Assembly: GCA_947364235.1 (NCBI GenBank)
Contig: CANARY010000001.1
Location: 1-64,000, forward strand
Source of the DNA: an uncultured Candidatus Melainabacteria bacterium
GTDB taxonomy: Bacteria; Cyanobacteriota; Vampirovibrionia; Gastranaerophilales; Gastranaerophilaceae
Direction of reading: 5' to 3'
DNA length: 64,000 nt
Under the pieces are notes generated by a model. That model was not told where the DNA came from and made no database searches. It was given only the letters and a program-made list of their open reading frames with translations. Of this stretch, positions 1-64,000 are shown one piece after another. How positions within the stretch are numbered: position 1 is the stretch's first letter; each line of letters starts with the position of its first letter. The position numbers and the translations under genes were made by a program.

Positions 1-2
1 AA

Positions 3-653
3 ACAATAAAAATGATTGATATGTGGCTGAATTTCAAAAACTCCCAAACCTGCCCAAATGCACCAAACAAAATAATCGCCGAGGTTTTAGAAGATAGAAA
101 ACGCCAAAACATAAACCCTGACACTCTTGACGATTTAATGCTTGCGACTGAAGTTAAAACAATTCAGCGAAACGGAGTCAGGTTCTTGGGTTGTGATTAT
201 TTTGACGAACGGCTTTACGGTTTCAAAAGCAAAGTGCTAATCAAATACAACCTCTTTGACCTTACAAAAATCAAAGTTTTCACCCCGAAAGGCGAATTTT
301 TATGCACCGCTGAGCGTGTAACCGAAACCCACCCGATGGCGAAATTATTGGGCGATGTCAAAGACTACGAGGACTACAAACAAAAAATTGTTCGGCAAAA
401 ACAACTCAAAAAGAAAACCGTAAACGCAGTTAAAAACTACTTTTCGACCGAAGAAATAAAATATCTTGAAACTAAAATGGACGAAGTTATTTCACCATCC
501 GTTCAAACTGTGTTCAAAGAGTGTTCAAATGCTGTTCAAACTGTTTTTAGAAACAATTCACAAAAATATGAATACTTAATCAAACACGATCCAAATAACC
601 CTTGGATTGCAGAATTTAAACAAACAAAGGAGTACAGACTACTTTATGAATAG
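3..653 (+). CDS. Mu-like transposase (MuA), C-terminal part, cut by window start
   Basis: The reading frame is open to the first base of the window, so this is the 3' part of a longer gene. The first Met at 12 is probably internal. The visible stretch around VRFLGCDYFDERLYGF, followed by KVLIKYNLFDLTKIKVF, looks like the C-terminal beta-barrel domain of Mu/retroviral-type transposases. A basic tail follows that in Mu contacts the MuB ATPase. The catalytic DDE core would lie upstream and cannot be seen. The MuB-like gene 68 bases downstream supports the call. The tail encodes VQTVF twice, produced by GTTCAAA repeats near 486-541. Confidence 0.7.
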   Translation, partial: TIKMIDMWLNFKNSQTCPNAPNKIIAEVLEDRKRQNINPDTLDDLMLATEVKTIQRNGVRFLGCDYFDERLYGFKSKVLIKYNLFDLTKIKVFTPKGEFLCTAERVTETHPMAKLLGDVKDYEDYKQKIVRQKQLKKKTVNAVKNYFSTEEIKYLETKMDEVISPSVQTVFKECSNAVQTVFRNNSQKYEYLIKHDPNNPWIAEFKQTKEYRLLYE

Positions 654-654
654 C

Positions 655-708
655 GGCTTGCGAGCAGAGGGCTGAAGCGTGAGCGTACCCGTTTAGCGCG
701 AGCAAGCC
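655..708. repeat. GC-rich intercistronic hairpin
   Basis: GGCTTGC at 655-661 pairs with GCAAGCC at 702-708. The 40 bases between are much richer in G+C than the surrounding genes. It sits between the MuA-like stop and the MuB-like start. It could modulate expression of the second gene, or be a scar of an inserted sequence. Confidence 0.5.
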
Positions 709-721
709 AAGAAAGGATAAT

Positions 722-1402
722 ATGAACAAAGTGTTTATAAAGACAAATAATGTCAAAAATTTTATCGGACTTGTGGAAAATCTGGTCAATAAACCCAAAA
801 ACATCCCCAAAATGGGACTTGTGTATGGCGAACCGGGACTTGGTAAAACGCAAACTGCCTTGTGGCTTGCGTGCAAGTATGATGGGATTTACCTTCGAGC
901 CTCAAACCTTATGACAGGCAGATGGCTTCTTGAGGGGTTAATAAAAGAAATGGACGAACTGCCGAGATACTTGACTTCAGACAATTTCAATCTTGTGGTG
1001 AAAAAACTCAAAGCTAGCCCAAAAGTGATTTTTATTGACGAAATTGACTACCTCATGAACAATTTTAAGACTGTTGAAATCCTGAGAGATCTGCATGACG
1101 AGAGCGACTGCCCGATTATTATGATTGGAATGGGTTTGGCGCACAGAAAACTTGAACGATACAAACACCTTTACGACAGATTTTCAGAGATTTTGAAGTT
1201 TGAAACCTTTGGAGTCAGCGACATTGCTCAGATTGTTAATAAACTTTCACAAGTGCCAATTTCCGCCGATGCGATTGAATATATCCACCAAAAACACAAC
1301 CGTTTTAGACAAATTGTCCAGTTGATAAACAAGCTCGAAACTCTGGCAAAAGAAAATAATCTGACTGAAATGAATATGGAGGTGATTAGACAAATCATAT
1401 GA
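722..1402 (+). CDS. MuB-like AAA+ ATPase (transposition target-selection protein)
   Basis: This 226-residue protein has a P-loop GEPGLGKTQ near residues 38-46 and a Walker B VIFIDEID near 100-107. A sensor-like stretch PIIMIGMG follows. Size and motif layout fit the MuB/TnsC group of AAA+ ATPases, which bind target DNA and stimulate the transposase. The position just downstream of a MuA-like C-terminus is the Mu gene order A-B. The start has GAAAGGATAAT upstream. The stop overlaps the next start (ATGA-type, 4 bases), so the two are translationally coupled. MuB-like function is inferred from context; the motifs alone only prove an AAA+ ATPase. Confidence 0.72.
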   Translation: MNKVFIKTNNVKNFIGLVENLVNKPKNIPKMGLVYGEPGLGKTQTALWLACKYDGIYLRASNLMTGRWLLEGLIKEMDELPRYLTSDNFNLVVKKLKASPKVIFIDEIDYLMNNFKTVEILRDLHDESDCPIIMIGMGLAHRKLERYKHLYDRFSEILKFETFGVSDIAQIVNKLSQVPISADAIEYIHQKHNRFRQIVQLINKLETLAKENNLTEMNMEVIRQII

Positions 1403-1959
1403 ATATTGAAAAATTAGCAAAGTATTTAAAAGAATTTACCCTTGATGAAATCGAAATTATAGCAGAATACGACGTTGGGTCGGAACTTGAAAAACTTATT
1501 GCGGATGGCAAGTTATCGCTTGAAAACGGGATTTACAAATACCAAGACTTTGAAAACAAGATCGAATTTGCTGTATTTACAAGCTCTGAAGCCGAAAACA
1601 AAAACATAACTTTGAAATCTGTCTCGGAAATCTTTATGAAAGATTATGTGGCGAATTTTTGCAAACCCAATACAATAAAGACTTACACGGCGATTTTGAG
1701 AACAAATGTAATCCCGATTTTGGGGAACAAAAAGTCCGAGAGATTTGCACCGAGGACATTAAAAGGTTTTACACGATTTGCAAACGGCGTGGAATGGGTG
1801 AAAGACGATTAAAAAAATTCACTAGCACTTTTGAACCAGATTTTAAAATACTGTAAACGAGAAAAGCTCGCAAAAACTGACTGCGACTTTCAGGTGCGGC
1901 GACTTACGGACAAAAATAAATTTAGTATTAACAGAATAATCTTTGAGGAGAATATATAA
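1399..1959 (+). pseudogene. Integrase core-binding-domain-like gene with two frame breaks
   Basis: No single frame covers this gene, but three segments join into one sensible protein. Frame 1 runs from 1399 to about 1730 and ends in NTIKTYTAILRTNVIPILGN. The next frame carries VREICTEDIKRFYTICKRRG to about 1812. Frame 1 then resumes with LNQILKYCKREKLAKTDCDF and stops at 1957-1959, directly before the next ATG. The joined protein resembles the SAM-like DNA-binding domain of phage tyrosine recombinases, with no catalytic domain. The breaks fall at an A5 run near 1731 and an A7 run near 1811, and they compensate (one base lost, one gained). This may be true decay or homopolymer sequencing error. 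Confidence 0.65.
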
Positions 1960-2367
1960 ATGGCAAAATTAAATAAATTAAAACAGGCTCAAAAGCTTTA
2001 TGTACAAGAAAATAAGGCACTTGGCGAGATTGGAATGGAACTTGATTTGTCGCGTAGGACGTTGTTTTATTGGAAAAAGCAATACGACTGGGATAAGCGG
2101 AAGTTTGAATACGAGCACGAAAAAGACGCGTTCAGCCAAGAATTGCTTGAACTGGCAAGAAAAATGATGCGGAAACTGAAGAACGATTTGGATAAAAACT
2201 CGCACACAAACCAATCTGAAATTTATTCATTCATGAACGTCCTAAAAAATATCCCTTTGCTCAAAGAATACGAAGCATCCATTTCCCAATCAAAACCAAA
2301 ACAACAAAACTTCCTCACCTCCGAACAAGTCCGCGAAATCGAACGCGAAGTTTTGGGAATAGAGTAA
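1960..2367 (+). CDS. Phage HTH protein, terminase small-subunit-like
   Basis: This 135-residue protein starts with a helix-turn-helix (residues 8-40) of the form QKLYVQENKALGEIGMELDL then SRRTLFYWKKQYDWDKRK. That is the DNA-binding head typical of Mu-like phage terminase small subunits (DUF1804/gp27-like). A long charged helical region follows. GAGGAG lies 7 bases before the ATG. The start abuts the stop of the frame-broken gene upstream. No large terminase or capsid genes follow, so the Mu-like element is truncated here. Confidence 0.6.
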   Translation: MAKLNKLKQAQKLYVQENKALGEIGMELDLSRRTLFYWKKQYDWDKRKFEYEHEKDAFSQELLELARKMMRKLKNDLDKNSHTNQSEIYSFMNVLKNIPLLKEYEASISQSKPKQQNFLTSEQVREIEREVLGIE

Positions 2368-2374
2368 TACGACA

Positions 2375-2405
2375 CTCTTTTTTATGCTATTATCATAAAA
2401 AAGAG
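2375..2405. promoter_or_regulatory. Perfect 12-bp inverted repeat overlapping a ribosome-binding site
   Basis: CTCTTTTTTATG (2375-2386) and CATAAAAAAGAG (2394-2405) are exact complements around a 7-base loop. The right arm contains AAGAG of the Shine-Dalgarno for the gene at 2413. It may act as a weak terminator, or as a structure hiding that ribosome-binding site. Confidence 0.55.
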
Positions 2406-2412
2406 GTTTGTC

Positions 2413-3243
2413 ATGAATATTCATAGAAAAATGTGTATTAGTTTAAGTGTAATATTTTTTCTTTCCATAATTGTGTTTTATATTGTTCGTTCAGCACATC
2501 CTACGATATCCAATATTTTAATTGCTATTCTGACCGGTGCTTTTTTGGCAATTTATACTGCATTCGTTAATTATTTGCATGAACGCGAAGAATTTTTCAA
2601 TAATTTATTTTTTACAGGAATTTTTGTAGATTTAAATTTTGAACAGATAAAACAACTAATTGCTAATCTTAACGGAAACTCTAACTTAAAGTATGCAACA
2701 AAAGCTGTTGAAAATTACGCAAATACAATTAGCAATATAATTATGAATGTCAATTTTGCGCGATATTCACCTTTCTTGAAAAACTCAAAAGAAGCAAAAA
2801 TGGTTGAGCAAATTCAATCCATATATAATTTAGTACAAAAATCAATTATAATAGCATCAAGCTATATGGAATGTTCCAGTTTGAAAGCTGAAATGTTGGC
2901 ATTAAAAATACATTCTAAAATCCATCCTTGTACTTCTTGCAATATTCCCGTGGGGCAGAGACCTATTGCATCACAGTGTAGTGCTTATATCGAATACGAA
3001 AAAAACGTCAAGGAATTAGATGAGCAATTTAAACAACAAAATAATGTAACAGTAAATTGGATAAATGCCATATTTCAAAATACAACAAATTTGCAAGCTG
3101 AATATCTTGATATTATGAAATGCTTGCATTGCAAAACCAAAAATAAAACGAAATGGGAAGAAACAATAAAAGCAAATAAAGAACATGTTGCTAAATCAAT
3201 GCAAAGTTACGTCGAAAATTCTATTAACAGACAAGAATATTAA
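2413..3243 (+). CDS. Hypothetical membrane protein
   Basis: I do not recognise this 276-residue protein. Two hydrophobic segments (about residues 7-27 and 33-54) are followed by a long soluble, helix-rich region. Four Cys cluster in the middle (CTSC near residue 176, plus single Cys nearby) and a CLHC motif lies near 237. The layout suggests a membrane-anchored cytoplasmic helical protein. RBS AAGAGG is 7 bases upstream. It stands alone between the Mu-like remnant and the minus-strand genes, so it may be cargo of the mobile element. Confidence 0.55.
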   Translation: MNIHRKMCISLSVIFFLSIIVFYIVRSAHPTISNILIAILTGAFLAIYTAFVNYLHEREEFFNNLFFTGIFVDLNFEQIKQLIANLNGNSNLKYATKAVENYANTISNIIMNVNFARYSPFLKNSKEAKMVEQIQSIYNLVQKSIIIASSYMECSSLKAEMLALKIHSKIHPCTSCNIPVGQRPIASQCSAYIEYEKNVKELDEQFKQQNNVTVNWINAIFQNTTNLQAEYLDIMKCLHCKTKNKTKWEETIKANKEHVAKSMQSYVENSINRQEY

Positions 3244-3302
3244 TGAGATGTCAAAATTTAAAATTTATAGGAGGAGTTTCTTCTAAAGTTTCTTTGGTGA
3301 GT

Positions 3303-3509
3303 TTATTTTTCAGAATCATTAACTTCCTCCATTGGCACAATTTCATCAAGTTCAATATGGTAACGCTTCCCTTTTGAATCAACGCAGGTTGCAAACCAAA
3401 TGCTCCCATCTGCGAATTCGTTTTTCCAAGTTTTAATTAGCAATCCAATTTCATTTGTTTGACGGTTTAAAATCTTTGTTCCAAATAATAAGTCTAGTTT
3501 TTCAGTCAT
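3303..3509 (-). CDS. Small hypothetical protein
   Basis: 68 residues with a strong AAAGGAGC ribosome-binding site before the ATG. Alternating hydrophobic and charged residues (TKILNRQTNEIGLLIKTWKN) suggest a small beta-barrel fold such as a Tudor- or SH3-like domain. No family is recognised. It lies about 140 bases downstream of another small minus-strand gene. Both may be late cargo of the defence region. Confidence 0.5.
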   Translation of the reverse strand: MTEKLDLLFGTKILNRQTNEIGLLIKTWKNEFADGSIWFATCVDSKGKRYHIELDEIVPMEEVNDSEK

Positions 3510-3649
3510 ATTATGCTCCTTTCAAGCTATACAATTTATTACTCTTTTGGCAAGAAACATCAACTGTATGCACTTCAAATCGAAACATTGCGACACAAAT
3601 ATTTTTTGAACACCTTTTGAACGGTATTTGAATATAATTTAAACGCCGC

Positions 3650-3871
3650 TTAATTCTCAAGTTCTTCTTCGTGGTCAATAAAGAACGCATTTAATAAATC
3701 CACATCACATCTCAAATGCTTTACAATCGGTGCAAGATTGTAACATTCTTCTATCTCCGGTTGGCTTGCAACAAAGTAATCTATAACAACAACCGTGTTA
3801 TAAACATTTTCTGCCCATTTGCTCAACTGCTTAAATTCTTTTTGCGTAATATTTAATCCGACTTTTTCCAT
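3650..3871 (-). CDS. Small hypothetical helical protein
   Basis: 73 residues, acidic, predicted mostly helical, with AAGGAGGTCG six bases upstream of the ATG. No recognised domain. It is read in the same direction as the restriction operon whose last gene ends at 3933, so it may be a separately initiated distal gene of that transcript. Confidence 0.5.
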   Translation of the reverse strand: MEKVGLNITQKEFKQLSKWAENVYNTVVVIDYFVASQPEIEECYNLAPIVKHLRCDVDLLNAFFIDHEEELEN

Positions 3872-3932
3872 CTACGACCTCCTTTTATTTTCAGGTGTCG
3901 TATTCATCACTCAAAGTCAGATTAAAATCAAG

Positions 3933-4715
3933 TTATATATGCCCTAATTTATCGTATTTTTTTTGAAGATAAGAGATCAGCTTTTTAGAGCTATCTTTTA
4001 AATCATAAATGTGTTGAAAATGTTTTTTATAAAAATATGGAGATTCAAGTATATATAAATTTTCTTTGTTTAAAAAGAACCCTCCATAGTATTTTATATA
4101 GTCCAAAGGAATATTTTTTTCATTTATAAAAACTAGAATAAAATATCCTGCCATTGATAAACAATAGGTCGCATGCTTCGCTTTAATTTTTGATAAATAT
4201 ACTATGTCATTATTTTCTAAACCTTTTGGATATTTAAAAATTAAAACTTTAAAGTTCGTATCATTATCTATTTTATTTTGCATTATATTTAGTGCGATAT
4301 CTTCATATGGACCTAAATTGATATTAGAAAATTCTTCAGTTTTTGAAATAGATGCTCTCCACAATACAGAAATAAAAAAGTTTCTAAAAAGAGTATAGTC
4401 AAAATCTTTTTCCGTTAGATGATATAAGATATTTTGATTGTATTTATATTCAGCAAAATTATAAATATCCTTTAAAAGAATTCTATATGCTTCATAATCA
4501 AATTCCCCTAATATATTATTATCACACTCAGCACATAGAATATTTTTATCATATGTTCCTGTTTTGCATTGTTTCCAATTTCCTGTTTTAGTGTTTATTG
4601 CAGCAAATGTTTCGTTTTCATAATTTAAATAAAAATGTCTAGGAATAATATGTGCTCTAATTAATTCTTTTTCTTGTCCACAAAATTTACATGTCCCTAT
4701 ATTTTGCTTCTTCAT
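3933..4715 (-). CDS. HNH-type endonuclease-like protein, tail of the type I R-M operon
   Basis: 260 residues. The N-terminus has CKFCGQEKELIRAHIIPRHF and then ILCAECDNNILGEFDYEA. This is a CxxC ... H ... CxxC zinc site with the AHIIP motif of HNH/beta-beta-alpha-metal nucleases (residues 10-75). The remaining two thirds match no family I know. It follows the YaaC-like gene by 10 bases and is the last gene of a six-gene run that begins with hsdR, so it is probably co-transcribed with the restriction system. Cleavage of nucleic acid is inferred from the motif. Confidence 0.68.
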   Translation of the reverse strand: MKKQNIGTCKFCGQEKELIRAHIIPRHFYLNYENETFAAINTKTGNWKQCKTGTYDKNILCAECDNNILGEFDYEAYRILLKDIYNFAEYKYNQNILYHLTEKDFDYTLFRNFFISVLWRASISKTEEFSNINLGPYEDIALNIMQNKIDNDTNFKVLIFKYPKGLENNDIVYLSKIKAKHATYCLSMAGYFILVFINEKNIPLDYIKYYGGFFLNKENLYILESPYFYKKHFQHIYDLKDSSKKLISYLQKKYDKLGHI

Positions 4716-4725
4716 ATAATAAACC

Positions 4726-5796
4726 CTAACTTCTTATCATTGGAGGCATAATTTCTTTACCTGTTATTTCTGCACTTATTTCATCTATAAATTGGTAAGG
4801 TGCAAGTTTAATAAATTCTGATACAACCCACCCCATTTGACTATCAAGAATATGTTGTAATCTTTCTGGAGGATACCTTGATAATTCACTTAATCGGTGC
4901 ATTATGGCAAATGTAATTGTAGGTGAATACATATTGATTATTTTTTCCGACTCAACATTCCTTTTTAAATACCACAAGCGCTGATTGCCAGCTATATAAA
5001 ATAAATTCTCACGATACCTTCGATGTTTTGCCGAAATTCTTTGACATTGTTTAGCGATATCTTCCCCATTTTTAAAGTTAATTCTATTTTTAGTTCTTAA
5101 TATGAGTTTGCTTGCGGAGGTTTCTGCAGTATTTTTTTCAAAGGTACTAGGTATCTTTTTAAGAAATGTCTGATTATCATATCTTTTATTTAGTGTAATA
5201 TTAAGCCAACCCTCATTACCATGAGAATCTTTTTTATGCATATAACAACTTTTTTCTATAGGAATAAATAATTCAGTAGAGCTTCTATATGAAAGATTAT
5301 ATGCTCTTTGCACATAAGGTAAATTATATAAAAGATTTTTTATTGTGAATTGTTCTCTTGTTTCTCTTTCACCAAAATATATGGACATTGAAGGTAATAT
5401 TCCACTTCCTTTAACCTTTATGTATTCATTTGATAAATATGCATCACCTTCATATAACCCAGATAATCCATGATGTTCATTTTCTGGTAATTTATGTTTA
5501 CAAATTAATAATGTTTTTGCTGCGTTTAATATTGAATAATAAGCTAGCAATGGTCTTGAGAGAATTGATAGGCATTCAATTCCATTATAAAATTCCCTTG
5601 ATTGGTTCCAACAGGATAGCGCGTATTCTTTATCTTTTTGATTGAGACCGAACAATTTTGCATAACGTTTTATATACAATTCAACATAAGCAAAATAATC
5701 ATCTGTAATTACAGTTTTTGCACCCCAATCGGGATTATATATTGTTTTGTGAAGTCCTATTTCTTTACTCTTTACTTTTATACTTTTTGTTGTCAT
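4726..5796 (-). CDS. YaaC-like protein
   Basis: 356 residues resembling the YaaC family. A central helical region carries RPLLAYYSILNAAKTLLICK. The C-terminal part has LSRYPPERLQHIL and the family-like end with ITGKEIMPPMI. The biochemical role of YaaC proteins is not established. The gene sits 12 bases after hsdS and 10 bases before the HNH gene. That placement argues for an accessory role in defence rather than the housekeeping context known from Bacillus. Confidence 0.6.
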   Translation of the reverse strand: MTTKSIKVKSKEIGLHKTIYNPDWGAKTVITDDYFAYVELYIKRYAKLFGLNQKDKEYALSCWNQSREFYNGIECLSILSRPLLAYYSILNAAKTLLICKHKLPENEHHGLSGLYEGDAYLSNEYIKVKGSGILPSMSIYFGERETREQFTIKNLLYNLPYVQRAYNLSYRSSTELFIPIEKSCYMHKKDSHGNEGWLNITLNKRYDNQTFLKKIPSTFEKNTAETSASKLILRTKNRINFKNGEDIAKQCQRISAKHRRYRENLFYIAGNQRLWYLKRNVESEKIINMYSPTITFAIMHRLSELSRYPPERLQHILDSQMGWVVSEFIKLAPYQFIDEISAEITGKEIMPPMIRS

Positions 5797-5808
5797 ATAT
5801 ACCTATTC

Positions 5809-7170
5809 TTATAATTCTACAGGTTTATCATTTGGGTCTTGAGTGACAAGATTGCCAGTGAAAGCTTTATGTAAAACTGATTGAGTTATTTTGTCGGTGT
5901 ATTGTTTTGCTTTTTTATAACTTTCTTCTATCTTATCAAGTTTTTCAAATAATGTATTAACTTGCCTTACAATTTCTTTTTGCTCCTCAATAGGTGGTAA
6001 CGGTATAATTGTTGTTGCAAGTTCTTCTGTATTTATATTATTTATACCAGCAGAAGATTTTGCTTTTGAATAAAATTGTTCTTTTATTGCATCTGTATTT
6101 AACAGAAGTAAAAGGTACTCAGGGTTATTAATTATAGGGCGAATTCTAATCAAATACGATGCAAAAGCATATTCTTGTGATAAATTTTTAACAATGGCAT
6201 TTTTTCCAACAAGTTCTCTACTTCCATTTGATCTCACTAATAATATGTCGTCATTTTTTATTTTATTATTGCTATCAACATCTTTAGTTTGTAAAAATTT
6301 TATATCATTGTATGATAATCCCATATTAACAATATTTGGAATTCTTATTACAGGGATTCCATCATAAGCAGAGTCACTCTTTTCAGATGTACCATATTTG
6401 AAATCATATACTGTTTGGCTTAAATTAATAAAAGTCCAATCCTCAGGAATATTAATATCTAGGTTGCTATTAATTAATTCAAATGTTTTTGGCTTAGGCG
6501 GTCTTTTCTTTCCTGTAAGTTGCGCTATATTGCATTCTTTCAGATAAATAGTTTCTTTTTCTTGTTCCAATTTAAATAAAGTGTTCTCTACTGGCTCCAA
6601 TATTTTATTCTTACACCAGTCTTTTGTTAGTTCTCCCGTGATAGCTTGGTTTAGGATAGATTGGCGAGCTCTTTTTAATATCGTTGGAATTTTTTCAAGT
6701 CTTGAGCTTATTTCATCTATCTTTAGCATAATTGCATCAAGCCTTTTAACAATTCGTTTTTGTTCATTTAATGGAGCTATTTTAATATTGAAATCGGTTA
6801 AATTACCAAGTCTAATATAATTTGTTGCTGAACCATATTGTTTGTCAAGATTATATAAAGACCAATAGCATTTTAAATAATAGTATAAATATTTAGTATT
6901 GATTTTAGAATTATACAATACATAAGTTCTTTGATAAGCATCTAATTTACCTTTATAATACAAAACCATACCAACATTGGCTCCATTTCCAGGTAAAATT
7001 ATTGCTTCATCATCAACGATATATGAATTAATTTTTAATGGTTCTGCGGCACAAGTAAAAAACATATAATTGCCATTTTCCACAGCAGCGTTAGCATCTT
7101 TTCTACCAGTAATAATAATACATACTTTATCAAGAGTCTTTTCTATCCAATTTTGAGGAAGTTCTGCCAT
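5809..7170 (-). CDS. hsdS: Type I restriction-modification specificity subunit HsdS
   Basis: 453 residues with two target-recognition halves. Each ends in a long helix typical of HsdS: LNEQKRIVKRLDAIMLKID near residue 135 and PPIEEQKEIVRQVNTLFEKL near 395. The repeated PL..EQK..IV signature marks the two conserved spacer regions. It recognises the bipartite DNA site for the methylase and nuclease complex. The stop of hsdM overlaps the start by one base. Confidence 0.93.
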   Translation of the reverse strand: MAELPQNWIEKTLDKVCIIITGRKDANAAVENGNYMFFTCAAEPLKINSYIVDDEAIILPGNGANVGMVLYYKGKLDAYQRTYVLYNSKINTKYLYYYLKCYWSLYNLDKQYGSATNYIRLGNLTDFNIKIAPLNEQKRIVKRLDAIMLKIDEISSRLEKIPTILKRARQSILNQAITGELTKDWCKNKILEPVENTLFKLEQEKETIYLKECNIAQLTGKKRPPKPKTFELINSNLDINIPEDWTFINLSQTVYDFKYGTSEKSDSAYDGIPVIRIPNIVNMGLSYNDIKFLQTKDVDSNNKIKNDDILLVRSNGSRELVGKNAIVKNLSQEYAFASYLIRIRPIINNPEYLLLLLNTDAIKEQFYSKAKSSAGINNINTEELATTIIPLPPIEEQKEIVRQVNTLFEKLDKIEESYKKAKQYTDKITQSVLHKAFTGNLVTQDPNDKPVEL

Positions 7171-8582
7171 TATTCTTCCTCTCCATTGTCAATAAGTGCA
7201 AGTATTTCCGTTAATCCATCAGTAATAGCAGAAAGTTCTGATATGGCATCTTCTATTAATTCATTTGGTTCCGGTAAGTCATCTGCATCTTCTAATGAAT
7301 CGTCTTTTATCCAAGAAATATCAAGTTTGTAATTGTTTGATTTTATTTCATTAATATTAAATTTTTTCCATCGATTTTCTTCAGAAGTTTTTTCTGTGCG
7401 TGGGCTTAACCCATTAGGATCCTTGCCATAACAAGCCATAAACTCAGTAAAATGTTCAATAGTCAATGGTCTCTCTTTCTTGGTGATACCAGGAACATTT
7501 GAACGATTGTCATATATCCAAGTGTTCTCAGTTGGTTTACCTTTTTGTAAAAATATAACATTTGCTTTTACACCTTGAGAATATGGCGTGAATGTTCCTC
7601 TTGGAAGCCTTAAAATGGTATGAACATTACAGTCTTGCATAACAATTTTGAATACATCCGCTGCAACATCTTCAAATAAACAATTGTCGGGCAAGACAAC
7701 AGCGGCTCTACCGTTTGGTTTTAAAACATTTACTATATGTTGTAAAAAGTTTAATTGTTTGTTCGTTGTTTCAACTGTGAAATCATCTCTATTTGGTGCT
7801 GAGCCTGCACCTTTTGTTCCAAAAGGTGGATTGCTCAATATACAATTAAATCTTTTTGAATCTGCAGGTTCATAAATTGTATCACCCAATTTGATTTTAG
7901 GTTCAACGCCATGCAAAAACATGTTCATTAAAGCTAATCTGCGAGGACGAGCAACCAAATCCTGACCATAATATGTAGAAGTTTTGATTCGTTTAGCCTC
8001 TTCTCTTTCAAGAACACCTTTTGTAACTTCCATTAGCCATTCATAAGCAACCATAAGAAAACCGCCTGTGCCACAAGCAGGATCACATATTGTAAAATCT
8101 TCTTTTTCCCTTGGTTCAGGTTGCATCACCTGAACAATAGCTTGAATTAAAGGTCTTGGGGTGAAATACTGTCCTGCACCTTTTTTACCTTCGCTTGCCG
8201 ATTTTTCTAACAGTCCTTCAAATGCTGCCCCTTTTACGTCCACATCTAAAGCTGACCAATCTTCTTCGTCGATCATATTTATAAGTTTTTTAAGGTTTAC
8301 AGCTTGTATAAATCTGGAAGCTGCATCTGTAAATATATCACCAAGAATTCCTTTTTCTTTTCGCAAATTTTTCAAAACGTCTGAATAATGATCAAGCAAT
8401 TCTTGACCGGATTTATTTTTAATGCTTCCCCAATTACAAGACTTAGGAATATCAACACCCCGTTCATCAGCCATTTTTAAGAACAGGAGATATGTAAGCT
8501 GTTCGATATAATCACCGTAATCAATTCCATCGTGTTTGAGGATATTGCAAAATCCCCATAATTTATTTACTATGTCCATCAT
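7170..8582 (-). CDS. hsdM: Type I DNA methyltransferase subunit HsdM
   Basis: 470 residues. The SAM-binding motif DPACGTGGF lies near 164 and the catalytic NPPFG (N6-adenine type, motif IV) near 251. The HsdM N-terminal helical domain (WGFCNILKHDGIDYGDYIEQ) comes before them. It modifies adenine within the site chosen by HsdS. The start is one of two adjacent ATGs behind AAGGAAA and lies inside the end of the upstream membrane-protein gene (20-base overlap), so the two are coupled. Confidence 0.95.
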   Translation of the reverse strand: MMDIVNKLWGFCNILKHDGIDYGDYIEQLTYLLFLKMADERGVDIPKSCNWGSIKNKSGQELLDHYSDVLKNLRKEKGILGDIFTDAASRFIQAVNLKKLINMIDEEDWSALDVDVKGAAFEGLLEKSASEGKKGAGQYFTPRPLIQAIVQVMQPEPREKEDFTICDPACGTGGFLMVAYEWLMEVTKGVLEREEAKRIKTSTYYGQDLVARPRRLALMNMFLHGVEPKIKLGDTIYEPADSKRFNCILSNPPFGTKGAGSAPNRDDFTVETTNKQLNFLQHIVNVLKPNGRAAVVLPDNCLFEDVAADVFKIVMQDCNVHTILRLPRGTFTPYSQGVKANVIFLQKGKPTENTWIYDNRSNVPGITKKERPLTIEHFTEFMACYGKDPNGLSPRTEKTSEENRWKKFNINEIKSNNYKLDISWIKDDSLEDADDLPEPNELIEDAISELSAITDGLTEILALIDNGEEE

Positions 8583-9165
8583 TTTCCTTAACTAATTCAT
8601 TAAATATTTCATCTTTTATCTTGCAATATTGAAGGTTTTTACATTCTAATATACCTAGATTATGAAGATTCGTTATTGCTTTATTCATAGCCTCTTTAAA
8701 TAAAAAACTATCAATATCACAAAAATTCATATTAGGTAATTCATTTGTATTTCTGAGTTTTTGTTCTTCAATAATCGAAAGTTTTTTTAAAATATCAATA
8801 TCAAATTCTTTGATATTATTTTCAATAAGTAATTTTAGGATATAACCTTCATTTTGATAAACTTGTGGATTTTTAAGCATCATTGACAAACTATTAAACG
8901 CTTTTGTTACTGTTTTATTATGATATCTTTTATTAGTAACTATTAAAAATAACTTAATACAGCAAGAACACACTATATACCAAAAAGCAACCAAGAGCAC
9001 AACTGCAATTATAAACTTAGTTAAACCGGAAGCAGTTTCAACTAAATTAAATATTTCAGGGTACCTGGTTTTACTCAAAGCAAACAATGTAACAGCTGTA
9101 AATAGCAATGATTGCCAAAAATATTCTCCTAGATTCTTTACTATTTCTAAAATAATTTCTTTCAT
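8563..9165 (-). CDS. Membrane protein encoded between hsdR and hsdM
   Basis: About 200 residues with two hydrophobic segments (near residues 11-30 and 48-75 of the longer frame) followed by a soluble helical domain. I choose the ATG at 9165 because TAGGAGCAGC precedes it; an in-frame ATG at 9183 lacks this. The gene overlaps hsdM by 20 bases and starts 8 bases after the hsdR stop, so it belongs to the operon. Type I systems do not normally carry a membrane subunit. No family is recognised. Confidence 0.65.
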   Translation of the reverse strand: MKEIILEIVKNLGEYFWQSLLFTAVTLFALSKTRYPEIFNLVETASGLTKFIIAVVLLVAFWYIVCSCCIKLFLIVTNKRYHNKTVTKAFNSLSMMLKNPQVYQNEGYILKLLIENNIKEFDIDILKKLSIIEEQKLRNTNELPNMNFCDIDSFLFKEAMNKAITNLHNLGILECKNLQYCKIKDEIFNELVKENDGHSK

Positions 9166-9172
9166 GCTGCTC

Positions 9173-12100
9173 CTATGCCGCAATTAGTTCATTTAGTTTT
9201 GATATTACCTTATCAAGAATATTATCAAAGACTTTCTTTGCTTTACTAATTCCACCTTTTCTTGCAAAAACAGGCAAAAATTCAAAATCATCTACATCAA
9301 TTGTCAGATTTTCTATCAAATGATTTTTGATTAACTCAAGCCATTGTTCTTGTTCTTCGTTAAATTGTATTTCTGTTCGTAACGTATTAATTGCTCTTGT
9401 TACTCTTTCTTCTGCTGTCAAAAGTTCTTCATCATCTTTAGCAGCGTGTTTTATCATAGAAATTATATCAACCAATGCTTTATGGTAGATTGCTCCATGA
9501 ATCTTTTGCAGAGTTTCTATTTTATAATCATTCTGTTTTAATAATTCTTTAATGCTTTTAAGGGCATTTGTATTCCAGTCTTTTGGTGAATTAAAAAGAA
9601 TCTTGATTGCTTCTGTTGACTCTTTGTTCTGTTTGATAAATTCACAGAAACTATTTATATAGTCTGTTGTAGAGGTTGTAGTTCCATCATAACGGTTTAC
9701 TCTGCCAGATGTTACTTCATCAACGGCATCAAGAGCTCTTATAAAAGATTTGTCATTTCTTGGATAGTTAATAAGCAAATCTTGGAAATCTTTGTTTCTT
9801 AATATTTCCATAGTATCCATAAAATTAGAATCTAATCTGATTTTTAGTTCATCAGCAAATTTACTAATATTACCCTTTTCTATGTATTTAGAGAAAAGTT
9901 CATATGCTTTACCTGACATGTTTTTTTGAATACGTCTTAATCTTCTGGTAAGAACTTTAGTATTATAGTCTTTATCTTCGCCATTGTAGATTTTTTCAAT
10001 AACTTCTGATATAGGAACTGTTTCTTTACTCATTTTATAATCAAAACCGGAAACAGTTTTGAAATAATCGACTAATGTTCCACTGAAACAATCTACTAAT
10101 GTAAAGTGATCTTTATTAATATCATCGCAAAGCCTTGTCCCTCTGCCTAACATCTGTTCCCATAGGATACGTGATTTAACTGGTCTTAAAAAGACTACAA
10201 ATTCAATTGCAGGAACATCAACCCCTGTTGATAACATATCAACAGTTACAACAATTTTTGGTTCTGGTCTGTTTCTAAAAGTTCTAATTTTCTGCAACGG
10301 TCTATCAACTGTCGGACTACCTGTAATTTTGTATACAAAATCATCGCCTTCATTAAATACTTTTTTGCAAACTTCGACAATCTGATCTGCATGTGAACGG
10401 TTTGGTAAATCGTTGTATGCGAAAATTAAAGTTTTTGGGAAACGACCATATTTTTCAATATGTTCATCTATATACTTTTTTAGTTCTTGAATGATTTTTA
10501 CATTGGTATCCGGTACTGTAATTTTCTTCTCAATATCAGTCGCATCAAAGCTTCTTTCATCTTCCAAGAAATCTATTTTTGATTTTCCAGTTTTCACATC
10601 AACAAGTTCAACTTGCTCTCCTTCTTTTAAGAAAACGCCATTAATTTTTATACCTGAATTGATAATAACAGGGTCATCGTAATCAACCAAAAAACCATCA
10701 TTTACAGCTTCTTCAACTGAATATTTAAAAATAGGCTCATTAAAATAAGCAACTGTGTGCTGAGCCGGAGTAGCGGTCAAACCAACTTTTATTCCATCAA
10801 AATGTTTTATTGTATCTCGCCAAATATTGGATTCTTTTGAAGTATAACCTCTATGACATTCATCGACGATAATTAAGTCAAACGCATGAATAGGAATATT
10901 CATTTTTTCAGCATCAATTTCGTATTCTTCATTCATATCATCTTCGCTGACATTAGAATATTTACCCTGCAGATTTATTGTCATTCTTTGAATTGTTGAA
11001 ACATATACAAAAGAATGGTTTGGCTGAGGGTTTATTAAGTACTCATTAGGTAAAATATTCGGGTCAAACTTTTGATCTTCTTCAAAATCTTCTTTTTGAA
11101 ATTTTTGGCTATAAACTTCATATTCTTTATCAAATTTTGAACCATTTGGAGTTGCAAAACTGGAAAAGGCTGTTACTGCTTGTGCTGCTAAAGCCTTTCT
11201 ATCAACCAAGAATAGAACTCTTTTTACAACTTTTGCTTCTAATAATCTATATATAAGCGATATGGTTGTAAAAGTTTTACCGGTACCGGTTGCCATTGCG
11301 AGCATCATTTCTTGTTTTTGGTCTAATATGGCATTTTCAACAGCACTTATTGCCTTCATTTGGAATGGGTACAATTTTTTGTCAGAGTTATAATAGTTTT
11401 CAACAGGATTATTCTTTAACCATTTGTTATAGTCTATATTTTCTTGGTTAAATTTTTCTTCTAGAGCTATGGCATTATGAAATTCCATCAATTCGCGTTG
11501 AATATTTTTTTCACTTCTTACATCCAAGAAACAAATTGTTTCACCATTGGTAGAATATAAAAACGGAACTTTGTATTCTCGCCATATACCAACCCCATTT
11601 GTTGTATCTTTTGAATATCGCTTAGCTTGTTCTATAACATTTTTTGAACCAACGGAAATTTTCTTAGCTTCAATAAAACCTAACAAATTACCTTTAACAA
11701 ATAAAGCATAATCCGCAAAGCCACCATTCGTAGGTAACTCTCTAACCGCAATATTATCAAGTGTATGGAGTTCCAAGTTTTCCTTAAAATCGATAATTTG
11801 CCAACCCTGTTTTTGCAATTTAATATCAATAAGTTTTTGTCTTGTTTGTTTTTCTGTAATTGTAAATTCTCTATATTCAGAAATAGCAGAAGAACGTTTT
11901 TTAAATTGAAGAACTTTTTCTTTATTTGTATCCTGAATTTTTAATTGTTCATCTAACTGTTTTTGCAAATTTTCAATTAATTTCTTTTGTTCATCAATTA
12001 CTTTCTTGTCTTGGTTTACAGGAATTTCAAACGACTTAAATTCAGGCTTTGTATCTGTCTTAAGCATATAATACCAATATGCAACAAAATAAATATTGTT

Positions 12101-12418
12101 CAATGATTCCAAAGCTTCTTTTGCGGTTCCCTTTTGTTCATGAACTGCATAGTTGCCTTTAATCCTTACTAAATCAATAATATTTGCAATTTTATCAGGC
12201 ATTAACTCATTTCGACGACAGTATTTAATCAAATCAGTTAGTTTCAAATCAGGAGTAAGTGAGGCTTCTTGTATATAAATATCTTTTACTATGAATTCAC
12301 AAAACGTTCTCATTTTTGCAAGTGAAGATGCTGGATCTGAAGCATAGTAACATTCTGCCAGATATGCCAATCTTGCAAGTTCCGGATATTCATTTTTAAG
12401 GAAATCAAAATTGCTCAT
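9173..12418 (-). CDS. hsdR: Type I restriction endonuclease subunit HsdR
   Basis: 1081 residues. An N-terminal DUF4145-like helical domain (about 1-120) carries the NYAVHE motif. A coiled segment is followed by the nuclease domain with GFIEAKK near 247. The SF2 translocase has MATGTGKT near 375, VDECHRG near 515 and GLTATPA near 545. A helical C-terminus follows. It cleaves unmodified DNA after ATP-driven translocation. It is the first gene of the minus-strand operon, divergent from the OLD-like gene across about 70 bases that must hold both promoters. Confidence 0.95.
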   Translation of the reverse strand: MSNFDFLKNEYPELARLAYLAECYYASDPASSLAKMRTFCEFIVKDIYIQEASLTPDLKLTDLIKYCRRNELMPDKIANIIDLVRIKGNYAVHEQKGTAKEALESLNNIYFVAYWYYMLKTDTKPEFKSFEIPVNQDKKVIDEQKKLIENLQKQLDEQLKIQDTNKEKVLQFKKRSSAISEYREFTITEKQTRQKLIDIKLQKQGWQIIDFKENLELHTLDNIAVRELPTNGGFADYALFVKGNLLGFIEAKKISVGSKNVIEQAKRYSKDTTNGVGIWREYKVPFLYSTNGETICFLDVRSEKNIQRELMEFHNAIALEEKFNQENIDYNKWLKNNPVENYYNSDKKLYPFQMKAISAVENAILDQKQEMMLAMATGTGKTFTTISLIYRLLEAKVVKRVLFLVDRKALAAQAVTAFSSFATPNGSKFDKEYEVYSQKFQKEDFEEDQKFDPNILPNEYLINPQPNHSFVYVSTIQRMTINLQGKYSNVSEDDMNEEYEIDAEKMNIPIHAFDLIIVDECHRGYTSKESNIWRDTIKHFDGIKVGLTATPAQHTVAYFNEPIFKYSVEEAVNDGFLVDYDDPVIINSGIKINGVFLKEGEQVELVDVKTGKSKIDFLEDERSFDATDIEKKITVPDTNVKIIQELKKYIDEHIEKYGRFPKTLIFAYNDLPNRSHADQIVEVCKKVFNEGDDFVYKITGSPTVDRPLQKIRTFRNRPEPKIVVTVDMLSTGVDVPAIEFVVFLRPVKSRILWEQMLGRGTRLCDDINKDHFTLVDCFSGTLVDYFKTVSGFDYKMSKETVPISEVIEKIYNGEDKDYNTKVLTRRLRRIQKNMSGKAYELFSKYIEKGNISKFADELKIRLDSNFMDTMEILRNKDFQDLLINYPRNDKSFIRALDAVDEVTSGRVNRYDGTTTSTTDYINSFCEFIKQNKESTEAIKILFNSPKDWNTNALKSIKELLKQNDYKIETLQKIHGAIYHKALVDIISMIKHAAKDDEELLTAEERVTRAINTLRTEIQFNEEQEQWLELIKNHLIENLTIDVDDFEFLPVFARKGGISKAKKVFDNILDKVISKLNELIAA

Positions 12419-12491
12419 ACAAACACCTATTCTTTACATTTATACTATCATAAAAATTTTTATAATATAATTACTTTATTCGAGGTGTGAA

Positions 12492-14054
12492 ATGATTATA
12501 AAACAAATTTTTATTGAAAAATTTAGGGATATAGAGAATTTACCATTAAAATTTGGTTCAAAAGTTACGTTTATTGCTGGTAGTAATGGAACTTCTAAAA
12601 CATCATTATTAGGTCTTATTGCTCAACCATTTTCTTTTAGAGAACGAGTATATAATAAAAAACTCGGAAAAGAGACTCCCAAAATAGTACATAGAACTCT
12701 TGCAGACAAGCCTTTTGAAACAAAATTTAGTGATATTCATAATTTAACAGATTATGATGATATCTTATCTATAAAATATACCCTTACGTTAGAAGAATCC
12801 AAGGATAATGTTATAGAAATGCCAGTGGCTGGAGAACACAGAGACAAAACTGCAAAAACAGAAAAAAGATTTGTTGCTTTTCCACAAGAACGAGAGGCTG
12901 GAAAAGGTAATTATAAATTTCCTGTTATATATTTGGGACTCAAAAGACTTTATCCTTTAGGGGAGCATAATGAAAAAGATGTACATATTGAAGAATGTAA
13001 TAACATTGCAGATGAGTATATAAATCTATACAACAAATTACATAGAGAATTGTTTGTAGATACAAGCATAAATTATACATTAGAGAATGTTAATACCTCG
13101 AATAAATCATTATTGGGTGGGAAAAATGAAAAATATGATTCTAATGGGTTTTCTGCAGGACAAGATAATATAAGTCAAATTATTACAGCGATATTATCAT
13201 TTAAAAAGCTTAAAGATGAAATTGGAACAAACTATAAAGGTGGATTATTACTAATTGATGAAATTGAATCAACTTTACACCCTTTAATAAAAGAAAATTT
13301 AGTCAATATGCTTTATAAATTTGCTAGGGATTATTCTTTGCAAATAATAATTACAACACATTCTCTAGATGTATTACAAATTGGTATGCAGAAAAAATAT
13401 GCCAATGATACAGAAATAATTTATTTAACCAAGACAAGAGAAAATTTAGAATTTTGGGAAAAAGCACAATTTGAAGATATACAAGAAGATATGACTGCAA
13501 AAATTCTTAAAAAAGAAACATATAAGCAACAGGTTTTGTGTGAAGATGATGAGGCGACAGCTTTTCTTAAAGCAATCTTACCCAAAAATATTCAAGATAG
13601 AATCGTTATAATATCAACTAAGTTAGGCTGCGGAAACTTAGTAAATTTAGCAAATTCTCAAATATCTAAGTATAATAAGTTTTTATTTGTGTTAGATGGA
13701 GATCAAAAATCTCAGAAAAATAACGTTATATGTTTACCAGGTAAGGATTCTCCTGAAGGATTAATTCATTCAATGATATCTAATTGCAAAGAAGATGCTG
13801 ATTTTTTCAGAAAACCTAAACCTGCAAAACAAGTATATCTAAAAGGATTTGTTGAACTTCCCACAAAAGGAATTGATAAAAATCAAGATGGAATAAGAAG
13901 GGAAAAATTGAAAGCGTTTTTTGAGTATTTAAAGAAAGATGTTAATCGTCAGTCTTGGAACTCATTATTTAAATACTGGATTTCCAAGAATAAAAAAGAG
14001 GTTGATGATTTTATAAATAAATTTGAGTTAAAACTTGAACAATTTAAATCTTAA
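12492..14054 (+). CDS. OLD-like ATPase with TOPRIM-type nuclease domain
   Basis: 520 residues. An ABC-type ATPase begins with IEKFRDIENLPLKFGS and a P-loop GSNGTSKTS (residues 30-38). A signature-like SAGQDNISQI (near 222), Walker B LLLIDEIE (near 252-259) and the H-loop TTHSLDVL (near 289) follow. The C-terminal part has VLCEDDEATAF (near 348) and FLFVLDGDQ (near 397). This acidic pattern is that of the TOPRIM domain in OLD-family nucleases. Such proteins act in phage defence. GAGGTGTGAA precedes the ATG. It starts a three-gene plus-strand run. Confidence 0.8.
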   Translation: MIIKQIFIEKFRDIENLPLKFGSKVTFIAGSNGTSKTSLLGLIAQPFSFRERVYNKKLGKETPKIVHRTLADKPFETKFSDIHNLTDYDDILSIKYTLTLEESKDNVIEMPVAGEHRDKTAKTEKRFVAFPQEREAGKGNYKFPVIYLGLKRLYPLGEHNEKDVHIEECNNIADEYINLYNKLHRELFVDTSINYTLENVNTSNKSLLGGKNEKYDSNGFSAGQDNISQIITAILSFKKLKDEIGTNYKGGLLLIDEIESTLHPLIKENLVNMLYKFARDYSLQIIITTHSLDVLQIGMQKKYANDTEIIYLTKTRENLEFWEKAQFEDIQEDMTAKILKKETYKQQVLCEDDEATAFLKAILPKNIQDRIVIISTKLGCGNLVNLANSQISKYNKFLFVLDGDQKSQKNNVICLPGKDSPEGLIHSMISNCKEDADFFRKPKPAKQVYLKGFVELPTKGIDKNQDGIRREKLKAFFEYLKKDVNRQSWNSLFKYWISKNKKEVDDFINKFELKLEQFKS

Positions 14055-14101
14055 TAATGTCTTCAATTTAATGTGTTTTTATGTAATTAATTCATTATAG
14101 G

Positions 14102-15595
14102 ATGACAATGAGTAAGTTTTATACAGAACAAAAGATAAATATTTCTTTACTCGATCTGGATACGCAAAATCCCAGATTTTTAATGTTGTATAAAGATTCT
14201 CACTCCCAAGATGAAATAATAAAGTATTTATTAAAAAATGAAAATGCTAATGAAATTGTAAAATCTATACTAGAACAAGATGATTTTCGTTCAGATTCGT
14301 TTTTGTATGTTATTCAAAATGGAGAACGGTATTTAGTCAAAGAAGGCAATAGAAGATTAGCAGCTGTAAAAGCTCTTCAAGACCCTAAAAAATATTTAAA
14401 TAATAAATTCGATAAATTTATTATTAATGAGGTTTCTTGTCTTGTCTATTCTGACAATGTTGCGTTAGATAAAGCGGTTGCTTCACGACATACTCAAATA
14501 GATGTAAAAAGATGGTCAAGGTTGGCTCAAGGTGCTTATATATATAATTGCATTAAAGGTGGAATGCAATTATCTGATTTAAACTACTTAAAAGACTATA
14601 AGTCGCTATATAAACTTTTTAATATGTATTTGGCAGCAGATAATGTAGGATATGGCGAGCAATTTAAAAAATTGGTATTAGAATGGGATAGAGCAACTCT
14701 TATTGAACGTTTTTTTAGTAATCATTCGCAAAAATATATTTTACCTTATTTAGGTTATAGTGTTGATAATAAGTCTAGCCAAATAACTGTATTTGATGAA
14801 GAATTATTTAAGCTTGCATTAGATAATTTCATTGTTTGGTTAGATCCTAAAAATGCAGAAAAAATTACCACACAAATGGTTACAGACAAATCAATAGACA
14901 AATATTTTAATGAAAATTTTTATACAAATACAAATAAGCAACATTCTAAACAATTAAGTATTGAAGATAATATTCTGATACACCATAAAGAAGAAACTAA
15001 TAATAAAATAGTGGATACAAAGGAAGATAAAATTAGGGTAGAACCAAGCTTGCAAGAAATAAGTATTGAGGATAGTGAAAACACTCCTAAGAAGCAACCT
15101 AGTTCATTTATTGTTAAAAAACATTCGAAAGATAGAAAAACATATTTGCCACCAAAATTTTATCTTTCCATTCCAGCTGGACGAGCAAGAGATGTTTTTT
15201 GGGAGTTAAGAAAACTTTCTCCAGTAAAGAATAAAATGCCTAACTCTTTTGCAATAATGACTAGAATATTTTTAGAAATGACTTTAGATTTTTATGGTGA
15301 AAAACATATTAGCGAATATAAGAATAAAAATATAAATTCTAAAAAGTACGAATTATGTATGAAAATGAAAGATGTTATTGATGATTTAAAATCTAAAAAT
15401 ATTCTTACAATGCAGGAATATAATACTTTATTTAGATTTACAAATAATGATAAAGCAAGATTTGATAATATTCATACTCTACATCAGTATGTCCATAATG
15501 CAAGTTGTGTCCCAAATGACAATGATTTAAAAACAATTTGGGATAATTTATCCAAATTATTTACTATTATATGGAATACGGAGGAGGTTAATTAA
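14102..15595 (+). CDS. ParB-like domain protein with possible HEPN-type C-terminus
   Basis: 497 residues. The N-terminal 110 residues look like a ParB/sulfiredoxin fold: ISLLDLDTQNPRF, then YLVKEGNRRLAAVKAL, which is the EG.RR..A box. A low-complexity linker follows (about 275-330). A helical C-terminus then contains KARFDNIHTLHQYVHN, which includes an R-x4-H spacing like that of HEPN ribonucleases. The HEPN reading is a guess. The start could also be the ATG at 14108, which has better spacing to AGGATG. The stop overlaps the methylase ATG, so the genes are coupled. Confidence 0.6.
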   Translation: MTMSKFYTEQKINISLLDLDTQNPRFLMLYKDSHSQDEIIKYLLKNENANEIVKSILEQDDFRSDSFLYVIQNGERYLVKEGNRRLAAVKALQDPKKYLNNKFDKFIINEVSCLVYSDNVALDKAVASRHTQIDVKRWSRLAQGAYIYNCIKGGMQLSDLNYLKDYKSLYKLFNMYLAADNVGYGEQFKKLVLEWDRATLIERFFSNHSQKYILPYLGYSVDNKSSQITVFDEELFKLALDNFIVWLDPKNAEKITTQMVTDKSIDKYFNENFYTNTNKQHSKQLSIEDNILIHHKEETNNKIVDTKEDKIRVEPSLQEISIEDSENTPKKQPSSFIVKKHSKDRKTYLPPKFYLSIPAGRARDVFWELRKLSPVKNKMPNSFAIMTRIFLEMTLDFYGEKHISEYKNKNINSKKYELCMKMKDVIDDLKSKNILTMQEYNTLFRFTNNDKARFDNIHTLHQYVHNASCVPNDNDLKTIWDNLSKLFTIIWNTEEVN

Positions 15596-16446
15596 TGAGA
15601 TACTCTCCTTTAAGATATCCTGGTGGAAAAGGTAAAATTGCAAAATTTATGAAACAATTTGTCAAAGAAAATTTTGACGAGCTCCCTGTATATATAGAGC
15701 CTTATGCTGGAGGAGCTGAAATTGCTCTAACTTTACTAATAGAGGGTTATGTTAAGAAGATTTGGATAAATGATAAGGACTATGGCATATATTGCTTATG
15801 GTTATCGATATTAAATGATACGGAACAATTTATAAAGAAAATAGAGGAAACCAAACTCGATATTCCAACATGGAGAAAACAAAAGGATATTTATAAAAAT
15901 CAAGAAAAATATACGAAATTAGAAGTTGGATTTGCTACATTCTATTTAAATAGATGTAATTTTTCTGGGGTCATAAAAGGTGGACCAATTGGTGGGATTA
16001 AGCAAACTGGTAAATGGAAAATTGATGCTCGTTTTAATAAAAAAGATTTAATACAAAGAATAGAGAGAATTGCAAAACATAAAAATAATATCAAGGTATA
16101 TAATGAAGATACTTTAGAACTTTTAGAAAAACATAAACGACTGTTTAAAAAGTGTTTGTTATATCTAGATCCTCCATATTTTGACAAAGGAGATCAGCTT
16201 TATACCAATCATTACAAAAGTAGAGACCATGCAAAAATATCTCAATATATAAGCAAATTAAAAGGGAAATGGATTGTTAGTTATGACAATGTTCCTGAAA
16301 TTGTAGATTTATATAAATTTGTAAAATCACAAAATATAAGAGAATTTAATATTTCTTATTCCGCTGCAGAAGGGAAAAACAAGCGAGGTAAAGAGATAAT
16401 GTTTTTTGCTGAAAACGTTAATTTGCCAGCATTGGCAATATGCTAA
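15595..16446 (+). CDS. Dam-type DNA adenine N6-methyltransferase (D12 class)
   Basis: 283 residues with the family's usual length. It starts SPLRYPGGKGKIAKFM, has the SAM-binding motif EPYAGGAE near residue 38, and the catalytic DPPYFD near 193. The YPGGK opening is typical of Dam/M.EcoRV-like enzymes that methylate adenine. GGAGGAGG lies 7 bases before the ATG, and the start overlaps the previous stop. As the third gene of the OLD/ParB-like run, it probably marks self DNA for that system. A housekeeping role seems less likely in this location. Confidence 0.9.
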   Translation: MRYSPLRYPGGKGKIAKFMKQFVKENFDELPVYIEPYAGGAEIALTLLIEGYVKKIWINDKDYGIYCLWLSILNDTEQFIKKIEETKLDIPTWRKQKDIYKNQEKYTKLEVGFATFYLNRCNFSGVIKGGPIGGIKQTGKWKIDARFNKKDLIQRIERIAKHKNNIKVYNEDTLELLEKHKRLFKKCLLYLDPPYFDKGDQLYTNHYKSRDHAKISQYISKLKGKWIVSYDNVPEIVDLYKFVKSQNIREFNISYSAAEGKNKRGKEIMFFAENVNLPALAIC

Positions 16447-16459
16447 TTGATAATTTGCT

Positions 16460-17023
16460 CTACAAATAAAAATTCCGATACACCTCATCGATGTCTTCTT
16501 GTTCTATTCCGATGTAGCGGAGGGTGATGGAGGGGGTAGAATGATTGAAGATTTTCTGCAACATTACGATATCGTCGTATTGTTGGTAAAAATGGTAGCC
16601 GAAGGTTTTGCGCAATGTATGTGTTCCGATTCTGCCCTTAATTCCTGCCATTCGGGCAGCTTTGTTTATAATTCGATATGCTTGGGCTCTGTCTAGTCTA
16701 TATTCTTTTTGTGTATAAAATAGAGGTCTGTTGTCGGGTTTATCTTTTACAAATTCTTCAATCTCGGCTTTCAAGTTCTCGTTAATTGGAAATTTTTTAT
16801 ACTTGTTCGTTTTCTTTTCTCTTAATTCTATATAGTCTTTGCCTTTTACGTCTTTGACGTCGAGGGAGAGGATATCGGCGATTCTTAGTCCGCTATTTAT
16901 TCCGAAGTTGAAAAGCAGAGCGTTGCGTGGTTTCTTGGAAAGAATTCGTTTTATATTTTGGATATCTTCTATGCTTTTTATCGGTTCGACGATGTTCATT
17001 TGTACCTCAAGGTTTTGAGCCAC
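16460..17023 (-). CDS. Tyrosine recombinase, catalytic domain only
   Basis: 187 residues covering only the catalytic domain. It has SGLRIADIL with the first Arg, the HTLRKTF box (H-x-x-R), FNHSTPSITLRY with the second His, and the nucleophile Tyr in RYIG. All core residues are present, but the N-terminal core-binding domain of XerC/phage integrases is absent. It converges with the Dam gene across 13 bases. Immediately upstream of its start lie nested inverted repeats that could be its recombination site. Confidence 0.85.
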   Translation of the reverse strand: MAQNLEVQMNIVEPIKSIEDIQNIKRILSKKPRNALLFNFGINSGLRIADILSLDVKDVKGKDYIELREKKTNKYKKFPINENLKAEIEEFVKDKPDNRPLFYTQKEYRLDRAQAYRIINKAARMAGIKGRIGTHTLRKTFGYHFYQQYDDIVMLQKIFNHSTPSITLRYIGIEQEDIDEVYRNFYL

Positions 17024-17124
17024 AACATTAATTACTTAAAAGACAGGAAAAATAAAGCCTTGCAACAAATTCAAACTCAAGCTCTCCTTCTACTCCCCCC
17101 CCTGCCATTTACCCCGAATCTCAA

Positions 17125-17199
17125 AAAACACAACATATCATTCTGGAAATGTGTAATTCCCAAGGTAGAATGATACACACAATTCTAATGTTGTGTTTT
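17125..17199. repeat. Nested inverted repeats between integrase and hipB
   Basis: The outer arms AAAACACAACAT (17125-17136) and ATGTTGTGTTTT (17188-17199) are exact complements. The inner arms ATCATTCT (17137-17144) and AGAATGAT (17167-17174) are also exact. The right side has a 13-base spacer between inner and outer arms. The block sits in the divergent space between a tyrosine recombinase and hipB. It could be a recombination (att-like) site or a structured leader. Confidence 0.6.
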
Positions 17200-17229
17200 A
17201 ATATTTAGATAATATATTATCTAAATATT
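17200..17229. promoter_or_regulatory. 30-bp perfect palindrome, probable HipB operator
   Basis: AATATTTAGATAATA at 17200-17214 is followed by its exact reverse complement at 17215-17229. Its right end runs into the -35 hexamer of the hipB promoter. The core ATAATATATTAT recurs at 17250-17261 over the -10 box. Two copies of a palindrome over the promoter of an XRE-type antitoxin are what autoregulation would look like. Confidence 0.65.
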
Positions 17230-17254
17230 GACTTTTTACTCTAAATGGTATAAT
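17228..17254 (+). promoter_or_regulatory. hipBA promoter giving a nearly leaderless mRNA
   Basis: TTGACT (17228-17233) and TATAAT (17249-17254) are spaced by 15 bases. Transcription would start near 17261, only about three bases before the ATG at 17264. No Shine-Dalgarno is visible there. Confidence 0.55.
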
Positions 17255-17263
17255 ATATTATCT

Positions 17264-17548
17264 ATGAATGACTTTATTTTTTATGCTAAATCGCCCTATG
17301 ATATTGCAAAAGAATTTGTTGAAAAGATTAAGCAGAAGAGAAAAATGCTTAAAATTTCACAAGTACAACTTGCGACAAAATCGGGTGTTAGCCTAGGGTC
17401 TATCAAGAGATTTGAATCAAAACATGAAATTTCACTAAGTTCTTTGATAAAAATTTTAATTGCTCTTAATTTAGAAAAAGATTTTGAAAACTTGTTTATG
17501 CAAAAGACCTACAATTCTATAGATGAGGTTATAAATGGACAACTATAA
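17264..17548 (+). CDS. hipB: HipB-like antitoxin (XRE-type HTH)
   Basis: 94 residues with an XRE helix-turn-helix over about residues 30-80 (KMLKISQVQLATKSGVSLGS then IKRFES). HipB dimers bind operator DNA and neutralise HipA. I choose the ATG at 17264: the alternative TTG at 17228 would place the -35 box inside the gene. The frame overlaps hipA by 14 bases, so translation is coupled. Base composition is like the neighbours. Confidence 0.85.
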   Translation: MNDFIFYAKSPYDIAKEFVEKIKQKRKMLKISQVQLATKSGVSLGSIKRFESKHEISLSSLIKILIALNLEKDFENLFMQKTYNSIDEVINGQL

Positions 17549-18641
17549 ATATTTAAAAGTATTCTATAATGATATTTTGGTGGGCACTCTTGCAAAAACG
17601 CCCGAAAGAGTTGTCGCATTTGAATATGATTTAGATTGGTTAAATAACGGATTCTGCATTTCGCCTTTTAGTTTGCCACTCATCAAGAAAGTTTTTATCC
17701 CAAAATATGAACCTTTTGACGGGTTATTTGGTGTGTTTAATGACAGTTTGCCTGATGGCTGGGGAAGATTACTGGTTGACAGGTTGTTTTTAAAAAACAA
17801 AATAAACCCCGCTGAAATTGACAATCTTAATCGACTTGCAGTTGTTCAAGAAAGTGGAATGGGGGCTTTAACATATAAACCTGAACATAAATTTGAAACA
17901 AAAAACAATGTTTCCGACTTTGATATTCTCTCTCAAGAATGTTCAAAAATCTTAGAATCACAAAATTCAGACAATTTAGATGAACTTTTCTGCTTAGGTG
18001 GTTCGTCCGGCGGAGCACGACCGAAAATTTTGACATCTGTCGATAATGAAGACTGGATAATCAAATTTCCGTCATCAATTGACCCTAAAAATATTGGTGA
18101 AAAAGAATATCAATATTCACTATGTGCAAAAGATTGCGGAATTAATATGACAGAAACAAAGCTTTTCCCATCAGAAATTTGTTCGGGCTATTTTGGCATA
18201 AAAAGATTTGATCGCGAAAACGGTAAAAAAGTGCATATGGTATCAGTAAGCGGCTTATTAGAAACAAGCCACAGACTTCCTGATCTTGATTATAACTTAT
18301 TAATGAAACTTACGCTCGAACTTACAAGAAATTATGAAGATATTGAACAATTATTTAGGTTAATGTGTTTCAATGTGTTTGCTCACAATCGTGATGATCA
18401 TTCAAAGAATTTTTCTTATCTTTATGACGACAATAAAAAAGAATGGCATTTATCTCCTGCATATGATTTAACTTATAGTTCTTCGTTTAATGGGGAGCAT
18501 GCAACAACAATAAATGGCGAAGGGAAAAATCCGTCTCTAGATGATATTTTAGCTGTTGCAAAAAATATCGGACTAAGTGAAAAATCTGCAAAAAATATTG
18601 CATTAGATATTCAAGCAAAATGTAAAAAGTTATTTGAGTAA
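17535..18641 (+). CDS. hipA: HipA-family Ser/Thr kinase toxin
   Basis: 368 residues, somewhat shorter than E. coli HipA. The N-terminal HipA_N region (VFYNDILVGTLAKTPERVV) is followed by the glycine-rich loop CLGGSSGGARPK near 153. Next come the ATP-contact lysine in WIIKFPSS, the catalytic HNRDDHSKN near 290, and the metal site SPAYDLTYS near 313. HipA kinases phosphorylate translation factors such as aminoacyl-tRNA synthetases and cause growth arrest. The catalytic residues look intact. Confidence 0.9.
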   Translation: MDNYKYLKVFYNDILVGTLAKTPERVVAFEYDLDWLNNGFCISPFSLPLIKKVFIPKYEPFDGLFGVFNDSLPDGWGRLLVDRLFLKNKINPAEIDNLNRLAVVQESGMGALTYKPEHKFETKNNVSDFDILSQECSKILESQNSDNLDELFCLGGSSGGARPKILTSVDNEDWIIKFPSSIDPKNIGEKEYQYSLCAKDCGINMTETKLFPSEICSGYFGIKRFDRENGKKVHMVSVSGLLETSHRLPDLDYNLLMKLTLELTRNYEDIEQLFRLMCFNVFAHNRDDHSKNFSYLYDDNKKEWHLSPAYDLTYSSSFNGEHATTINGEGKNPSLDDILAVAKNIGLSEKSAKNIALDIQAKCKKLFE

Positions 18642-18766
18642 TTTTCTATGAATCTTAATCTGAAAGTCTATTTAATCTTTATTTGGTAGTTTATTTACAC
18701 ACATCATAATTTAGGATTTAATAATAATTTTATGCTTATGCTACAATAATGAAAAGGAATTTAAAG

Positions 18767-20755
18767 ATGTGTAGCGCGTTTTATTCTCATTCAATAGAAA
18801 CTTTTTCACAACAAAGTGAAAATGAAATATTCGCCATTGTTGTCAAAAACGATGAATATGATTCTGTTTGTAAGCAAAAAGATGCCTGGTTAGAACAAAT
18901 AAAATTATTAAAAAATGCTTTAAAAAACAAATCCAATGGTAGTATTATTTTTGAATATACAATTCCTCGTATTGGTGGACGAATTGATAATATTATTTTG
19001 CTCAATGGTACTATTTTTGTGTTGGAATTTAAGGTTGATAATGAATTATATCAAAGTTCTGCTGCAACACAAGCAAGAACTTATGCACTAGATTTAGCCA
19101 ATTTCCACAAAGAAAGTCATAACAAAACAATTGTTCCTATTTTAATATCAACACAAGCCCCTGATTATAACTATGAAATTAAAAAATACAGAAATAATGT
19201 TTATGATGTAATTTATACTAACGGAAACAATTTAAATGAAATAATCGATAAATTTACAGATAATAATAATGAGCAGATACCCCTTGAGAAATGGCTAAAT
19301 TCAAGATATGTTCCGACTCCTACAATAATTGAAGCAGCAGAAATTTTATATAATAGTCATTGTGTAGAAGATATTTCTCAAAACGAAGCTGCAGAAAATT
19401 TAACAAAAACCTCAGCTGCAGTTCAAAAAATTATTAAATATTCTAAAGAAAACAACCAAAAATCAATATGCTTTATAACAGGTGTACCAGGAGCCGGTAA
19501 AACATTAGCTGGTTTAAATATTGCAATAGAAAATCAAAAGATAACTGGTAAAAATTATTCTTGTTTTCTAACAGGTAATCAACCTCTAGTTTCTGTTCTA
19601 AGAGAAGCCTTAGCTAAAGACGATAGTAAAAGAACCGGGCTTGCAATAAGTGAAGCAAGAAATAAAGTAAAATCTTTTATTCAAATAATACATCATTTTA
19701 GAGACGAATCTTTGAAGAATTTGGATACACCTCCAATTGATAATGTCGTTATTTTTGATGAAGCACAAAGAGCTTGGCAGCAAGCTCAGTTATGTAACTT
19801 TATGAACGAAAAGAAAGCTCAGATTTTAAATAAATTGCCTGATAAAAATAGGCAAAAGTTTCTTTCAATGAGCGAGCCAGAATTACTTATTGAATATATG
19901 GATAGACATAAAAACTGGGCAGTTATTGTATGTCTTGTTGGTGGAGGACAAGACATAAATACTGGTGAAGCTGGAATTCAAGAATGGTTCGATTCTTTGA
20001 GACGTTCTTTTTCTGATTGGAAAGTCTTTGTTTCAAATAAAATTACTGATAAAGAATATGTTGGAAATACCTCGTATAATACACTAATTAAGGATTTGAA
20101 TTACTCAATTGTAGAAGAATTACATCTGTCAATTTCCCTTAGATCTTTTAGAAGTGAAAAAGTTGCAAATTTTGTTCATTATTTATTAGACAATGAAAAA
20201 GAAAAAGCTAAGACTATTTATAACGAAATAAAAAAAGTTTATCCAATTTATATGACAAGGGACTTAAATGTAGCTAAGAACTGGATTAAACGCCAAACAC
20301 AGAATAAAAATTCAAGGTATGGACTTATTGCAAGTTCACGAGCAAAAAGGCTTAGAGCTGATGGGATTTGGGTTGAATGCAAATGTAAACCAGAAAAATG
20401 GTTTTTAGAAGGAAAAGATGACATCAAATCTTCATATTATATGGAAGAAATTGCTACAGAATTTGACATTCAAGGTCTTGAAATAGATTATGCTATTGTT
20501 GGTTGGGACGCAGATTACAGATATGAAAACAATAAATTTGAATGTTATAGACCATGCGGTTCTAAATGGCAAACTATTAATAAAGAAGATAATAGAAGAT
20601 ATTTAAAAAACGCTTATAGGGTTCTATTAACTCGCTCTAGAGAAGGATTTGTAATTTTTATTCCAAAAGGTGATAATTCAGACCAAACAAGACTTTGTAA
20701 ATATTATGATGGCTTGTGGAATTATTTAAAAGAAGTTGGCATTGAAAGTTTTTAA
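18767..20755 (+). CDS. DUF2075-type helicase with N-terminal PD-(D/E)xK-like nuclease domain
   Basis: About 662 residues. The N-terminal 150 contain GGRIDNIILLNGTIFVLEFK, a D...ExK pattern typical of the PD-(D/E)xK nuclease fold. The SF1-like ATPase has GVPGAGKT near 238, VVIFDEAQRAW near 328, and the late motif LLTRSREGFVIFIP near the end. This two-domain design is seen in defence-linked DUF2075 proteins. I prefer the ATG at 18767 (AAGGA eight bases upstream) over 18749. The gene stands alone downstream of hipBA; an anti-phage role is inferred from location and domains. Confidence 0.7.
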   Translation: MCSAFYSHSIETFSQQSENEIFAIVVKNDEYDSVCKQKDAWLEQIKLLKNALKNKSNGSIIFEYTIPRIGGRIDNIILLNGTIFVLEFKVDNELYQSSAATQARTYALDLANFHKESHNKTIVPILISTQAPDYNYEIKKYRNNVYDVIYTNGNNLNEIIDKFTDNNNEQIPLEKWLNSRYVPTPTIIEAAEILYNSHCVEDISQNEAAENLTKTSAAVQKIIKYSKENNQKSICFITGVPGAGKTLAGLNIAIENQKITGKNYSCFLTGNQPLVSVLREALAKDDSKRTGLAISEARNKVKSFIQIIHHFRDESLKNLDTPPIDNVVIFDEAQRAWQQAQLCNFMNEKKAQILNKLPDKNRQKFLSMSEPELLIEYMDRHKNWAVIVCLVGGGQDINTGEAGIQEWFDSLRRSFSDWKVFVSNKITDKEYVGNTSYNTLIKDLNYSIVEELHLSISLRSFRSEKVANFVHYLLDNEKEKAKTIYNEIKKVYPIYMTRDLNVAKNWIKRQTQNKNSRYGLIASSRAKRLRADGIWVECKCKPEKWFLEGKDDIKSSYYMEEIATEFDIQGLEIDYAIVGWDADYRYENNKFECYRPCGSKWQTINKEDNRRYLKNAYRVLLTRSREGFVIFIPKGDNSDQTRLCKYYDGLWNYLKEVGIESF

Positions 20756-20761
20756 AATAAT

Positions 20762-20858
20762 AAACCTGCACAGCATAAGTTAGATGACAAAGCAATGGTT
20801 GTTATAACTACTATTGCTGAGGAGTTATGGTTGAAGCAGTAATGCTCCTCACTACCCC
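20762..20858 (+). pseudogene. Decayed fragment related to the lipoprotein gene at 21379
   Basis: Two blocks here match the 3' part of the gene at 21379-22683. AAACCTGCACAGCATAAGTT at 20762-20781 corresponds to 22423-22442 with one difference. The stretch 20791-20848 corresponds to 22570-22640 with several changes and small gaps. The intervening 130 bases are missing. This is the scar of a second, deleted copy lying upstream of the intact one. Confidence 0.65.
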
Positions 20859-20951
20859 AATAATATTATTTAGTAAATAATTACTCATAAAATAGCAAAA
20901 AATATTCTTACGACTTTTAAATAATTAGTTATACAGATTTAGGAGAAAAGC

Positions 20952-21344
20952 ATGAACATCAATGCTATCAATGCAAATTTTCATTATTCCAATAATAACA
21001 ATCAGTCTTTTGGCACAAAGTTACCCAAAAGAAGAAAAGATGTATATGATAAATTAGGCAATTTTATAAACGGAGACATGTGGGAAACATTTGAAAAATC
21101 TTGCAAAGAATACAATAGAACATCCGAGTTACGAGAATTACTTGTAAAATTATACAACAACAAACAGAATAACATCCTTGCTCTAGAATGCACAACTATA
21201 AAATTCCCCTCTATAAATAGATTTAGTGAATGCACTGAAGCAGGAATCCCTGAAGATATGAATGTATATTTTACTATTAATGGTTCTACAAAGGATTTAC
21301 TTGACTTTGACGAGAAAATAAAAAATCAAAAAAATAGTAAATAA
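20952..21344 (+). CDS. Hypothetical protein with lineage-type N-terminal motif
   Basis: 130 residues. The N-terminus MNINAINANF, then NQSFGTK, follows a pattern seen in two or three other proteins here: a short polar lead ending in an aromatic or basic residue, Gly, and Lys/Thr. The rest is a small mixed alpha/beta domain that I do not recognise. TTTAGGAGAAAAGC precedes the ATG. It lies 34 bases upstream of the lipoprotein gene and may be co-transcribed. Confidence 0.6.
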   Translation: MNINAINANFHYSNNNNQSFGTKLPKRRKDVYDKLGNFINGDMWETFEKSCKEYNRTSELRELLVKLYNNKQNNILALECTTIKFPSINRFSECTEAGIPEDMNVYFTINGSTKDLLDFDEKIKNQKNSK

Positions 21345-21378
21345 CAGATAACTTTTAGTTTTTAAGGAGAATTTACCT

Positions 21379-22683
21379 ATGAAATTGCCATCAAACAATT
21401 TATTAAGCACATCAAAACAATATGCAAAGAAGTTAATCATTCCTGCTGCATTTGCAACAGGTCTAACAGCTTGTGTCGGAACTAACACTAATAACTCTAA
21501 TGGCAATACAGAAAGAGTCACAATGCATCAACAAGTTGAGGCTGATACATTTGAAGCTGATAAAAAAATAAAAATAATCCAACCTAAAGAATTTAATAAT
21601 AACGAAAAACTTTTTCAAAAAGCAATCATCCAAGCATTACCATTTATCAAAGACGGAAAATTCAAAAAAGTTGAGGCTATGGAAAACGGTATTATCATAG
21701 ATGATGAATACAAATTGCATAAAAAAGGAGAAAACTACTATAAAGGTAGTTATAGTTTATTTGATAATCATAGCTTCAAAATAGATAAATTAAAAAATGG
21801 AAATTTTAATCTTATTTACAAAAATGATGATGAAATAGAAGCTCTTGCTTTTTCAAAAGACGGTAAATTATTAAGTAAATTTGAAGCTTTCAAACAAAAC
21901 TCAGCAGATGGTCCTTATAAAGTAGATTTTAAAGATAAATTTAGATTTTTACCAGAAAATACAGATGATAAAATAGTAATATTTAACAATCCTCTATCCG
22001 ATAAAGAATTTAATGTTGTTAAAGACCTAATTGTATCTATGCTGCCTGATATAAAAATTGTTGACGCTAAACAAGAAGGCACTACGCTAATTTTTAACTA
22101 TAACACTCATCATGACTTTCCTGAAGGTGAATATGCTATAAAACTTAAAAACAAAATAGGACTTCATTATACAAGTACGTCAGATTCACAATCCAAGTTT
22201 GAAGAAATCAAAATTAATGCTTTAGATAATGGTGGCTATGTAAGCCAGTCAAAGTGCTTTGGTGGTTTTTTGGGGTATGATCGTGATATAAAATATTTTG
22301 ATAAAGATTTAAATTTAAAAGATCCTGATTGGTACATGCAGGAAAAAGTTTTAAGGAAAAAAATTGAAACAGAACTATCGGCTGCGCAAATGGAAGCTGC
22401 ACTTGAAAATATAAAAAGTGGTAAACCTGCACAGTATAAGTTGGGTGATAATTATTTAATTTTACTGCCAAACCCTAATGAAAAGGTTGTTGGCGATACT
22501 TCGTTAAGTACTAGAACTGCAACATCTTGTGAAGAAGTAAGAAAAGCAATTGATAACCTTGATCCAGAAGCAAAAGCGCTGATTGTAACAACTACTATAG
22601 CAGTCGGAGGGATTATGGTTGAGGCAGTGATTGTCCCTACAGCTCCAATGATTGCCCTAGGAGCAGAATTAGTGACATTCTAA
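21379..22683 (+). CDS. Putative lipoprotein, unknown function
   Basis: 434 residues. The N-terminal part is basic, then hydrophobic, and ends in ATGLTAC (Cys near residue 32), a fair lipobox. An N/T-rich linker follows, as usual for lipoproteins. Two similar beta-rich segments with the pattern NN..F...I...LP.IKD/IK (near 75 and 215) suggest an internal domain duplication. The last 35 residues are hydrophobic (VGGIMVEAVIVPTAPMI), which is odd for a lipoprotein and may be a membrane hairpin. AAGGAGAATTTACC precedes the ATG. Decayed copy DNA lies upstream at 20762. Confidence 0.55.
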   Translation: MKLPSNNLLSTSKQYAKKLIIPAAFATGLTACVGTNTNNSNGNTERVTMHQQVEADTFEADKKIKIIQPKEFNNNEKLFQKAIIQALPFIKDGKFKKVEAMENGIIIDDEYKLHKKGENYYKGSYSLFDNHSFKIDKLKNGNFNLIYKNDDEIEALAFSKDGKLLSKFEAFKQNSADGPYKVDFKDKFRFLPENTDDKIVIFNNPLSDKEFNVVKDLIVSMLPDIKIVDAKQEGTTLIFNYNTHHDFPEGEYAIKLKNKIGLHYTSTSDSQSKFEEIKINALDNGGYVSQSKCFGGFLGYDRDIKYFDKDLNLKDPDWYMQEKVLRKKIETELSAAQMEAALENIKSGKPAQYKLGDNYLILLPNPNEKVVGDTSLSTRTATSCEEVRKAIDNLDPEAKALIVTTTIAVGGIMVEAVIVPTAPMIALGAELVTF

Positions 22684-22718
22684 CTTGTTGAAGAATAATA
22701 TTTTCAGAATAAATTATA

Positions 22719-22868
22719 TTTACCCCTGAGTAGAAAAAGAGTAAAGCGAGTAATTTGTAATTGAGATAATCAATCGACTTCCGACCGCCTGTGATTTAGT
22801 ATTGTTGAGCAAATACACCCACTCAATTCATTTACCCCTTCCGACCAAATTACTCAAAAAAATACAAT
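22719..22868. repeat. Imperfect direct repeat, copy A
   Basis: The first 27 bases (22719-22745, beginning TTTACCCCTGAGTAG) are identical to 23886-23912. Further blocks such as GATTTAGT, TTGTTG, and CCAAATTACTC near the end match copy B in the same order. Within copy A, GAGTAATTTG (22748-22757) and CAAATTACTC (22846-22855) form an inverted pair. I see no coding potential. The following 130 bases to 23000 hold nothing I can name. Confidence 0.7.
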
Positions 22869-23005
22869 TATTTCCTACCCCTCAAACTCGCACACAAAAC
22901 CGATTGCCCGAAATAATAGCACCATCTGTCATAATCGAAACAACTCAAAAAGTACATTGTAAAAAGACAGTCGGTTTGATGATTTTAAGCAGATAGTTTG
23001 AGTAT

Positions 23006-23048
23006 TGTAAAAATAAAATTTAACCGGATAGCAAATTTTATTTTTACA
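23006..23048. terminator. Perfect 16-bp hairpin, possible bidirectional terminator
   Basis: TGTAAAAATAAAATTT (23006-23021) and AAATTTTATTTTTACA (23033-23048) are exact complements around an 11-base loop. The stem is AT-only apart from one pair near each end. It is either a weak two-way terminator or the footprint of an element; it sits between repeat copy A and the zincin gene. Confidence 0.5.
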
Positions 23049-23139
23049 TGTTTTCCTTACTATATGAATATACAATCATTATCTAAGACAAAGTAACTAT
23101 ACATGTGCAAGGAAAAATTCTAATAATATTTCATTTAAA

Positions 23140-23760
23140 ATGAAATATCCTATAATAGTAACAAAAAATGTGGATTTGAAATTTGTTAAATCAATTGAAA
23201 ATAGTTTAGATTCCTTACCTGATAAGTGGGCAGGGATACTATTAAAAAATAATTATAAATTGTATTGTTCAAATACTATTCAAGATACCTATAATCATTT
23301 AAACTTGTATGATACAGCTCCGGACTGGGATGCAGTAACTTGTGGGCATCCTTATTTTAGTTTCTTTTCATTTACTCCCAAAATAAAAAAAAATGATATT
23401 AAAAAAGTTGTAAATCATGAAATTTCTCATGGTATCGTTAATAGTGAAAAATTGACAGAAAAAATAACCATAATGGAACCTTTAAATGAGGATATTCAAA
23501 ATTTTCCGACTGAAGATTTAGGAGAAAATACATTTGACATAAGACATCTTAAATATAAATATTTAGATAATTATAGAGTAAATGAAATTTTGGCGGATAT
23601 TTTGGCTTGGATGCAAGATGGTGGTGGTTTATGGGGTAGCGGATATAAAGGCGGAACAAAAGAACCTGACTTTTTGCGTCAAAATTTTCCAAGTACATAT
23701 GATCGACTAAGTAATTATCCAATTGGAGAATTACATAAATATGATGATATGCCTTTTTAA
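23140..23760 (+). CDS. Small zinc-metallopeptidase-like protein
   Basis: 206 residues. NHEISHGI (His93, Glu94, His97) is an HExxH zinc site. The helix NEILADIL about 50 residues later supplies a third-ligand Glu in the manner of gluzincins. No signal peptide is seen, so it may act in the cytoplasm. No clear Shine-Dalgarno precedes the ATG; ATTTCATTTAAA lies there. The gene stands alone between two copies of a 150-bp imperfect repeat, which suggests it arrived as a unit. Family membership beyond the zincin motif is not clear. Confidence 0.55.
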   Translation: MKYPIIVTKNVDLKFVKSIENSLDSLPDKWAGILLKNNYKLYCSNTIQDTYNHLNLYDTAPDWDAVTCGHPYFSFFSFTPKIKKNDIKKVVNHEISHGIVNSEKLTEKITIMEPLNEDIQNFPTEDLGENTFDIRHLKYKYLDNYRVNEILADILAWMQDGGGLWGSGYKGGTKEPDFLRQNFPSTYDRLSNYPIGELHKYDDMPF

Positions 23761-23885
23761 TTATTAGTTGGCTGGTCGAACTTTCTACCTCAACAAATTC
23801 AAAATACTCAAATTACTCATTAATTACTCTAGGGTAAAATTGGCTAGTCGTGCAAAGGTAAGGTGAATTTTAAGAAAAATTTGCA

Positions 23886-24033
23886 TTTACCCCTGAGTAG
23901 AAAAAGAGTAAAATGATTAATTTAAAATTCAATAGTCAACCGATTTACACCCGACTAAGATTTAGTGTTGTTGGGCAAGTACACTAAATCGATTAAAAAA
24001 TGCTTCCAACCAAATTACTCAAAAAAGTACATA
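23886..24033. repeat. Imperfect direct repeat, copy B
   Basis: Second copy of the repeat at 22719-22868, in the same orientation and on the other side of the zincin gene. The 27-base head is exact; the middle has drifted. The tail CTTCCAACCAAATTACTC matches copy A with one change. Confidence 0.7.
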
Positions 24034-24092
24034 CATTTTTCGCATAAAAAAAGAGCTTAGCCAAATCGCTGAAACCCTCTGATATGAAAAAA

Positions 24093-24164
24093 CTCCCCAG
24101 GTTGGACTCGAACCAACAACCTACCGGTTAACAGCCGGTTGCTCCGCCATTGAGCTACTGAGGA
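24093..24164 (-). tRNA. tRNA-Asn (GTT)
   Basis: The minus strand folds as a 72-base cloverleaf. The acceptor is TCCTCAG with CTGGGGA, the D arm has AGCTCAATGG, the anticodon loop is CTGTTAA (GUU), and the T loop is GTTCGAGTC. CCA is not encoded. It marks the right edge of the accessory region, where tRNA genes often serve as integration sites. Confidence 0.95.
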
Positions 24165-24316
24165 ATATCTCCTTAACTATACTATCAAATAAAAATTTTT
24201 TGTAAAGGGGGTAAATTAAATTTTTTTATATTTCACATGCCAAAATCTTCATACAACTTTACTCTTTGTACAAAAATGCATGTCAATGTTATTATTAATT
24301 AAAAGAGGTTTATGAA

Positions 24317-24808
24317 ATGAATTATCACAATATTACAAAAGATGACATGCTAAATGGCGATGGTTTGAGAGTTGTTTTATGGGTTTCTGGATGCACGCAC
24401 CACTGCCACGGCTGCCAAAACCCGATAACTTGGGATATTGCAGGAGGACTGCCTTTTGACGAAGCAGCTGAACAAGAATTATTTGAATCTCTCAATAAGC
24501 CGCATATATCAGGAATCACATTCTCAGGCGGAGACCCGCTCCATCCTTTTAACAGAGAAGAAGTGTTCAGATTAATTAAAAAAATCCGCAGCGAGATGCC
24601 GCAAAAAAATATCTGGCTTTACACAGGTTTTCTCTGGGAAGAAATCAAAGATATTCCTGAAATCGCCGATATCGATGTGATTGCAGAAGGCAAATTTGTT
24701 CAAGAACTTCTTGATCCTAAAATTCATTGGGTTGGAAGCTCAAATCAAAGGGTTATTGATGTTAAACCAACCCTCGAGAAAGGCGAAATTATCTTACATA
24801 TCACTTAA
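24317..24808 (+). CDS. nrdG: Anaerobic ribonucleotide reductase activating protein
   Basis: 163 residues, a radical-SAM enzyme with the cluster motif GCTHHCHGC (CxxxCxxC) near residue 26 and the SAM-binding GGDP near 63. It installs the glycyl radical on NrdD, which points to anaerobic deoxynucleotide synthesis. nrdD is not adjacent. The ATG is preceded by AAGAGGTTT. An intrinsic terminator follows immediately, so the gene is monocistronic here. Confidence 0.93.
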   Translation: MNYHNITKDDMLNGDGLRVVLWVSGCTHHCHGCQNPITWDIAGGLPFDEAAEQELFESLNKPHISGITFSGGDPLHPFNREEVFRLIKKIRSEMPQKNIWLYTGFLWEEIKDIPEIADIDVIAEGKFVQELLDPKIHWVGSSNQRVIDVKPTLEKGEIILHIT

Positions 24809-24810
24809 AA

Positions 24811-24834
24811 AAGAAGCCGTACGGCTTCTTTTTT
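24811..24834 (+). terminator. Intrinsic terminator after nrdG
   Basis: AAGAAGCCGT pairs with ACGGCTTCTT with no loop bases beyond the central pairs, followed by a run of T. Confidence 0.85.
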
Positions 24835-24862
24835 AATAATTGTCACATTTTATTAAGAAATA

Positions 24863-24891
24863 TTTCATATTACACCATATTCTGGTATAAT
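24863..24891 (+). promoter_or_regulatory. Promoter of the ligase-met operon
   Basis: TGGTATAAT (extended -10; TATAAT at 24886-24891), with a weak -35 TTTCAT at 24863-24868. The ligase ATG at 24929 has CAGGAGGGAAAG before it. Confidence 0.65.
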
Positions 24892-24928
24892 ACTGCTGAT
24901 AAGGCTATGGTGTGCTCAGGAGGGAAAG

Positions 24929-26605
24929 ATGAAAGAACGGGAAAGCAACGTATTATCACTATTAGAAGATAAGACTAATATTTATGCGCGCAAAATCGCG
25001 TTAGGAATGAAAACGCAATTCGGCTGGAAAGAACTTACTTATGACGGATTAGGTTTAATGTCCAGGAGATTAGCTGCTTATTTAATGAATGATTTAGAGC
25101 TTAAACGCGGAGAAAAGCTTGCTATTCTTTCTGAATCAAAACCTGAATATGGAGCTTGTGTTTTTGCTTCAGTTATTTCCGGGCTCATCACCGTTCCGCT
25201 TGACATCAAGCTTACAAAATATGAATTACAATCAATTCTTTCAGACTGTATGCCTTCTGTAATGCTTGTATCTCAAACATATATCGATAAAGCCCTTGAG
25301 CTTCAAAAGCTTATCCCGTCTTTAAAACATATTATTGTTATGGATGAACACCCTGTAAACGACAATTTACAGAGTATTTATACAATTCCAAATAATTACA
25401 CCTGCAAATGGAGACACCGTTCAAGAAAATCTACCGTTTTTATCATATACACGTCAGGTACCACAGGCAAGCCAAAAGGAGTTGAAACAACTTTCGGCAA
25501 CATGCTTGCCCAGCTCAATGATTTAAAAACAGCTTTTAACAAGATTTTACCAAATGGAGATGTTAGAATTTTATCCATCCTGCCAATGAATCACTTATTT
25601 GAAATGACTGTAGGATTTACAACATTCCTAAACCTTGGTTTCTCTGTTTACTATACCCATAACCTTAAACCAAAAGACATTCTTAATGTTATGCGTGATA
25701 GAAAAATTAACTTCATGATTGTTGTACCGGCATTTTTAAAACTTTTAAAAACCGGACTTGAAGCAGAGATGAAAAATACATCTAAATTCTCTCAAAAGAT
25801 GTTTCCAATACTATATCATTTCGCAAAATTTGTGCCTTTTATCTGGATGAAAAAACTTATGTTCAGAAAAATCCACCGCTGTTTTGGCGGAGCATTCAAA
25901 GGCTGTATGTCAGGAGGTGCTCCTCTTGACTTAAACGTTGCAAAATTCTTCCAGAGGGTCGGCATTCAAGTTTATGAAGTTTACGGCTTAACTGAAACAA
26001 GTCCGATTGCAACAATTAATATTGAACGCAACAGAGACTTGCGTTCAGTAGGTATTCCGCTGCCAAGCTATGAAGCTATGACTGACGCTGAAACCGGAGA
26101 ACTTCTATTAAGAGGCCCTTCTGTTATGAAAGGCTATCATAATCAGCCTGAACTTACAGCAGAAGCTATCGATGAGAACGGATGGTTTCACACCGGAGAT
26201 ATCGCAAAAATTGATGATAAAGGCAGAGTTTATATTACCGGAAGAATTAAAAACATGATTGTTTTATCAGGCGGCAAAAAAGTTTTCCCGGAAGAAGTAG
26301 AAGCTGTGCTTGAAAAAAGCGATTTATTTGCTGAAGTCTGTGTATTTGGAGTTTCAAGAGAAGGCGGAGCAAAAGACGGTACTGAAGATATAGCAGCTGT
26401 TGTTGTTCCTAATACAGACTTACAAAGCAAATACGATGATGAAACTTTAGATAAACTTATGAAAGAAGAAGTTAAAAATTTGTCTCAGCGTTTAACTCCA
26501 TATAAACGTCCAATAAACATTACAGTACTCAAGCAAGCGCTTCCAAGAACCGCTACTAGAAAAGTACAGCGTAAAAAAGTTAAGGAACTTATAGGAGCAT
26601 TGTAG
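24929..26605 (+). CDS. AMP-dependent acyl-CoA synthetase/ligase (FadD/AcsA-like)
   Basis: 558 residues, full length for the ANL family. The P-loop-like FIIYTSGTTGKPKGVE lies near 170. EVYGLTETSP near 350 and GWFHTGDIAK near 413 form the adenylate site. The C-terminal Lys lies in a KVQRKK context. It activates a fatty or related carboxylic acid to acyl-CoA or acyl-AMP. Substrate is not readable from sequence. It abuts metY with no gap, although a metabolic link to methionine synthesis is not obvious. Confidence 0.88.
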   Translation: MKERESNVLSLLEDKTNIYARKIALGMKTQFGWKELTYDGLGLMSRRLAAYLMNDLELKRGEKLAILSESKPEYGACVFASVISGLITVPLDIKLTKYELQSILSDCMPSVMLVSQTYIDKALELQKLIPSLKHIIVMDEHPVNDNLQSIYTIPNNYTCKWRHRSRKSTVFIIYTSGTTGKPKGVETTFGNMLAQLNDLKTAFNKILPNGDVRILSILPMNHLFEMTVGFTTFLNLGFSVYYTHNLKPKDILNVMRDRKINFMIVVPAFLKLLKTGLEAEMKNTSKFSQKMFPILYHFAKFVPFIWMKKLMFRKIHRCFGGAFKGCMSGGAPLDLNVAKFFQRVGIQVYEVYGLTETSPIATINIERNRDLRSVGIPLPSYEAMTDAETGELLLRGPSVMKGYHNQPELTAEAIDENGWFHTGDIAKIDDKGRVYITGRIKNMIVLSGGKKVFPEEVEAVLEKSDLFAEVCVFGVSREGGAKDGTEDIAAVVVPNTDLQSKYDDETLDKLMKEEVKNLSQRLTPYKRPINITVLKQALPRTATRKVQRKKVKELIGAL

Positions 26606-27883
26606 ATGAAATTTGATACTAAGCTTTTACACGCAGGATATGAACCTAAAGAACATCAAATGTGCATAAATGTTCCTATTTATCCGACAACAGCATTTGA
26701 TTTTGGCGAAGTCCAGCGCGGAGCTGATTTATTTGATTTAAAAGTTGAAGGTGATATTTACACCAGGCTTTCTAACCCGACAAATAACATACTGGAAAAG
26801 CGCCTTGCTGAGCTTGAAGGCGGAGTTGCAGCTTTAAGCTTTTCATCTGGTCAGGCGGCAACAACTGCTGCGATTTTAAATATCACCGGCTCTGGAGACG
26901 AAGTTGTTGCCGCCTCTACTCTATATGGCGGAACTTGCAACCTGTTTTCTTCAACATTCAAAAAACTGGGAATTAATGTCAAATTTGCACAAGGAGAAGA
27001 GCCGGAAGATTTCGAACGTGAAATTACCAGCAAAACTAGATGTATTTTTATTGAACTTCTTTCAAACCCTGCTTTAAATATCATTGATATTGAGAAACTT
27101 GCTAAAACCGCTCATAAACACAATATTCCTTTGATTGTTGATAACACAATTCCAAGCCCTTACCTTTGCAGGCCTATTGAATGGGGAGCTGACATTGTTG
27201 TTCATTCAACTACCAAGTACATTTCAGGTCATGGTAACGCTATGGGCGGAGCGATTATTGACTCTGGTAATTTCAATTGGGAAGCTTCAGGAAAGTTTCC
27301 TGAACTTACGACTCCAGATGAGTCTTATCATGGGATTATTTACACAAAAGAATTCGGCAAAGCAGCTTATATTGTTAAAGCAAGAGCACAAATATTACGC
27401 GATATGGGTTCTTGCCCGAGTCCTTTCAATTCTTATCTGACGATTTCAGGGCTGGAAACTTTATCGCTTAGAATGCAAAGACATTGTGATTCGGCATTGA
27501 AAATTGCCGAGTGGCTTGAAAACCACCCTTCAATAAGCTGGGTGAATTATCCGGGGTTAAAGAGCAGCAAGTACTATGAGCTTGCACAAAAGTACACTCC
27601 AAAAGGATGTTCTTCAATTGTCGGCTTTGGATTAAAAGGCGGAGCAAAAGCCGGAGAAAAATTTATTAACTCGCTTTCGATTCCTATTCACACAACTAAC
27701 ATCGGCGATACAAGAAGCATAATAACATATCCGTATTTGACAACTCACAGGCAGCTGACTGATGAGCAAAAAATTGCCTGCGGAGTTACTGATGATTTTA
27801 TGCGTTTTTCTGTCGGTTTAGAAGATGTTGAAGATATTATCGAAGATTTAGACAAAGCAATTGGGTTAAGCCAATGTGTATAG
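26606..27883 (+). CDS. metY: O-acetylhomoserine sulfhydrylase
   Basis: 425 residues of the Cys/Met-metabolism PLP family, with the PLP-binding context SGQAATTAAI near 88 and the Schiff-base Lys in VVHSTTKYISGHG near 203. Length near 425, longer than cystathionine synthases, points to the MetY type that makes homocysteine from O-acetylhomoserine and sulfide. The substrate is made by the next gene, metX, whose start it overlaps by 10 bases. Confidence 0.92.
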   Translation: MKFDTKLLHAGYEPKEHQMCINVPIYPTTAFDFGEVQRGADLFDLKVEGDIYTRLSNPTNNILEKRLAELEGGVAALSFSSGQAATTAAILNITGSGDEVVAASTLYGGTCNLFSSTFKKLGINVKFAQGEEPEDFEREITSKTRCIFIELLSNPALNIIDIEKLAKTAHKHNIPLIVDNTIPSPYLCRPIEWGADIVVHSTTKYISGHGNAMGGAIIDSGNFNWEASGKFPELTTPDESYHGIIYTKEFGKAAYIVKARAQILRDMGSCPSPFNSYLTISGLETLSLRMQRHCDSALKIAEWLENHPSISWVNYPGLKSSKYYELAQKYTPKGCSSIVGFGLKGGAKAGEKFINSLSIPIHTTNIGDTRSIITYPYLTTHRQLTDEQKIACGVTDDFMRFSVGLEDVEDIIEDLDKAIGLSQCV

Positions 27884-28965
27884 TTGAAACCAAGATTTTT
27901 AAGATTAATGAGCCTGTGAGCCTTGAATCAGGCAGAGAATTGAAAGAAGTAGAAGTTGCTTATGAAACTTACGGAAAGTTGAACGAAGCCGGAGATAATG
28001 CAATTTTACTTCTTCACGCTTTAACAGGCGATGCGCATGCAGCAGGATATCACGAAGGCGATGCAAAGCCAGGCTGGTGGAATGACATGGTAGGTTCCGG
28101 AAAAGCGTTTGACACAGACAAATACTTTGTTATCTGCTCAAATATGCTGGGAGGATGCAAAGGTACGACCGGCCCAGGCTCAATAAATCCAGAAACCGGA
28201 ATCGAATACGGATTGACTTTTCCGGTAATAACAATTGAAGATGTAGTAAAAGTTCAAAAAAAGCTTATTGACTTTCTCGGTGTAAAAAAACTTACAGCAG
28301 CAGGCGGTTCTATGGGAGGAATGCAGGCGCTTGAGTGGGCTTTAACCTATAAAGAAATGGTTTCAAATGTAATTGTTATCGCTTCAACTCCAAGACTTTC
28401 AGCTCAAAGCATTGCTTTTAATGCTGTGGGCAGAAACGCAATACTTTCTGACCCAAACTTTAACAACGGAAATTATTATCACGGAGAAAAACCTGAAAAA
28501 GGACTTGCTATTGCAAGAATGGTAGGACATATTACATATCTCTGTGAAGAAGCTATGCACGAAAAGTTTGCGAGAAGATTTCAAGATAAAGATTCTCCAA
28601 ACTTTAATTTTGACATTGATTTTGAAGTTGAAAGCTATCTGGCACATCAAGGTCAGACTTTTGTAGACAGGTTTGATGCAAACAGCTACCTTTATATTAC
28701 AAAAGCTGTTGATTATTTTGATATTGCCAAAAAGTACGGCTCGCTCGAAAAAGCGTTTGAAAATACAAATGCAAGATACCTTGTAATATCTTTTTCGTCT
28801 GACTGGCTGTTTCCTTCTGAACAATCAAAAGAACTTGTTGGCGCTCTAATGCGTAATAAAAAAGACGTTTCTTATTGTGAAATTCAATCACCTTGCGGTC
28901 ATGATGCATTCTTACTTGAATATGAAACTCAAACTAAAATTATAAGGAGTTTTCTATGGGGTTAA
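27874..28965 (+). CDS. metX: Homoserine O-acetyltransferase
   Basis: 363 residues, alpha/beta-hydrolase fold. The nucleophile Ser lies in GGSMGGMQALEW (near 145), the Asp in SSDWLFP, and the His in PCGHDAFLLE. It transfers acetyl (or in some species succinyl) to homoserine. It overlaps metY upstream and metW downstream by 10 bases each, a tightly coupled methionine cassette. Confidence 0.93.
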   Translation: MCIVETKIFKINEPVSLESGRELKEVEVAYETYGKLNEAGDNAILLLHALTGDAHAAGYHEGDAKPGWWNDMVGSGKAFDTDKYFVICSNMLGGCKGTTGPGSINPETGIEYGLTFPVITIEDVVKVQKKLIDFLGVKKLTAAGGSMGGMQALEWALTYKEMVSNVIVIASTPRLSAQSIAFNAVGRNAILSDPNFNNGNYYHGEKPEKGLAIARMVGHITYLCEEAMHEKFARRFQDKDSPNFNFDIDFEVESYLAHQGQTFVDRFDANSYLYITKAVDYFDIAKKYGSLEKAFENTNARYLVISFSSDWLFPSEQSKELVGALMRNKKDVSYCEIQSPCGHDAFLLEYETQTKIIRSFLWG

Positions 28966-29549
28966 ACTACTTTATAATCCAGGACATGATAAATTCTGGA
29001 ATGTCTGTTCTTGATGTCGGATGCGGAGACGGTACTTTAATGAAAATGCTTCAAGAAAAAGAAGTACAAGTAACAGGAATAGATATTAATCAAGACAACA
29101 CTGTTAAATGTCTTGAAAAAGGCTTGTCCGTGATACAAGGAGATATTGATGAAGGTTTGCATGGTTATCCTGACAAATCTTATGATTATGTTGTTTTAAA
29201 CCAAACGCTGCAGTCAACAGAAAAACCAGACTATGTAATTCAAGAAATGCTGAGAGTAGGTAAAAAAGTTATAATAAGCTTTCCAAACTTTGCTTATTGG
29301 AAAGTACGTTTTTATCTGCTTTTTCACGGCAGAATGCCAAAATCCAAAGCACTTCCTTTTGAATGGTACAATACACCAAATATTCACCTTTTGACGATTA
29401 AAGACTTTTATAACTTTGCAAAAGAGTATAAATTCAAGATAGAAAAAAAGATCAGCATGACAGATGGAAAAATTAGAAATAGTGTATTTCACAATTTTTT
29501 TGATAACATGTTTACAGAGGAAGTAATATTTTTATGTACGAAGAATTAA
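28956..29549 (+). CDS. metW: Methionine biosynthesis protein MetW
   Basis: 197 residues, class I methyltransferase-like fold. It has VLDVGCGDGTLMKML near 18 and the MetW-typical ISFPNFAYWKVRF, then PFEWYNTPNIHLLT. MetW is found beside MetX and is thought to support homoserine acetylation; its own reaction is unclear. RBS AAGGAG lies inside metX. It overlaps the glycosylase gene by 16 bases. Confidence 0.93.
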   Translation: MGLNYFIIQDMINSGMSVLDVGCGDGTLMKMLQEKEVQVTGIDINQDNTVKCLEKGLSVIQGDIDEGLHGYPDKSYDYVVLNQTLQSTEKPDYVIQEMLRVGKKVIISFPNFAYWKVRFYLLFHGRMPKSKALPFEWYNTPNIHLLTIKDFYNFAKEYKFKIEKKISMTDGKIRNSVFHNFFDNMFTEEVIFLCTKN

Positions 29550-30133
29550 ACGAAATCCGCGAGAAATGCTTAAACTGTCAGAAATGCCCGCTTGGAAAAA
29601 CACGCACAAACATAGTTTTTTCAGATGGAATTCCTAACTCTAAGCTTATGCTTATAGGCGAAGCTCCTGGATTTTATGAAGATCAGCAGGGAAAACCTTT
29701 TGTCGGAAAAGCTGGACAGCTTCTTGATCGTATTTTTGCGTCAGTGGGGCTCTCACGCGAGAAAGATGTTTATATTTGTAATACTCTCAAATGCCGGCCT
29801 CCGGAAAACCGAAATCCTTTGCCGGATGAAAAAGAAGCTTGCTGGGAATATTTAAAATCGCAAATTGAAATTATTAAACCACAACTGATACTTTTATGCG
29901 GAAATGTTGCTGTGCAGTCTATTTTAGGCAATGCAGGCGGAATTACACGCATTAGAGGAAAATGGTTCAGCCCAGAAGCTGCTGTTGTAGACGTTTACGG
30001 CGCAAAAATGATGCCGATTTTTCACCCGTCTTATCTTTTAAGAAATGATTCTAGAGAAAAAGGAAGCCCAAAATGGCTTATGTGGCAGGATATTCAAGAA
30101 ATCAAACGTGAATACGATAAATTGTCAGCATAA
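29534..30133 (+). CDS. Type 4 uracil-DNA glycosylase
   Basis: 199 residues. The iron-sulfur cysteines are CLNCQKCPLG at the N-terminus plus CRPPENRNP and one further Cys. The active-site motif GEAPGFYEDQQGKPFVGKAG is typical of family 4/5. It removes uracil from deaminated DNA. It is the last gene of the run beginning at 24929. The stop overlaps the end of the convergent PHP gene by 9 bases. Being downstream of metW looks like chance operon membership. Confidence 0.92.
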   Translation: MYEELNEIREKCLNCQKCPLGKTRTNIVFSDGIPNSKLMLIGEAPGFYEDQQGKPFVGKAGQLLDRIFASVGLSREKDVYICNTLKCRPPENRNPLPDEKEACWEYLKSQIEIIKPQLILLCGNVAVQSILGNAGGITRIRGKWFSPEAAVVDVYGAKMMPIFHPSYLLRNDSREKGSPKWLMWQDIQEIKREYDKLSA

Positions 30134-30985
30134 TCCGCCACTAATTATTTTTTGAACTTTCTGATGGAAAATATTTTTTCCGTGAGTATCTGTACCGCCT
30201 GTCTCAAACCAATCATTTTCTGCGGCAATTTTTTTACTCTCTTGTATTTGTTCTGAAAGCTCAGGAGAAGATTTTATTCCGATATATTGATAATTAGACT
30301 CGATTCCATTTATTCCAATCCGTTTGAGATATTGTATGAATTCGGGCTGAACACCATTTCCTTGAGCAAAACGTGCCGGATGAGCATAAGAAAGAATCGC
30401 TCCAAATTCTTTAATTATATTAATTAGATTTATTGGATTAAAAACAGAAAGCTTCTTTAACAACTCCTGAGAAAAAGGGTTAATCCCTAGTCCTACTGCT
30501 TCAAAAGCCGGAAACTTAAATCCGCTCTGCTCATCTAAAAACATAAATTCACATCCTGCCGCAAACCTAAAATTTTTATATTTTTTAGGATTATCCGCAA
30601 TCATTGCAATAATTTCCTGTGAAGCTTCGCAATTATTATGATCTGTTGCTGCTGAAATATAAGGAGGAAAAGAATCTCTTTCCTTTGATTTGGCAATCTT
30701 ATCTGCATAACGAACAGATTGTTCAAGATATTCTTCAGGACTCATAGAACCGTCGGATTTTCTGGTATGAACATGTAAATTAACTCTAAAATTTCCTGTT
30801 TTAATATTATTAAAGTCAGCTCCGACATCATAAAAATCAGCAGGAATTTTTCTTAACAACTCTTGCAGCTCAAAAGGTGTAAGAATAGAGTCTAAATCTG
30901 CTGTTTTGGGAGTGAATTGAAAACGCCGTTGAATTCCCTGAATTAAAGCATTTTTATATGATAGTGAAGAAATTTTATTTATCAT
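30125..30985 (-). CDS. PHP-domain metal-dependent phosphoesterase
   Basis: 286 residues with PHP motifs: NLHVHTRKSDGSMSPEE (motif I), AATDHNN (II), CEFMF (III), SYAHPARF and GTDTHGK (IV). Related enzymes hydrolyse nucleotide or histidinol phosphates. The N-terminal 60 residues are an extension I cannot assign (MINKISSLSYKNALIQGIQR). The start overlaps ogt by 11 bases, so the two are coupled. Confidence 0.85.
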   Translation of the reverse strand: MINKISSLSYKNALIQGIQRRFQFTPKTADLDSILTPFELQELLRKIPADFYDVGADFNNIKTGNFRVNLHVHTRKSDGSMSPEEYLEQSVRYADKIAKSKERDSFPPYISAATDHNNCEASQEIIAMIADNPKKYKNFRFAAGCEFMFLDEQSGFKFPAFEAVGLGINPFSQELLKKLSVFNPINLINIIKEFGAILSYAHPARFAQGNGVQPEFIQYLKRIGINGIESNYQYIGIKSSPELSEQIQESKKIAAENDWFETGGTDTHGKNIFHQKVQKIISGGLC

Positions 30986-31532
30986 ACACTTTATCCCTGC
31001 CGATAAGTTTTGGATTAAATAAACCGCCCATATTCACTCCTTCATGCCTTAAAAGCTTAATTTTTGTTTTTATTCCTCCCGCATATCCTGTTAAACTGCC
31101 ATTAGAGCCTACAACCCTGTGACAAGGAATAATAATCGAAATTGGATTATGTCCGACAGCACCTCCGACAGCCTGTGCTGACATTCTCTCTTTACCTCTT
31201 TCTTTTGCAATTATTTTTGCAATCTCACCATAAGTATAAACTTCTCCATAAGGAATTTCACAAAGAATCTGCCAAACTCTTTGCCTAAAATCATTTCCCG
31301 CAGGAGCAAGCTGAAGCTCTGAAATTTCAGGCTTCTCACCTTTAAAATATCTATCTAACCATTTTTTTGTTTTCTCAAATATTTCAAAGTTATTGTTTTC
31401 AACCATTTGAGAATCAATAGTACCGCCAAAATATTTCTGCCCCTCAAGCCAGAGCCCGACGAGGTTTTCTTTATTGTCACAAGCAAGTGTGATATTCCCT
31501 ATTGACGAATTGTAATGTGTTTTATAATACAT
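30975..31532 (-). CDS. ogt: Methylated-DNA--protein-cysteine methyltransferase
   Basis: 185 residues with the acceptor motif IIPCHRVVGSNGSLTGYAGG near 135-154; Cys is the alkyl acceptor. It repairs O6-methylguanine by suicide transfer. An N-terminal Ogt-like domain is present. The start has GAAGGAGTGATGTCC upstream. First gene of a two-gene operon with the PHP protein. Confidence 0.93.
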   Translation of the reverse strand: MYYKTHYNSSIGNITLACDNKENLVGLWLEGQKYFGGTIDSQMVENNNFEIFEKTKKWLDRYFKGEKPEISELQLAPAGNDFRQRVWQILCEIPYGEVYTYGEIAKIIAKERGKERMSAQAVGGAVGHNPISIIIPCHRVVGSNGSLTGYAGGIKTKIKLLRHEGVNMGGLFNPKLIGRDKVYDK

Positions 31533-31593
31533 CTGGACATCACTCCTTCACTTTTTATAAAGTATATACTAATGAACACATAAACTCAATAAA

Positions 31594-31624
31594 TAAAAAA
31601 GAGCCCTTATAGGACTCTTCTTTA
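31594..31624 (-). terminator. Terminator of tRNA-Gly
   Basis: On the minus strand AAGAGTCC pairs with GGGCTCTT around TATAA (one mismatch), followed by a T run. Confidence 0.8.
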
Positions 31625-31700
31625 TGGAGCGGAAGACGAGACTCGAACTCGCGACAGTCTGCTTGGAAGGCAGATACTCTACCAACTGAGCTACTTCCGC
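31625..31700 (-). tRNA. tRNA-Gly (TCC)
   Basis: Minus-strand cloverleaf: acceptor GCGGAAG with CTTCCGC, discriminator T, CCA encoded at the 3' end. The anticodon loop is CTTCCAA, giving anticodon UCC. A terminator follows directly. Confidence 0.96.
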
Positions 31701-31773
31701 ACAACCCTCTCGGGCTGCTGCGCTTATAGCGCGTAATTAAATTTTATACTAAACATATTTTATTTTCAAGTAC

Positions 31774-32421
31774 TTACTGAGGAAGTGATGTATTTGCACC
31801 ATTCAAAGCAGGAGCATCTCCAGCTGTTCCAAACATTGTATCCTCAGGAGAAGTATGAGCATATAATCTTAAGCTCAAGTTTGTAATCAAAATCTTTTTG
31901 TCTTTCTGATAAGGCTTAACTTCAAGCTCATTTATACGTATATAATAAGGATATTGATAAATATCTTGAATCAACTTACCAAGATTTACATAATTTGAAA
32001 CAAGCTCCATATTTACATCACATACAAAATATACATCTTTGCCAAACCTTACAAAATTATCTGCATTAGGATTATAAGCATAATCAATTGCTCTTATTTT
32101 AACTGAATTTGCATGAAGCATTTCGATTACATCATTGTACAAAGTAAAGAATAAAGTTTCATTACCTAAATCTGACTCCACAGGAGAATATATCTTCTTC
32201 TGAGAAGAACCGATTGAATCTTTAATCTTTTTTATCTTACCTTGAACAACTGCAATCTTTTTCTGCAAATCTGCTTCTTCATTTTGTTTTGCAGCAACTT
32301 GAGATTCTAAAGATTTTAATTCATTCACTTTCGGTGTAATCATCATAACAGCGCCCGCAATAAGCCCGATAACTACTACACAAAAAAGAATTACACCATA
32401 ATATCTTTTATTTTTATCCAT
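31774..32421 (-). CDS. pilO: Type IV pilus inner-membrane protein PilO-like
   Basis: 215 residues. One N-terminal transmembrane segment (GVILFCVVVIGLIAGAVMM) is followed by a coiled coil (about 35-75) and a ferredoxin-like periplasmic domain. This is the PilO design. PilO pairs with PilN to link the cytoplasmic PilM ring to the pilus machine. It follows the pilM-pilN fusion by 13 bases. No pilP or pilQ follows in this window. Confidence 0.78.
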   Translation of the reverse strand: MDKNKRYYGVILFCVVVIGLIAGAVMMITPKVNELKSLESQVAAKQNEEADLQKKIAVVQGKIKKIKDSIGSSQKKIYSPVESDLGNETLFFTLYNDVIEMLHANSVKIRAIDYAYNPNADNFVRFGKDVYFVCDVNMELVSNYVNLGKLIQDIYQYPYYIRINELEVKPYQKDKKILITNLSLRLYAHTSPEDTMFGTAGDAPALNGANTSLPQ

Positions 32422-32434
32422 TTCAAAATACCTT

Positions 32435-34078
32435 CTAATTATTTTCGTTTATAATTTCTAACCCAGGTAAACCTGAATTATTAGAATTGCTGCTATCACT
32501 TTTTCCTTTATCAGCAGAAGTATCATCAGAAATTTTAAATTCATAAAAATCTGCGTTAAGCGAAGTCAAAATTGAATCTGTATCAAATTCTCCATCTTCG
32601 CCTTCTGCAATCTGAATACTTGATTTAGAAGCAAGGCCAAGTTTTTGAAGCTTGATTTTAGAATCTGGATCATAATCTTTGATACTCCTAAAGAAAGAAT
32701 AAACACTTTCAAGATTATCAGCTTGACCTTCAATTGTAGTCTTATCTCCTAATTTCAAATATGTCAGCCATAATTTTTTCGGAATTTCTGTTCCCACAAT
32801 TGTATAATAAGAATAAATATTTTTATTATGTTCCAAACCTATACGAATTTCATCGCCTTCATCAAATAAATCTGAAGATATGTTTTCATTATCTTTCAAG
32901 AATTGCTGTTTCTGAGTAATGCTCATTTCTAAAGTTTGAAGCTTAGACTGCTCAGCTGCAACCTTTCCTGTGTACATCAAAAATACAAACACAGCAGGAG
33001 CAACAATTAATAAAGCAAAGAGAATAAACATTTTTGTTAAAAATGCTCCGCTAAGCACAATTGTTCTGCCGCCCAAAACAAGCTCAGGAGGCTGTTCAGA
33101 TAAATATATATCACCAAGAGCTTTGTTGAATAAATTCAAATGAGCATCTGAATAAGGCTCAAAATCTTTTAATATAGAAGCACCGATGACATCTAACGAA
33201 ATCATATTGGCAAAATTATCATCTACCCCTGCTCCAAGATCAACAAAAGCTTCTTTAGAAAAACAGTTTGCTTCCTGATGAATAATCGGAGCTGAATAAG
33301 TTAATTTACTTGCCAGTGCTTCTGCACTTATAATATTTGTTTTTGAAACTACGCATAAATACTTTGAAGGCAGATTTTTAAGTATAGGACTTACCGCATT
33401 GATAACTGTTGAATAATTTTCAGCATCATCCAAAACTTGACCGATACTAATTCGTTCTTCAAAAGAATCTACATAAGACTTTCCATTCATTGGAATAACT
33501 CTGCAACAAAGATTATCTACAATTAACAATACCCATGACATATCAGGATCAACATTTACACGGCCTTTATACATCAAAGCATTTAAAACAGAGTTCACAG
33601 ATGTATCAATACCATAAAGCTTAAACCCTAAGTCTTTAATAATCATTGCTACTTCAATAAGCATTGTCTTCTGCGCAGCTGTATAAGCAATTTTATAAAA
33701 CTGCATTGAAGAATTTGGCAAGCTAGCCGCTGCAACTGCCGGTTCAACTGATTTAAAAATAAAATGATCAGCAAGATCTTCTTCTATTGCACCTGAGATT
33801 TGAGTCTCATCCAAAGAAGCAGGATAATCTTTTATCTTAAAGACAACTGTAGGAATATTCAATACAACCTCAGAACCTTTAGGAATTTGAAGTTCAAAGA
33901 ATAAATCCTGCAAAGCTTCTTTGAATAAATCCAAATCTGCAATTTCACGTGCGCTTGAATCATATTCAAGCTGTCTTACGCCGTATTTTAAGACAGTCTG
34001 GGTTGCGAAATCAATTTGGGCAACTTCCAAGCCGACTTCAGGAGTTACGGACACACCTACTATCATCTTCTTACTCAT
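32435..34078 (-). CDS. PilM-PilN fusion, type IV pilus assembly
   Basis: 547 residues. Residues 1-330 are an actin-like PilM domain (starts MIVGVSVTPEVGLEVAQID; PTVVFKIKDYPASLDETQ). A transmembrane segment near 345-370 (FILFALLIVAPAVFVFLMYT) and a coiled coil follow. A PilN-like domain (PKKLWLTYLKLGDKTTIEGQ, then VYSFFRSI) is followed by a Ser/Asn/Asp-rich tail. PilM and PilN are usually separate genes; PilM binds the PilN N-terminal peptide, so a fusion fits the known contact. pilO follows. No frameshift separates the two halves. Confidence 0.75.
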   Translation of the reverse strand: MSKKMIVGVSVTPEVGLEVAQIDFATQTVLKYGVRQLEYDSSAREIADLDLFKEALQDLFFELQIPKGSEVVLNIPTVVFKIKDYPASLDETQISGAIEEDLADHFIFKSVEPAVAAASLPNSSMQFYKIAYTAAQKTMLIEVAMIIKDLGFKLYGIDTSVNSVLNALMYKGRVNVDPDMSWVLLIVDNLCCRVIPMNGKSYVDSFEERISIGQVLDDAENYSTVINAVSPILKNLPSKYLCVVSKTNIISAEALASKLTYSAPIIHQEANCFSKEAFVDLGAGVDDNFANMISLDVIGASILKDFEPYSDAHLNLFNKALGDIYLSEQPPELVLGGRTIVLSGAFLTKMFILFALLIVAPAVFVFLMYTGKVAAEQSKLQTLEMSITQKQQFLKDNENISSDLFDEGDEIRIGLEHNKNIYSYYTIVGTEIPKKLWLTYLKLGDKTTIEGQADNLESVYSFFRSIKDYDPDSKIKLQKLGLASKSSIQIAEGEDGEFDTDSILTSLNADFYEFKISDDTSADKGKSDSSNSNNSGLPGLEIINENN

Positions 34079-34104
34079 ATATATTTCTTCCTATTTTTTT
34101 TTAT

Positions 34105-34131
34105 TGTACAATAAAATTTAAATTTTGTACA
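34105..34131. promoter_or_regulatory. Near-palindrome between pilMN and nadA
   Basis: TGTAC, AAT, then AAAATTT faces AAATTTT and GTACA. Both half-sites match apart from a three-base insertion on the left. It lies in the 65-base divergent promoter space and could be an operator for either gene. Confidence 0.4.
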
Positions 34132-34143
34132 CAGGATAAATAA

Positions 34144-35052
34144 ATGAAAAATTTAATCGAGAAAATAAAAAAATTAAAAGAAGAGAAAAACGCTGTAATC
34201 CTTGCCCACAGCTACCAAAACATCGAAATTGATGAAGTTGCAGATTTCGTCGGAGACTCTCTTTACCTTAGCCAGATGGCTAAGACTACAAATGCCGATA
34301 TTATTGTGTTTGCGGGGGTTTATTTTATGGCTCAGACAGCCAAAATTATATCCCCTGAAAAAAAAGTTTTGCTCCCAAATGCAAGCGCCGGCTGTCTTAT
34401 GGCTGATATGATTAACCATGAACAGATGATTAATTTCAAAAAAAATCATCCAAATGTACCAGTTGTCTGCTACATTAACTCAACTGCAGAAGTAAAAGCT
34501 GAATGCGATATTTGCTGCACAAGCTCTAATGCGTTAAAAATTGTAAAAAGTCTTAACAATTCTAAAGTTCTATTTCTGCCGGATGCAAACCTGGGAAAAT
34601 GGGTAGAAAGCAAACTCGATGGAGTTGAAGTCATTACTTATGATGGAAACTGTCCGGTACACAATAACATTGAAATCAGAGATATTGAGCTTGCAAGAAA
34701 AAATTACCCTGATGCAAAAATACTCATACACCCTGAATGCAAACCGGAAGTCAGCCGTCTTGGCGATTATGTCGGAAGCACAAGCGGAATCATGGAATAC
34801 GTTAGAAAAAGCAAAGACAAGCAGTTTGTAATAGTTACAGAAAAAGGAGTTGCAGACAGGCTTGAACGCGATTATCCTGATAAGAAATTTATTCTTATAA
34901 AGAGTAATATGTTGTGTGAGAGCATGAAACTTACAACGTTAGAAGAGATTTTATACTCTTTAGAACATGAAGTTAATGAAATCACGCTCGACGAGAATGT
35001 CAGAAAACGAAGCACAGGTTGTATAGAAAGAATGTTAAAGGCGTCAAAATAA
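34144..35052 (+). CDS. nadA: Quinolinate synthase
   Basis: 302 residues. The three iron-sulfur ligands appear in NASAGCLMADM, HPECKPEV and STGCIERM, and the N-terminal ILAHSYQ is typical. It makes quinolinate from iminoaspartate and dihydroxyacetone phosphate for NAD. ACAGGATAAATAA precedes the ATG. The rlmB ATG begins on the base after its stop; nadB and nadC are not here. Confidence 0.95.
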   Translation: MKNLIEKIKKLKEEKNAVILAHSYQNIEIDEVADFVGDSLYLSQMAKTTNADIIVFAGVYFMAQTAKIISPEKKVLLPNASAGCLMADMINHEQMINFKKNHPNVPVVCYINSTAEVKAECDICCTSSNALKIVKSLNNSKVLFLPDANLGKWVESKLDGVEVITYDGNCPVHNNIEIRDIELARKNYPDAKILIHPECKPEVSRLGDYVGSTSGIMEYVRKSKDKQFVIVTEKGVADRLERDYPDKKFILIKSNMLCESMKLTTLEEILYSLEHEVNEITLDENVRKRSTGCIERMLKASK

Positions 35053-35802
35053 ATGGAAAACATAATTTACGGAAAAAATGCAATAATCGAAGCTCTGGAA
35101 GCTGGAAACAGAACTTTTAACAAAATTCTGATTTCAAACAGCGCTCATTCTGATTCAAAAATCGAAAAAATAAAAGAGCTTGCTTCTAGAGAAGGAATCG
35201 TTTACCAGTTCGTCAGCATCCAAAAGCTTAACCAGCTTGAGCCGGATGGGCGTCATCAAGGTGTTATTGCACAGATTTCTCCGGTCAAGTATGTTGAACT
35301 CGAAGATTTTATTGAAGAAAATAAAGGCAACAACACATCTGTTGTAATCTTAGACGGGGTTGAAGACTCTCACAACATCGGCGCAATAATTCGTTCTGCT
35401 GTATGTGCAGGAGTAAAAGGGATTATTCTGCCTTCAAGACGCGGTGTACTTGTAAACTCAACTGTAGAAAAAACAAGTGCCGGTGCAGTTAACCACATTT
35501 CAATAATAAAAGTAAATAGTCTGGTTAACGCTGTCCAAAAATTAAAAGAAAACGACTACTGGGTAATTGCTTCTGACCACCACGCAAAAGATAATTATTT
35601 TGATATAGATTACACAGATATGAATTTTGCTCTCATAATGGGCGCTGAGCATGCAGGAATTTCTAAATCTTTACTGAAACTTTCGGATTTTGTTGTTAAA
35701 ATCCCAATGTTAACAAATTTTAATTCCTTAAATGTATCTAACGCAGCTGCGATAATATTATTTGAGAGCGTAAAACAATGTTCAAAAAAACGAGGTAAAT
35801 AA
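35053..35802 (+). CDS. rlmB: 23S rRNA 2'-O-ribose methyltransferase (RlmB/TrmH family)
   Basis: 249 residues, SPOUT fold. An N-terminal substrate-binding domain ([20 protein letters not shown]) comes first. The three SpoU motifs follow: [22 protein letters not shown], and [20 protein letters not shown]. The likely product is Gm2251 in 23S rRNA, although a TrmH-like tRNA role cannot be excluded. It sits between nadA and the sigma factor in one operon (1-base spacing both sides). Confidence 0.9.
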
Positions 35803-35803
35803 A

Positions 35804-36805
35804 ATGGCTAAAAAGAACGATACACTTAATATTATGATTGATGACATTTCTGATGAAGGTGTTGATTTCAATAGCATTGAGCCTGTTGAAGATGATGATG
35901 AAGAGCTTATTGCAATCGAAGAACCTAAAACTCAGGAAAGCTTAAACTCTGTTAACTCAGACGATTCAGTGCGTATATACCTTCAGCAAATTGGTAAAAT
36001 ACCGCTTCTATCACCTGAAGAAGAGCTTGAAGTTGCTAAGAAAATTTACGAAACTCAAAGCGAAATCGCAAGAAAAGTACTTATTAATGCAAACTTGAGG
36101 CTTGTTGTAAGTATTGCAAAAAAATACATAGGACGCGGTTTATCTTTCCTTGATTTAATTCAGGAAGGCAACATGGGCTTAATCAAAGCAACTGAAAAAT
36201 TTGATTATACAAAAGGGTACAAATTTTCAACTTACGCAACATGGTGGATTCAGCAGTCTATCACACGCGCTATCGCAGACAAAGCAAGAATTATAAGGCT
36301 TCCGATTCACTTAATTGAGTCCATAAACAAAATCAAAAAAGCTACAATGGATTTAACTACAGAGCTTGGCAGAATTCCTGTTAAGCAGGAAATTGCAGAT
36401 AAAATGGGAATTCCTGTTTCAAAATTAACTTCAATAATCAAGTCCACTCAGTCTACAATCAGCATTGACACACCAACCGGACAAAAAGACGATTCAAACA
36501 AAATTATTGACTACATTGTAGACGAATCAACGATTGCTCCGGACTCTCTTGTATCACAGGAAAGCATGCTTGATGATATCAAATGTATGTTAGAGCAGCT
36601 GAGCCAAAAAGAGCGCGACGTATTGATTTTAAGATTCGGTTTAAATAACGACGGAAACAAAAAGACTCTGGATGAAATAGGTTCAATTTACGGGGTTTCA
36701 AGAGAACGTATCCGTCAAATCGAAAACCGTGCGATTTCAAAATTGAAAAAGTTGTGTAGAAATAAAAACTTAACAACCGGGTTAAAAAATTATTTCGGAG
36801 AATAG
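35804..36805 (+). CDS. rpoD: RNA polymerase sigma-70 factor, RpoD/SigA group
   Basis: 333 residues. Region 1.2 is [20 protein letters not shown]. Region 2 includes [20 protein letters not shown] and [17 protein letters not shown]. Region 3 is followed by region 4 with [20 protein letters not shown]. The extended acidic lead (30-45) is short, as in compact primary sigma factors. It recognises TTGACA/TATAAT-type promoters, which fits those marked in this window. AAACGAGGTAAATAAA precedes the ATG. Confidence 0.92.
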
Positions 36806-36829
36806 TACTACGTACATAGTTATTTGGTC

Positions 36830-36879
36830 GAGACGCATTGAGCAAATTACCAAAACCAAGGTTAAACAGCCGGCGTCTC
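36830..36879. repeat. Long-loop hairpin between sigma factor and TPR gene
   Basis: GAGACGC (36830-36836) pairs with GCGTCTC (36873-36879) around 36 bases that include CCAAAACCAAGG. There is no T run, so it is not a standard terminator. It may shape the leader of the TPR gene. Confidence 0.4.
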
Positions 36880-36908
36880 TCAAAGTAAACAAGATAAAGA
36901 GATGAGAA

Positions 36909-38672
36909 ATGATTGATATAGATAGAATTAATGAATTAGTTGGAGAAAAAGAATTTGAAAAAGCGCAGGAGCTTCTAATCCCTGCGCTCAAAGAACAGCC
37001 TGATAATATTGAGTTAATCAAGCTTTCCGGTTTGACTGAAATAAACCTCGACAACTGGGATGAAGCAAGGAAAGCGTTTGAAACAGTTGTTAAGTTTAAT
37101 CCTGAAGATGCTGTTTCATTTTTCTATCTAGGCAACTGCTACAACAATCTTGGTGATTTTATTTCAGCAAAAAATGCTTATATAACTGTAATTAACCTTA
37201 GACCTGAGTATTTAGATGCGTACAAAAGCTTATGTATTGCCTTAATGAAGCTCAACGAACCGGAAGAAGCAATTAAATATGCTTACAAAGCTTCAACAAT
37301 CGATACTGAAGATTATATCTTTGATTTCATAATAGGTACAGCTTATATGAAAAACAGAGAATTTGATAAAAGTATTGAACCATTCAAACGCGCGCTTCAA
37401 AAAGAGCCGGAAAACTTAGGAACGATAAACAGCTTGGGCACTGCAAGCATGGCTGTTGGAAAAAGCGAAGAAGCAATTAAGTATTATACAATGGCTCTCA
37501 GCTTAAATCCGAAAAATCCAATGGCATATTACAATTTAGGCTCAGTTTTTCAAGTGCAGCAAAACCACGCCGAAGCTTGCAAATACTTAGAAAAAGCAGC
37601 TGAACTGGATGACGAAGACGAAGGGTTTAAAGTTGCGCTTGCAATGTCAAAAACTAAAATCGGGCTGTATAAAGAAGCAGCAGAGCTATACAAAAGCCTT
37701 ATGATTTCACATCCGGAAAAAGAGAATTACAAGTTTAATCTTATTACTTGTTATGAGGCAATGGGAGAAATCCAGACAGCAATCACAATGCTTGAAAAAA
37801 TTGTTTATCTTAACCAGAAATTTATACTTCCTGCTCAAAAGCTTGCAGGGCTTTACATAAGAACTAGCCAGCTTACAAAAGCCAAAGAAATTTTCGATAA
37901 CATTCTTCTTAAGAACAACCCGACAGCTGAAACATTGCATCAATATGCAGTTCTCTCATCCAGTCTTTGTGATACAGATACTGCAGAAAAAATGCTGAAA
38001 AAAGTTATCAAAATGAATCCAGATATGGCAAAAGCACACAAAGATTTAGGAATAATTTTCCTTAATAAGCGCCTTTTTGATTATGCAGAAGATGAATTTA
38101 AGACTGCGATGAAGCTTCAGCCTAACGATTTTGAGATTATTTTCGAGTATGGAAACTTCCTTTATTCAATCTCAAAAAATACAGAAGCTGAAAGATTTTA
38201 TCAGGAAGCTCTTGATATTGAGCCTGATAACATTCTTGCGCTTACTTTTATGGCGTTAAATAAGCTTATTTTAAACCAGCTTGACGAAGCAAAAGATTAT
38301 ATAATGAAAGCTTTAAAAATTAACCCGCACCACGAATACATTCTTTTCTGCGCCGGCAGAATTTTCTATGCCAGAAAAGAATATGAAGAAGCAAAACCAT
38401 ATTTAATTCGTGCAGTTGAGCAAAATCCGGATATTGAAACCCAGAATACGCTGGCTTTAACTTATTATGAGCTTGGAGAGTACAACTCTGCAATCGGAAT
38501 TTTTAACAACCTTCTGGCTAAAAAGCCTGAAAACGTTTCGGTTCTAATGAGTATTGCAAAATGCTATGAAGGTTTGAAAGACAATGATAAAGCGCTTGAA
38601 TACTTAGAAAAAGTAGTTGCAATTTTTCCTGAAGACGAAGATGCTCATGAGATGATTAGAAAATTGTCTTAA
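36909..38672 (+). CDS. Tetratricopeptide-repeat protein
   Basis: 587 residues made of about 15 TPR units from end to end. Examples are PEDAVSFFYLGNCYNNLGDF, PKNPMAYYNLGSVFQVQQNH and PENVSVLMSIAKCYEGLKDN. No signal peptide or enzymatic domain is seen, so it is a cytoplasmic scaffold. GATAAAGAGATGAGAA precedes the ATG. The stop overlaps the convergent membrane-protein gene by four bases. Partner unknown. Confidence 0.85.
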   Translation: MIDIDRINELVGEKEFEKAQELLIPALKEQPDNIELIKLSGLTEINLDNWDEARKAFETVVKFNPEDAVSFFYLGNCYNNLGDFISAKNAYITVINLRPEYLDAYKSLCIALMKLNEPEEAIKYAYKASTIDTEDYIFDFIIGTAYMKNREFDKSIEPFKRALQKEPENLGTINSLGTASMAVGKSEEAIKYYTMALSLNPKNPMAYYNLGSVFQVQQNHAEACKYLEKAAELDDEDEGFKVALAMSKTKIGLYKEAAELYKSLMISHPEKENYKFNLITCYEAMGEIQTAITMLEKIVYLNQKFILPAQKLAGLYIRTSQLTKAKEIFDNILLKNNPTAETLHQYAVLSSSLCDTDTAEKMLKKVIKMNPDMAKAHKDLGIIFLNKRLFDYAEDEFKTAMKLQPNDFEIIFEYGNFLYSISKNTEAERFYQEALDIEPDNILALTFMALNKLILNQLDEAKDYIMKALKINPHHEYILFCAGRIFYARKEYEEAKPYLIRAVEQNPDIETQNTLALTYYELGEYNSAIGIFNNLLAKKPENVSVLMSIAKCYEGLKDNDKALEYLEKVVAIFPEDEDAHEMIRKLS

Positions 38673-39490
38673 ACCGTTTTGTCTAAATTTCCGCCGATTT
38701 TAACAAAATTGTTGTAATAATAATTCGCAATCAGCACAGCTGCAAACATCATGTAGTAAAAGTTTGCAAGCGTAAAGATAAAGTGTGTAATTACATTCAT
38801 ACCGAAAATTGTTGTCAAAAATGACAGAATAAAATATGAAATAAAAAGCAGCACATACAATAATAAATTACCGAAAAATTTTCTGCTGAACAAATCTTTC
38901 AAAGAGAAATATAACGCTTTGAAAGGATTTTTTGATTTAAAAAACAGAGCCGGGAAGTAGAAAAGAACAACAAAATATTCCAGCATCATTCCGGCAAGTA
39001 AAAGAATATTCCAAGCATTGAGCTTAAACAGCTGTTCATTAGAAAGCGACATCAAAAAGTTTTTAAAAGCAGCAGAAGATTCAAGCGCTCCAGAAAAAGC
39101 TTCAGCCGGAATTCCGATGTTTCCGATTAATTTCATACCTGCAAAATATGTCGCAGATAGAATTAAAGACGAAATCACAAAGATAATAAACATTGAACCC
39201 AAAACCGGAAGAAAATATTCACCTACACCAGCCGGAAACTCTTTGATAAGAGAGTTTGCTTCTTCACGATCAGTATCAGAAACACAAAGCTTCAGCATAT
39301 AACCCCAGCCTGACAAAAAAGCACCAAGCATTAAAACAAAAAGTGAAAATGCAATAAGCAGGCTGATTAAGCTTCCGCCCAGTGAAAATAATATATACAA
39401 GCTTGAAATAAGCGAGAAAAATATTAACGGCGTAGCAAGTATTATGTTTCTATTAGTAAGAGAAAAACTCTCTTTTATTATGCTGAACAT
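38669..39490 (-). CDS. Multi-pass membrane protein, unknown
   Basis: 273 residues with about six hydrophobic segments. It resembles the loose group of DUF-type integral membrane proteins with a repeated NPFKALYFSLKDLFSRKFFG-like amphipathic loop (near 190). No enzymatic motif. It starts three bases after the CpaE-like gene stop and is co-transcribed with it. Confidence 0.6.
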   Translation of the reverse strand: MFSIIKESFSLTNRNIILATPLIFFSLISSLYILFSLGGSLISLLIAFSLFVLMLGAFLSGWGYMLKLCVSDTDREEANSLIKEFPAGVGEYFLPVLGSMFIIFVISSLILSATYFAGMKLIGNIGIPAEAFSGALESSAAFKNFLMSLSNEQLFKLNAWNILLLAGMMLEYFVVLFYFPALFFKSKNPFKALYFSLKDLFSRKFFGNLLLYVLLFISYFILSFLTTIFGMNVITHFIFTLANFYYMMFAAVLIANYYYNNFVKIGGNLDKTV

Positions 39491-39493
39491 TAT

Positions 39494-40652
39494 TTATCCT
39501 CTTATATACTGAATTACTGACTGCTCAATAATATCGTCTGAAACTTTTGCAGCAAAATCTCTAAAACTATTACTGATATTTGATTCTGAGTTAATATCGG
39601 AAATAACAGTGCCTTTATTAATTGCCTCCATTATAGTGAAGTAATTATTAGGAATTTTCCAGTAAACCTGTTCTCCAAGCGTATTTTCAATATCTTCAAT
39701 CTTAATTTCATCATTTTCCATATAACGATTTATAATAATTTTAACTTTTTCTTTCGGATATTTTCTTGAACGGAACAAGTTTAAACATCTCTGAGCGTTT
39801 CTGATTGCAGGAATATTCACAATCGTAGTAAAAAGTATCCAATCAGAGCTATCCAAAATTTTCAAAGAAATAGGGTCGATACTTGACGACATATCTACTA
39901 CAATGTATGGAAAAACTTTTTTCAAAGCTGCAAACAAATCTGTTATCTGCTGTGTTGTAATACTTTCAGACTGCTCTATATAGCTTGGATCTGATAAAAC
40001 ATAAAGCGGAATATCTTTGTATTTTTCAAAACCTTTGATAAACACGTTTTCTTCTTTGTTTAACAAACGTTTGATAACATAATTAACATCAAACGGAGGA
40101 TTGATGTTTAAGAAAGTTGAAATATCGCCGAGCTGTAAGTTTAAATCAACAAGAGCAACTTTATTTTTTGTAATTTTAGCAAGCTCAGACGCCAGATTTA
40201 CAGCAATCGTTGTTTTGCCTATCCCGCCTTTATTAGAATAAACAGTAATTATTTTAGACTGAGAAGTTTCATTCTCAGGCGAAATACTTGAAAGCATAGT
40301 AAGAACACGGACTAAGTCTTCTTTTAAAACCGGCTTCGGTAAAAATTCTTTTGCTCCAAGCCTTAAAGCTTTAATTATAGTGTTTGTAGAATAATTCACA
40401 GAAGTGATTATGATTTTTGAAGTTACAAGCTTCAAGCTGTCTGCAATTTCATCAAGTCCCGAAAACTCATCTGAAATATCCATTACAACAATAGGATTTG
40501 AAGCTTGTTTAATTTCTTCGTACCCTTTCTTATAATCATCAAAAAGCTTTACTTCATCAACAAACTCAAGTCCTTCTGTGAAGGATTTCAAAACTTCTCT
40601 TGAGTTTTCGTTTTTATCAAGAATAAAAATCGTGGATAAATTTTGCATCATA
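39494..40652 (-). CDS. CpaE/TadZ-like protein: receiver-like domain plus MinD/ParA ATPase
   Basis: About 385 residues. The N-terminal receiver-like domain (1-120) retains an Asp in PIVVMDISDEF and the LRLGAKEFLPKP end. A ParA/MinD ATPase follows with the deviant P-loop YSNKGGIGKTT near 140 and VVDMSSSIDP. CpaE/TadZ proteins place pilus machinery at cell poles. I choose the tandem ATGs at 40649-40652 behind AGAGAGGTT over the upstream in-frame ATGs. Its neighbours are a membrane protein and a degenerate Hcp, not the usual tad genes, so the pilus role is an inference. Confidence 0.75.
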
Positions 40653-40708
40653 ACCTCTCTTACCACTCTAATATACATCAAATTAGATATGTGGTAAACA
40701 TCTTAAAA

Positions 40709-42283
40709 TTACTTATCCAGAATTTCTTCAAGATTTCTTTTAACAGAAGTCAAACCTTTAACTCCAAAAACCTTTTGAAAAGTTGTCATCATATTAGGAT
40801 TGAGCATTATCGGAGTACATTTACCGACATAAATATTTACGTTTTGAGTCTGCGATAAATATATCATCTGCGAAATCGTATGCCTGTCACATTTCGGGAA
40901 AAACACTGTCACCGGAGTTTGAACTTCTTTCATAAGCCTGTCAGTAATAGCAGTAATTGCGAATGTGTCAAAACAAGCATTCAAACAAATAACATTATCT
41001 CTTTGAACGCAGTATGAAAGCGAAATTATCAAAACATTTTCAGGCGTCTGAGTCAAAAGTTTTTCAAAATAAGCTTTCTGCTCAAGTGTATAAGCACCCA
41101 GCCCGATTACAAAAACATGCGAATAGTTTCCAATCCGTTCTTTAACTTCATTTATTACAGCATCGTAATCAAATCCAACACTGACACTTTCGCACTGCCT
41201 GCCTGTTTTAAAACCTTTTGCATCTTTTGCAGACTGAATAACTTCTGAAAAATCTTTATCTTTAATAGAAATAACACCTTTAGAAGTCGCAAAATCAGTT
41301 GTATACAAAAGCCCTCTATAGAGATTCTCTACATTATAAAGCGAATGCCTTGTGAGAATAATCGGCCCTGGAAACGTTGCAAAATCCAGAAGACAGTTTT
41401 CAATACCTTGACCAAATTGCCCTTTTAAGTTTTTATATTCATTAAACTTAGGGTATGTATTAGCTAATATCATCTCATCGTGAGTATAAACATCAATTTC
41501 TTCGTCTTTAAGAGCTTCAAGAATATCTTCAAGCTCTCTGATATTAGACCCCACAACAAGAACGGCTTTTCCGGGAGTTGTTGTGTAAGAAACTTCTTTC
41601 ACTCCGCACTTCCCATATCTCTGTTCTCTGGCAGTTTTTAACGAGTTCATTAAAGTATTGTCAACTTTGGCAATCTCTTCAATCATTTCTTTGATATTAT
41701 CTGTGTCTTGAGTATTGGCATTCAAAGAGTTTAAAAGCCTTAAAATTGAAAGGTATCCTTCTTCTGCATCAACTCCAAATGTTTCTAAATCTAGAATATT
41801 AATACAAATACTTTTTGCAAGAACAAAAGAAATTCTATACAAATCACGAAGTTCCGGTGAAATATTTTTGAGTTTTTTCAAAAACTCTTTTTCACCAAGC
41901 TGAATAGACTTAATAATATCCGTACCTTGATTAAATTTCAAACTAGATTCCATAAAATCAGGTTCTGCATTTTTCTCTTTACAAATAGTTTTGTATTTTT
42001 CAATAAGAGGCGGAAGTATTTTATTAAACTCTGCCGTCATTGTTTTAAAATCATTTTCAGAAAACTCAAAATTAGATACCATCACAGAAATAGTATTTAA
42101 AATAACATTTCTTGCGCTTTCATCCAAATGCCCGTTTTCATAAAGCTTTAAAGCATAATAAGCAGTGAGTTTAAGATACAGAACAAGAACTTCCTGCAAA
42201 GACGAAGTTCTCGGGTTTATAGAACACAGCCCTCTTGAAATACAGCTGTCGTATTGATAGTCTTCATTATAATTGTAATTCAT
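40709..42283 (-). CDS. Degenerate hybrid-cluster (hydroxylamine reductase-like) protein
   Basis: 524 residues clearly related to Hcp: EIDVYTHDEMILANTYPKF, FPGPIILTRHSLYNVENLYR, and a C-terminus ending in FGVKGLTSVKRNLEEIL. Key cluster ligands differ from the family pattern as I recall it. TTNC reads TRHS, GGCDG reads GLGAY, TLACGK reads SLSYCV (one position off), and the Glu near WYEQKA is absent. GQCND reads NACFD and keeps its Cys. At the N-terminus only Cys14 and Cys20 remain of four. It probably lacks a normal hybrid cluster and may be regulatory or structural. Confidence 0.75.
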   Translation of the reverse strand: MNYNYNEDYQYDSCISRGLCSINPRTSSLQEVLVLYLKLTAYYALKLYENGHLDESARNVILNTISVMVSNFEFSENDFKTMTAEFNKILPPLIEKYKTICKEKNAEPDFMESSLKFNQGTDIIKSIQLGEKEFLKKLKNISPELRDLYRISFVLAKSICINILDLETFGVDAEEGYLSILRLLNSLNANTQDTDNIKEMIEEIAKVDNTLMNSLKTAREQRYGKCGVKEVSYTTTPGKAVLVVGSNIRELEDILEALKDEEIDVYTHDEMILANTYPKFNEYKNLKGQFGQGIENCLLDFATFPGPIILTRHSLYNVENLYRGLLYTTDFATSKGVISIKDKDFSEVIQSAKDAKGFKTGRQCESVSVGFDYDAVINEVKERIGNYSHVFVIGLGAYTLEQKAYFEKLLTQTPENVLIISLSYCVQRDNVICLNACFDTFAITAITDRLMKEVQTPVTVFFPKCDRHTISQMIYLSQTQNVNIYVGKCTPIMLNPNMMTTFQKVFGVKGLTSVKRNLEEILDK

Positions 42284-42410
42284 AGCAATTTTATGATAAG
42301 CTTAATCACAATTTTTTTTATTCCCCGAAAGGGTTAATACCTTCCTACGCTGGACAAAACCTGTTGTTTATGATATTATGCAGGGGTGTGTTATGAATGA
42401 GGATTAAATT

Positions 42411-42719
42411 ATGAAAATCTCTGCTATCCAAAGTTACAAGCTTTGCCCTGCCTCTTGTCCAAAAATCAATAATTCCAGGAAATTTGATTTAGAGCCGAAA
42501 CAAGATACAGTTAGTTTTCAAGGTAAAACAGTTGTCAAAGGAATGGGCTGGGGCGCAGTTCTCGGGCTTGGAGCTCTTGCAATAATCAGCGGAGGAGCAG
42601 CTGCTCCAATTGCTTATGCAGCTTATGCGGCAACAATGGGAACTGCCGGAGGAATGCTCGGACATGCGATTGAGCAGAGCAATAAAGATAACAAAAGCAA
42701 TAAAGAAGATAAAAAATAG
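42411..42719 (+). CDS. Small protein with SFQGK motif and glycine-rich hydrophobic region
   Basis: 102 residues. The N-terminal part ends in QDTVSFQGKTVVKG, the lineage-type motif seen at 20952 and 43861. A glycine/alanine-rich hydrophobic stretch (about 48-90, GLGALAIISGGAAAPIAYAA) could form a membrane hairpin. A charged KEDKK tail follows. GAGGATTAAATT precedes the ATG. The preceding 127 bases back to the Hcp-like start hold only promoter-like sequence. Function unknown. Confidence 0.6.
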   Translation: MKISAIQSYKLCPASCPKINNSRKFDLEPKQDTVSFQGKTVVKGMGWGAVLGLGALAIISGGAAAPIAYAAYAATMGTAGGMLGHAIEQSNKDNKSNKEDKK

Positions 42720-42757
42720 CTTTCATGTTATAATCCTTGTAAAATTAGGAGAATAAA

Positions 42758-43585
42758 ATGTTTAGCACAGATATTATCTATGAAGTTGTTACCTTCGCAA
42801 TCGGAGATACAAAATCCGGAACAAAAATGGGTAAATTGCAATTAAAAGACCCGGCAAACGGTGAAGCTTTGAATTGTATTCTCTGGGAAGAAGCTTTGAA
42901 TAGAATGGATTCAAAGTTGTTCAGATGCGGAAATCAACTGAGAATAGTATCAGGCTCATTCAACGAAAAATACAATAACTGTTTGGTTTCTTCACTAGAG
43001 CTTATCAAAGAAGCAAAAATCGGGCTTGATGAAAGTGAAAGAAATCAAGTTTATAATGAGATTATAGAATTTATTGAAAAAATCAAAGACGACGAGCTTA
43101 AAACTTTTGTTCTAGACATTTATACAAGACACAAAGACTTAATTATGATTATGCCTGCTGCAAAGCTTATGCACCATAATTACGTAGGCGGGCTTATGGT
43201 TCATATATTGGAATGTTTAAAATATGCAGAAGTTAACATGCAAGCTTTTTTCCAGCGTGTTAATCATGATGAAGTATATGCAGCCTGCCTTTTGCACGAT
43301 ATTGGCAAGATTTTTGAATACAAAGTCGATACAGAATCCGGCTTGATTGATTACGATGAAAACTTCAGAAAAGAATGGGTTTCTCATTCCCAATATGGAT
43401 TTACAATCTGTATGGCAGCAGGGTTTAAGCGTGTTGCAAAGATGATTGCAGCTCACCACGCCAGAACCGACTGGGGAGCAATTGTTGATTTAAACGAAAA
43501 AGATTTAGAACCGTTTGTATACTTAATTCACCACATTGACGACCTTTCAGCAAAATTCGGCAGAACAAATGTCGCCATGCTCTAA
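42758..43585 (+). CDS. YhaM-like 3'-5' exoribonuclease (OB fold plus HD domain)
   Basis: 275 residues. An N-terminal OB-type nucleic-acid-binding domain (1-85; GKLQLKDPANGEALNCILWE) is followed by an HD domain with HHNYVGGLMVHILE, the core LLHDIGKIFEY near 188, and AAHHARTDWG near 230. YhaM enzymes trim RNA ends. TAGGAGAATAAA precedes the ATG. A strong independent promoter begins right after its stop. Confidence 0.85.
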   Translation: MFSTDIIYEVVTFAIGDTKSGTKMGKLQLKDPANGEALNCILWEEALNRMDSKLFRCGNQLRIVSGSFNEKYNNCLVSSLELIKEAKIGLDESERNQVYNEIIEFIEKIKDDELKTFVLDIYTRHKDLIMIMPAAKLMHHNYVGGLMVHILECLKYAEVNMQAFFQRVNHDEVYAACLLHDIGKIFEYKVDTESGLIDYDENFRKEWVSHSQYGFTICMAAGFKRVAKMIAAHHARTDWGAIVDLNEKDLEPFVYLIHHIDDLSAKFGRTNVAML

Positions 43586-43588
43586 ACA

Positions 43589-43617
43589 TTGATACATTTA
43601 CAAAAATATGTTACAAT
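43589..43617 (+). promoter_or_regulatory. Promoter of micropeptide RNA locus 1
   Basis: TTGATA (43589-43594), 17-base spacer, TACAAT (43612-43617) with an extended TG one base ahead (TGTTACAAT). The start would be near 43624, about 7 bases before the 5' arm of the structured RNA. Confidence 0.7.
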
Positions 43618-43623
43618 TAAGTC

Positions 43624-43829
43624 CTGAACTTTAAAAAGAGAATACAGGCTAAAGATTTTTAATTAACATTTCGCTGATTTCTAACAAGAAAGGAGGTGAA
43701 TATGCAATTAGAAATCAATGCAAGAGAATTAGCATTATTAATAATACTAATTCTCGAACTCAAAGTCCTATTTAGTTAGGGCTGCGGGTATGGGTAGTTG
43801 CAATACCCATGCCTGTACTCTCATTTTAA
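43624..43829 (+). ncRNA. Structured mRNA locus 1: closing arms around a hydrophobic micro-ORF
   Basis: The 5' arm (43631-43649, TTAAAAAGAGAATACAGGC) and the reverse complement of the 3' arm (43811-43829) agree at 17 of 19 positions. Inside lie a strong ribosome-binding site AAAGGAGGTGAAT, a 25-codon ORF, and a hairpin in which ATGGGTA (near 43789) pairs with TACCCAT (43804-43810). The 3' arm continues into T4. The whole could fold end to end and hide or time translation of the peptide. Alternatives are a regulatory leader for the peptidase gene at 43861. See the matching locus at 59496-59751. Confidence 0.6.
43702..43779 (+). CDS. Micropeptide 1, hydrophobic, type I toxin-like
   Basis: 25 residues, starting MQLEINARELALLIILILEL and ending KVLFS. 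One hydrophobic helix with a charged N-terminal lead could span or lie on a membrane. AAAGGAGG ends six bases before the ATG, among the best ribosome-binding sites in the window. The core RELALLIILI resembles KELALMIITV of the peptide at 59591. Its own promoter at 43589 and enclosing complementary arms support a real expressed unit. Confidence 0.6.
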   Translation: MQLEINARELALLIILILELKVLFS

Positions 43830-43860
43830 CCCATTTTCAAAATTTTTCAAGAGTACAAAA

Positions 43861-45747
43861 ATGAATATTAACCCAATTAACAGAATAAACAACATAACAC
43901 TGCGCGGTAAGTCAGAAAAACAAGAACCGCAAACTTTTAAACCGCAAGAAGACAAATTAATAAAGGAGCTTGATAAAATGAGCATGATTAACAATGTAAA
44001 TATTGGTAAAAAAGATTTTGAGCTGAACCTTTCGATGGAAGAGCTCGAAAAAAGAACTCACAAAGATTATTTAACTACAAAAAAAATGCTGGCAGCTGAT
44101 GCACCGGAATACTTAGAGCTGGCAGACGGAGACAAAGAAGCTTTGAAACATTTAGTAAAAGCTGCTGTTGTTTTAGATAAAGTAAATATGCAGCTTGATA
44201 ATCCTAACAATCTTCAGTTCAAAGAATATCTTGAATCTGAGATTACAAAAGGAAACGAGCAGGCAAAACTTACAAAAATTCTTTTTGATGCACAAAAAGG
44301 CGTTTGCGCGCTTGATAGAAACAGCTTTATGATTGAGCTGGTTAAAGGTGTCTCAGAACGCCCGGGCAAAGGTGTTTACCCGCAGGATTTGGAAAAAGAA
44401 GAGTTCCATAATATTCTTATTGCAATGTTAAAAGACGGTAAAGTTGATGAAGTTGCAAAAATTCTTAACCAGCGCTCAGTTGTTGAAAGGGCTGGAAATG
44501 CGCTTGTAGCAGCAGATTATGTAGACAAATTTAAAGATGATTTTGCTTATATGGCATCAGAGCTGGAAAAAGCTGCTGAAACTTCAACAAATGAAGATTT
44601 CAACGAGTTTTTGAAACTGCAGGCAAAAGCTTTGAGAACAGCTGACCCAATGCTTGATGCTTATGCTGATAAAAAATGGGCGGCTCTTCAGGATACTCCA
44701 TTAGAATTTACAATAACAAGAGAAAATTATTCTGATGAACTCACTGAAACTGTGGTTGAAAATCCAGAGCTTAAAGCTCTTCTTGACGAAAACGGAATTA
44801 CTCCTGTTGCAAAAGATTTTCTTGGAGGCAGAGTCGGAATTATTAACAAAAAAGGCACAGAAGCAATTTTGAATGTTAAAAAATTCCTTCCTTTGATGGC
44901 ACAGAATATGCCGTTTAAAGATGACTACATCCAGAATATATCTCCTGATAAAGAGTCAAAGCAAACAATGGTTGATGCTGATTTAGTTGCTGTAACCGGT
45001 GATGTTGGAGAGTTTAGAGCAGGGATTACGCTTGCCGAAAACCTTCCAAACGATGACAAACTTTCAATTAAAGAGCTTGACGGAGGAAGAAGAAATGTTT
45101 ACCACAGGCAAATTCGTTTAATCACCTCCGAAGATGCGCGTGAAAAAATGAAAAAGAGGCTTGAAGCGACATTAAATCCAGAGCTTCACAAGTATTACAA
45201 CGACGAAGCTGACCACTGGTTCACTGTCGGACACGAAAACGGGCATTCGCTTGGACCGAAATCAGGAACAGAAGGATTAGGCAAATACAAATCAATTATA
45301 GAAGAGAATAAAGCTGACATGATTTCTCTTGCAATGGTTGATATCTTAACAGAAGCCGGAATGTATACTCCTGAGCAACGAGAACAGATTATCGTAACTT
45401 ATGCAGCTGATAATATGATGATGTCAAAACCAACATTAAGCCAAGCACACAGGGTTCGTTCAGTTATGCAGAATTACTATTTCATCAAAGAAGGGGCTAT
45501 TGAAATTTCTCCAGAAGGCGTTTTAAACGTAAACATCGACAAAATGGTTCCAACTGCAAGAAAAATGCTTGAAGAAATCATTCAGGTACAGATGAAAGGT
45601 GATTTTACAAAAGGCGAAAAATACGTCAATGACTACTTTGTATGGACTCCTGAGATGGAAAAAATGGCAGAGAATATCAAAAAAGTATCAAAAACTCTTA
45701 ACGGGAAAGTAGAATCACCACTCGCTGATAAGCTAATTACAGAGTAA
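43861..45747 (+). CDS. M49-like (dipeptidyl peptidase III-related) metallopeptidase
   Basis: About 628 residues. Zinc-site motif VGHENGHSLGP (His458, Glu459, His462), with IIEENKADMISL about 20 residues later supplying the third ligand. This spacing and the LGKYKSIIEENKAD stretch recall M49/DPP III-type peptidases. The motif is HExxH rather than HExxGH. I choose the ATG at 43861 because the protein then begins MNINPINRINNITLRGK, the lineage-type lead motif. The upstream in-frame ATG at 43798 lies in the structured RNA. Ribosome-binding site is weak (AAGAG). Confidence 0.62.
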   Translation: MNINPINRINNITLRGKSEKQEPQTFKPQEDKLIKELDKMSMINNVNIGKKDFELNLSMEELEKRTHKDYLTTKKMLAADAPEYLELADGDKEALKHLVKAAVVLDKVNMQLDNPNNLQFKEYLESEITKGNEQAKLTKILFDAQKGVCALDRNSFMIELVKGVSERPGKGVYPQDLEKEEFHNILIAMLKDGKVDEVAKILNQRSVVERAGNALVAADYVDKFKDDFAYMASELEKAAETSTNEDFNEFLKLQAKALRTADPMLDAYADKKWAALQDTPLEFTITRENYSDELTETVVENPELKALLDENGITPVAKDFLGGRVGIINKKGTEAILNVKKFLPLMAQNMPFKDDYIQNISPDKESKQTMVDADLVAVTGDVGEFRAGITLAENLPNDDKLSIKELDGGRRNVYHRQIRLITSEDAREKMKKRLEATLNPELHKYYNDEADHWFTVGHENGHSLGPKSGTEGLGKYKSIIEENKADMISLAMVDILTEAGMYTPEQREQIIVTYAADNMMMSKPTLSQAHRVRSVMQNYYFIKEGAIEISPEGVLNVNIDKMVPTARKMLEEIIQVQMKGDFTKGEKYVNDYFVWTPEMEKMAENIKKVSKTLNGKVESPLADKLITE

Positions 45748-46519
45748 TTTCATCAAGTTTTTGGTAAATTGCCGAAATTAAGATATATAACAAATCCTCT
45801 TTAACAGTTGGGAATTCAAGATTAAACCCGAGATTAAAGAGGGTTTGTTCTTTTAATATAACTTCTGAGTTTATATATCCGATAAAATCTGAGTTCTCGC
45901 TGACAAACATTCGTTTGAGTTTGGAATTATAATCTTCGGCTATGTTTTCCGGTATTTCTTCGTTGGAACAAGTTATCAGATTTTTTCCGTCAAAAAAAGA
46001 AATTAAAGTCGTTTTTTTACCATCAATAAATTGTTCTAAGTAAATAGTATTTGCTATTTCTTGCGAATGATTAACAATTGTTTTACTAATATCAATTATA
46101 TCTTGAAGAGAGCCGGCTGTTTCCTTAAACCCGTCTGCACGAACTACAAGCGGATATTCTTGAGGATATTTCATTATTTTGGGAGTATCAATTCCATATT
46201 TTTCTGCCATATTTCGTGCAAAACTATTCGACAAAATAAGCTGGGTCCAAAATGAGTTGATTGCAAAACAATTAATATAATTTACTCTCAAAACATCAGC
46301 AATCCCCTGCAGAATAAACTTTTTATCATCAACCAGAACAAGGTCAATTTTAAGAGCTTTGCATTTTTCAGCAAGCTCTTTAAATGTATTAAACCGAATA
46401 TCCGGAACATTTGGAAGCTCAAAATTCGTGTAGAGCTTATTAAGGTACTTTGATTTAAAAAGTAAATCAAGCACAGCAGAATCTGCTGAAGCGATTAACA
46501 AAACATTTAATGCCGGCAT
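45737..46519 (-). CDS. Degenerate PurD-like (GAR synthetase) ATP-grasp protein
   Basis: About 260 residues. It keeps the PurD layout: NVLLIASADSAVLDLL (N-domain), KIDLVLVDDKKFILQGIADV, NSFARNMAEKYGIDTPKI, and an ATP-grasp start YPLVVRADGFKETAGSL. It is much shorter than PurD (about 420). It lacks the normal N-terminal GGREHA-type motif and the C-terminal part. I choose the ATG at 46519, with TGGAGG ten bases upstream, inside the PurN-like gene end. Probably not a working GAR synthetase; it may bind a purine intermediate. Confidence 0.6.
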   Translation of the reverse strand: MPALNVLLIASADSAVLDLLFKSKYLNKLYTNFELPNVPDIRFNTFKELAEKCKALKIDLVLVDDKKFILQGIADVLRVNYINCFAINSFWTQLILSNSFARNMAEKYGIDTPKIMKYPQEYPLVVRADGFKETAGSLQDIIDISKTIVNHSQEIANTIYLEQFIDGKKTTLISFFDGKNLITCSNEEIPENIAEDYNSKLKRMFVSENSDFIGYINSEVILKEQTLFNLGFNLEFPTVKEDLLYILISAIYQKLDEITL

Positions 46520-46983
46520 CCGCTGCAGCCTCCAGAACATTTGTTTCCTTTTAATAAATCTTGTATATCAAAAGGTTCATTTAAGAGAATTTTTTCAATA
46601 ACAATAGGAAAAATAACTTGTTCTAAATATTCCATCTCTTGAAGAATATCGTCATAATGCGCATCATTTCGAATAAATACCGGATACTGAGCGAGTATTC
46701 TCACAGGGTCTGTAAAATAAATAGTAATTCCCGTAACTTTAACTCCTTCAAGAAACGCTTCTCTTAGAGGTTCATCTGACTGAAAAGAAGGCAGTAAAGA
46801 ATAATGACATTTTAATACATTTGATTTTATATCATTTTTAAAATTCACATCAATAATCAAATCAAAATCATCTGGATTTTCAGGAAACGCAGTCAAAAGC
46901 TGATAATTATAATCATCCAATTTTGATATTACAGCATCTAAAACAGGAGTATTTTCAGAGTATAAAATTGCAATTGTTTTCAT
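46507..46983 (-). CDS. Degenerate PurN-like formyltransferase with Cys-rich tail
   Basis: 158 residues. CHYSLLPSFQSDEPLREAFL then GVKVTGITIYFTD corresponds to the PurN active-site region (HPSLLPAF, then GVK.TG.T.H.VD). The catalytic Asn/His context is changed and the protein is about 40 residues short. The C-terminus ends KCSGGCSGCRH, a CxxxCxxC-like metal site not found in PurN. It overlaps the PurD-like gene by 13 bases; the two are a coupled pair. Promoter side faces tRNA-Arg. Confidence 0.6.
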   Translation of the reverse strand: MKTIAILYSENTPVLDAVISKLDDYNYQLLTAFPENPDDFDLIIDVNFKNDIKSNVLKCHYSLLPSFQSDEPLREAFLEGVKVTGITIYFTDPVRILAQYPVFIRNDAHYDDILQEMEYLEQVIFPIVIEKILLNEPFDIQDLLKGNKCSGGCSGCRH

Positions 46984-47043
46984 AAGAATATTTTATCATA
47001 AGCAGCAAAACACTCCAGCATCTGATACAACCGTCCCTATAAC

Positions 47044-47072
47044 AAAAAAATCGGGTAGTTACCCGATTTTTT
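47044..47072 (-). terminator. Terminator directly after tRNA-Arg
   Basis: AAAAAAATCGGGTA with TACCCGATTTTTTT around two bases. The stem begins at the base after the encoded CCA on the minus strand. Symmetric, so it can also act on plus-strand reading. Confidence 0.85.
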
Positions 47073-47151
47073 TGGTGGCCCTGGAGGGAGTCGAACCCAC
47101 GGCAGACAAGGTTTAGGAAACCTCCGCTCTATCCTACTGAGCTACAGAGCC
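47073..47151 (-). tRNA. tRNA-Arg (CCT)
   Basis: Minus-strand cloverleaf: acceptor GGCTCTG with CAGGGCC, discriminator A, CCA encoded. The anticodon loop TTCCTAA reads CCU. The variable region is slightly long (about seven bases) and the T stem has one mismatch. Confidence 0.92.
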
Positions 47152-47183
47152 TTACTTTTCTATTTTACTTTACACACCCGCCC

Positions 47184-47212
47184 TTGTAAACCCCTTTTTG
47201 AAGTGTTAAAAT
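47184..47212 (+). promoter_or_regulatory. Promoter giving a leaderless glycosyltransferase mRNA
   Basis: TTGTAA (47184-47189), 17 bases, TAAAAT (47207-47212) with extended TG (TGTTAAAAT). Start would be about 47219, two to three bases before the ATG at 47222, with no Shine-Dalgarno. Confidence 0.6.
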
Positions 47213-47221
47213 ACTTAAATA

Positions 47222-48166
47222 ATGAGAAAGAGCAAAACAAAAATTTTAGCAATCCTGCCGATAAGCATCGGCGGCAGGCTTACAATGAACAGTATCATTG
47301 ACGGATTTAAACAAAATGACTGCCAGGTAACTGTTTATGACAACTTATTTGGCAAAAACTTCTCTGAAATACTTGAGAAAAATTTTAATTATATCGCTGG
47401 TTATGACTATGATGCAATTCAAATAAAAGTAGAAAACAACTTAAATATTCCAGCTATAAGCTATTTTTCAGACGATATAAGAAGCAAAACTTCCGGTCCT
47501 GACTGGGAAACATATCTTCCATTTCTGGAAGAAAAAGACAACTTCACTTTTTACTGGGATAAAGTATTGGCTGAATACGAAACTTTTCCAAATTTCCACT
47601 ACCTCCCGCATTTCGTAAATTTCGATATTTACAAAGAATCTAAAAGAAAACCAAAATTCGATATTATGTTTGCAGGCAGACTGGATACAGATTTTCGATT
47701 AAGCTTTTTTGAAGAACTTGTCTTAAAACTCCCAGAACTGCGTTTTGCTTGGTTTGCAATAGACAAGCATTATAGAGATGCGCGTGAACGTTCAAACTAT
47801 CCGGAAATCATTGACTTGTGTTACCAAGGATTTATCGATAACGAAAAAGATATGGCTAAAGCCATAAATAATTCAAAAATTGTTTTCAATATGAACTCTC
47901 AAGGAATCTCTTCTTTAAACTACAGAACGTTTCAAACAACTGCCTGTAAAAAGCTTCTGATAAGCGATTACCGAGAAGAGCTCGCACTGTTTGAAGGCAA
48001 CATGCCTTTTTATGAAGACTTTTCTGATCTTATTTTCAAAATCGAAAATTATCTTGAAGATGAAGAAGCTTACAAAAAAGTTACAGAAGAATGCTATAAA
48101 ATTGCACGACAAAGCCACAATTCAAAAGACTGCGTCAGATATATTCTGAAAACTGTACAAAACTAA
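47222..48166 (+). CDS. CgeB-like glycosyltransferase
   Basis: 314 residues. An N-terminal Rossmann-like half (ILAILPISIGGRLTMNSIID) is followed by a C-terminal half with DIMFAGRLDTDFRLSFFEEL and the late motif NMNSQGISSLNYRTFQTTAC, where other family members have R.FE..ACG. This pattern is that of CgeB/GT4-like enzymes that transfer sugars to surface structures. The ATG follows the -10 box by 9 bases, so translation probably starts without a leader. Converges with the PAP2 gene (four-base overlap). Confidence 0.75.
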   Translation: MRKSKTKILAILPISIGGRLTMNSIIDGFKQNDCQVTVYDNLFGKNFSEILEKNFNYIAGYDYDAIQIKVENNLNIPAISYFSDDIRSKTSGPDWETYLPFLEEKDNFTFYWDKVLAEYETFPNFHYLPHFVNFDIYKESKRKPKFDIMFAGRLDTDFRLSFFEELVLKLPELRFAWFAIDKHYRDARERSNYPEIIDLCYQGFIDNEKDMAKAINNSKIVFNMNSQGISSLNYRTFQTTACKKLLISDYREELALFEGNMPFYEDFSDLIFKIENYLEDEEAYKKVTEECYKIARQSHNSKDCVRYILKTVQN

Positions 48167-48789
48167 CAGTTCAAAGACTTTGATGTAATAATATACAGGT
48201 TAACCATCATAAATCCAATGAACAGCCCTGCAACAACATCAGATAAGAAGTGTACCCCAAACCACATTCTTGAAATCGCAATTATCACAATAATTAAACC
48301 GAAAAATATAGCAAAGAAATAGCGCCAGAACTCTGAGCTAATATGGTGAAGTACGAAATAAATTAAAATCCCATAAAAGCACATTGTTACAGAACAATGG
48401 TGAGAAGGGAAGCTGAACCCTTCATACCCGCACCCGTACGGGCGTTCTCTGCATACAAAATCTTTCAAAAATAAAGTTAAAATAGAAGTTGCTTTTGTAA
48501 AAAATATCAGCAAAAAACATTTCAAATATCTTGTATGCGAAACAAGGACGCACCCTGCTGCAATCATAGGCCAATAAAAATGTACAAAAGGATAAAATTC
48601 TGCAATAAAGTTCGGAACATAAACCGGATAAGGAGAAAGCGCACGCCTCACAAAATGCAGAATATTACCGTCAATTTCTCTCATCCCGGGAAAATAAAGC
48701 ACAAGAAGCGTCAAAACTGCTGCCACAACTACCGAAGTTCCAACATAACTCCAGTTCAAAGCTATTCCATATTCTTGTTTCCTAGCCAT
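48163..48789 (-). CDS. PAP2-family membrane phosphatase
   Basis: 208 residues with about five hydrophobic segments. The three PAP2 motifs are present: KDFVCRERPYG, then FPSHHCS (PSxH), then SRMWFGVHFLSDV. It likely dephosphorylates undecaprenyl-PP or a phospholipid at the membrane. The Gly of PSGH is His here. A gene encoding a membrane protein and ftsH lie upstream on the same strand (15-base gap). Confidence 0.88.
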   Translation of the reverse strand: MARKQEYGIALNWSYVGTSVVVAAVLTLLVLYFPGMREIDGNILHFVRRALSPYPVYVPNFIAEFYPFVHFYWPMIAAGCVLVSHTRYLKCFLLIFFTKATSILTLFLKDFVCRERPYGCGYEGFSFPSHHCSVTMCFYGILIYFVLHHISSEFWRYFFAIFFGLIIVIIAISRMWFGVHFLSDVVAGLFIGFMMVNLYIITSKSLNC

Positions 48790-48803
48790 TCTTTCCTCTA
48801 TTC

Positions 48804-49295
48804 TTAAATACTTGTTGAAACTACATTTATTAATTTATTAATCACAGCCATAACAAACGGAGTAAACTCATTTACAAAAACCGCAAAAAAGAATAAAGCC
48901 GAAATAACTGCAATAATTTTCTGAATATCAGAAAACATAAACACTTTATTTTTTCTAAAATCTTCTATACCCTGATACTCATCAGTAAAAGGTTTCACTG
49001 GAAGTTTTTCTTCTATTCTTTCTAATACGTTAGCATATTTAACTTTTATAAGCGTGTTATAAGAATCCACATTCATCCACCAAAGCGCACTTACTGCAAT
49101 TCCAAGAAGAGCAAAAACAAGTGTAGCCGATATTTTACTTAAAAACACAACATTCCCGGTGTAAATCATTGCAAGCAGAATAACAAACAGCGAAATCATA
49201 TAGAAACGATTTGTATTGAAATTTCTATCAATAAAATTTTCTTTTTGTTCAGAATACAGCTTGTACTCCTGAAAAATCATTTCGTCTCTATCCAT
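48804..49295 (-). CDS. Membrane protein downstream of ftsH, unknown
   Basis: 163 residues with three hydrophobic segments (near 33-50, 55-75, 128-160) and a charged N-terminus [20 protein letters not shown]. It starts inside the end of ftsH (8-base overlap), so it is coupled to it. No family recognised; a small adaptor or unrelated membrane protein are both possible. Confidence 0.6.
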   Translation of the reverse strand: MDRDEMIFQEYKLYSEQKENFIDRNFNTNRFYMISLFVILLAMIYTGNVVFLSKISATLVFALLGIAVSALWWMNVDSYNTLIKVKYANVLERIEEKLPVKPFTDEYQGIEDFRKNKVFMFSDIQKIIAVISALFFFAVFVNEFTPFVMAVINKLINVVSTSI

Positions 49296-51213
49296 TATTC
49301 TCTCCGTTTTCTTCTACAATTTCAGCATCAATCACGACTTCATCTTCAACAACTTCACCACGCTGAATTCTAACCTGCCTCATCAAATCTTCAAACTCTT
49401 TTTCATCAAGAGTTTCTTTTTCAAGAAGAGTTTTTGCAATGAACTCAAGCATATCCCTATTTTCGCTTAAAAGCTGTTTCGCGCATTCATACTGCTTATC
49501 AACAATCATTTTAACTTCTTTATCAATATCAGCAGCGATTTCTTCTGAAAAATCCCTTGTGTTTCCAAAATTCCTGCCCATAAATACATGTTCCTGGTTT
49601 TTTCCATAAGCAAGATTACCCATCTTGTCACTCATACCATATGTAGTAACCATGCTTCTTGCAAGCGAAGAAACTTTTTCTAAATCATTTGAAGCGCCTG
49701 TAGTAACGTTGTCTTTGCCGTAAACAAGCTCTTCTGCGACTCTTCCGCCTAAAATCATTGCAATTCTATCCAAAAGTTGGTTTTTGCGCATTGTAAGATG
49801 GTCTTTTTCAGGGAGAGTAAGCGTAATACCCAACGCCATACCGCGCGGAATAATTGAAACTTTATGCAAAGGATCGCAATCTTTAAGAAGTTTTGCAAGC
49901 AAAGCATGACCAACTTCATGATAAGCTGTATTTTCCTTTTCTTCATCAGAAATTATTCTGCTTTTCTTTTCCGGCCCAGCCATCACCTTATCAATAGCTT
50001 CTTCTAAATCCGGCATTTCAATTTCAGACTTATCATGCCTTGCTGCAAGAAGCGCAGCTTCATTCAGAAGGTTCTGCAAATCTGCACCAGTAAACCCAGG
50101 TGTACGTTTTGCAAGAGTCTTCAAATCCACTTCTTTTGCAAGCGGTTTATTCTTGGCATGAACATTCAAAATCTGTTCTCTGCCTAAAACATCAGGTTTA
50201 TTAATAACAATCTGCCTGTCAAATCTTCCAGGACGTAAAAGTGCATTATCCAAAATATCAGGCCTGTTTGTTGCAGCCAGAATAATTATGTTTGTGTTTT
50301 CATCAAAACCATCCATTTCAACAAGCAGCTGGTTAAGAGTCTGCTCTCTTTCGTCGTGGCCGCCGCCCATGCCGGCACCTCTCTGACGGCCTACTGCATC
50401 AATTTCATCAATAAACACAATACAAGGCTGATGTTTCTTTGCCTGTTCAAACAAATCTCTAACGCGTGAAGCACCAACACCAACAAACATTTCAACAAAG
50501 TCTGAACCGCTTATTGAAAAGAATGGAACTCCTGCTTCACCTGCAACAGCTTTCGCCATCAAAGTTTTACCTGTACCCGGCGACCCTACAAGCAGAACAC
50601 CTTTTGGAATTTTTGCTCCAAGCTTAACATATTTATCAGAATGCTTGAGAAAATCAACAATTTCTTCAAGCTCTTTTCTTTCTTCATCAATACCGGCTAC
50701 GTCTGCAAAAGTCGTCTTAACTTTACTGTCCATTAGCATTTTTGCTCTGCTCTTTCCAAAAGACATAGCTTGAGCACCGCCGGCTTGGATTGATTTTATA
50801 ATCAAAAGCAAAAAACCAAATACAAGAAGAATTGTAATCAAAGACGAACCCATCAAAGAAGACGAATCTTTTGCACGTTTTGCATTAATCTCTACTTTAT
50901 TTTCTTCAAGTTTTGGAAGAATATCAGAATTTTCAGGAAGTGTAACTCTATACTGAACTTTTGGAGGCTTAACCTCACCATACAAAAGGTTAGTATTTGT
51001 TTTTTTTGCTTCTGGCTGCTTTATAGGAACAGCTATTAGCGCTCCTTTTCCCATATCTACGCTTTTAATTTCATTACTTTCCACTTTTTGTAAAAAAGCT
51101 GTATATGATAACTCTTCAGTACTTGAAGTAGGACCTGTAAAAAGCATAGAAACAAACGCAAGAACCATTATGCCTAAAATTACGTACATCCCGATTGATT
51201 GATTTTTATTCAT
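49288..51213 (-). CDS. ftsH: ATP-dependent zinc metalloprotease FtsH
   Basis: 641 residues, full length. Two membrane segments (near 8-25 and 122-140), then an AAA+ module with [13 protein letters not shown] near 208, [12 protein letters not shown] near 265, and the second region of homology with [21 protein letters not shown]. The M41 zinc site is [10 protein letters not shown] near 430. Degrades unneeded membrane and cytosolic proteins. AGGGAGAAAT precedes the ATG. The 118 bases between it and the divergent muramidase gene hold both promoters. Confidence 0.97.
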
Positions 51214-51331
51214 ATTTCTCCCTCTTAAACATTTACTTCATTATACCATAAACTGTAACTTTTTGTTTACAAAAAAGCAATTATCCTGATAAACAAAACT
51301 TTATATATATAAGTAATACTATAGGGATATT

Positions 51332-52174
51332 ATGAGCGCGCACAACTTCTGGAACAATTTTTCACACGGCTTTATGCACGGAATGTTTAATAACAGTCCG
51401 TTTTTCAGCTGTGGCTGGGGTAATTGGGGCTGCAATAGCTTTTTCAACTCCAATTTGTACTTTGTTCCAAATGTGTTTTCTATGATGAATTTTTCTCAGC
51501 TTATGCCGGAAATGAGTCCTCCTGCATTTCCAAATGTTTCGTTTGATAGAAACAAACTTTTTCCGGTTGATAAATGGGAAGTCTATTCAAATAATAATTT
51601 TGATTTTAATTTTAATGTCGGATTTGACACTTTTGAATACAAAGAAACGCCAAAAGCAGAAAACATCAAGCCGGCAAAAATGACCGGAACATCTGTTAAC
51701 GACAAATATTTCGACAAAATGTCAGAATATATTTTGTCACAAGAAGGCGGTTACGTTAACGACCCTGCAGATAGAGGCGGAGAGACGAATAAAGGCATTA
51801 CAAAAGCAACTTACGATGATTATAGAAGACGAAAAGGCCTGCCTGTAAGAAATGTCAGAGAAATCACTGCACAAGAAATTAAAGACATTCATTATGAATT
51901 CTTTACAGCGTGCGGAGCCGACAAAATTGACAACCCGCAAATGGCACTTATGGTATTTGATGTAGCGATTGGCTCCGGAGTTTCACGTGCTAAAAAGATG
52001 TTTAAGCAAAGCGGCGGTGATATTAATAAATTTGAACAGTTAAGACGGGAATTTTACAATAACATTGTAAAAAATGACTCCTTGCAAAAAAGATTCATTA
52101 AAGGATGGAATAACCGAGTAAATCACACAAGAGAATTTGCATCTGCAAATTTGCCGGATAAAGTCAGCGCATAG
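51332..52174 (+). CDS. GH108-type muramidase with unusual F/N-rich N-terminus
   Basis: 280 residues. The C-terminal 165 match the GH108/PG-binding-3 endolysin fold: SQEGGYVNDPADRGGETNKG, where Glu is the catalytic acid, then ITKATYDD, IKDIHYEFFTACGAD, and FDVAIGSG. It would cut peptidoglycan. The first 115 residues are rich in Phe, Asn, Trp and Met (NFWNNFSHGFMHGMFNNSPF) with no signal peptide. This N-terminus looks like a disordered or aggregating targeting region. Phage origin is possible, but no phage genes are adjacent. Confidence 0.8.
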   Translation: MSAHNFWNNFSHGFMHGMFNNSPFFSCGWGNWGCNSFFNSNLYFVPNVFSMMNFSQLMPEMSPPAFPNVSFDRNKLFPVDKWEVYSNNNFDFNFNVGFDTFEYKETPKAENIKPAKMTGTSVNDKYFDKMSEYILSQEGGYVNDPADRGGETNKGITKATYDDYRRRKGLPVRNVREITAQEIKDIHYEFFTACGADKIDNPQMALMVFDVAIGSGVSRAKKMFKQSGGDINKFEQLRREFYNNIVKNDSLQKRFIKGWNNRVNHTREFASANLPDKVSA

Positions 52175-52194
52175 CAGCTTTGCCATTTATCTAC

Positions 52195-52224
52195 AAAAAA
52201 AAGCCGTTTCTTTTGAGAACGGCT
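52195..52224 (-). terminator. Minus-strand intrinsic terminator with no annotated minus gene
   Basis: AGCCGTT at 52202-52208 pairs with AACGGCT at 52218-52224. The T run (eight T) is present only when read on the minus strand. The flanking genes are both on the plus strand, so this points to an antisense or small RNA arriving from 52230-52415. Confidence 0.65.
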
Positions 52225-52244
52225 ACCAGACTTGGGGAGGAGGT

Positions 52245-52310
52245 ATGAAAAACCATTTGGTTTTCCATATTATTCTTATCGGCATAATTTTTATTTTCTT
52301 TAGAATTTGA
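52245..52310 (+). CDS. Micropeptide 3, hydrophobic (candidate)
   Basis: 21 residues: MKNHLVFHIILIGIIFIFFR plus Ile. GGGGAGG ends four bases before the ATG and a second AGGAGG touches it, so spacing is not ideal. The start codon lies in a small hairpin (AAACC ATT TGGTTT). A weak AT hairpin with T run (52358-52383) follows. A minus-strand terminator lies just upstream. This arrangement resembles a type I toxin with an antisense RNA, but evidence is weaker than at 43702 and 59591. Confidence 0.35.
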   Translation: MKNHLVFHIILIGIIFIFFRI

Positions 52311-52415
52311 GAAGCAATATCATCTATTTGCTGTAGAGAAAAACTGTTTAGTTTTGTAAAAAAACATTTGTACATGTTTTTTATTATTGCTAATCTATAG
52401 TAATAGGGGATTTTT

Positions 52416-53816
52416 ATGACCACATCATTTGCAAATAACAGAAAAAAACAAACAGTGCCGGAAGATTTATCTCAGCTAATGCCTCAAAACATTGACGCAG
52501 AAGAAGCCATCTTAGGTGCAATTCTTGTTAGTCCTGCCTGCATGAACAAAGTTGTTGAACACTTAAGACCGGAATCATTCTACAAGCCGGCACACAGATA
52601 TGTTTATGAAGCAATGCTCCAGCTTTACAACGGAGAAGATAAAATCGATATAGTATCTGTATCTGATATACTTAACATTAACCAAAAACTTGAACTGGTT
52701 GGCGGGCGTGCATTTATAAATGATTTAAGCTACAAAACAATTACAACTTCAAACGTTGAATATTATTCAAAAATAGTTCAAGAAAAAGCAATTAAACGCT
52801 CTTTGATTAATGCCGGTTCAGAAATTGTTTCATCAGGTTACGATTTAAACCCTATAGAAGAATCTTTAGAGCTTGCAGAAAAGTTGATTTTCGACATTGC
52901 TTCTCAAAAAGCATCAAAATCTCTTGCACCAATTAAAGATTTGGTTTACGACACTTATGCAGAAATTGAAGAAAGATATAATAACAAAGGTCAGCTGACT
53001 GGTGTACCAACAAGTTTTTACGACTTAGATACAATGATGAACGGCTTGCAGCGTTCCGACTTAATTATCTTAGCAGCTCGCCCTGCAATGGGTAAAACAG
53101 CTTTTGCTTTGAACATTGCGCAAAATGTTGCTTTAAAAGCAAACACGCCCGTTGCAATATTTTCTTTAGAAATGTCAAAAAAACAGCTTGTTCAGCGTCT
53201 TTTATGTTCAGAAGCTGAAGTTGACACCCAGAGGCTTAAAACCGGAAATATGCAGGCAAAAGACTGGGAAAAGCTTGCTGTTGCAATGAGCAGCTACTCA
53301 GAAGCTCCTATTTACATTGATGACACAGCAGGCTGTACAATTACAGATTTAAGAGCAAAATGCCGCCGTCTTGCAATGGCAGAAAAAAATCTTGGGCTTA
53401 TTGTAATCGACTATTTGCAGCTGATTGAAGGCTCTGGACGTGAAGACCGTATGCAGCAGATTTCAAGCATTTCAAGAGGTTTAAAAATCCTTGCAAAAGA
53501 GCTTAATGTTCCGATTATCGCACTTTCACAGCTTTCACGTGCGGTAGAAAGCAGAACAGATAAACGACCAATGCTTTCAGATTTGAGAGAATCCGGCTCT
53601 ATTGAGCAAGACGCAGACATTGTTATGTTTATTTACCGTGATGAATATTACAAAAACGCCGGTGATGAAGAGGAACAAGCTGAAAAAGCTGCAAACAAAG
53701 GCGAAGCAGAAATTATTATCGCAAAACACAGAAACGGACCGGTTGGAACTGTTAAACTCCTATTCCAAGGAAGTATTACAAAGTTCAAAAACCCTATCAA
53801 AACGGATGTTTTCTAA
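52416..53816 (+). CDS. dnaB: Replicative DNA helicase DnaB
   Basis: 466 residues. The N-terminal domain contains LMPQNIDAEEAILGAILVSP. The RecA-like C-terminal domain has the P-loop ARPAMGKTAFALN near 220, GLIVIDYLQLI near 330, and the DnaB tail EIIIAKHRNGPVGTVKLLF. It unwinds DNA at the fork. A T-rich leader with GGGGATTTTT precedes the ATG. The start of mntP overlaps its stop. Confidence 0.96.
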   Translation: MTTSFANNRKKQTVPEDLSQLMPQNIDAEEAILGAILVSPACMNKVVEHLRPESFYKPAHRYVYEAMLQLYNGEDKIDIVSVSDILNINQKLELVGGRAFINDLSYKTITTSNVEYYSKIVQEKAIKRSLINAGSEIVSSGYDLNPIEESLELAEKLIFDIASQKASKSLAPIKDLVYDTYAEIEERYNNKGQLTGVPTSFYDLDTMMNGLQRSDLIILAARPAMGKTAFALNIAQNVALKANTPVAIFSLEMSKKQLVQRLLCSEAEVDTQRLKTGNMQAKDWEKLAVAMSSYSEAPIYIDDTAGCTITDLRAKCRRLAMAEKNLGLIVIDYLQLIEGSGREDRMQQISSISRGLKILAKELNVPIIALSQLSRAVESRTDKRPMLSDLRESGSIEQDADIVMFIYRDEYYKNAGDEEEQAEKAANKGEAEIIIAKHRNGPVGTVKLLFQGSITKFKNPIKTDVF

Positions 53817-54355
53817 TGTCTCATCTCGAAATTGCTTTACTCGCAATAGCTTTATCAATTGATGCCTGCATTGTCTCTTTTTCTTACGGGCTAGTATTTT
53901 CGCGCGAGCGTGTGAAAAATTCTATGCTTCTTGCTTCTTACACAGGTTTATTCCAAGCCGTCATGCCGGCTGCAGGATATTATCTAACCGGGATTATTAA
54001 ATCTTTTATTGAACCATTTGCTCCAATTATTGTTTTCGGGATATTTACTTATCTGGGAATTAAGTTCATAATAGAAGCATTTGAACCGGAAAAAAAGAAA
54101 AACCTCTGTTTAGATTTTAAATGCTTAATACTTGTAGGAATCGCAACAAGCATTGATGCATTCTCAGCAGGAATTTCGCTTTCTTTATTTGGAAACAGAA
54201 TTTTAAAACCTGCCCTGTTGATTGGAATTGTTACATTTATTAATTCTACCTTAGGTTTTTATCTTGGAGGCAAATTTAAACACTTACCAGCTAAAAGCTT
54301 GGAAATTATGTCTGGAGTATTGTTAATTATCTTAGGAATTAAAAGTTTGCTATAA
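53816..54355 (+). CDS. mntP: Manganese efflux pump MntP
   Basis: 179 residues, six membrane segments. It has the family repeat with acidic residues in membrane segments: LSIDACIVSFSYGL near the N-terminus and ATSIDAFSAGISLSLF near 115. Exports Mn2+. It overlaps dnaB by one base, so it is co-transcribed, though functionally unrelated. A terminator follows. Confidence 0.9.
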   Translation: MSHLEIALLAIALSIDACIVSFSYGLVFSRERVKNSMLLASYTGLFQAVMPAAGYYLTGIIKSFIEPFAPIIVFGIFTYLGIKFIIEAFEPEKKKNLCLDFKCLILVGIATSIDAFSAGISLSLFGNRILKPALLIGIVTFINSTLGFYLGGKFKHLPAKSLEIMSGVLLIILGIKSLL

Positions 54356-54357
54356 AA

Positions 54358-54382
54358 AAAACGGCATCTCTGCCGTTTTTTA
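54358..54382. terminator. Bidirectional terminator between mntP and tRNA-Leu
   Basis: AAAACGGCA (54358-54366) pairs with TGCCGTTTT (54371-54379) around TCTC, flanked by A and T runs on both sides. Confidence 0.85.
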
Positions 54383-54387
54383 AGATT

Positions 54388-54474
54388 TGCTCCAGGCCAG
54401 ACTTGAACTGGCACCGAGGGTGAACCCCGATTGGATTTTAAGTCCAACGCGTCTACCGATTCCGCCACTGGAGC
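54388..54474 (-). tRNA. tRNA-Leu (TAA)
   Basis: Minus-strand, class II tRNA of 87 bases with a long variable arm. Acceptor GCTCCAG with CTGGAGC. Anticodon stem TTGGA/TCCAA around CTTAAAA, anticodon UAA. CCA is not encoded. Confidence 0.95.
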
Positions 54475-54625
54475 ATGAATTGTTCTTCTGCAGCTTTACT
54501 CTTATAAACCTGACATTAGCTGTTTTGTTTAGCAGAGAACTGCTGGAGTACACTATTAACTTTTCAACAAATCAATAATAATATAAAAATTTTTATAAGT
54601 CAAATACAGGAAATTATAAACAATA

Positions 54626-54659
54626 ATAAAAAAGAGAAGCCAAAGGCTTCTCTTTTTTG
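54626..54659. terminator. Strong terminator after the YtxH gene
   Basis: AAAAAGAGAAGCC pairs with GGCTTCTCTTTTT around AAA, flanked by A and T runs. It serves the minus-strand operon ending at 54665. The 150 bases between it and tRNA-Leu hold nothing I recognise. Confidence 0.85.
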
Positions 54660-54664
54660 TTAGC

Positions 54665-54934
54665 TTACGCTTCTAATTCATCTTTTTGTTTGCTAAGCAT
54701 ATCCTGAATCTTACCCATAATCTCTTCGCTTTTTTCTTGAACATCTGAAACGATGTTATCAGCTCTTCTCTGAATATCTTTTACAGACTCATCTGTTTTT
54801 CTTGCGATATCAGAAGCCATATCACCAAGCATTTCTCTTGTTTCTGCGCCTGATTTTGGAGCAAGCAGAATACCTGCAACAGCACCGATAGCTGCGCCTA
54901 CTGCAAACCCTGTTAAAAATTTTGTTACTGACAT
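54665..54934 (-). CDS. YtxH-domain protein 1
   Basis: 89 residues. N-terminal hydrophobic GFAVGAAIGAVAGILLAPKS with the YtxH motif LAPKSGAETRE, then an amphipathic helix with QRRADNIVSDVQEKSEEIMG. Small membrane-associated envelope/stress protein family. GAAGGAGAAAAT precedes the ATG. Last gene of a four-gene run of alternating DUF948-like and YtxH genes. Confidence 0.82.
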   Translation of the reverse strand: MSVTKFLTGFAVGAAIGAVAGILLAPKSGAETREMLGDMASDIARKTDESVKDIQRRADNIVSDVQEKSEEIMGKIQDMLSKQKDELEA

Positions 54935-54996
54935 ATTATTTTCTCCTTCAAATGTAGTTTAACTTTTTCTGTAAATTTTCATATTCGACAGATGAT

Positions 54997-55365
54997 TTAC
55001 TTCTTTTTATTAAAGAATTTAAACGCAGAACAAAGCCCGCTTGCAAAACCTTTTGTAACTGTTCCTGTTACAGAAGAAAGTCTGCCTAAAATACGAAGAG
55101 GAGAATTTTTAATCATGTCTTTAACTTTGGTTACCCCTTCGTCTGCTTTAATAATAATTCCGCTTACAATTTCAACTGATTTGTTAATATTTTTCAATGT
55201 CGGGACAAGCTCTGTCTTAATAATTGTTGCTGTTTCATCAACATTCTGCGCAAGTTTTGATAAATCAAACAAAACTTTAATTAACATTGCACCGACAAGA
55301 ATTACAATAACTCCTGTTGAATACGCAAGAAAAGTTAAACTTGTATATAATTGTGCTGTTTCCAT
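54997..55365 (-). CDS. DUF948-like membrane protein 1
   Basis: 122 residues. One N-terminal membrane segment (AYSTGVIVILVGAMLIKVLF) is followed by a coiled coil with TATIIKTELVPTLKNINKSV, the DUF948 layout. GGGGAGAAACCGA precedes the ATG. It starts 12 bases after a YtxH gene stop. Confidence 0.72.
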   Translation of the reverse strand: METAQLYTSLTFLAYSTGVIVILVGAMLIKVLFDLSKLAQNVDETATIIKTELVPTLKNINKSVEIVSGIIIKADEGVTKVKDMIKNSPLRILGRLSSVTGTVTKGFASGLCSAFKFFNKKK

Positions 55366-55377
55366 TCGGTTTCTCCC

Positions 55378-55689
55378 CTAAAAATCGTAATCTGACAAGT
55401 CTTCAAGCTCTTTAGCTTTTCTCATTTTTTTTGACTTAATCATGTTAGAAAACTTCTTGTACTGCTTTTCAAGTTTGTATTTCAACAAATCAATAGAATC
55501 CATTGCTTGCTTTTTTGCTTCTTTAACAGCAGGAGAATGTTTTTCTGCTAAATCACAAACCGTTTCTTTAACTTTTTCTCTCATCTCTGAACCGGGACGC
55601 GGAGCAAAAAGTATTCCTGCAGCCAAACCGCCTATAACCCCTGCAAGAAGCCCCATTCCAAACCCAAATGAAGATTTATCTTTACTCAT
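55378..55689 (-). CDS. YtxH-domain protein 2
   Basis: 103 residues with GMGLLAGVIGGLAAGILFAP and the RPGSEMREKVKE signature. It parallels YtxH 1 at 54665 but with a longer basic helical tail. GAGGTACATT precedes the ATG. Confidence 0.82.
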   Translation of the reverse strand: MSKDKSSFGFGMGLLAGVIGGLAAGILFAPRPGSEMREKVKETVCDLAEKHSPAVKEAKKQAMDSIDLLKYKLEKQYKKFSNMIKSKKMRKAKELEDLSDYDF

Positions 55690-55720
55690 AATGTACCTCT
55701 TTTCACTTTATATTGATTTA

Positions 55721-56092
55721 TTATATCATATTATTTACAAACGATAAACCCTTTGAAACTGCGCTCAAAAACTTTGATTTTCTAAATTTTTTCAACACTG
55801 TCTTATTAATACCCCAAAAGAAAAATAATGAAATTAGACTCTCAAGCTTTTTCAGGAGTAATCTTGCTCCAAAAGTTTTAATACTATCAACCCACATAGG
55901 AGTCAGCTCTGCCATCTGCTCAGAAATTCCGCGTACAAGCTTCGAAATATCTTTAATCTTCGGCTTAGCTTCATCCAAAAATACATCAGCCTGCTTTATA
56001 GACTTATCAAGCTTCAAAAGCCCGATAATAATCGCGCTGAGAATAACAATCTGCGAAACAAAAACTATTACTGTAAATATTGTAAATATCAT
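55721..56092 (-). CDS. DUF948-like membrane protein 2
   Basis: 123 residues. The N-terminal membrane helix IFTVIVFVSQIVILSAIIIG is followed by KPKIKDISKLVRGISEQMAE coiled coil. Similar in layout to the protein at 54997, so the cluster is a duplicated DUF948-YtxH pair. It is the first gene of the run, divergent from murT. Confidence 0.68.
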   Translation of the reverse strand: MIFTIFTVIVFVSQIVILSAIIIGLLKLDKSIKQADVFLDEAKPKIKDISKLVRGISEQMAELTPMWVDSIKTFGARLLLKKLESLISLFFFWGINKTVLKKFRKSKFLSAVSKGLSFVNNMI

Positions 56093-56174
56093 TTTTTCCC
56101 ATTCGTATTTGTATTATTATATGATTATATTTTATAATATAGTAAAAAGAAATACACTTGGAGGATTATTTCTG

Positions 56175-57488
56175 TTGAACAAACCGGCTTTTTATTTTTC
56201 ACTTATAACCGCTAAATCAGCTTATACGCTTTTAAGAGCCACTAAACTTTCCTCCGGTACTTCAATAATCGGCAGAATTGTTCTTAAGCTCTGCCCAGAT
56301 TTTTTAAACGAATGCAATAAATACATCAAAACAAAAATTAATGTTACCGGAACAAACGGTAAAACAACAACTTCAGGTCTTATATCACACCTAATCAAAG
56401 AAAGCGGACACTCTGTTATTAATAACGCAATGGGCGCAAATATGCTCACAGGAGTTGTTAACGCTCTTTCTGTTTCGCTAAACCCTTTTAAAGGAGCAGA
56501 CTTCTCCGTTATTGAATCAGACGAAGCTTATCTTTCAAAGATTTACGAAAAGCTTGACGCAGATTACCTTATTGCAACAAACCTCTTCCGCGACCAGCTG
56601 GACAGATACGGAGAACTCGCTACTACAAAAAAGCTCATTCAAGACGGTATCAATAAAAGACCCAGCTTAACCCTTCTTCTTAACGCCGATGACCCGCTTG
56701 TGGCAAGCTTCGAAGGACAGAATAAAATCTTCTACGGGGTAGAAAATGTTTACTATTCAGACGAAAGCTTAAAATCAAAATCCCATATTGAAGAAGCATT
56801 CAGCTGTCCTTGCGGAAAATCGCTCAAATATGAAAAAAAGTTTTTCGCACAGCAAGGACATTATTACTGCGATTGCGGCTTCAGGAGACCTGAACCAAAA
56901 TACAAAGCAGATGTTACTTTATACAAAGATTATTCAATTTTGAAAATCAACGGAATTAATTACGAAATCCCGCTTGTCGGCTTGTTTAATGCTTATAACG
57001 CGCTCGCTGCTATCGCGCTCGCGCTCGAACTTGGCATTAAAGACATTGAAAAAAACCTGAACTCTTTCAAAGTTGCTTTCGGAAGAAGCGAAACCAAATA
57101 CTTAAACGGCAAACGAGCTCTTATTCAACTTATAAAAAATCCGATTGGCGCAAACGAAGTTCTAAAAACAGTTGATAAAAACTCAAACATTTTGATTATC
57201 ATAAACGATAACTACGCAGACGGACGAGATGTTTCATGGCTCTGGGATGCAAATTTTGAAGAGCTAAAGGGAAATAAATACGAAATCGCAGTATCCGGAA
57301 TCAGAGCAAATGACATGGCTTTGAGACTTAAATATGCAGGAATTGAAAAAATTAAAATCATACCTGATATTAAAAAAGCAGTGGAATATATCGGAAAAAA
57401 TGCAGAAAATAATATTACAATACTGCCTACGTATACGGCACTATTAAAAATAAACAAACTAAAGGAGCTACACAGAGAATGTTATTAG
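56175..57488 (+). CDS. murT: Lipid II isoglutaminyl synthase subunit MurT
   Basis: About 437 residues, the usual MurT length. Mur-ligase P-loop VTGTNGKTTTSGLI near 61. A zinc-ribbon insertion with CPCGKSLKYEK and YYCDCGFRRP lies near 213-240. The C-terminal DUF1727 domain is present. It amidates peptidoglycan D-Glu together with the glutaminase GatD, whose gene normally follows; here pdxJ follows. I choose TTG at 56175, with GGAGG ten bases upstream. The frame stays open upstream to 55713, but that part overlaps another gene. Confidence 0.85.
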   Translation: MNKPAFYFSLITAKSAYTLLRATKLSSGTSIIGRIVLKLCPDFLNECNKYIKTKINVTGTNGKTTTSGLISHLIKESGHSVINNAMGANMLTGVVNALSVSLNPFKGADFSVIESDEAYLSKIYEKLDADYLIATNLFRDQLDRYGELATTKKLIQDGINKRPSLTLLLNADDPLVASFEGQNKIFYGVENVYYSDESLKSKSHIEEAFSCPCGKSLKYEKKFFAQQGHYYCDCGFRRPEPKYKADVTLYKDYSILKINGINYEIPLVGLFNAYNALAAIALALELGIKDIEKNLNSFKVAFGRSETKYLNGKRALIQLIKNPIGANEVLKTVDKNSNILIIINDNYADGRDVSWLWDANFEELKGNKYEIAVSGIRANDMALRLKYAGIEKIKIIPDIKKAVEYIGKNAENNITILPTYTALLKINKLKELHRECY

Positions 57489-58210
57489 GCGTAAATATAG
57501 ATCACATAGCAACACTTAGAAACGCACGCGGCGGATTTGAACCGGATGTTTTGACCGCAGTAAGAATTTGCAAAGAATGCAAAGTTGCTTCAATCACAAC
57601 ACATCTAAGAGAAGACAGACGGCACATCAAAGACGCTGATGTTGAAGCAATCAGAATGCTTCCAAGAGTCCGCTTAAACTTAGAAATGGCAATGACAGAC
57701 GAAATGCAGGAATTTGCACTAAGGATAAGACCGCACGCAATTTGCCTTGTTCCAGAAAAAAGGCAGGAACTTACAACTGAAGGCGGACTTGATGTTGCAG
57801 GACAGCTTAGTCGAGCAAAAGAATTTGTAAAACCGCTTTTAGAAAAAAATATTGAGGTAAGTTTCTTTATCGATCCTGATATTCAGCAGATTAACGCCGT
57901 TTCAAAAACAGGCGCTCCATTCATTGAACTCCATACCGGCAAATACTCAGAAGCTTTCGGAACTGAAGATGAAGAAAAAGCGTTTCAAGATTTGAAAGGC
58001 GCAGCGATTTTTGCACAAAATTTCGGGCTGAAAGTTAATGCAGGACACGGCTTAAATTATCAAAACGTGAAAAGAATGCACGAAATTCCGCATCTTGTTG
58101 AATTAAATATCGGACATTCAATAATCGCGCGTTCTGTGTTTGTAGGACTCGAACAAGCAGTCAAAGAAATGAAAGCTCTTTGCGAGGGTGCTACGCACGT
58201 AGACAAATAA
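57479..58210 (+). CDS. pdxJ: Pyridoxine 5'-phosphate synthase
   Basis: 243 residues, TIM barrel with the typical start LLGVNIDHIATLRNARGG, HLREDRRHI, and the end HEIPHLVELNIGHSIIARSV. It joins 1-deoxyxylulose phosphate and amino-acetone phosphate to make vitamin B6. It overlaps murT by 10 bases. The last codons (GGTGCTACGCACGTAGACAAA) take part in a tandem duplication that extends downstream. Confidence 0.95.
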   Translation: MLLGVNIDHIATLRNARGGFEPDVLTAVRICKECKVASITTHLREDRRHIKDADVEAIRMLPRVRLNLEMAMTDEMQEFALRIRPHAICLVPEKRQELTTEGGLDVAGQLSRAKEFVKPLLEKNIEVSFFIDPDIQQINAVSKTGAPFIELHTGKYSEAFGTEDEEKAFQDLKGAAIFAQNFGLKVNAGHGLNYQNVKRMHEIPHLVELNIGHSIIARSVFVGLEQAVKEMKALCEGATHVDK

Positions 58211-58367
58211 CAACTCCAAGCCATCCTCAAAGAAAGGACTACTAATGAAATCTAAAGAAGTGCTACGCACGTAGACAAATGGTCGGATGGCAAACATCAC
58301 ACTACAAATTAGAATAACAACGCCAAGCCATCCTCAAAGAAAGGACTACTAATGAAATCTAAAGAAG
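58188..58367. repeat. Tandem duplication from the pdxJ end into the next gene's start
   Basis: GTGCTACGCACGTAGACAAA occurs at 58188-58207 and again at 58260-58279. The 55-base block containing CCAAGCCATCCTCAAAG, AAAGGACTACTA, and ATGAAATCTAAAGAAG occurs at 58206-58260 and 58313-58367 with one change. The second unit contains about 34 extra bases. The first copy gives only a nine-codon dead ORF (MKSKEVLRT), so the gene at 58352 starts from the second copy. Confidence 0.85.
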
Positions 58368-58666
58368 AAGTTATAAAAGAAATGCAATTGGTTGTTGAGC
58401 AAATGCGGCTTGACGACATTGAAGAAAATCCTGATTGCGAAAACGAATTTTTTACCTGCAATGCCTGCGGAGAAACAAAATCGCTTGCCGGTTCAGTTCA
58501 ATACGGTGCTTATAGACTTTGTAACGATTGCGTTTTGTATGCAGAAGTCGGATTTGAACTCGGTCAAATCAAAACAATTGACGATTTAATCGACGCTATG
58601 GAAGACAGACGCCTAGAAGCTGACTGCGAATTTCTTAAACAAGAACAAAAAAGACTTGAAAATTAA
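58352..58666 (+). CDS. Small zinc-ribbon protein
   Basis: 104 residues. FTCNACGETK and YRLCNDCVLYAE form a CxxC-x(n)-CxxC zinc site near residues 28-58. Helices flank it on both sides. AAAGGACTACTA precedes the ATG and is duplicated 108 bases upstream. Probably a small DNA/RNA-associated or structural protein; family unknown. Confidence 0.65.
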   Translation: MKSKEEVIKEMQLVVEQMRLDDIEENPDCENEFFTCNACGETKSLAGSVQYGAYRLCNDCVLYAEVGFELGQIKTIDDLIDAMEDRRLEADCEFLKQEQKRLEN

Positions 58667-58884
58667 CGCTTTATACAAAAATATTTGCCTAAAATATTAG
58701 TCGTTTCAAACAATTTTTTAGCGGCTGATTTTTCATCACGCAGTAAAATTGTTAACAGATAATTTACCGGATAGTTATCATAATTTCTTTCTTCTAAAAC
58801 ACGCAGCAAAACCCTAATTGTTGCACAGCAGTTAAAACAATCATTTTGTATCCTGTATATTTTTTTTATTTTTTTATAACTCAT
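58663..58884 (-). CDS. Small hypothetical protein A
   Basis: About 73 residues from ATG 58884; a TTG at 58899 would add five and overlap the upstream stop. Cysteine-containing segment NDCFNCCATIRVLLRVLEER near the start, then helical and basic. Translation is probably coupled to the gene ending at 58893. Converges with the zinc-ribbon gene (four-base overlap). Confidence 0.5.
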   Translation of the reverse strand: MSYKKIKKIYRIQNDCFNCCATIRVLLRVLEERNYDNYPVNYLLTILLRDEKSAAKKLFETTNILGKYFCIKR

Positions 58885-58892
58885 AATTCTAC

Positions 58893-59099
58893 TCACCAAT
58901 TACTCAAAGTATTTTTACACACACAATTATTGTTAAAGATTTTTTTTACCGATTTTTGAATAAGACATAAAAGTGCAACATCGTCATTCGCTATCTCCAT
59001 AATATCAATCAAAGCATCCACCACAGCAATCATTTCTAATAAATCCCCATTTGCAGAAGTCAAAATATTAAGTAATTTATTACAAGTTTCTTCGTTCAT
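58893..59099 (-). CDS. Small hypothetical protein B
   Basis: About 68 residues starting MNEETCNKLLNILTSA. I choose ATG 59099 because AGGAGGTTTT lies directly upstream. The longer frame to 59186 has no such signal. Acidic and helical, with Cys residues near both ends. Divergent from the HTH gene at 59232; possibly a two-gene unit with protein A under that regulator. Confidence 0.55.
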   Translation of the reverse strand: MNEETCNKLLNILTSANGDLLEMIAVVDALIDIMEIANDDVALLCLIQKSVKKIFNNNCVCKNTLSNW

Positions 59100-59231
59100 A
59101 AAACCTCCTTTTACAAATTTTACCTTTTTCGGCAACTTTTTACTTTTAACTGCAAATATTGTATATCTTTTTGCATTTTTTGTCAACTTTTTACCAAAAT
59201 TGTATAATTATAGCTAATAAAGGAAAAATTT

Positions 59232-59435
59232 ATGGGTATTAGAGAAGATATAAAAATGCTGCTGGCAAAACGAGCAATGACAATGACAGAACTTGCAACG
59301 CAATTGTCAACAGATGAAGAAAAAGTTACTGTACAGAGCATATCGAAAAAACTTTCTAAAAAGACTATCAAATTTGAAGAAGTCAGAAAAATTCTGGATG
59401 TTCTTGGCTACGAAATAGAATACAAAGAAAAATAG
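59232..59435 (+). CDS. Small HTH protein (XRE/phage-repressor-like)
   Basis: 67 residues: IREDIKMLLAKRAMTMTELA then TVQSISKKLSKKTIKFEEV. This is a helix-turn-helix of the Cro/CI type with an extra loop between helices. Probably binds DNA in the 130-base space shared with proteins A and B on the other strand. AAAGGAAAAATTT precedes the ATG. Confidence 0.65.
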   Translation: MGIREDIKMLLAKRAMTMTELATQLSTDEEKVTVQSISKKLSKKTIKFEEVRKILDVLGYEIEYKEK

Positions 59436-59461
59436 TTTGTTTTCGTATCTTTAGATGATTT

Positions 59462-59489
59462 TTTACTCCGGAAAATATATTAATATAAA
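59462..59489 (+). promoter_or_regulatory. Promoter of micropeptide RNA locus 2
   Basis: TTTACT (59462-59467), 16 bases, TATAAA (59484-59489). Start near 59496, about 7 bases before the 5' arm, the same offset as at locus 1. Confidence 0.5.
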
Positions 59490-59495
59490 TCCATT

Positions 59496-59751
59496 AACAA
59501 TTAAAATATGCAATCGGGCACTCCCGGATTCTTTACTTTCTAAGCACAGACTGAAAATCGGACAATACTTAGAGAAAGGAGGATTTGCATATGATTATAG
59601 AATTAATGCTAATCTTATTTATTTTGCAGCAATGCAAATACAAAGAACTAGCACTAATGATAATCACAGTGCTAGTTTTATTCCAATAAAACTACCGGGA
59701 GTTAAAATTTAGGTTAATGACTAGTTAACCTAATGCCCGATTGCATATTTT
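59496..59751 (+). ncRNA. Structured mRNA locus 2: 18-bp closing arms around a hydrophobic micro-ORF
   Basis: AAAATATGCAATCGGGCA (59503-59520) and its exact reverse complement (59734-59751) close the locus. A second stem, CTCCCGG (59521-59527) with CCGGGAG (59695-59701), stacks inside it. Hairpins follow: AGGTTAA/TTAACCT (59711-59731) before the 3' arm, and AACTAGCACT/AGTGCTAGTT (59646-59677) in the ORF. CTTTCTAAG upstream can pair with CTTAGAGAAAG overlapping the ribosome-binding site. The 3' arm runs into T5. The architecture parallels locus 1 at 43624. Confidence 0.65.
59591..59689 (+). CDS. Micropeptide 2, hydrophobic, type I toxin-like
   Basis: 32 residues: MIIELMLILFILQQCKYKEL followed by ALMIITVLVLFQ. 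Two hydrophobic stretches are joined by a basic turn. The second half (KELALMIITV) resembles the core of micropeptide 1. AAAGGAGG lies eight bases before the ATG. The ORF is enclosed by the long complementary arms of the RNA at 59496-59751. A longer ORF in another frame over this region (59455-59712) has no matching signals. Confidence 0.6.
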   Translation: MIIELMLILFILQQCKYKELALMIITVLVLFQ

Positions 59752-59803
59752 TATTATAAACGATTTCCGGCATTTTGCAAGTGTACATTATTCATAGCCG
59801 GCA

Positions 59804-59888
59804 AAAACCTGCCGGTTTACATCCCCCCTTTTATAACATTCTTACCGGTCGGGATAAAACCTACCGGTTTACACTTACCCCCTTTTAC
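59804..59888. repeat. Tandem palindromic motifs upstream of the histidine kinase
   Basis: AAAACCTGCCGGTTTACA (from 59804) and AAAACCTACCGGTTTACA (from 59856) are each nearly palindromic around CCGG. Each is followed by a C-run and TTTTA. A half site CTTACCGGT lies between (59841). Spacing of 52 bases is about five helical turns. Likely binding sites of a dimeric regulator. Confidence 0.5.
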
Positions 59889-59911
59889 ATTTACCCCTTT
59901 TCTGCTATCAT
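59884..59911 (+). promoter_or_regulatory. Promoter giving a leaderless histidine-kinase mRNA
   Basis: TTTACA (59884-59889), 16 bases, TATCAT (59906-59911) with extended TG (TGCTATCAT). Start about 59918, at the ATG itself. No Shine-Dalgarno is visible. Confidence 0.55.
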
Positions 59912-59917
59912 GTTTAT

Positions 59918-61930
59918 ATGACAAAGTTTTTGCTGGTGAGTGAGGATAAAGAAAAAGAGTGTATTGTCAGAGAAGTTTTTCCGTCTGATGAAGTTCTTGT
60001 ATCCAGTGATCAAACAATGATTTTTGACATTTTAAAAGTTGAAGAACCGGATATTGTCATTGTTGACGGAGATTTAGAAACTCTGGATTTAAAACCGCTT
60101 TGCCGTAAAATAAAACAGTATCCTGTTGTTATCCTGCTTATTTTAGGCAAAAAAGAGCATACTAAAGATGTCATGCATAACGCAAACTTGTTCATCAAAA
60201 CTCCGATTGATAAAAAGCTTTTATCAGCTACAGTTGATTCGAGTTTAAAGACGCGTCATTCGCTTTTAAAGATGACAAAGTCTAACCAGGAACTGGCACG
60301 AAGCTTATACCAGCTGAATGTTCTTTACAACACAAGCTCACAGCTTGCAGGTTCGTTAGATAAAGACAAGCTTATAAAAATTATGATTGAAGGAATTGAA
60401 AAGTCTTTGAATTTTGAGCTTTCCTGCACTTTGATTTTCCGTTCTGAGCGTGAGCCTGTACTTGTTATTAACTCGCTTTACAAAGTTTCTGACAGGCTGT
60501 TAGAAGCATTAAAGCTTCGTGCAATACTCAGCTACAAATCACTTGTCTCTGACCCGCCTATAGATATAAAAATCGGGAATCTCAAGATTGAAAAAAACAT
60601 CAAACATAATATTCAGGAATATGATTTTTCTATACTGAGGTTTGATAATTTATTTGCTCCGATTTCACTAAATGACGAATTCTTTGGATTTACAGAAATT
60701 TATCGCGAAAAACCGTTTACAACAGAAGATGCTACTTGTTTTCAGACACTTGTACAGCAGGTAACTATTCCGCTTCAAAGTGCTTCTTTCACGCAGGAAC
60801 TCAAAGCTACAAACAGAAAGCTTCAAAAGCTTGAGCGTCTGAAATCAGAGTTCATTTCAATTGTTTCGCATGAGCTTAGAACTCCTTTAACAGCAATAAA
60901 AAACGCAATGGATATCATATTGAGCCGTAAAGCCGGAGACATGACTGAGAACATTGAAAAGTTTGTTTTAATGGGAAAGAGGAATGCTATCAGGCTTTCA
61001 GGAATCATAAACGATCTTCTTGATATTTCAAAAATTGAAGCCGGCAAAATGGATTTCAAATTTGAACTTACTCATATTGAGCCTGTAATTGAGTATGTCA
61101 AGACTAACCTTGCAGAAGTCGCTGCAGAAAAAAATCTTACTATTAAATACACTCCTTCAGGTGAAGATGTAGAAATTTATGCAGACTCAAATCGGCTTGA
61201 GCAGGTTTTAACAAATCTGGTTTCTAATGCAATAAAATTTACTCCGGACGCCGGAGAAATCGATATTTCTTCAAAAGTTGTTAATGCAAGAGAGCTTCAG
61301 TACGACAATTGTTTTGAAGATGATATCAAAAAATTACAAGGAAACTATCTGCTGGTCTGCGTAGAAGACCATGGAATCGGAATTGAGCGCAAAGACTTAA
61401 ATCACGTATTTGATAAATTTGCGCAGATAGAAAACTCGCTTTCCCGTAAAGTCGGCGGTTCAGGTTTAGGGCTTCCGATTGCAAGGCAGCTTATGGAATC
61501 GCATAACGGCGCAATTTGGTGTGATAGTGAAATCAACAAAGGCTCTAAATTCTATTTTGTAATCCCGATTGCAAATGACAAGAGTAATTTTGTGATGATT
61601 AAAAAACAGCTTGCGCAAAGAGCGCGTTCAAACGGTTCTACAATAGCTGTTATCAGAATTAAATCAACAAACGAAGTTATTGAAAATCTGCTTAGAGAAA
61701 ATAATTTATTAAACAAAACTTACATGACCAATTCTCTTGTTGAGAAAGAAGGAGCAATGACAACTTTGTCATTAATTTTAGTTGACGGAGACAAGCCTTC
61801 TGCGGAATTTTTAAAGAAGAAAATTGACTCAGTTGTTGATGAGAAACAGAATTTGTATGGTAAATGTGATATAATGTATTCATACGATATTGAAGGAGAC
61901 ACGCATGAAAAAGATACTTATAGTGGATGA
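59918..61930 (+). CDS. Sensor histidine kinase with N-terminal receiver-like and GAF-like domains
   Basis: 670 residues. N-terminal receiver-like domain (1-115, DIVIVDGDLE near 48). A GAF-like region (about 145-295) contains LNVLYNTSSQLAGSLDKDKL. A HisKA helix with FISIVSHELRTPLTAIKNAM has the phospho-His near 318. The HATPase domain has the N-box LTNLVSNAIKFTPD and G-boxes HGIGI and GSGLGLPIA. A C-terminal 120-residue tail of unknown fold follows. No membrane segment, so it senses inside the cell. It overlaps the response regulator by 26 bases. Confidence 0.88.
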   Translation: MTKFLLVSEDKEKECIVREVFPSDEVLVSSDQTMIFDILKVEEPDIVIVDGDLETLDLKPLCRKIKQYPVVILLILGKKEHTKDVMHNANLFIKTPIDKKLLSATVDSSLKTRHSLLKMTKSNQELARSLYQLNVLYNTSSQLAGSLDKDKLIKIMIEGIEKSLNFELSCTLIFRSEREPVLVINSLYKVSDRLLEALKLRAILSYKSLVSDPPIDIKIGNLKIEKNIKHNIQEYDFSILRFDNLFAPISLNDEFFGFTEIYREKPFTTEDATCFQTLVQQVTIPLQSASFTQELKATNRKLQKLERLKSEFISIVSHELRTPLTAIKNAMDIILSRKAGDMTENIEKFVLMGKRNAIRLSGIINDLLDISKIEAGKMDFKFELTHIEPVIEYVKTNLAEVAAEKNLTIKYTPSGEDVEIYADSNRLEQVLTNLVSNAIKFTPDAGEIDISSKVVNARELQYDNCFEDDIKKLQGNYLLVCVEDHGIGIERKDLNHVFDKFAQIENSLSRKVGGSGLGLPIARQLMESHNGAIWCDSEINKGSKFYFVIPIANDKSNFVMIKKQLAQRARSNGSTIAVIRIKSTNEVIENLLRENNLLNKTYMTNSLVEKEGAMTTLSLILVDGDKPSAEFLKKKIDSVVDEKQNLYGKCDIMYSYDIEGDTHEKDTYSG

Positions 61931-62279
61931 CGAACAGGATATTGTTGAAAGCCTGAAGTTCGTGCTCGAAGTTTCAGGATTTGTGTGTTATACAGCTTTT
62001 AACGGCGAAGACGGGCTGAGACTTGCAAAAGAAATTATGCCGGATTTGATTATTCTTGACGTTATGATGCCTAAAATCAACGGCTACAAAATAAGCAGGC
62101 TCCTTAAATACGACAGCAAATACAAAGATATTCCGATAATTATGGTTACAGCACGTTCGCAGCTTGAAGATAAAATGATTGGCGAAGAAACTGGAGTGAA
62201 TGAATACATTACAAAGCCGTTTGAGCTTGATGCGATAGTTAAAAAAGTTGAAAGCTATCTAGGAGACGGAGCAGAATAA
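61905..62279 (+). CDS. Stand-alone response regulator (CheY-like)
   Basis: 124 residues, receiver domain only. Acidic pair in LIVDDEQD, the phospho-Asp in LIILDVMMPK near 52, and the Lys in ITKPFELDA. I choose ATG 61905 behind AAGGAGACACGC; the in-frame ATG at 61890 lacks this. It starts inside the kinase gene and ends one base before the PilB-like gene, so all three are coupled and presumably form one signalling unit. Confidence 0.9.
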   Translation: MKKILIVDDEQDIVESLKFVLEVSGFVCYTAFNGEDGLRLAKEIMPDLIILDVMMPKINGYKISRLLKYDSKYKDIPIIMVTARSQLEDKMIGEETGVNEYITKPFELDAIVKKVESYLGDGAE

Positions 62280-62280
62280 A

Positions 62281-63666
62281 ATGGATGTTTTAACTAATAA
62301 AACTTTAGAAAAGCTTAAATACGAACTTGTAAGAGATGGAATTGTTTCTTATGAAACACTGGAAAAAGCTGAAGAGCTGGCAAATGTTCAAAGAATTAAC
62401 ATCGGACAGGCACTTATTAACTCCGGAATTCTTAAAGAAGACACTCTTTTGAAATTTCTTGAAACCAAGCTTCATATACCTTGCGTCAGCCTTGAAGATT
62501 ACGAACCTGATTCAAAATGTTTCAAATACGTTACTTTCGCTGATGCAAGAAGATACAGAATTATTCCGCTTTTCAAGATTGAAGAAGTTTTGACTGTAGC
62601 AATGGCAGACCCTTTGGACTTATTTGCAATCGACAAGATTATTGAAACTGCAGAATGTTCTATTGAACCGGTAATTGCTGCTGAGACCAGCATACTTAAA
62701 AAGATTGACGAGTATTATAAAGTCGCAGATACCGTTGACAGCATAAGTTTAACATCTGATGAAGACGAAGAATTTGATTGGACAGAAGAGCTTCACAAAG
62801 AAGAAGCCGGAGAAGAACACATTCAGCACGTAATCCGGGCAATTTTAAAACAAGCAATACTTGAAGATGTTCATGAGCTGAACTTTGAGCAAGTAGAAGA
62901 AGGTTTAAAAGTTTTGTTCAAGAAAAACGGAGAACCATTTGATAAAGGTGTTATTCCTGCGATTTTAAACTCAGCTTTTGTTTCAAAGCTCAAAACTCTT
63001 TCAAACCTTGACGCTGCTGTATGTGAGATTCCGCAGCTTGGCAAGCTTTGTTTTAAAGTTGAAAATACAATGCTTATTGCATCAGTTTCTTCGTTTCCTA
63101 CCATTATGGGCGAAAGAATTTCTCTTAAAATCTACAAGCCGCCTTGCAGTTTAGATAAGATTATTTCAGACGAAAAACAAAGAAGTATAATTTCTCACGC
63201 GCTGAATAATCCAGGTATAATCCTTGTATGCGGCTCGCCTTTGAGCGGTAAAACACATTTGATTTATTCGATTTTAATGGATATTGCAAAAACCGGCAAG
63301 AATTTAATGACAATTGAATCTATTGCAAAATATGAGCTTAATGGAGTCAATCAGTGCGAGCTTAACGAAAATATCGGGTTCAATATGGATAAAGCTTTGA
63401 GATACGTCGAGTTTCAGTCTCCTGATACGATTTATCTTGAAGGAGTAAAAACCCGTGATGCATTTGAATTCCTTTCAGAGCTTTTTTACAACGACAAGAC
63501 TGTTATTACAGAGTTTATGGCAAACAATATGACAGATTTAAGGCAGAAACTGGCGTTTGATGATTTTCAATCGTTTAAAACTCTGGTCACTTGTTTAATA
63601 TTTATTCATTCGCGTGACAGCGTGGAAGTTTTTGACAAAGAAACTTTGCAGAAGTATTTGGCTTAG
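62281..63666 (+). CDS. PilB/GspE-like protein with weakened ATPase motifs
   Basis: 461 residues. The N-terminal MshEN/T2SSE-N domain (about 10-150; RINIGQALINSGILKEDTLL) is followed by a GspE-like ATPase domain. The P-loop GSPLSGKTH near 318 is close to normal. The Walker B/Asp-box region reads SPDTIYLEGVKTRD, where active PilB proteins have DPD....GE.RD. The zinc tetracysteine is missing. It is about 100 residues short. It may be a regulatory partner rather than a motor. Confidence 0.72.
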   Translation: MDVLTNKTLEKLKYELVRDGIVSYETLEKAEELANVQRINIGQALINSGILKEDTLLKFLETKLHIPCVSLEDYEPDSKCFKYVTFADARRYRIIPLFKIEEVLTVAMADPLDLFAIDKIIETAECSIEPVIAAETSILKKIDEYYKVADTVDSISLTSDEDEEFDWTEELHKEEAGEEHIQHVIRAILKQAILEDVHELNFEQVEEGLKVLFKKNGEPFDKGVIPAILNSAFVSKLKTLSNLDAAVCEIPQLGKLCFKVENTMLIASVSSFPTIMGERISLKIYKPPCSLDKIISDEKQRSIISHALNNPGIILVCGSPLSGKTHLIYSILMDIAKTGKNLMTIESIAKYELNGVNQCELNENIGFNMDKALRYVEFQSPDTIYLEGVKTRDAFEFLSELFYNDKTVITEFMANNMTDLRQKLAFDDFQSFKTLVTCLIFIHSRDSVEVFDKETLQKYLA

Positions 63667-63701
63667 TTGGAAAAACAACAGCTGTATTAAAGTTAATGTG
63701 A

Positions 63702-63707
63702 TATAAT
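63702..63707 (+). promoter_or_regulatory. -10 box of the rubrerythrin gene
   Basis: TATAAT at 63702-63707 with extended TG (TGATATAAT). The -35 region is not clear. AAAGGAATTAATT precedes the ATG at 63754. Confidence 0.55.
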
Positions 63708-63753
63708 TAATTCTGTTAGAGAGTATATTTTACTTAAAAGAAAGGAATTAATT

Positions 63754-64000
63754 ATGGCAAAATTTGTATGTGGAGTTTGCGGATACGTAGCAGAAGGCGA
63801 AGCTCCTGAAAAATGCCCTGTTTGTCAAGCTGCAAAAAGTGCTTTTACAGCAATGGCAGAAGGTAATAAAAATTACGCAGATGAACACAGAATCGGATGC
63901 GCTAAAGATGTTGATGCAGAGATTTTAGAAGGCTTGAAAGCAAACTTTATGGGCGAATGTACAGAAGTAGGTATGTACCTTGCAATGTCAAGACAAGCTG
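63754..64000 (+). CDS. Rubrerythrin-type NADH peroxidase, cut by window end
   Basis: Only the first 82 residues are in the window. The rubredoxin-like domain comes first: [20 protein letters not shown] with its partner Cys, two CxxC pairs. [20 protein letters not shown] and the ferritin-like start [19 protein letters not shown] follow. This reverse domain order is that of reverse rubrerythrins, which remove peroxide in anaerobes. Supports an anaerobic host. Confidence 0.88.

What the first reader, a model, noticed from the sequence alone, without database searches (positions are those of the whole stretch)
59462..59751. Second locus of the same design with an 18-bp perfect closing stem (locus 2)
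Here the arms are an exact 18-bp inverted repeat 213 bases apart, with a 7-bp stem stacked inside and two more hairpins. A 32-codon ORF has the same AAAGGAGG signal, and an upstream segment can pair over the ribosome-binding site. Peptide cores match locus 1 (KELALMIITV versus RELALLIILI), while arm sequences do not. Conserved architecture with different arm sequence argues for selection on RNA structure, so these two may be members of an undescribed micropeptide-RNA family.
Basis: partly seen in the sequence, partly recalled or inferred. Interest (0 to 1): 0.85.

Follow-up and report, generated by a model that had tools for sequence, protein, structure and literature searches.

The report
Type I toxin–antitoxin-like module, Gastranaerophilales
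A tiny membrane-type peptide gene, folded into an elaborate self-locking messenger RNA and faced by its own conserved antisense promoter, looks like one member of two undescribed families of 'poison plus antisense-RNA antidote' genes in gut bacteria related to cyanobacteria; toxicity has not been tested.

Summary
In detail: an exact 18-bp inverted repeat (59503-59520/59734-59751), stacked inner stem, AAAGGAGG and a 32-codon hydrophobic ORF. The predicted RNA folds 10.7 SD below shuffled sequence. Locus 2 belongs to a family of 11 loci in the genus plus one in a sister genus. Locus 1 belongs to a second family (60 unique loci; seven hits in this genome, 14 genera of one bacterial family). The host is a Candidatus Gastranaerophilales (Melainabacteria) MAG. 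Structure-preserving double changes are far above controls in both families. It fires back into the 3' arm. The in-ORF hairpin, read antisense, ends in a U-rich run like a terminator. Best explanation: type I toxin-antitoxin-like modules (hydrophobic peptide mRNA with masked ribosome site, plus a cis antisense RNA of about 110 nt). No known toxin or Rfam family matches, and no transposon hallmark was found. Not shown: transcription, toxicity, neutralisation. Folding does not support the hok/aapA step in which 3' trimming alone opens the ribosome site.

The parts
59476..59486 (+). Putative -10 region of the sense (peptide mRNA) promoter, TATATTAATAT; no consensus -35 found here
   Evidence: TATATTAAAAT-like motif conserved upstream of the 5' arm across family 2; site scan. 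Inferred.
59503..59520 (+). 5' arm of the closing stem (long-distance interaction)
   Evidence: Exact complement of 59734-59751; compensatory changes in the family.
59521..59527 (+). 5' strand of the stacked inner stem, CTCCCGG
   Evidence: Pairs with 59695-59701; six of eight pairs of this helix have double changes.
59536..59578 (+). Hairpin whose 3' strand covers the first bases of the Shine-Dalgarno; loop with a conserved ACTNAAAAT motif
   Evidence: fold; helix 4, five of eight pairs with double changes.
59575..59582 (+). Shine-Dalgarno AAAGGAGG
   Evidence: conserved.
59591..59689 (+). 32-aa hydrophobic peptide ORF, putative toxin
   Evidence: homologues; 31-33 aa with SD in 11 loci.
59646..59677 (-). 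In-ORF hairpin AACTAGCACT/AGTGCTAGTT; read antisense it is followed by U-rich CUUUGUAUUU (59645-59636), a terminator-like end for the antisense RNA
   Evidence: covariation.
59695..59701 (+). 3' strand of the inner stem, CCGGGAG
59709..59733 (+). 3' UTR hairpin TTAGGTTAA/TTAACCTAA
   Evidence: seven of eight pairs with double changes.
59734..59751 (+). 3' arm of the closing stem, followed by a T-run
59753..59780 (-). Antisense promoter: -35 TTGCAA (59780-59775), 16-bp spacer, -10 TATAAT (59758-59753)
   Evidence: strict match in 11/11 family members.
59636..59746 (-). Predicted antisense RNA of about 110 nt; its first 12 or so bases repeat the mRNA 5' arm
   Evidence: Inferred from promoter and terminator-like hairpin; transcript not observed.
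43589..43617 (+). Locus 1 sense promoter TTGATA-17-TACAAT
43638..43820 (+). Locus 1 structured mRNA core, from 5' arm GAGAATACAGGC to 3' arm GCCTGTACTC
   Evidence: family covariation.
43702..43779 (+). Locus 1 25-aa peptide ORF (SD 43689-43696)
43823..43850 (-). Locus 1 antisense promoter TTGAAA-16-TAAAAT
   Evidence: strict match in 58/60 family members.

Best explanation
Locus 2 is a chromosomal type I toxin-antitoxin-like module. A sense promoter makes an mRNA of about 270 nt for a 32-aa hydrophobic, probably membrane-acting peptide. The mRNA folds so that its 5' and 3' ends pair, and local hairpins hide the ribosome-binding site and start codon, so the primary transcript is stable and poorly translated. 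From a promoter just past the 3' arm a cis antisense RNA of about 110 nt starts inside the 3' arm, crosses the 3' UTR and ends at the hairpin in the ORF. It pairs with the 3' half of the mRNA and triggers decay (RNase III) and/or keeps translation off. When the antisense RNA is lost, processed or refolded mRNA is translated and the peptide damages the membrane. Shown by sequence and comparative genomics: peptide ORF, RNA structure under selection, conserved antisense promoter. Inferred: both transcripts, antisense 3' end, masking in vivo, duplex decay, toxicity.
For: Antisense promoter TTGNAN-16/17-TA[TA]AAT past the 3' arm in 11/11 and 58/60 members, against means of 0 and 0.12 per shuffled set and 1.2% of 327 control gene 3' ends. 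Antisense U-rich stretch after the in-ORF hairpin in both families: 6.6 and 6.8 T per 12, against 3.5 and 2.3 on the sense side. Covariation. In the family-1 ORF hairpin, residue 17 follows synonymous codon choice in codons 9-10: GAACTA with Val, GAATTA with Ile, GAGCTA with Ala, GAGTTA with Thr. Peptide under selection: codon second positions T in 55/55 at three unpaired loop codons while first and third positions vary; SD and ATG retained; hydrophobic fraction 0.68-0.73. Up to seven hits per genome, tandem arrays and copies with in-frame stops, as in multicopy type I loci. Start codon mostly paired in predicted full-length RNA.
Against: No transcript, toxicity or neutralisation data. Folding does not show that removing the 3' arm opens the ribosome site (start codon unpaired 0.09 to 0.10 in family 2, 0.11 to 0.10 in family 1); 5' trimming opens it only in family 1. 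pN/pS is only modestly low (0.53-0.61), and in family 1 one alternative and one antisense frame score similarly, so coding evidence rests on SD, length and hydrophobic pattern. The antisense terminator stem is A+T-rich, and its U-run coincides with Lys/Glu codons. No consensus -35 for the sense promoter of locus 2.
Confidence: 0.8

Rival explanations
1. A regulatory micropeptide or small membrane protein (not a toxin) whose expression is tuned by a structured mRNA and an antisense RNA.
For: All sequence evidence is equally compatible; toxicity is untested. Peptides have little charge, and family 1 lacks the cationic tail of some toxins.
Against: Copy number varies widely and positions are not conserved, tandem arrays and copies with in-frame stops occur, and the peptide is absent from most genomes even in the genus (family 2: 12 of 65 genomes matched). 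That is typical of TA loci, not of housekeeping regulators.
Confidence: 0.13
2. A miniature transposable element (MITE) whose terminal inverted repeats are the arms and which happens to contain an ORF.
For: Inverted repeats at the ends; family-1 arms are similar at many unrelated sites.
Against: No target-site duplications: longest direct repeat between flanks averages 6.9 against 6.5 nt for mismatched flank pairs, outliers of 15 and 18 nt in two cases. Arms change together and in L059 are rewritten yet still pair. Internal helices covary and the ORF reads as coding.
Confidence: 0.02
3. A minus-strand structured small RNA is the product and the plus-strand ORF is incidental.
For: The antisense promoter is the best-conserved promoter; the in-ORF hairpin covaries.
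Against: Perfect SD at fixed spacing, ATG and stop are kept across 71 loci; family-2 coding indels are multiples of three; unpaired loop codons keep T at position 2. A helix hiding the start of translation makes sense only if the plus strand is translated.
Confidence: 0.04
4. Leader peptide or attenuator of the downstream histidine kinase gene (59918).
For: The ORF lies about 230 nt upstream of the kinase on the same strand.
Against: Neighbouring genes differ at every unrelated family-2 locus, and the kinase orthologues inspected in the genus have no such element upstream.
Confidence: 0.01

Closest known systems
aapA/IsoA (Helicobacter pylori type I TA; PMC6733600)
   Same: Small peptide of about 30 aa, multicopy on the chromosome, mRNA with 5'-3' long-distance interaction, local hairpins that mask the ribosome site from upstream and downstream sequence, cis antisense RNA.
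   Different: In aapA3 the antisense -10 box lies inside the ORF; here the promoter is beyond the mRNA 3' arm. No detectable peptide family match; predicted 3' truncation does not open the ribosome site here.
bsrG/SR4, txpA/RatA, yonT/SR6 (Bacillus subtilis; PMC6562991)
   Same: [quoted passage not shown] long complementary stretch (about 110 nt here); RBS hairpin.
   Different: No match to any toxin family in Pfam or NCBIfam; here a terminal 5'-3' closing stem is added, so the antisense RNA's 5' end repeats the mRNA 5' arm.
hok/sok (PMC8167048)
   Same: 5'-3' fold-back of the mRNA thought to keep it inert; hydrophobic toxin.
   Different: Sok acts on the leader/mok region; the antisense RNA here faces the 3' half. 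No HOK_GEF Pfam match; no mok-like coupled ORF was looked for.
msoT1/msoA1 of Microcystis aeruginosa (PMC12390103)
   Same: Candidate type I TA in the same phylum-level group; antisense RNA (56/83 nt) binds the 3' end of the coding region and the 3' UTR.
   Different: 63-aa toxin with two predicted helices, pI 11.2; no long-distance closing stem reported in the parts read; peptides here are 23-33 aa.

Membership tests
Type I toxin-antitoxin (general) | Small hydrophobic peptide ORF with its own ribosome-binding site | tested here: met
Type I toxin-antitoxin (general) | Antisense RNA gene overlapping the toxin mRNA | tested here: inconclusive
   Promoter strongly conserved and terminator-like hairpin; the transcript itself not testable here
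Type I toxin-antitoxin (general) | Ribosome-binding site hidden in the primary transcript | tested here: met
   In silico only: start codon unpaired about 0.1 in both families; masking helices covary
Type I toxin-antitoxin (general) | Peptide is toxic and the RNA neutralises it | not testable with these tools
   No experiment possible
aapA/IsoA | 5'-3' long-distance interaction in the toxin mRNA | tested here: met
aapA/IsoA | Antisense promoter within the toxin ORF | tested here: not met
   Promoter lies beyond the 3' arm; aapA3 layout from PMC6733600
aapA/IsoA | 3' trimming alone exposes the ribosome site | tested here: not met
   In silico accessibility unchanged on truncation
hok/sok | HOK_GEF-type toxin | tested here: not met
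   No Pfam or NCBIfam match
[quoted passage not shown]
   Position of promoter and hairpin fits; the transcript itself is inferred
bsrG/SR4-like | Known Bacillus toxin peptide family | tested here: not met
   No Pfam or NCBIfam match
Known RNA family (Rfam 15) | Score at or above gathering threshold | tested here: not met
MITE / transposable element | Target-site duplications and invariant terminal repeats | tested here: not met

The most novel reading that the evidence does not exclude
Two unrecognised, multicopy type I toxin-antitoxin families in the Gastranaerophilales, with an arrangement I know of in no described family: a 5'-3' closed toxin mRNA combined with an antisense RNA that starts inside the 3' arm, so its 5' end copies the mRNA's own 5' arm and can invade the closing stem, and that ends at a hairpin inside the toxin reading frame. 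That hairpin is so constrained that one amino acid of the toxin (Val/Ile/Ala/Thr) is dictated by base pairing with synonymous sites elsewhere in the ORF.
Probability: 0.6. Interest if true: 0.75.

Novelty: new variant of a known kind. Interest (0 to 1): 0.66.

Why it matters
A 2025 paper states that type I toxin-antitoxin systems were known only from Proteobacteria, Firmicutes and Tenericutes, and offers one candidate from Cyanobacteria (PMC12390103). Here are two families with more than 70 loci in the non-photosynthetic sister group, with far stronger comparative support than a single-genome prediction. They give a ready covariation data set for how toxin mRNAs are locked and how antisense RNAs recognise them, and a clear case of RNA structure dictating amino-acid identity. 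They also show how to find such loci in uncultured lineages: antisense promoter plus closing stem plus tiny hydrophobic ORF.

Tried and rejected
MITE reading: rejected (plus rewritten arms in L059). Leader peptide of the kinase: rejected by context. Known toxin, defence or phage families: no match in Pfam, NCBIfam, PADLOC, PHROGs, phages or plasmids. IMG/VR scan with the family-2 alignment found nothing; the single IMG/VR pattern hit for family 1 (L118) and a Flavobacteriales hit (L101) are chance, being starts of longer proteins. The genome-contig scan with the peptide alignment gave nothing because the peptide is too short; a DNA pattern worked and named the host group. The hok/aapA-style activation step was tested by folding and not supported. 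Covariance model not built: alignments of 308-360 columns were judged too long for the calibration limit. dN/dS-type test is weak because the RNA is constrained. No structure prediction was run on so short a peptide.

Full report
What is there. At 59503-59520 and 59734-59751 lies an exact 18-bp inverted repeat; inside it CTCCCGG pairs with CCGGGAG, and there are hairpins at 59536-59578, 59646-59677 and 59709-59733. A 32-codon ORF (59591-59689) follows AAAGGAGG. As RNA, 59480-59771 folds at -93 kcal/mol, z = -10.7. Locus 1 (43625-43835) has the same layout, z = -9.6.

Relatives. The 32-aa peptide finds homologues in seven other places in same-genus genomes; a profile extends this to 11 full-length loci in the genus and one in a sister genus, L059. 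I call this family 2. Locus 1 belongs to a different, larger family 1: in this genome five copies were read in full and seven match the profile, with 33 of 63 genus genomes positive. A wider profile gives 42 of 383 genomes of the order in 14 genera, all of one bacterial family, and nothing outside it in the rest of the phylum sample. A DNA pattern in GTDB contigs returned records titled Candidatus Gastranaerophilales or Melainabacteria, mostly rumen MAGs. The two peptide profiles align only over the KELAL stretch.

RNA structure is selected. In family 1 (48 sequences) 95.4% of cells pair, 22 of 39 pairs show double changes and 160 cells do (shuffle mean 49.7; slid controls at most 23). In family 2 (11 sequences) 91.0% pair, 27 of 48 pairs show double changes and 65 cells do (shuffle mean 22.3; slid controls at most 21). 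Caveats: shuffles ignore relatedness, and the structures came from these alignments. In family 2 the longest complementary run between own arms averages 11.3 nt against 7.7 for arms exchanged between members. The sister-genus locus L059 has different arms (ATACAAAGGGCA with TGCCCTTTGTAT) that still pair over 13 nt.

A hairpin inside the ORF dictates an amino acid. In family 1, codons 8-11 pair with codons 15-18 (66 cells with double changes, shuffle mean 23.6). In 58 of 60 copies residue 17 follows the synonymous choice in Glu9-Leu10: GAACTA with GTT/GTC (Val, 45), GAATTA with ATT (Ile, 6), GAGCTA with GCT (Ala, 6), GAGTTA with ACT (Thr, 1). The unpaired loop codons keep T at codon position 2 in 55 of 55 sequences at three codons while positions 1 and 3 vary, the mark of selection for hydrophobic residues, hence of translation.

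The missing half: an antisense promoter. Directly beyond the 3' arm, on the minus strand, every copy has a sigma-70-type promoter. With TTGNAN-16/17-TA[TA]AAT the counts are 11/11 and 58/60; dinucleotide shuffles give means of 0 and 0.12 per set, and 1.2% of 327 downstream regions of ordinary ORFs match. The copies are related, so these are not independent trials, but the spacers and the flanks outside the element differ. At locus 2 it is TTGCAA (59780-59775), 16 bp, TATAAT (59758-59753). Transcription would start near 59746, inside the 3' arm, so the antisense RNA begins with the same bases as the mRNA 5' arm. Read antisense, the in-ORF hairpin is followed by a U-rich stretch (6.6-6.8 T in 12, against 2.3-3.5 on the sense side), giving a predicted antisense RNA of about 110 nt. 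The U-run coincides with Lys/Glu codons, so this end is an inference.

How it probably works. [quoted passage not shown] In B. subtilis txpA/RatA, bsrG/SR4 and yonT/SR6 the antisense RNA pairs with the toxin mRNA at the 3' ends and RNase III cleaves the duplex; SR4 binding also extends SD masking (PMC6562991). In aapA/IsoA and hok the 5'-3' fold-back keeps the full-length mRNA inert until the 3' end is trimmed (PMC6733600, PMC8167048). I tested that last step by folding: truncating the 3' arm leaves start-codon accessibility unchanged (0.09 to 0.10 in family 2, 0.11 to 0.10 in family 1). Trimming the 5' leader raises it in family 1 from 0.10 to about 0.5 but not in family 2. So the closing stem more likely gives stability and governs access of the antisense RNA, and the activating event is open.

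What it is not. No Pfam, NCBIfam, PADLOC or PHROGs match, no Rfam match above threshold, none in phage (family-2 peptide) or plasmid (family-1 peptide) records. No target-site duplications. Neighbours differ at every unrelated family-2 locus, and the downstream kinase occurs without such an element in the relatives inspected.

Novelty. Literature searches in the held library found no type I system in Gastranaerophilales or Melainabacteria; the nearest is one candidate locus in Microcystis (PMC12390103). The library is open-access only, so absence is not proof. Functionally this works like a type I module; membership stays provisional because toxicity and the antisense transcript are untested.

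Noticed in passing
59232-59435 (+): A 67-aa helix-turn-helix-like ORF (weak DUF6471/HTH_3) lies about 150 nt upstream of the peptide ORF. A similar small ORF sits at the same distance and orientation upstream of the family-2 copy in L008, and an HTH protein precedes those in L004 and L013; it might be a linked regulator or chance.
   Followed up: partly
59780-59900: Short repeats built on TTTACATTTACCCC and CTGCCGGTTTACA lie between the module and the kinase gene; ACATTTACCCC repeats also occur upstream of the kinase orthologue in L121.
   Followed up: no
L032, L013, L048, L063, L068 (locus coordinates): Family-1 modules occur as tandem arrays of two or three with a repeat unit of about 225-235 nt, each with its own antisense promoter.
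   Followed up: partly
G076:C45:89-154, G009:C11:60893-60955, G085:C8:138581-138646: Family-1 copies with an in-frame stop in the match, possibly decayed modules.
   Followed up: no
59545-59566 and family-2 alignment A4 columns 79-104: The loop of the hairpin just before the Shine-Dalgarno is strongly conserved (AGCACAGACTNAAAATNGG) though mostly unpaired; it could be a contact site for the antisense RNA or a protein. Unexplained.
   Followed up: no
Family-1 leaders, e.g. L063 and L036: Two near-identical upstream segments (GATTTTAAC and CATTTTAACTATC) are both complementary to the start of the ORF, as if two hairpins formed one after the other during transcription, like the metastable hairpins of aapA3.
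   Followed up: partly
58893-59186 (-): Another AAAGGAGG (59111-59104, minus strand) precedes a small unannotated ORF starting MNEETCNKLLNILTSANGD; not related to the peptide families by inspection.
   Followed up: no
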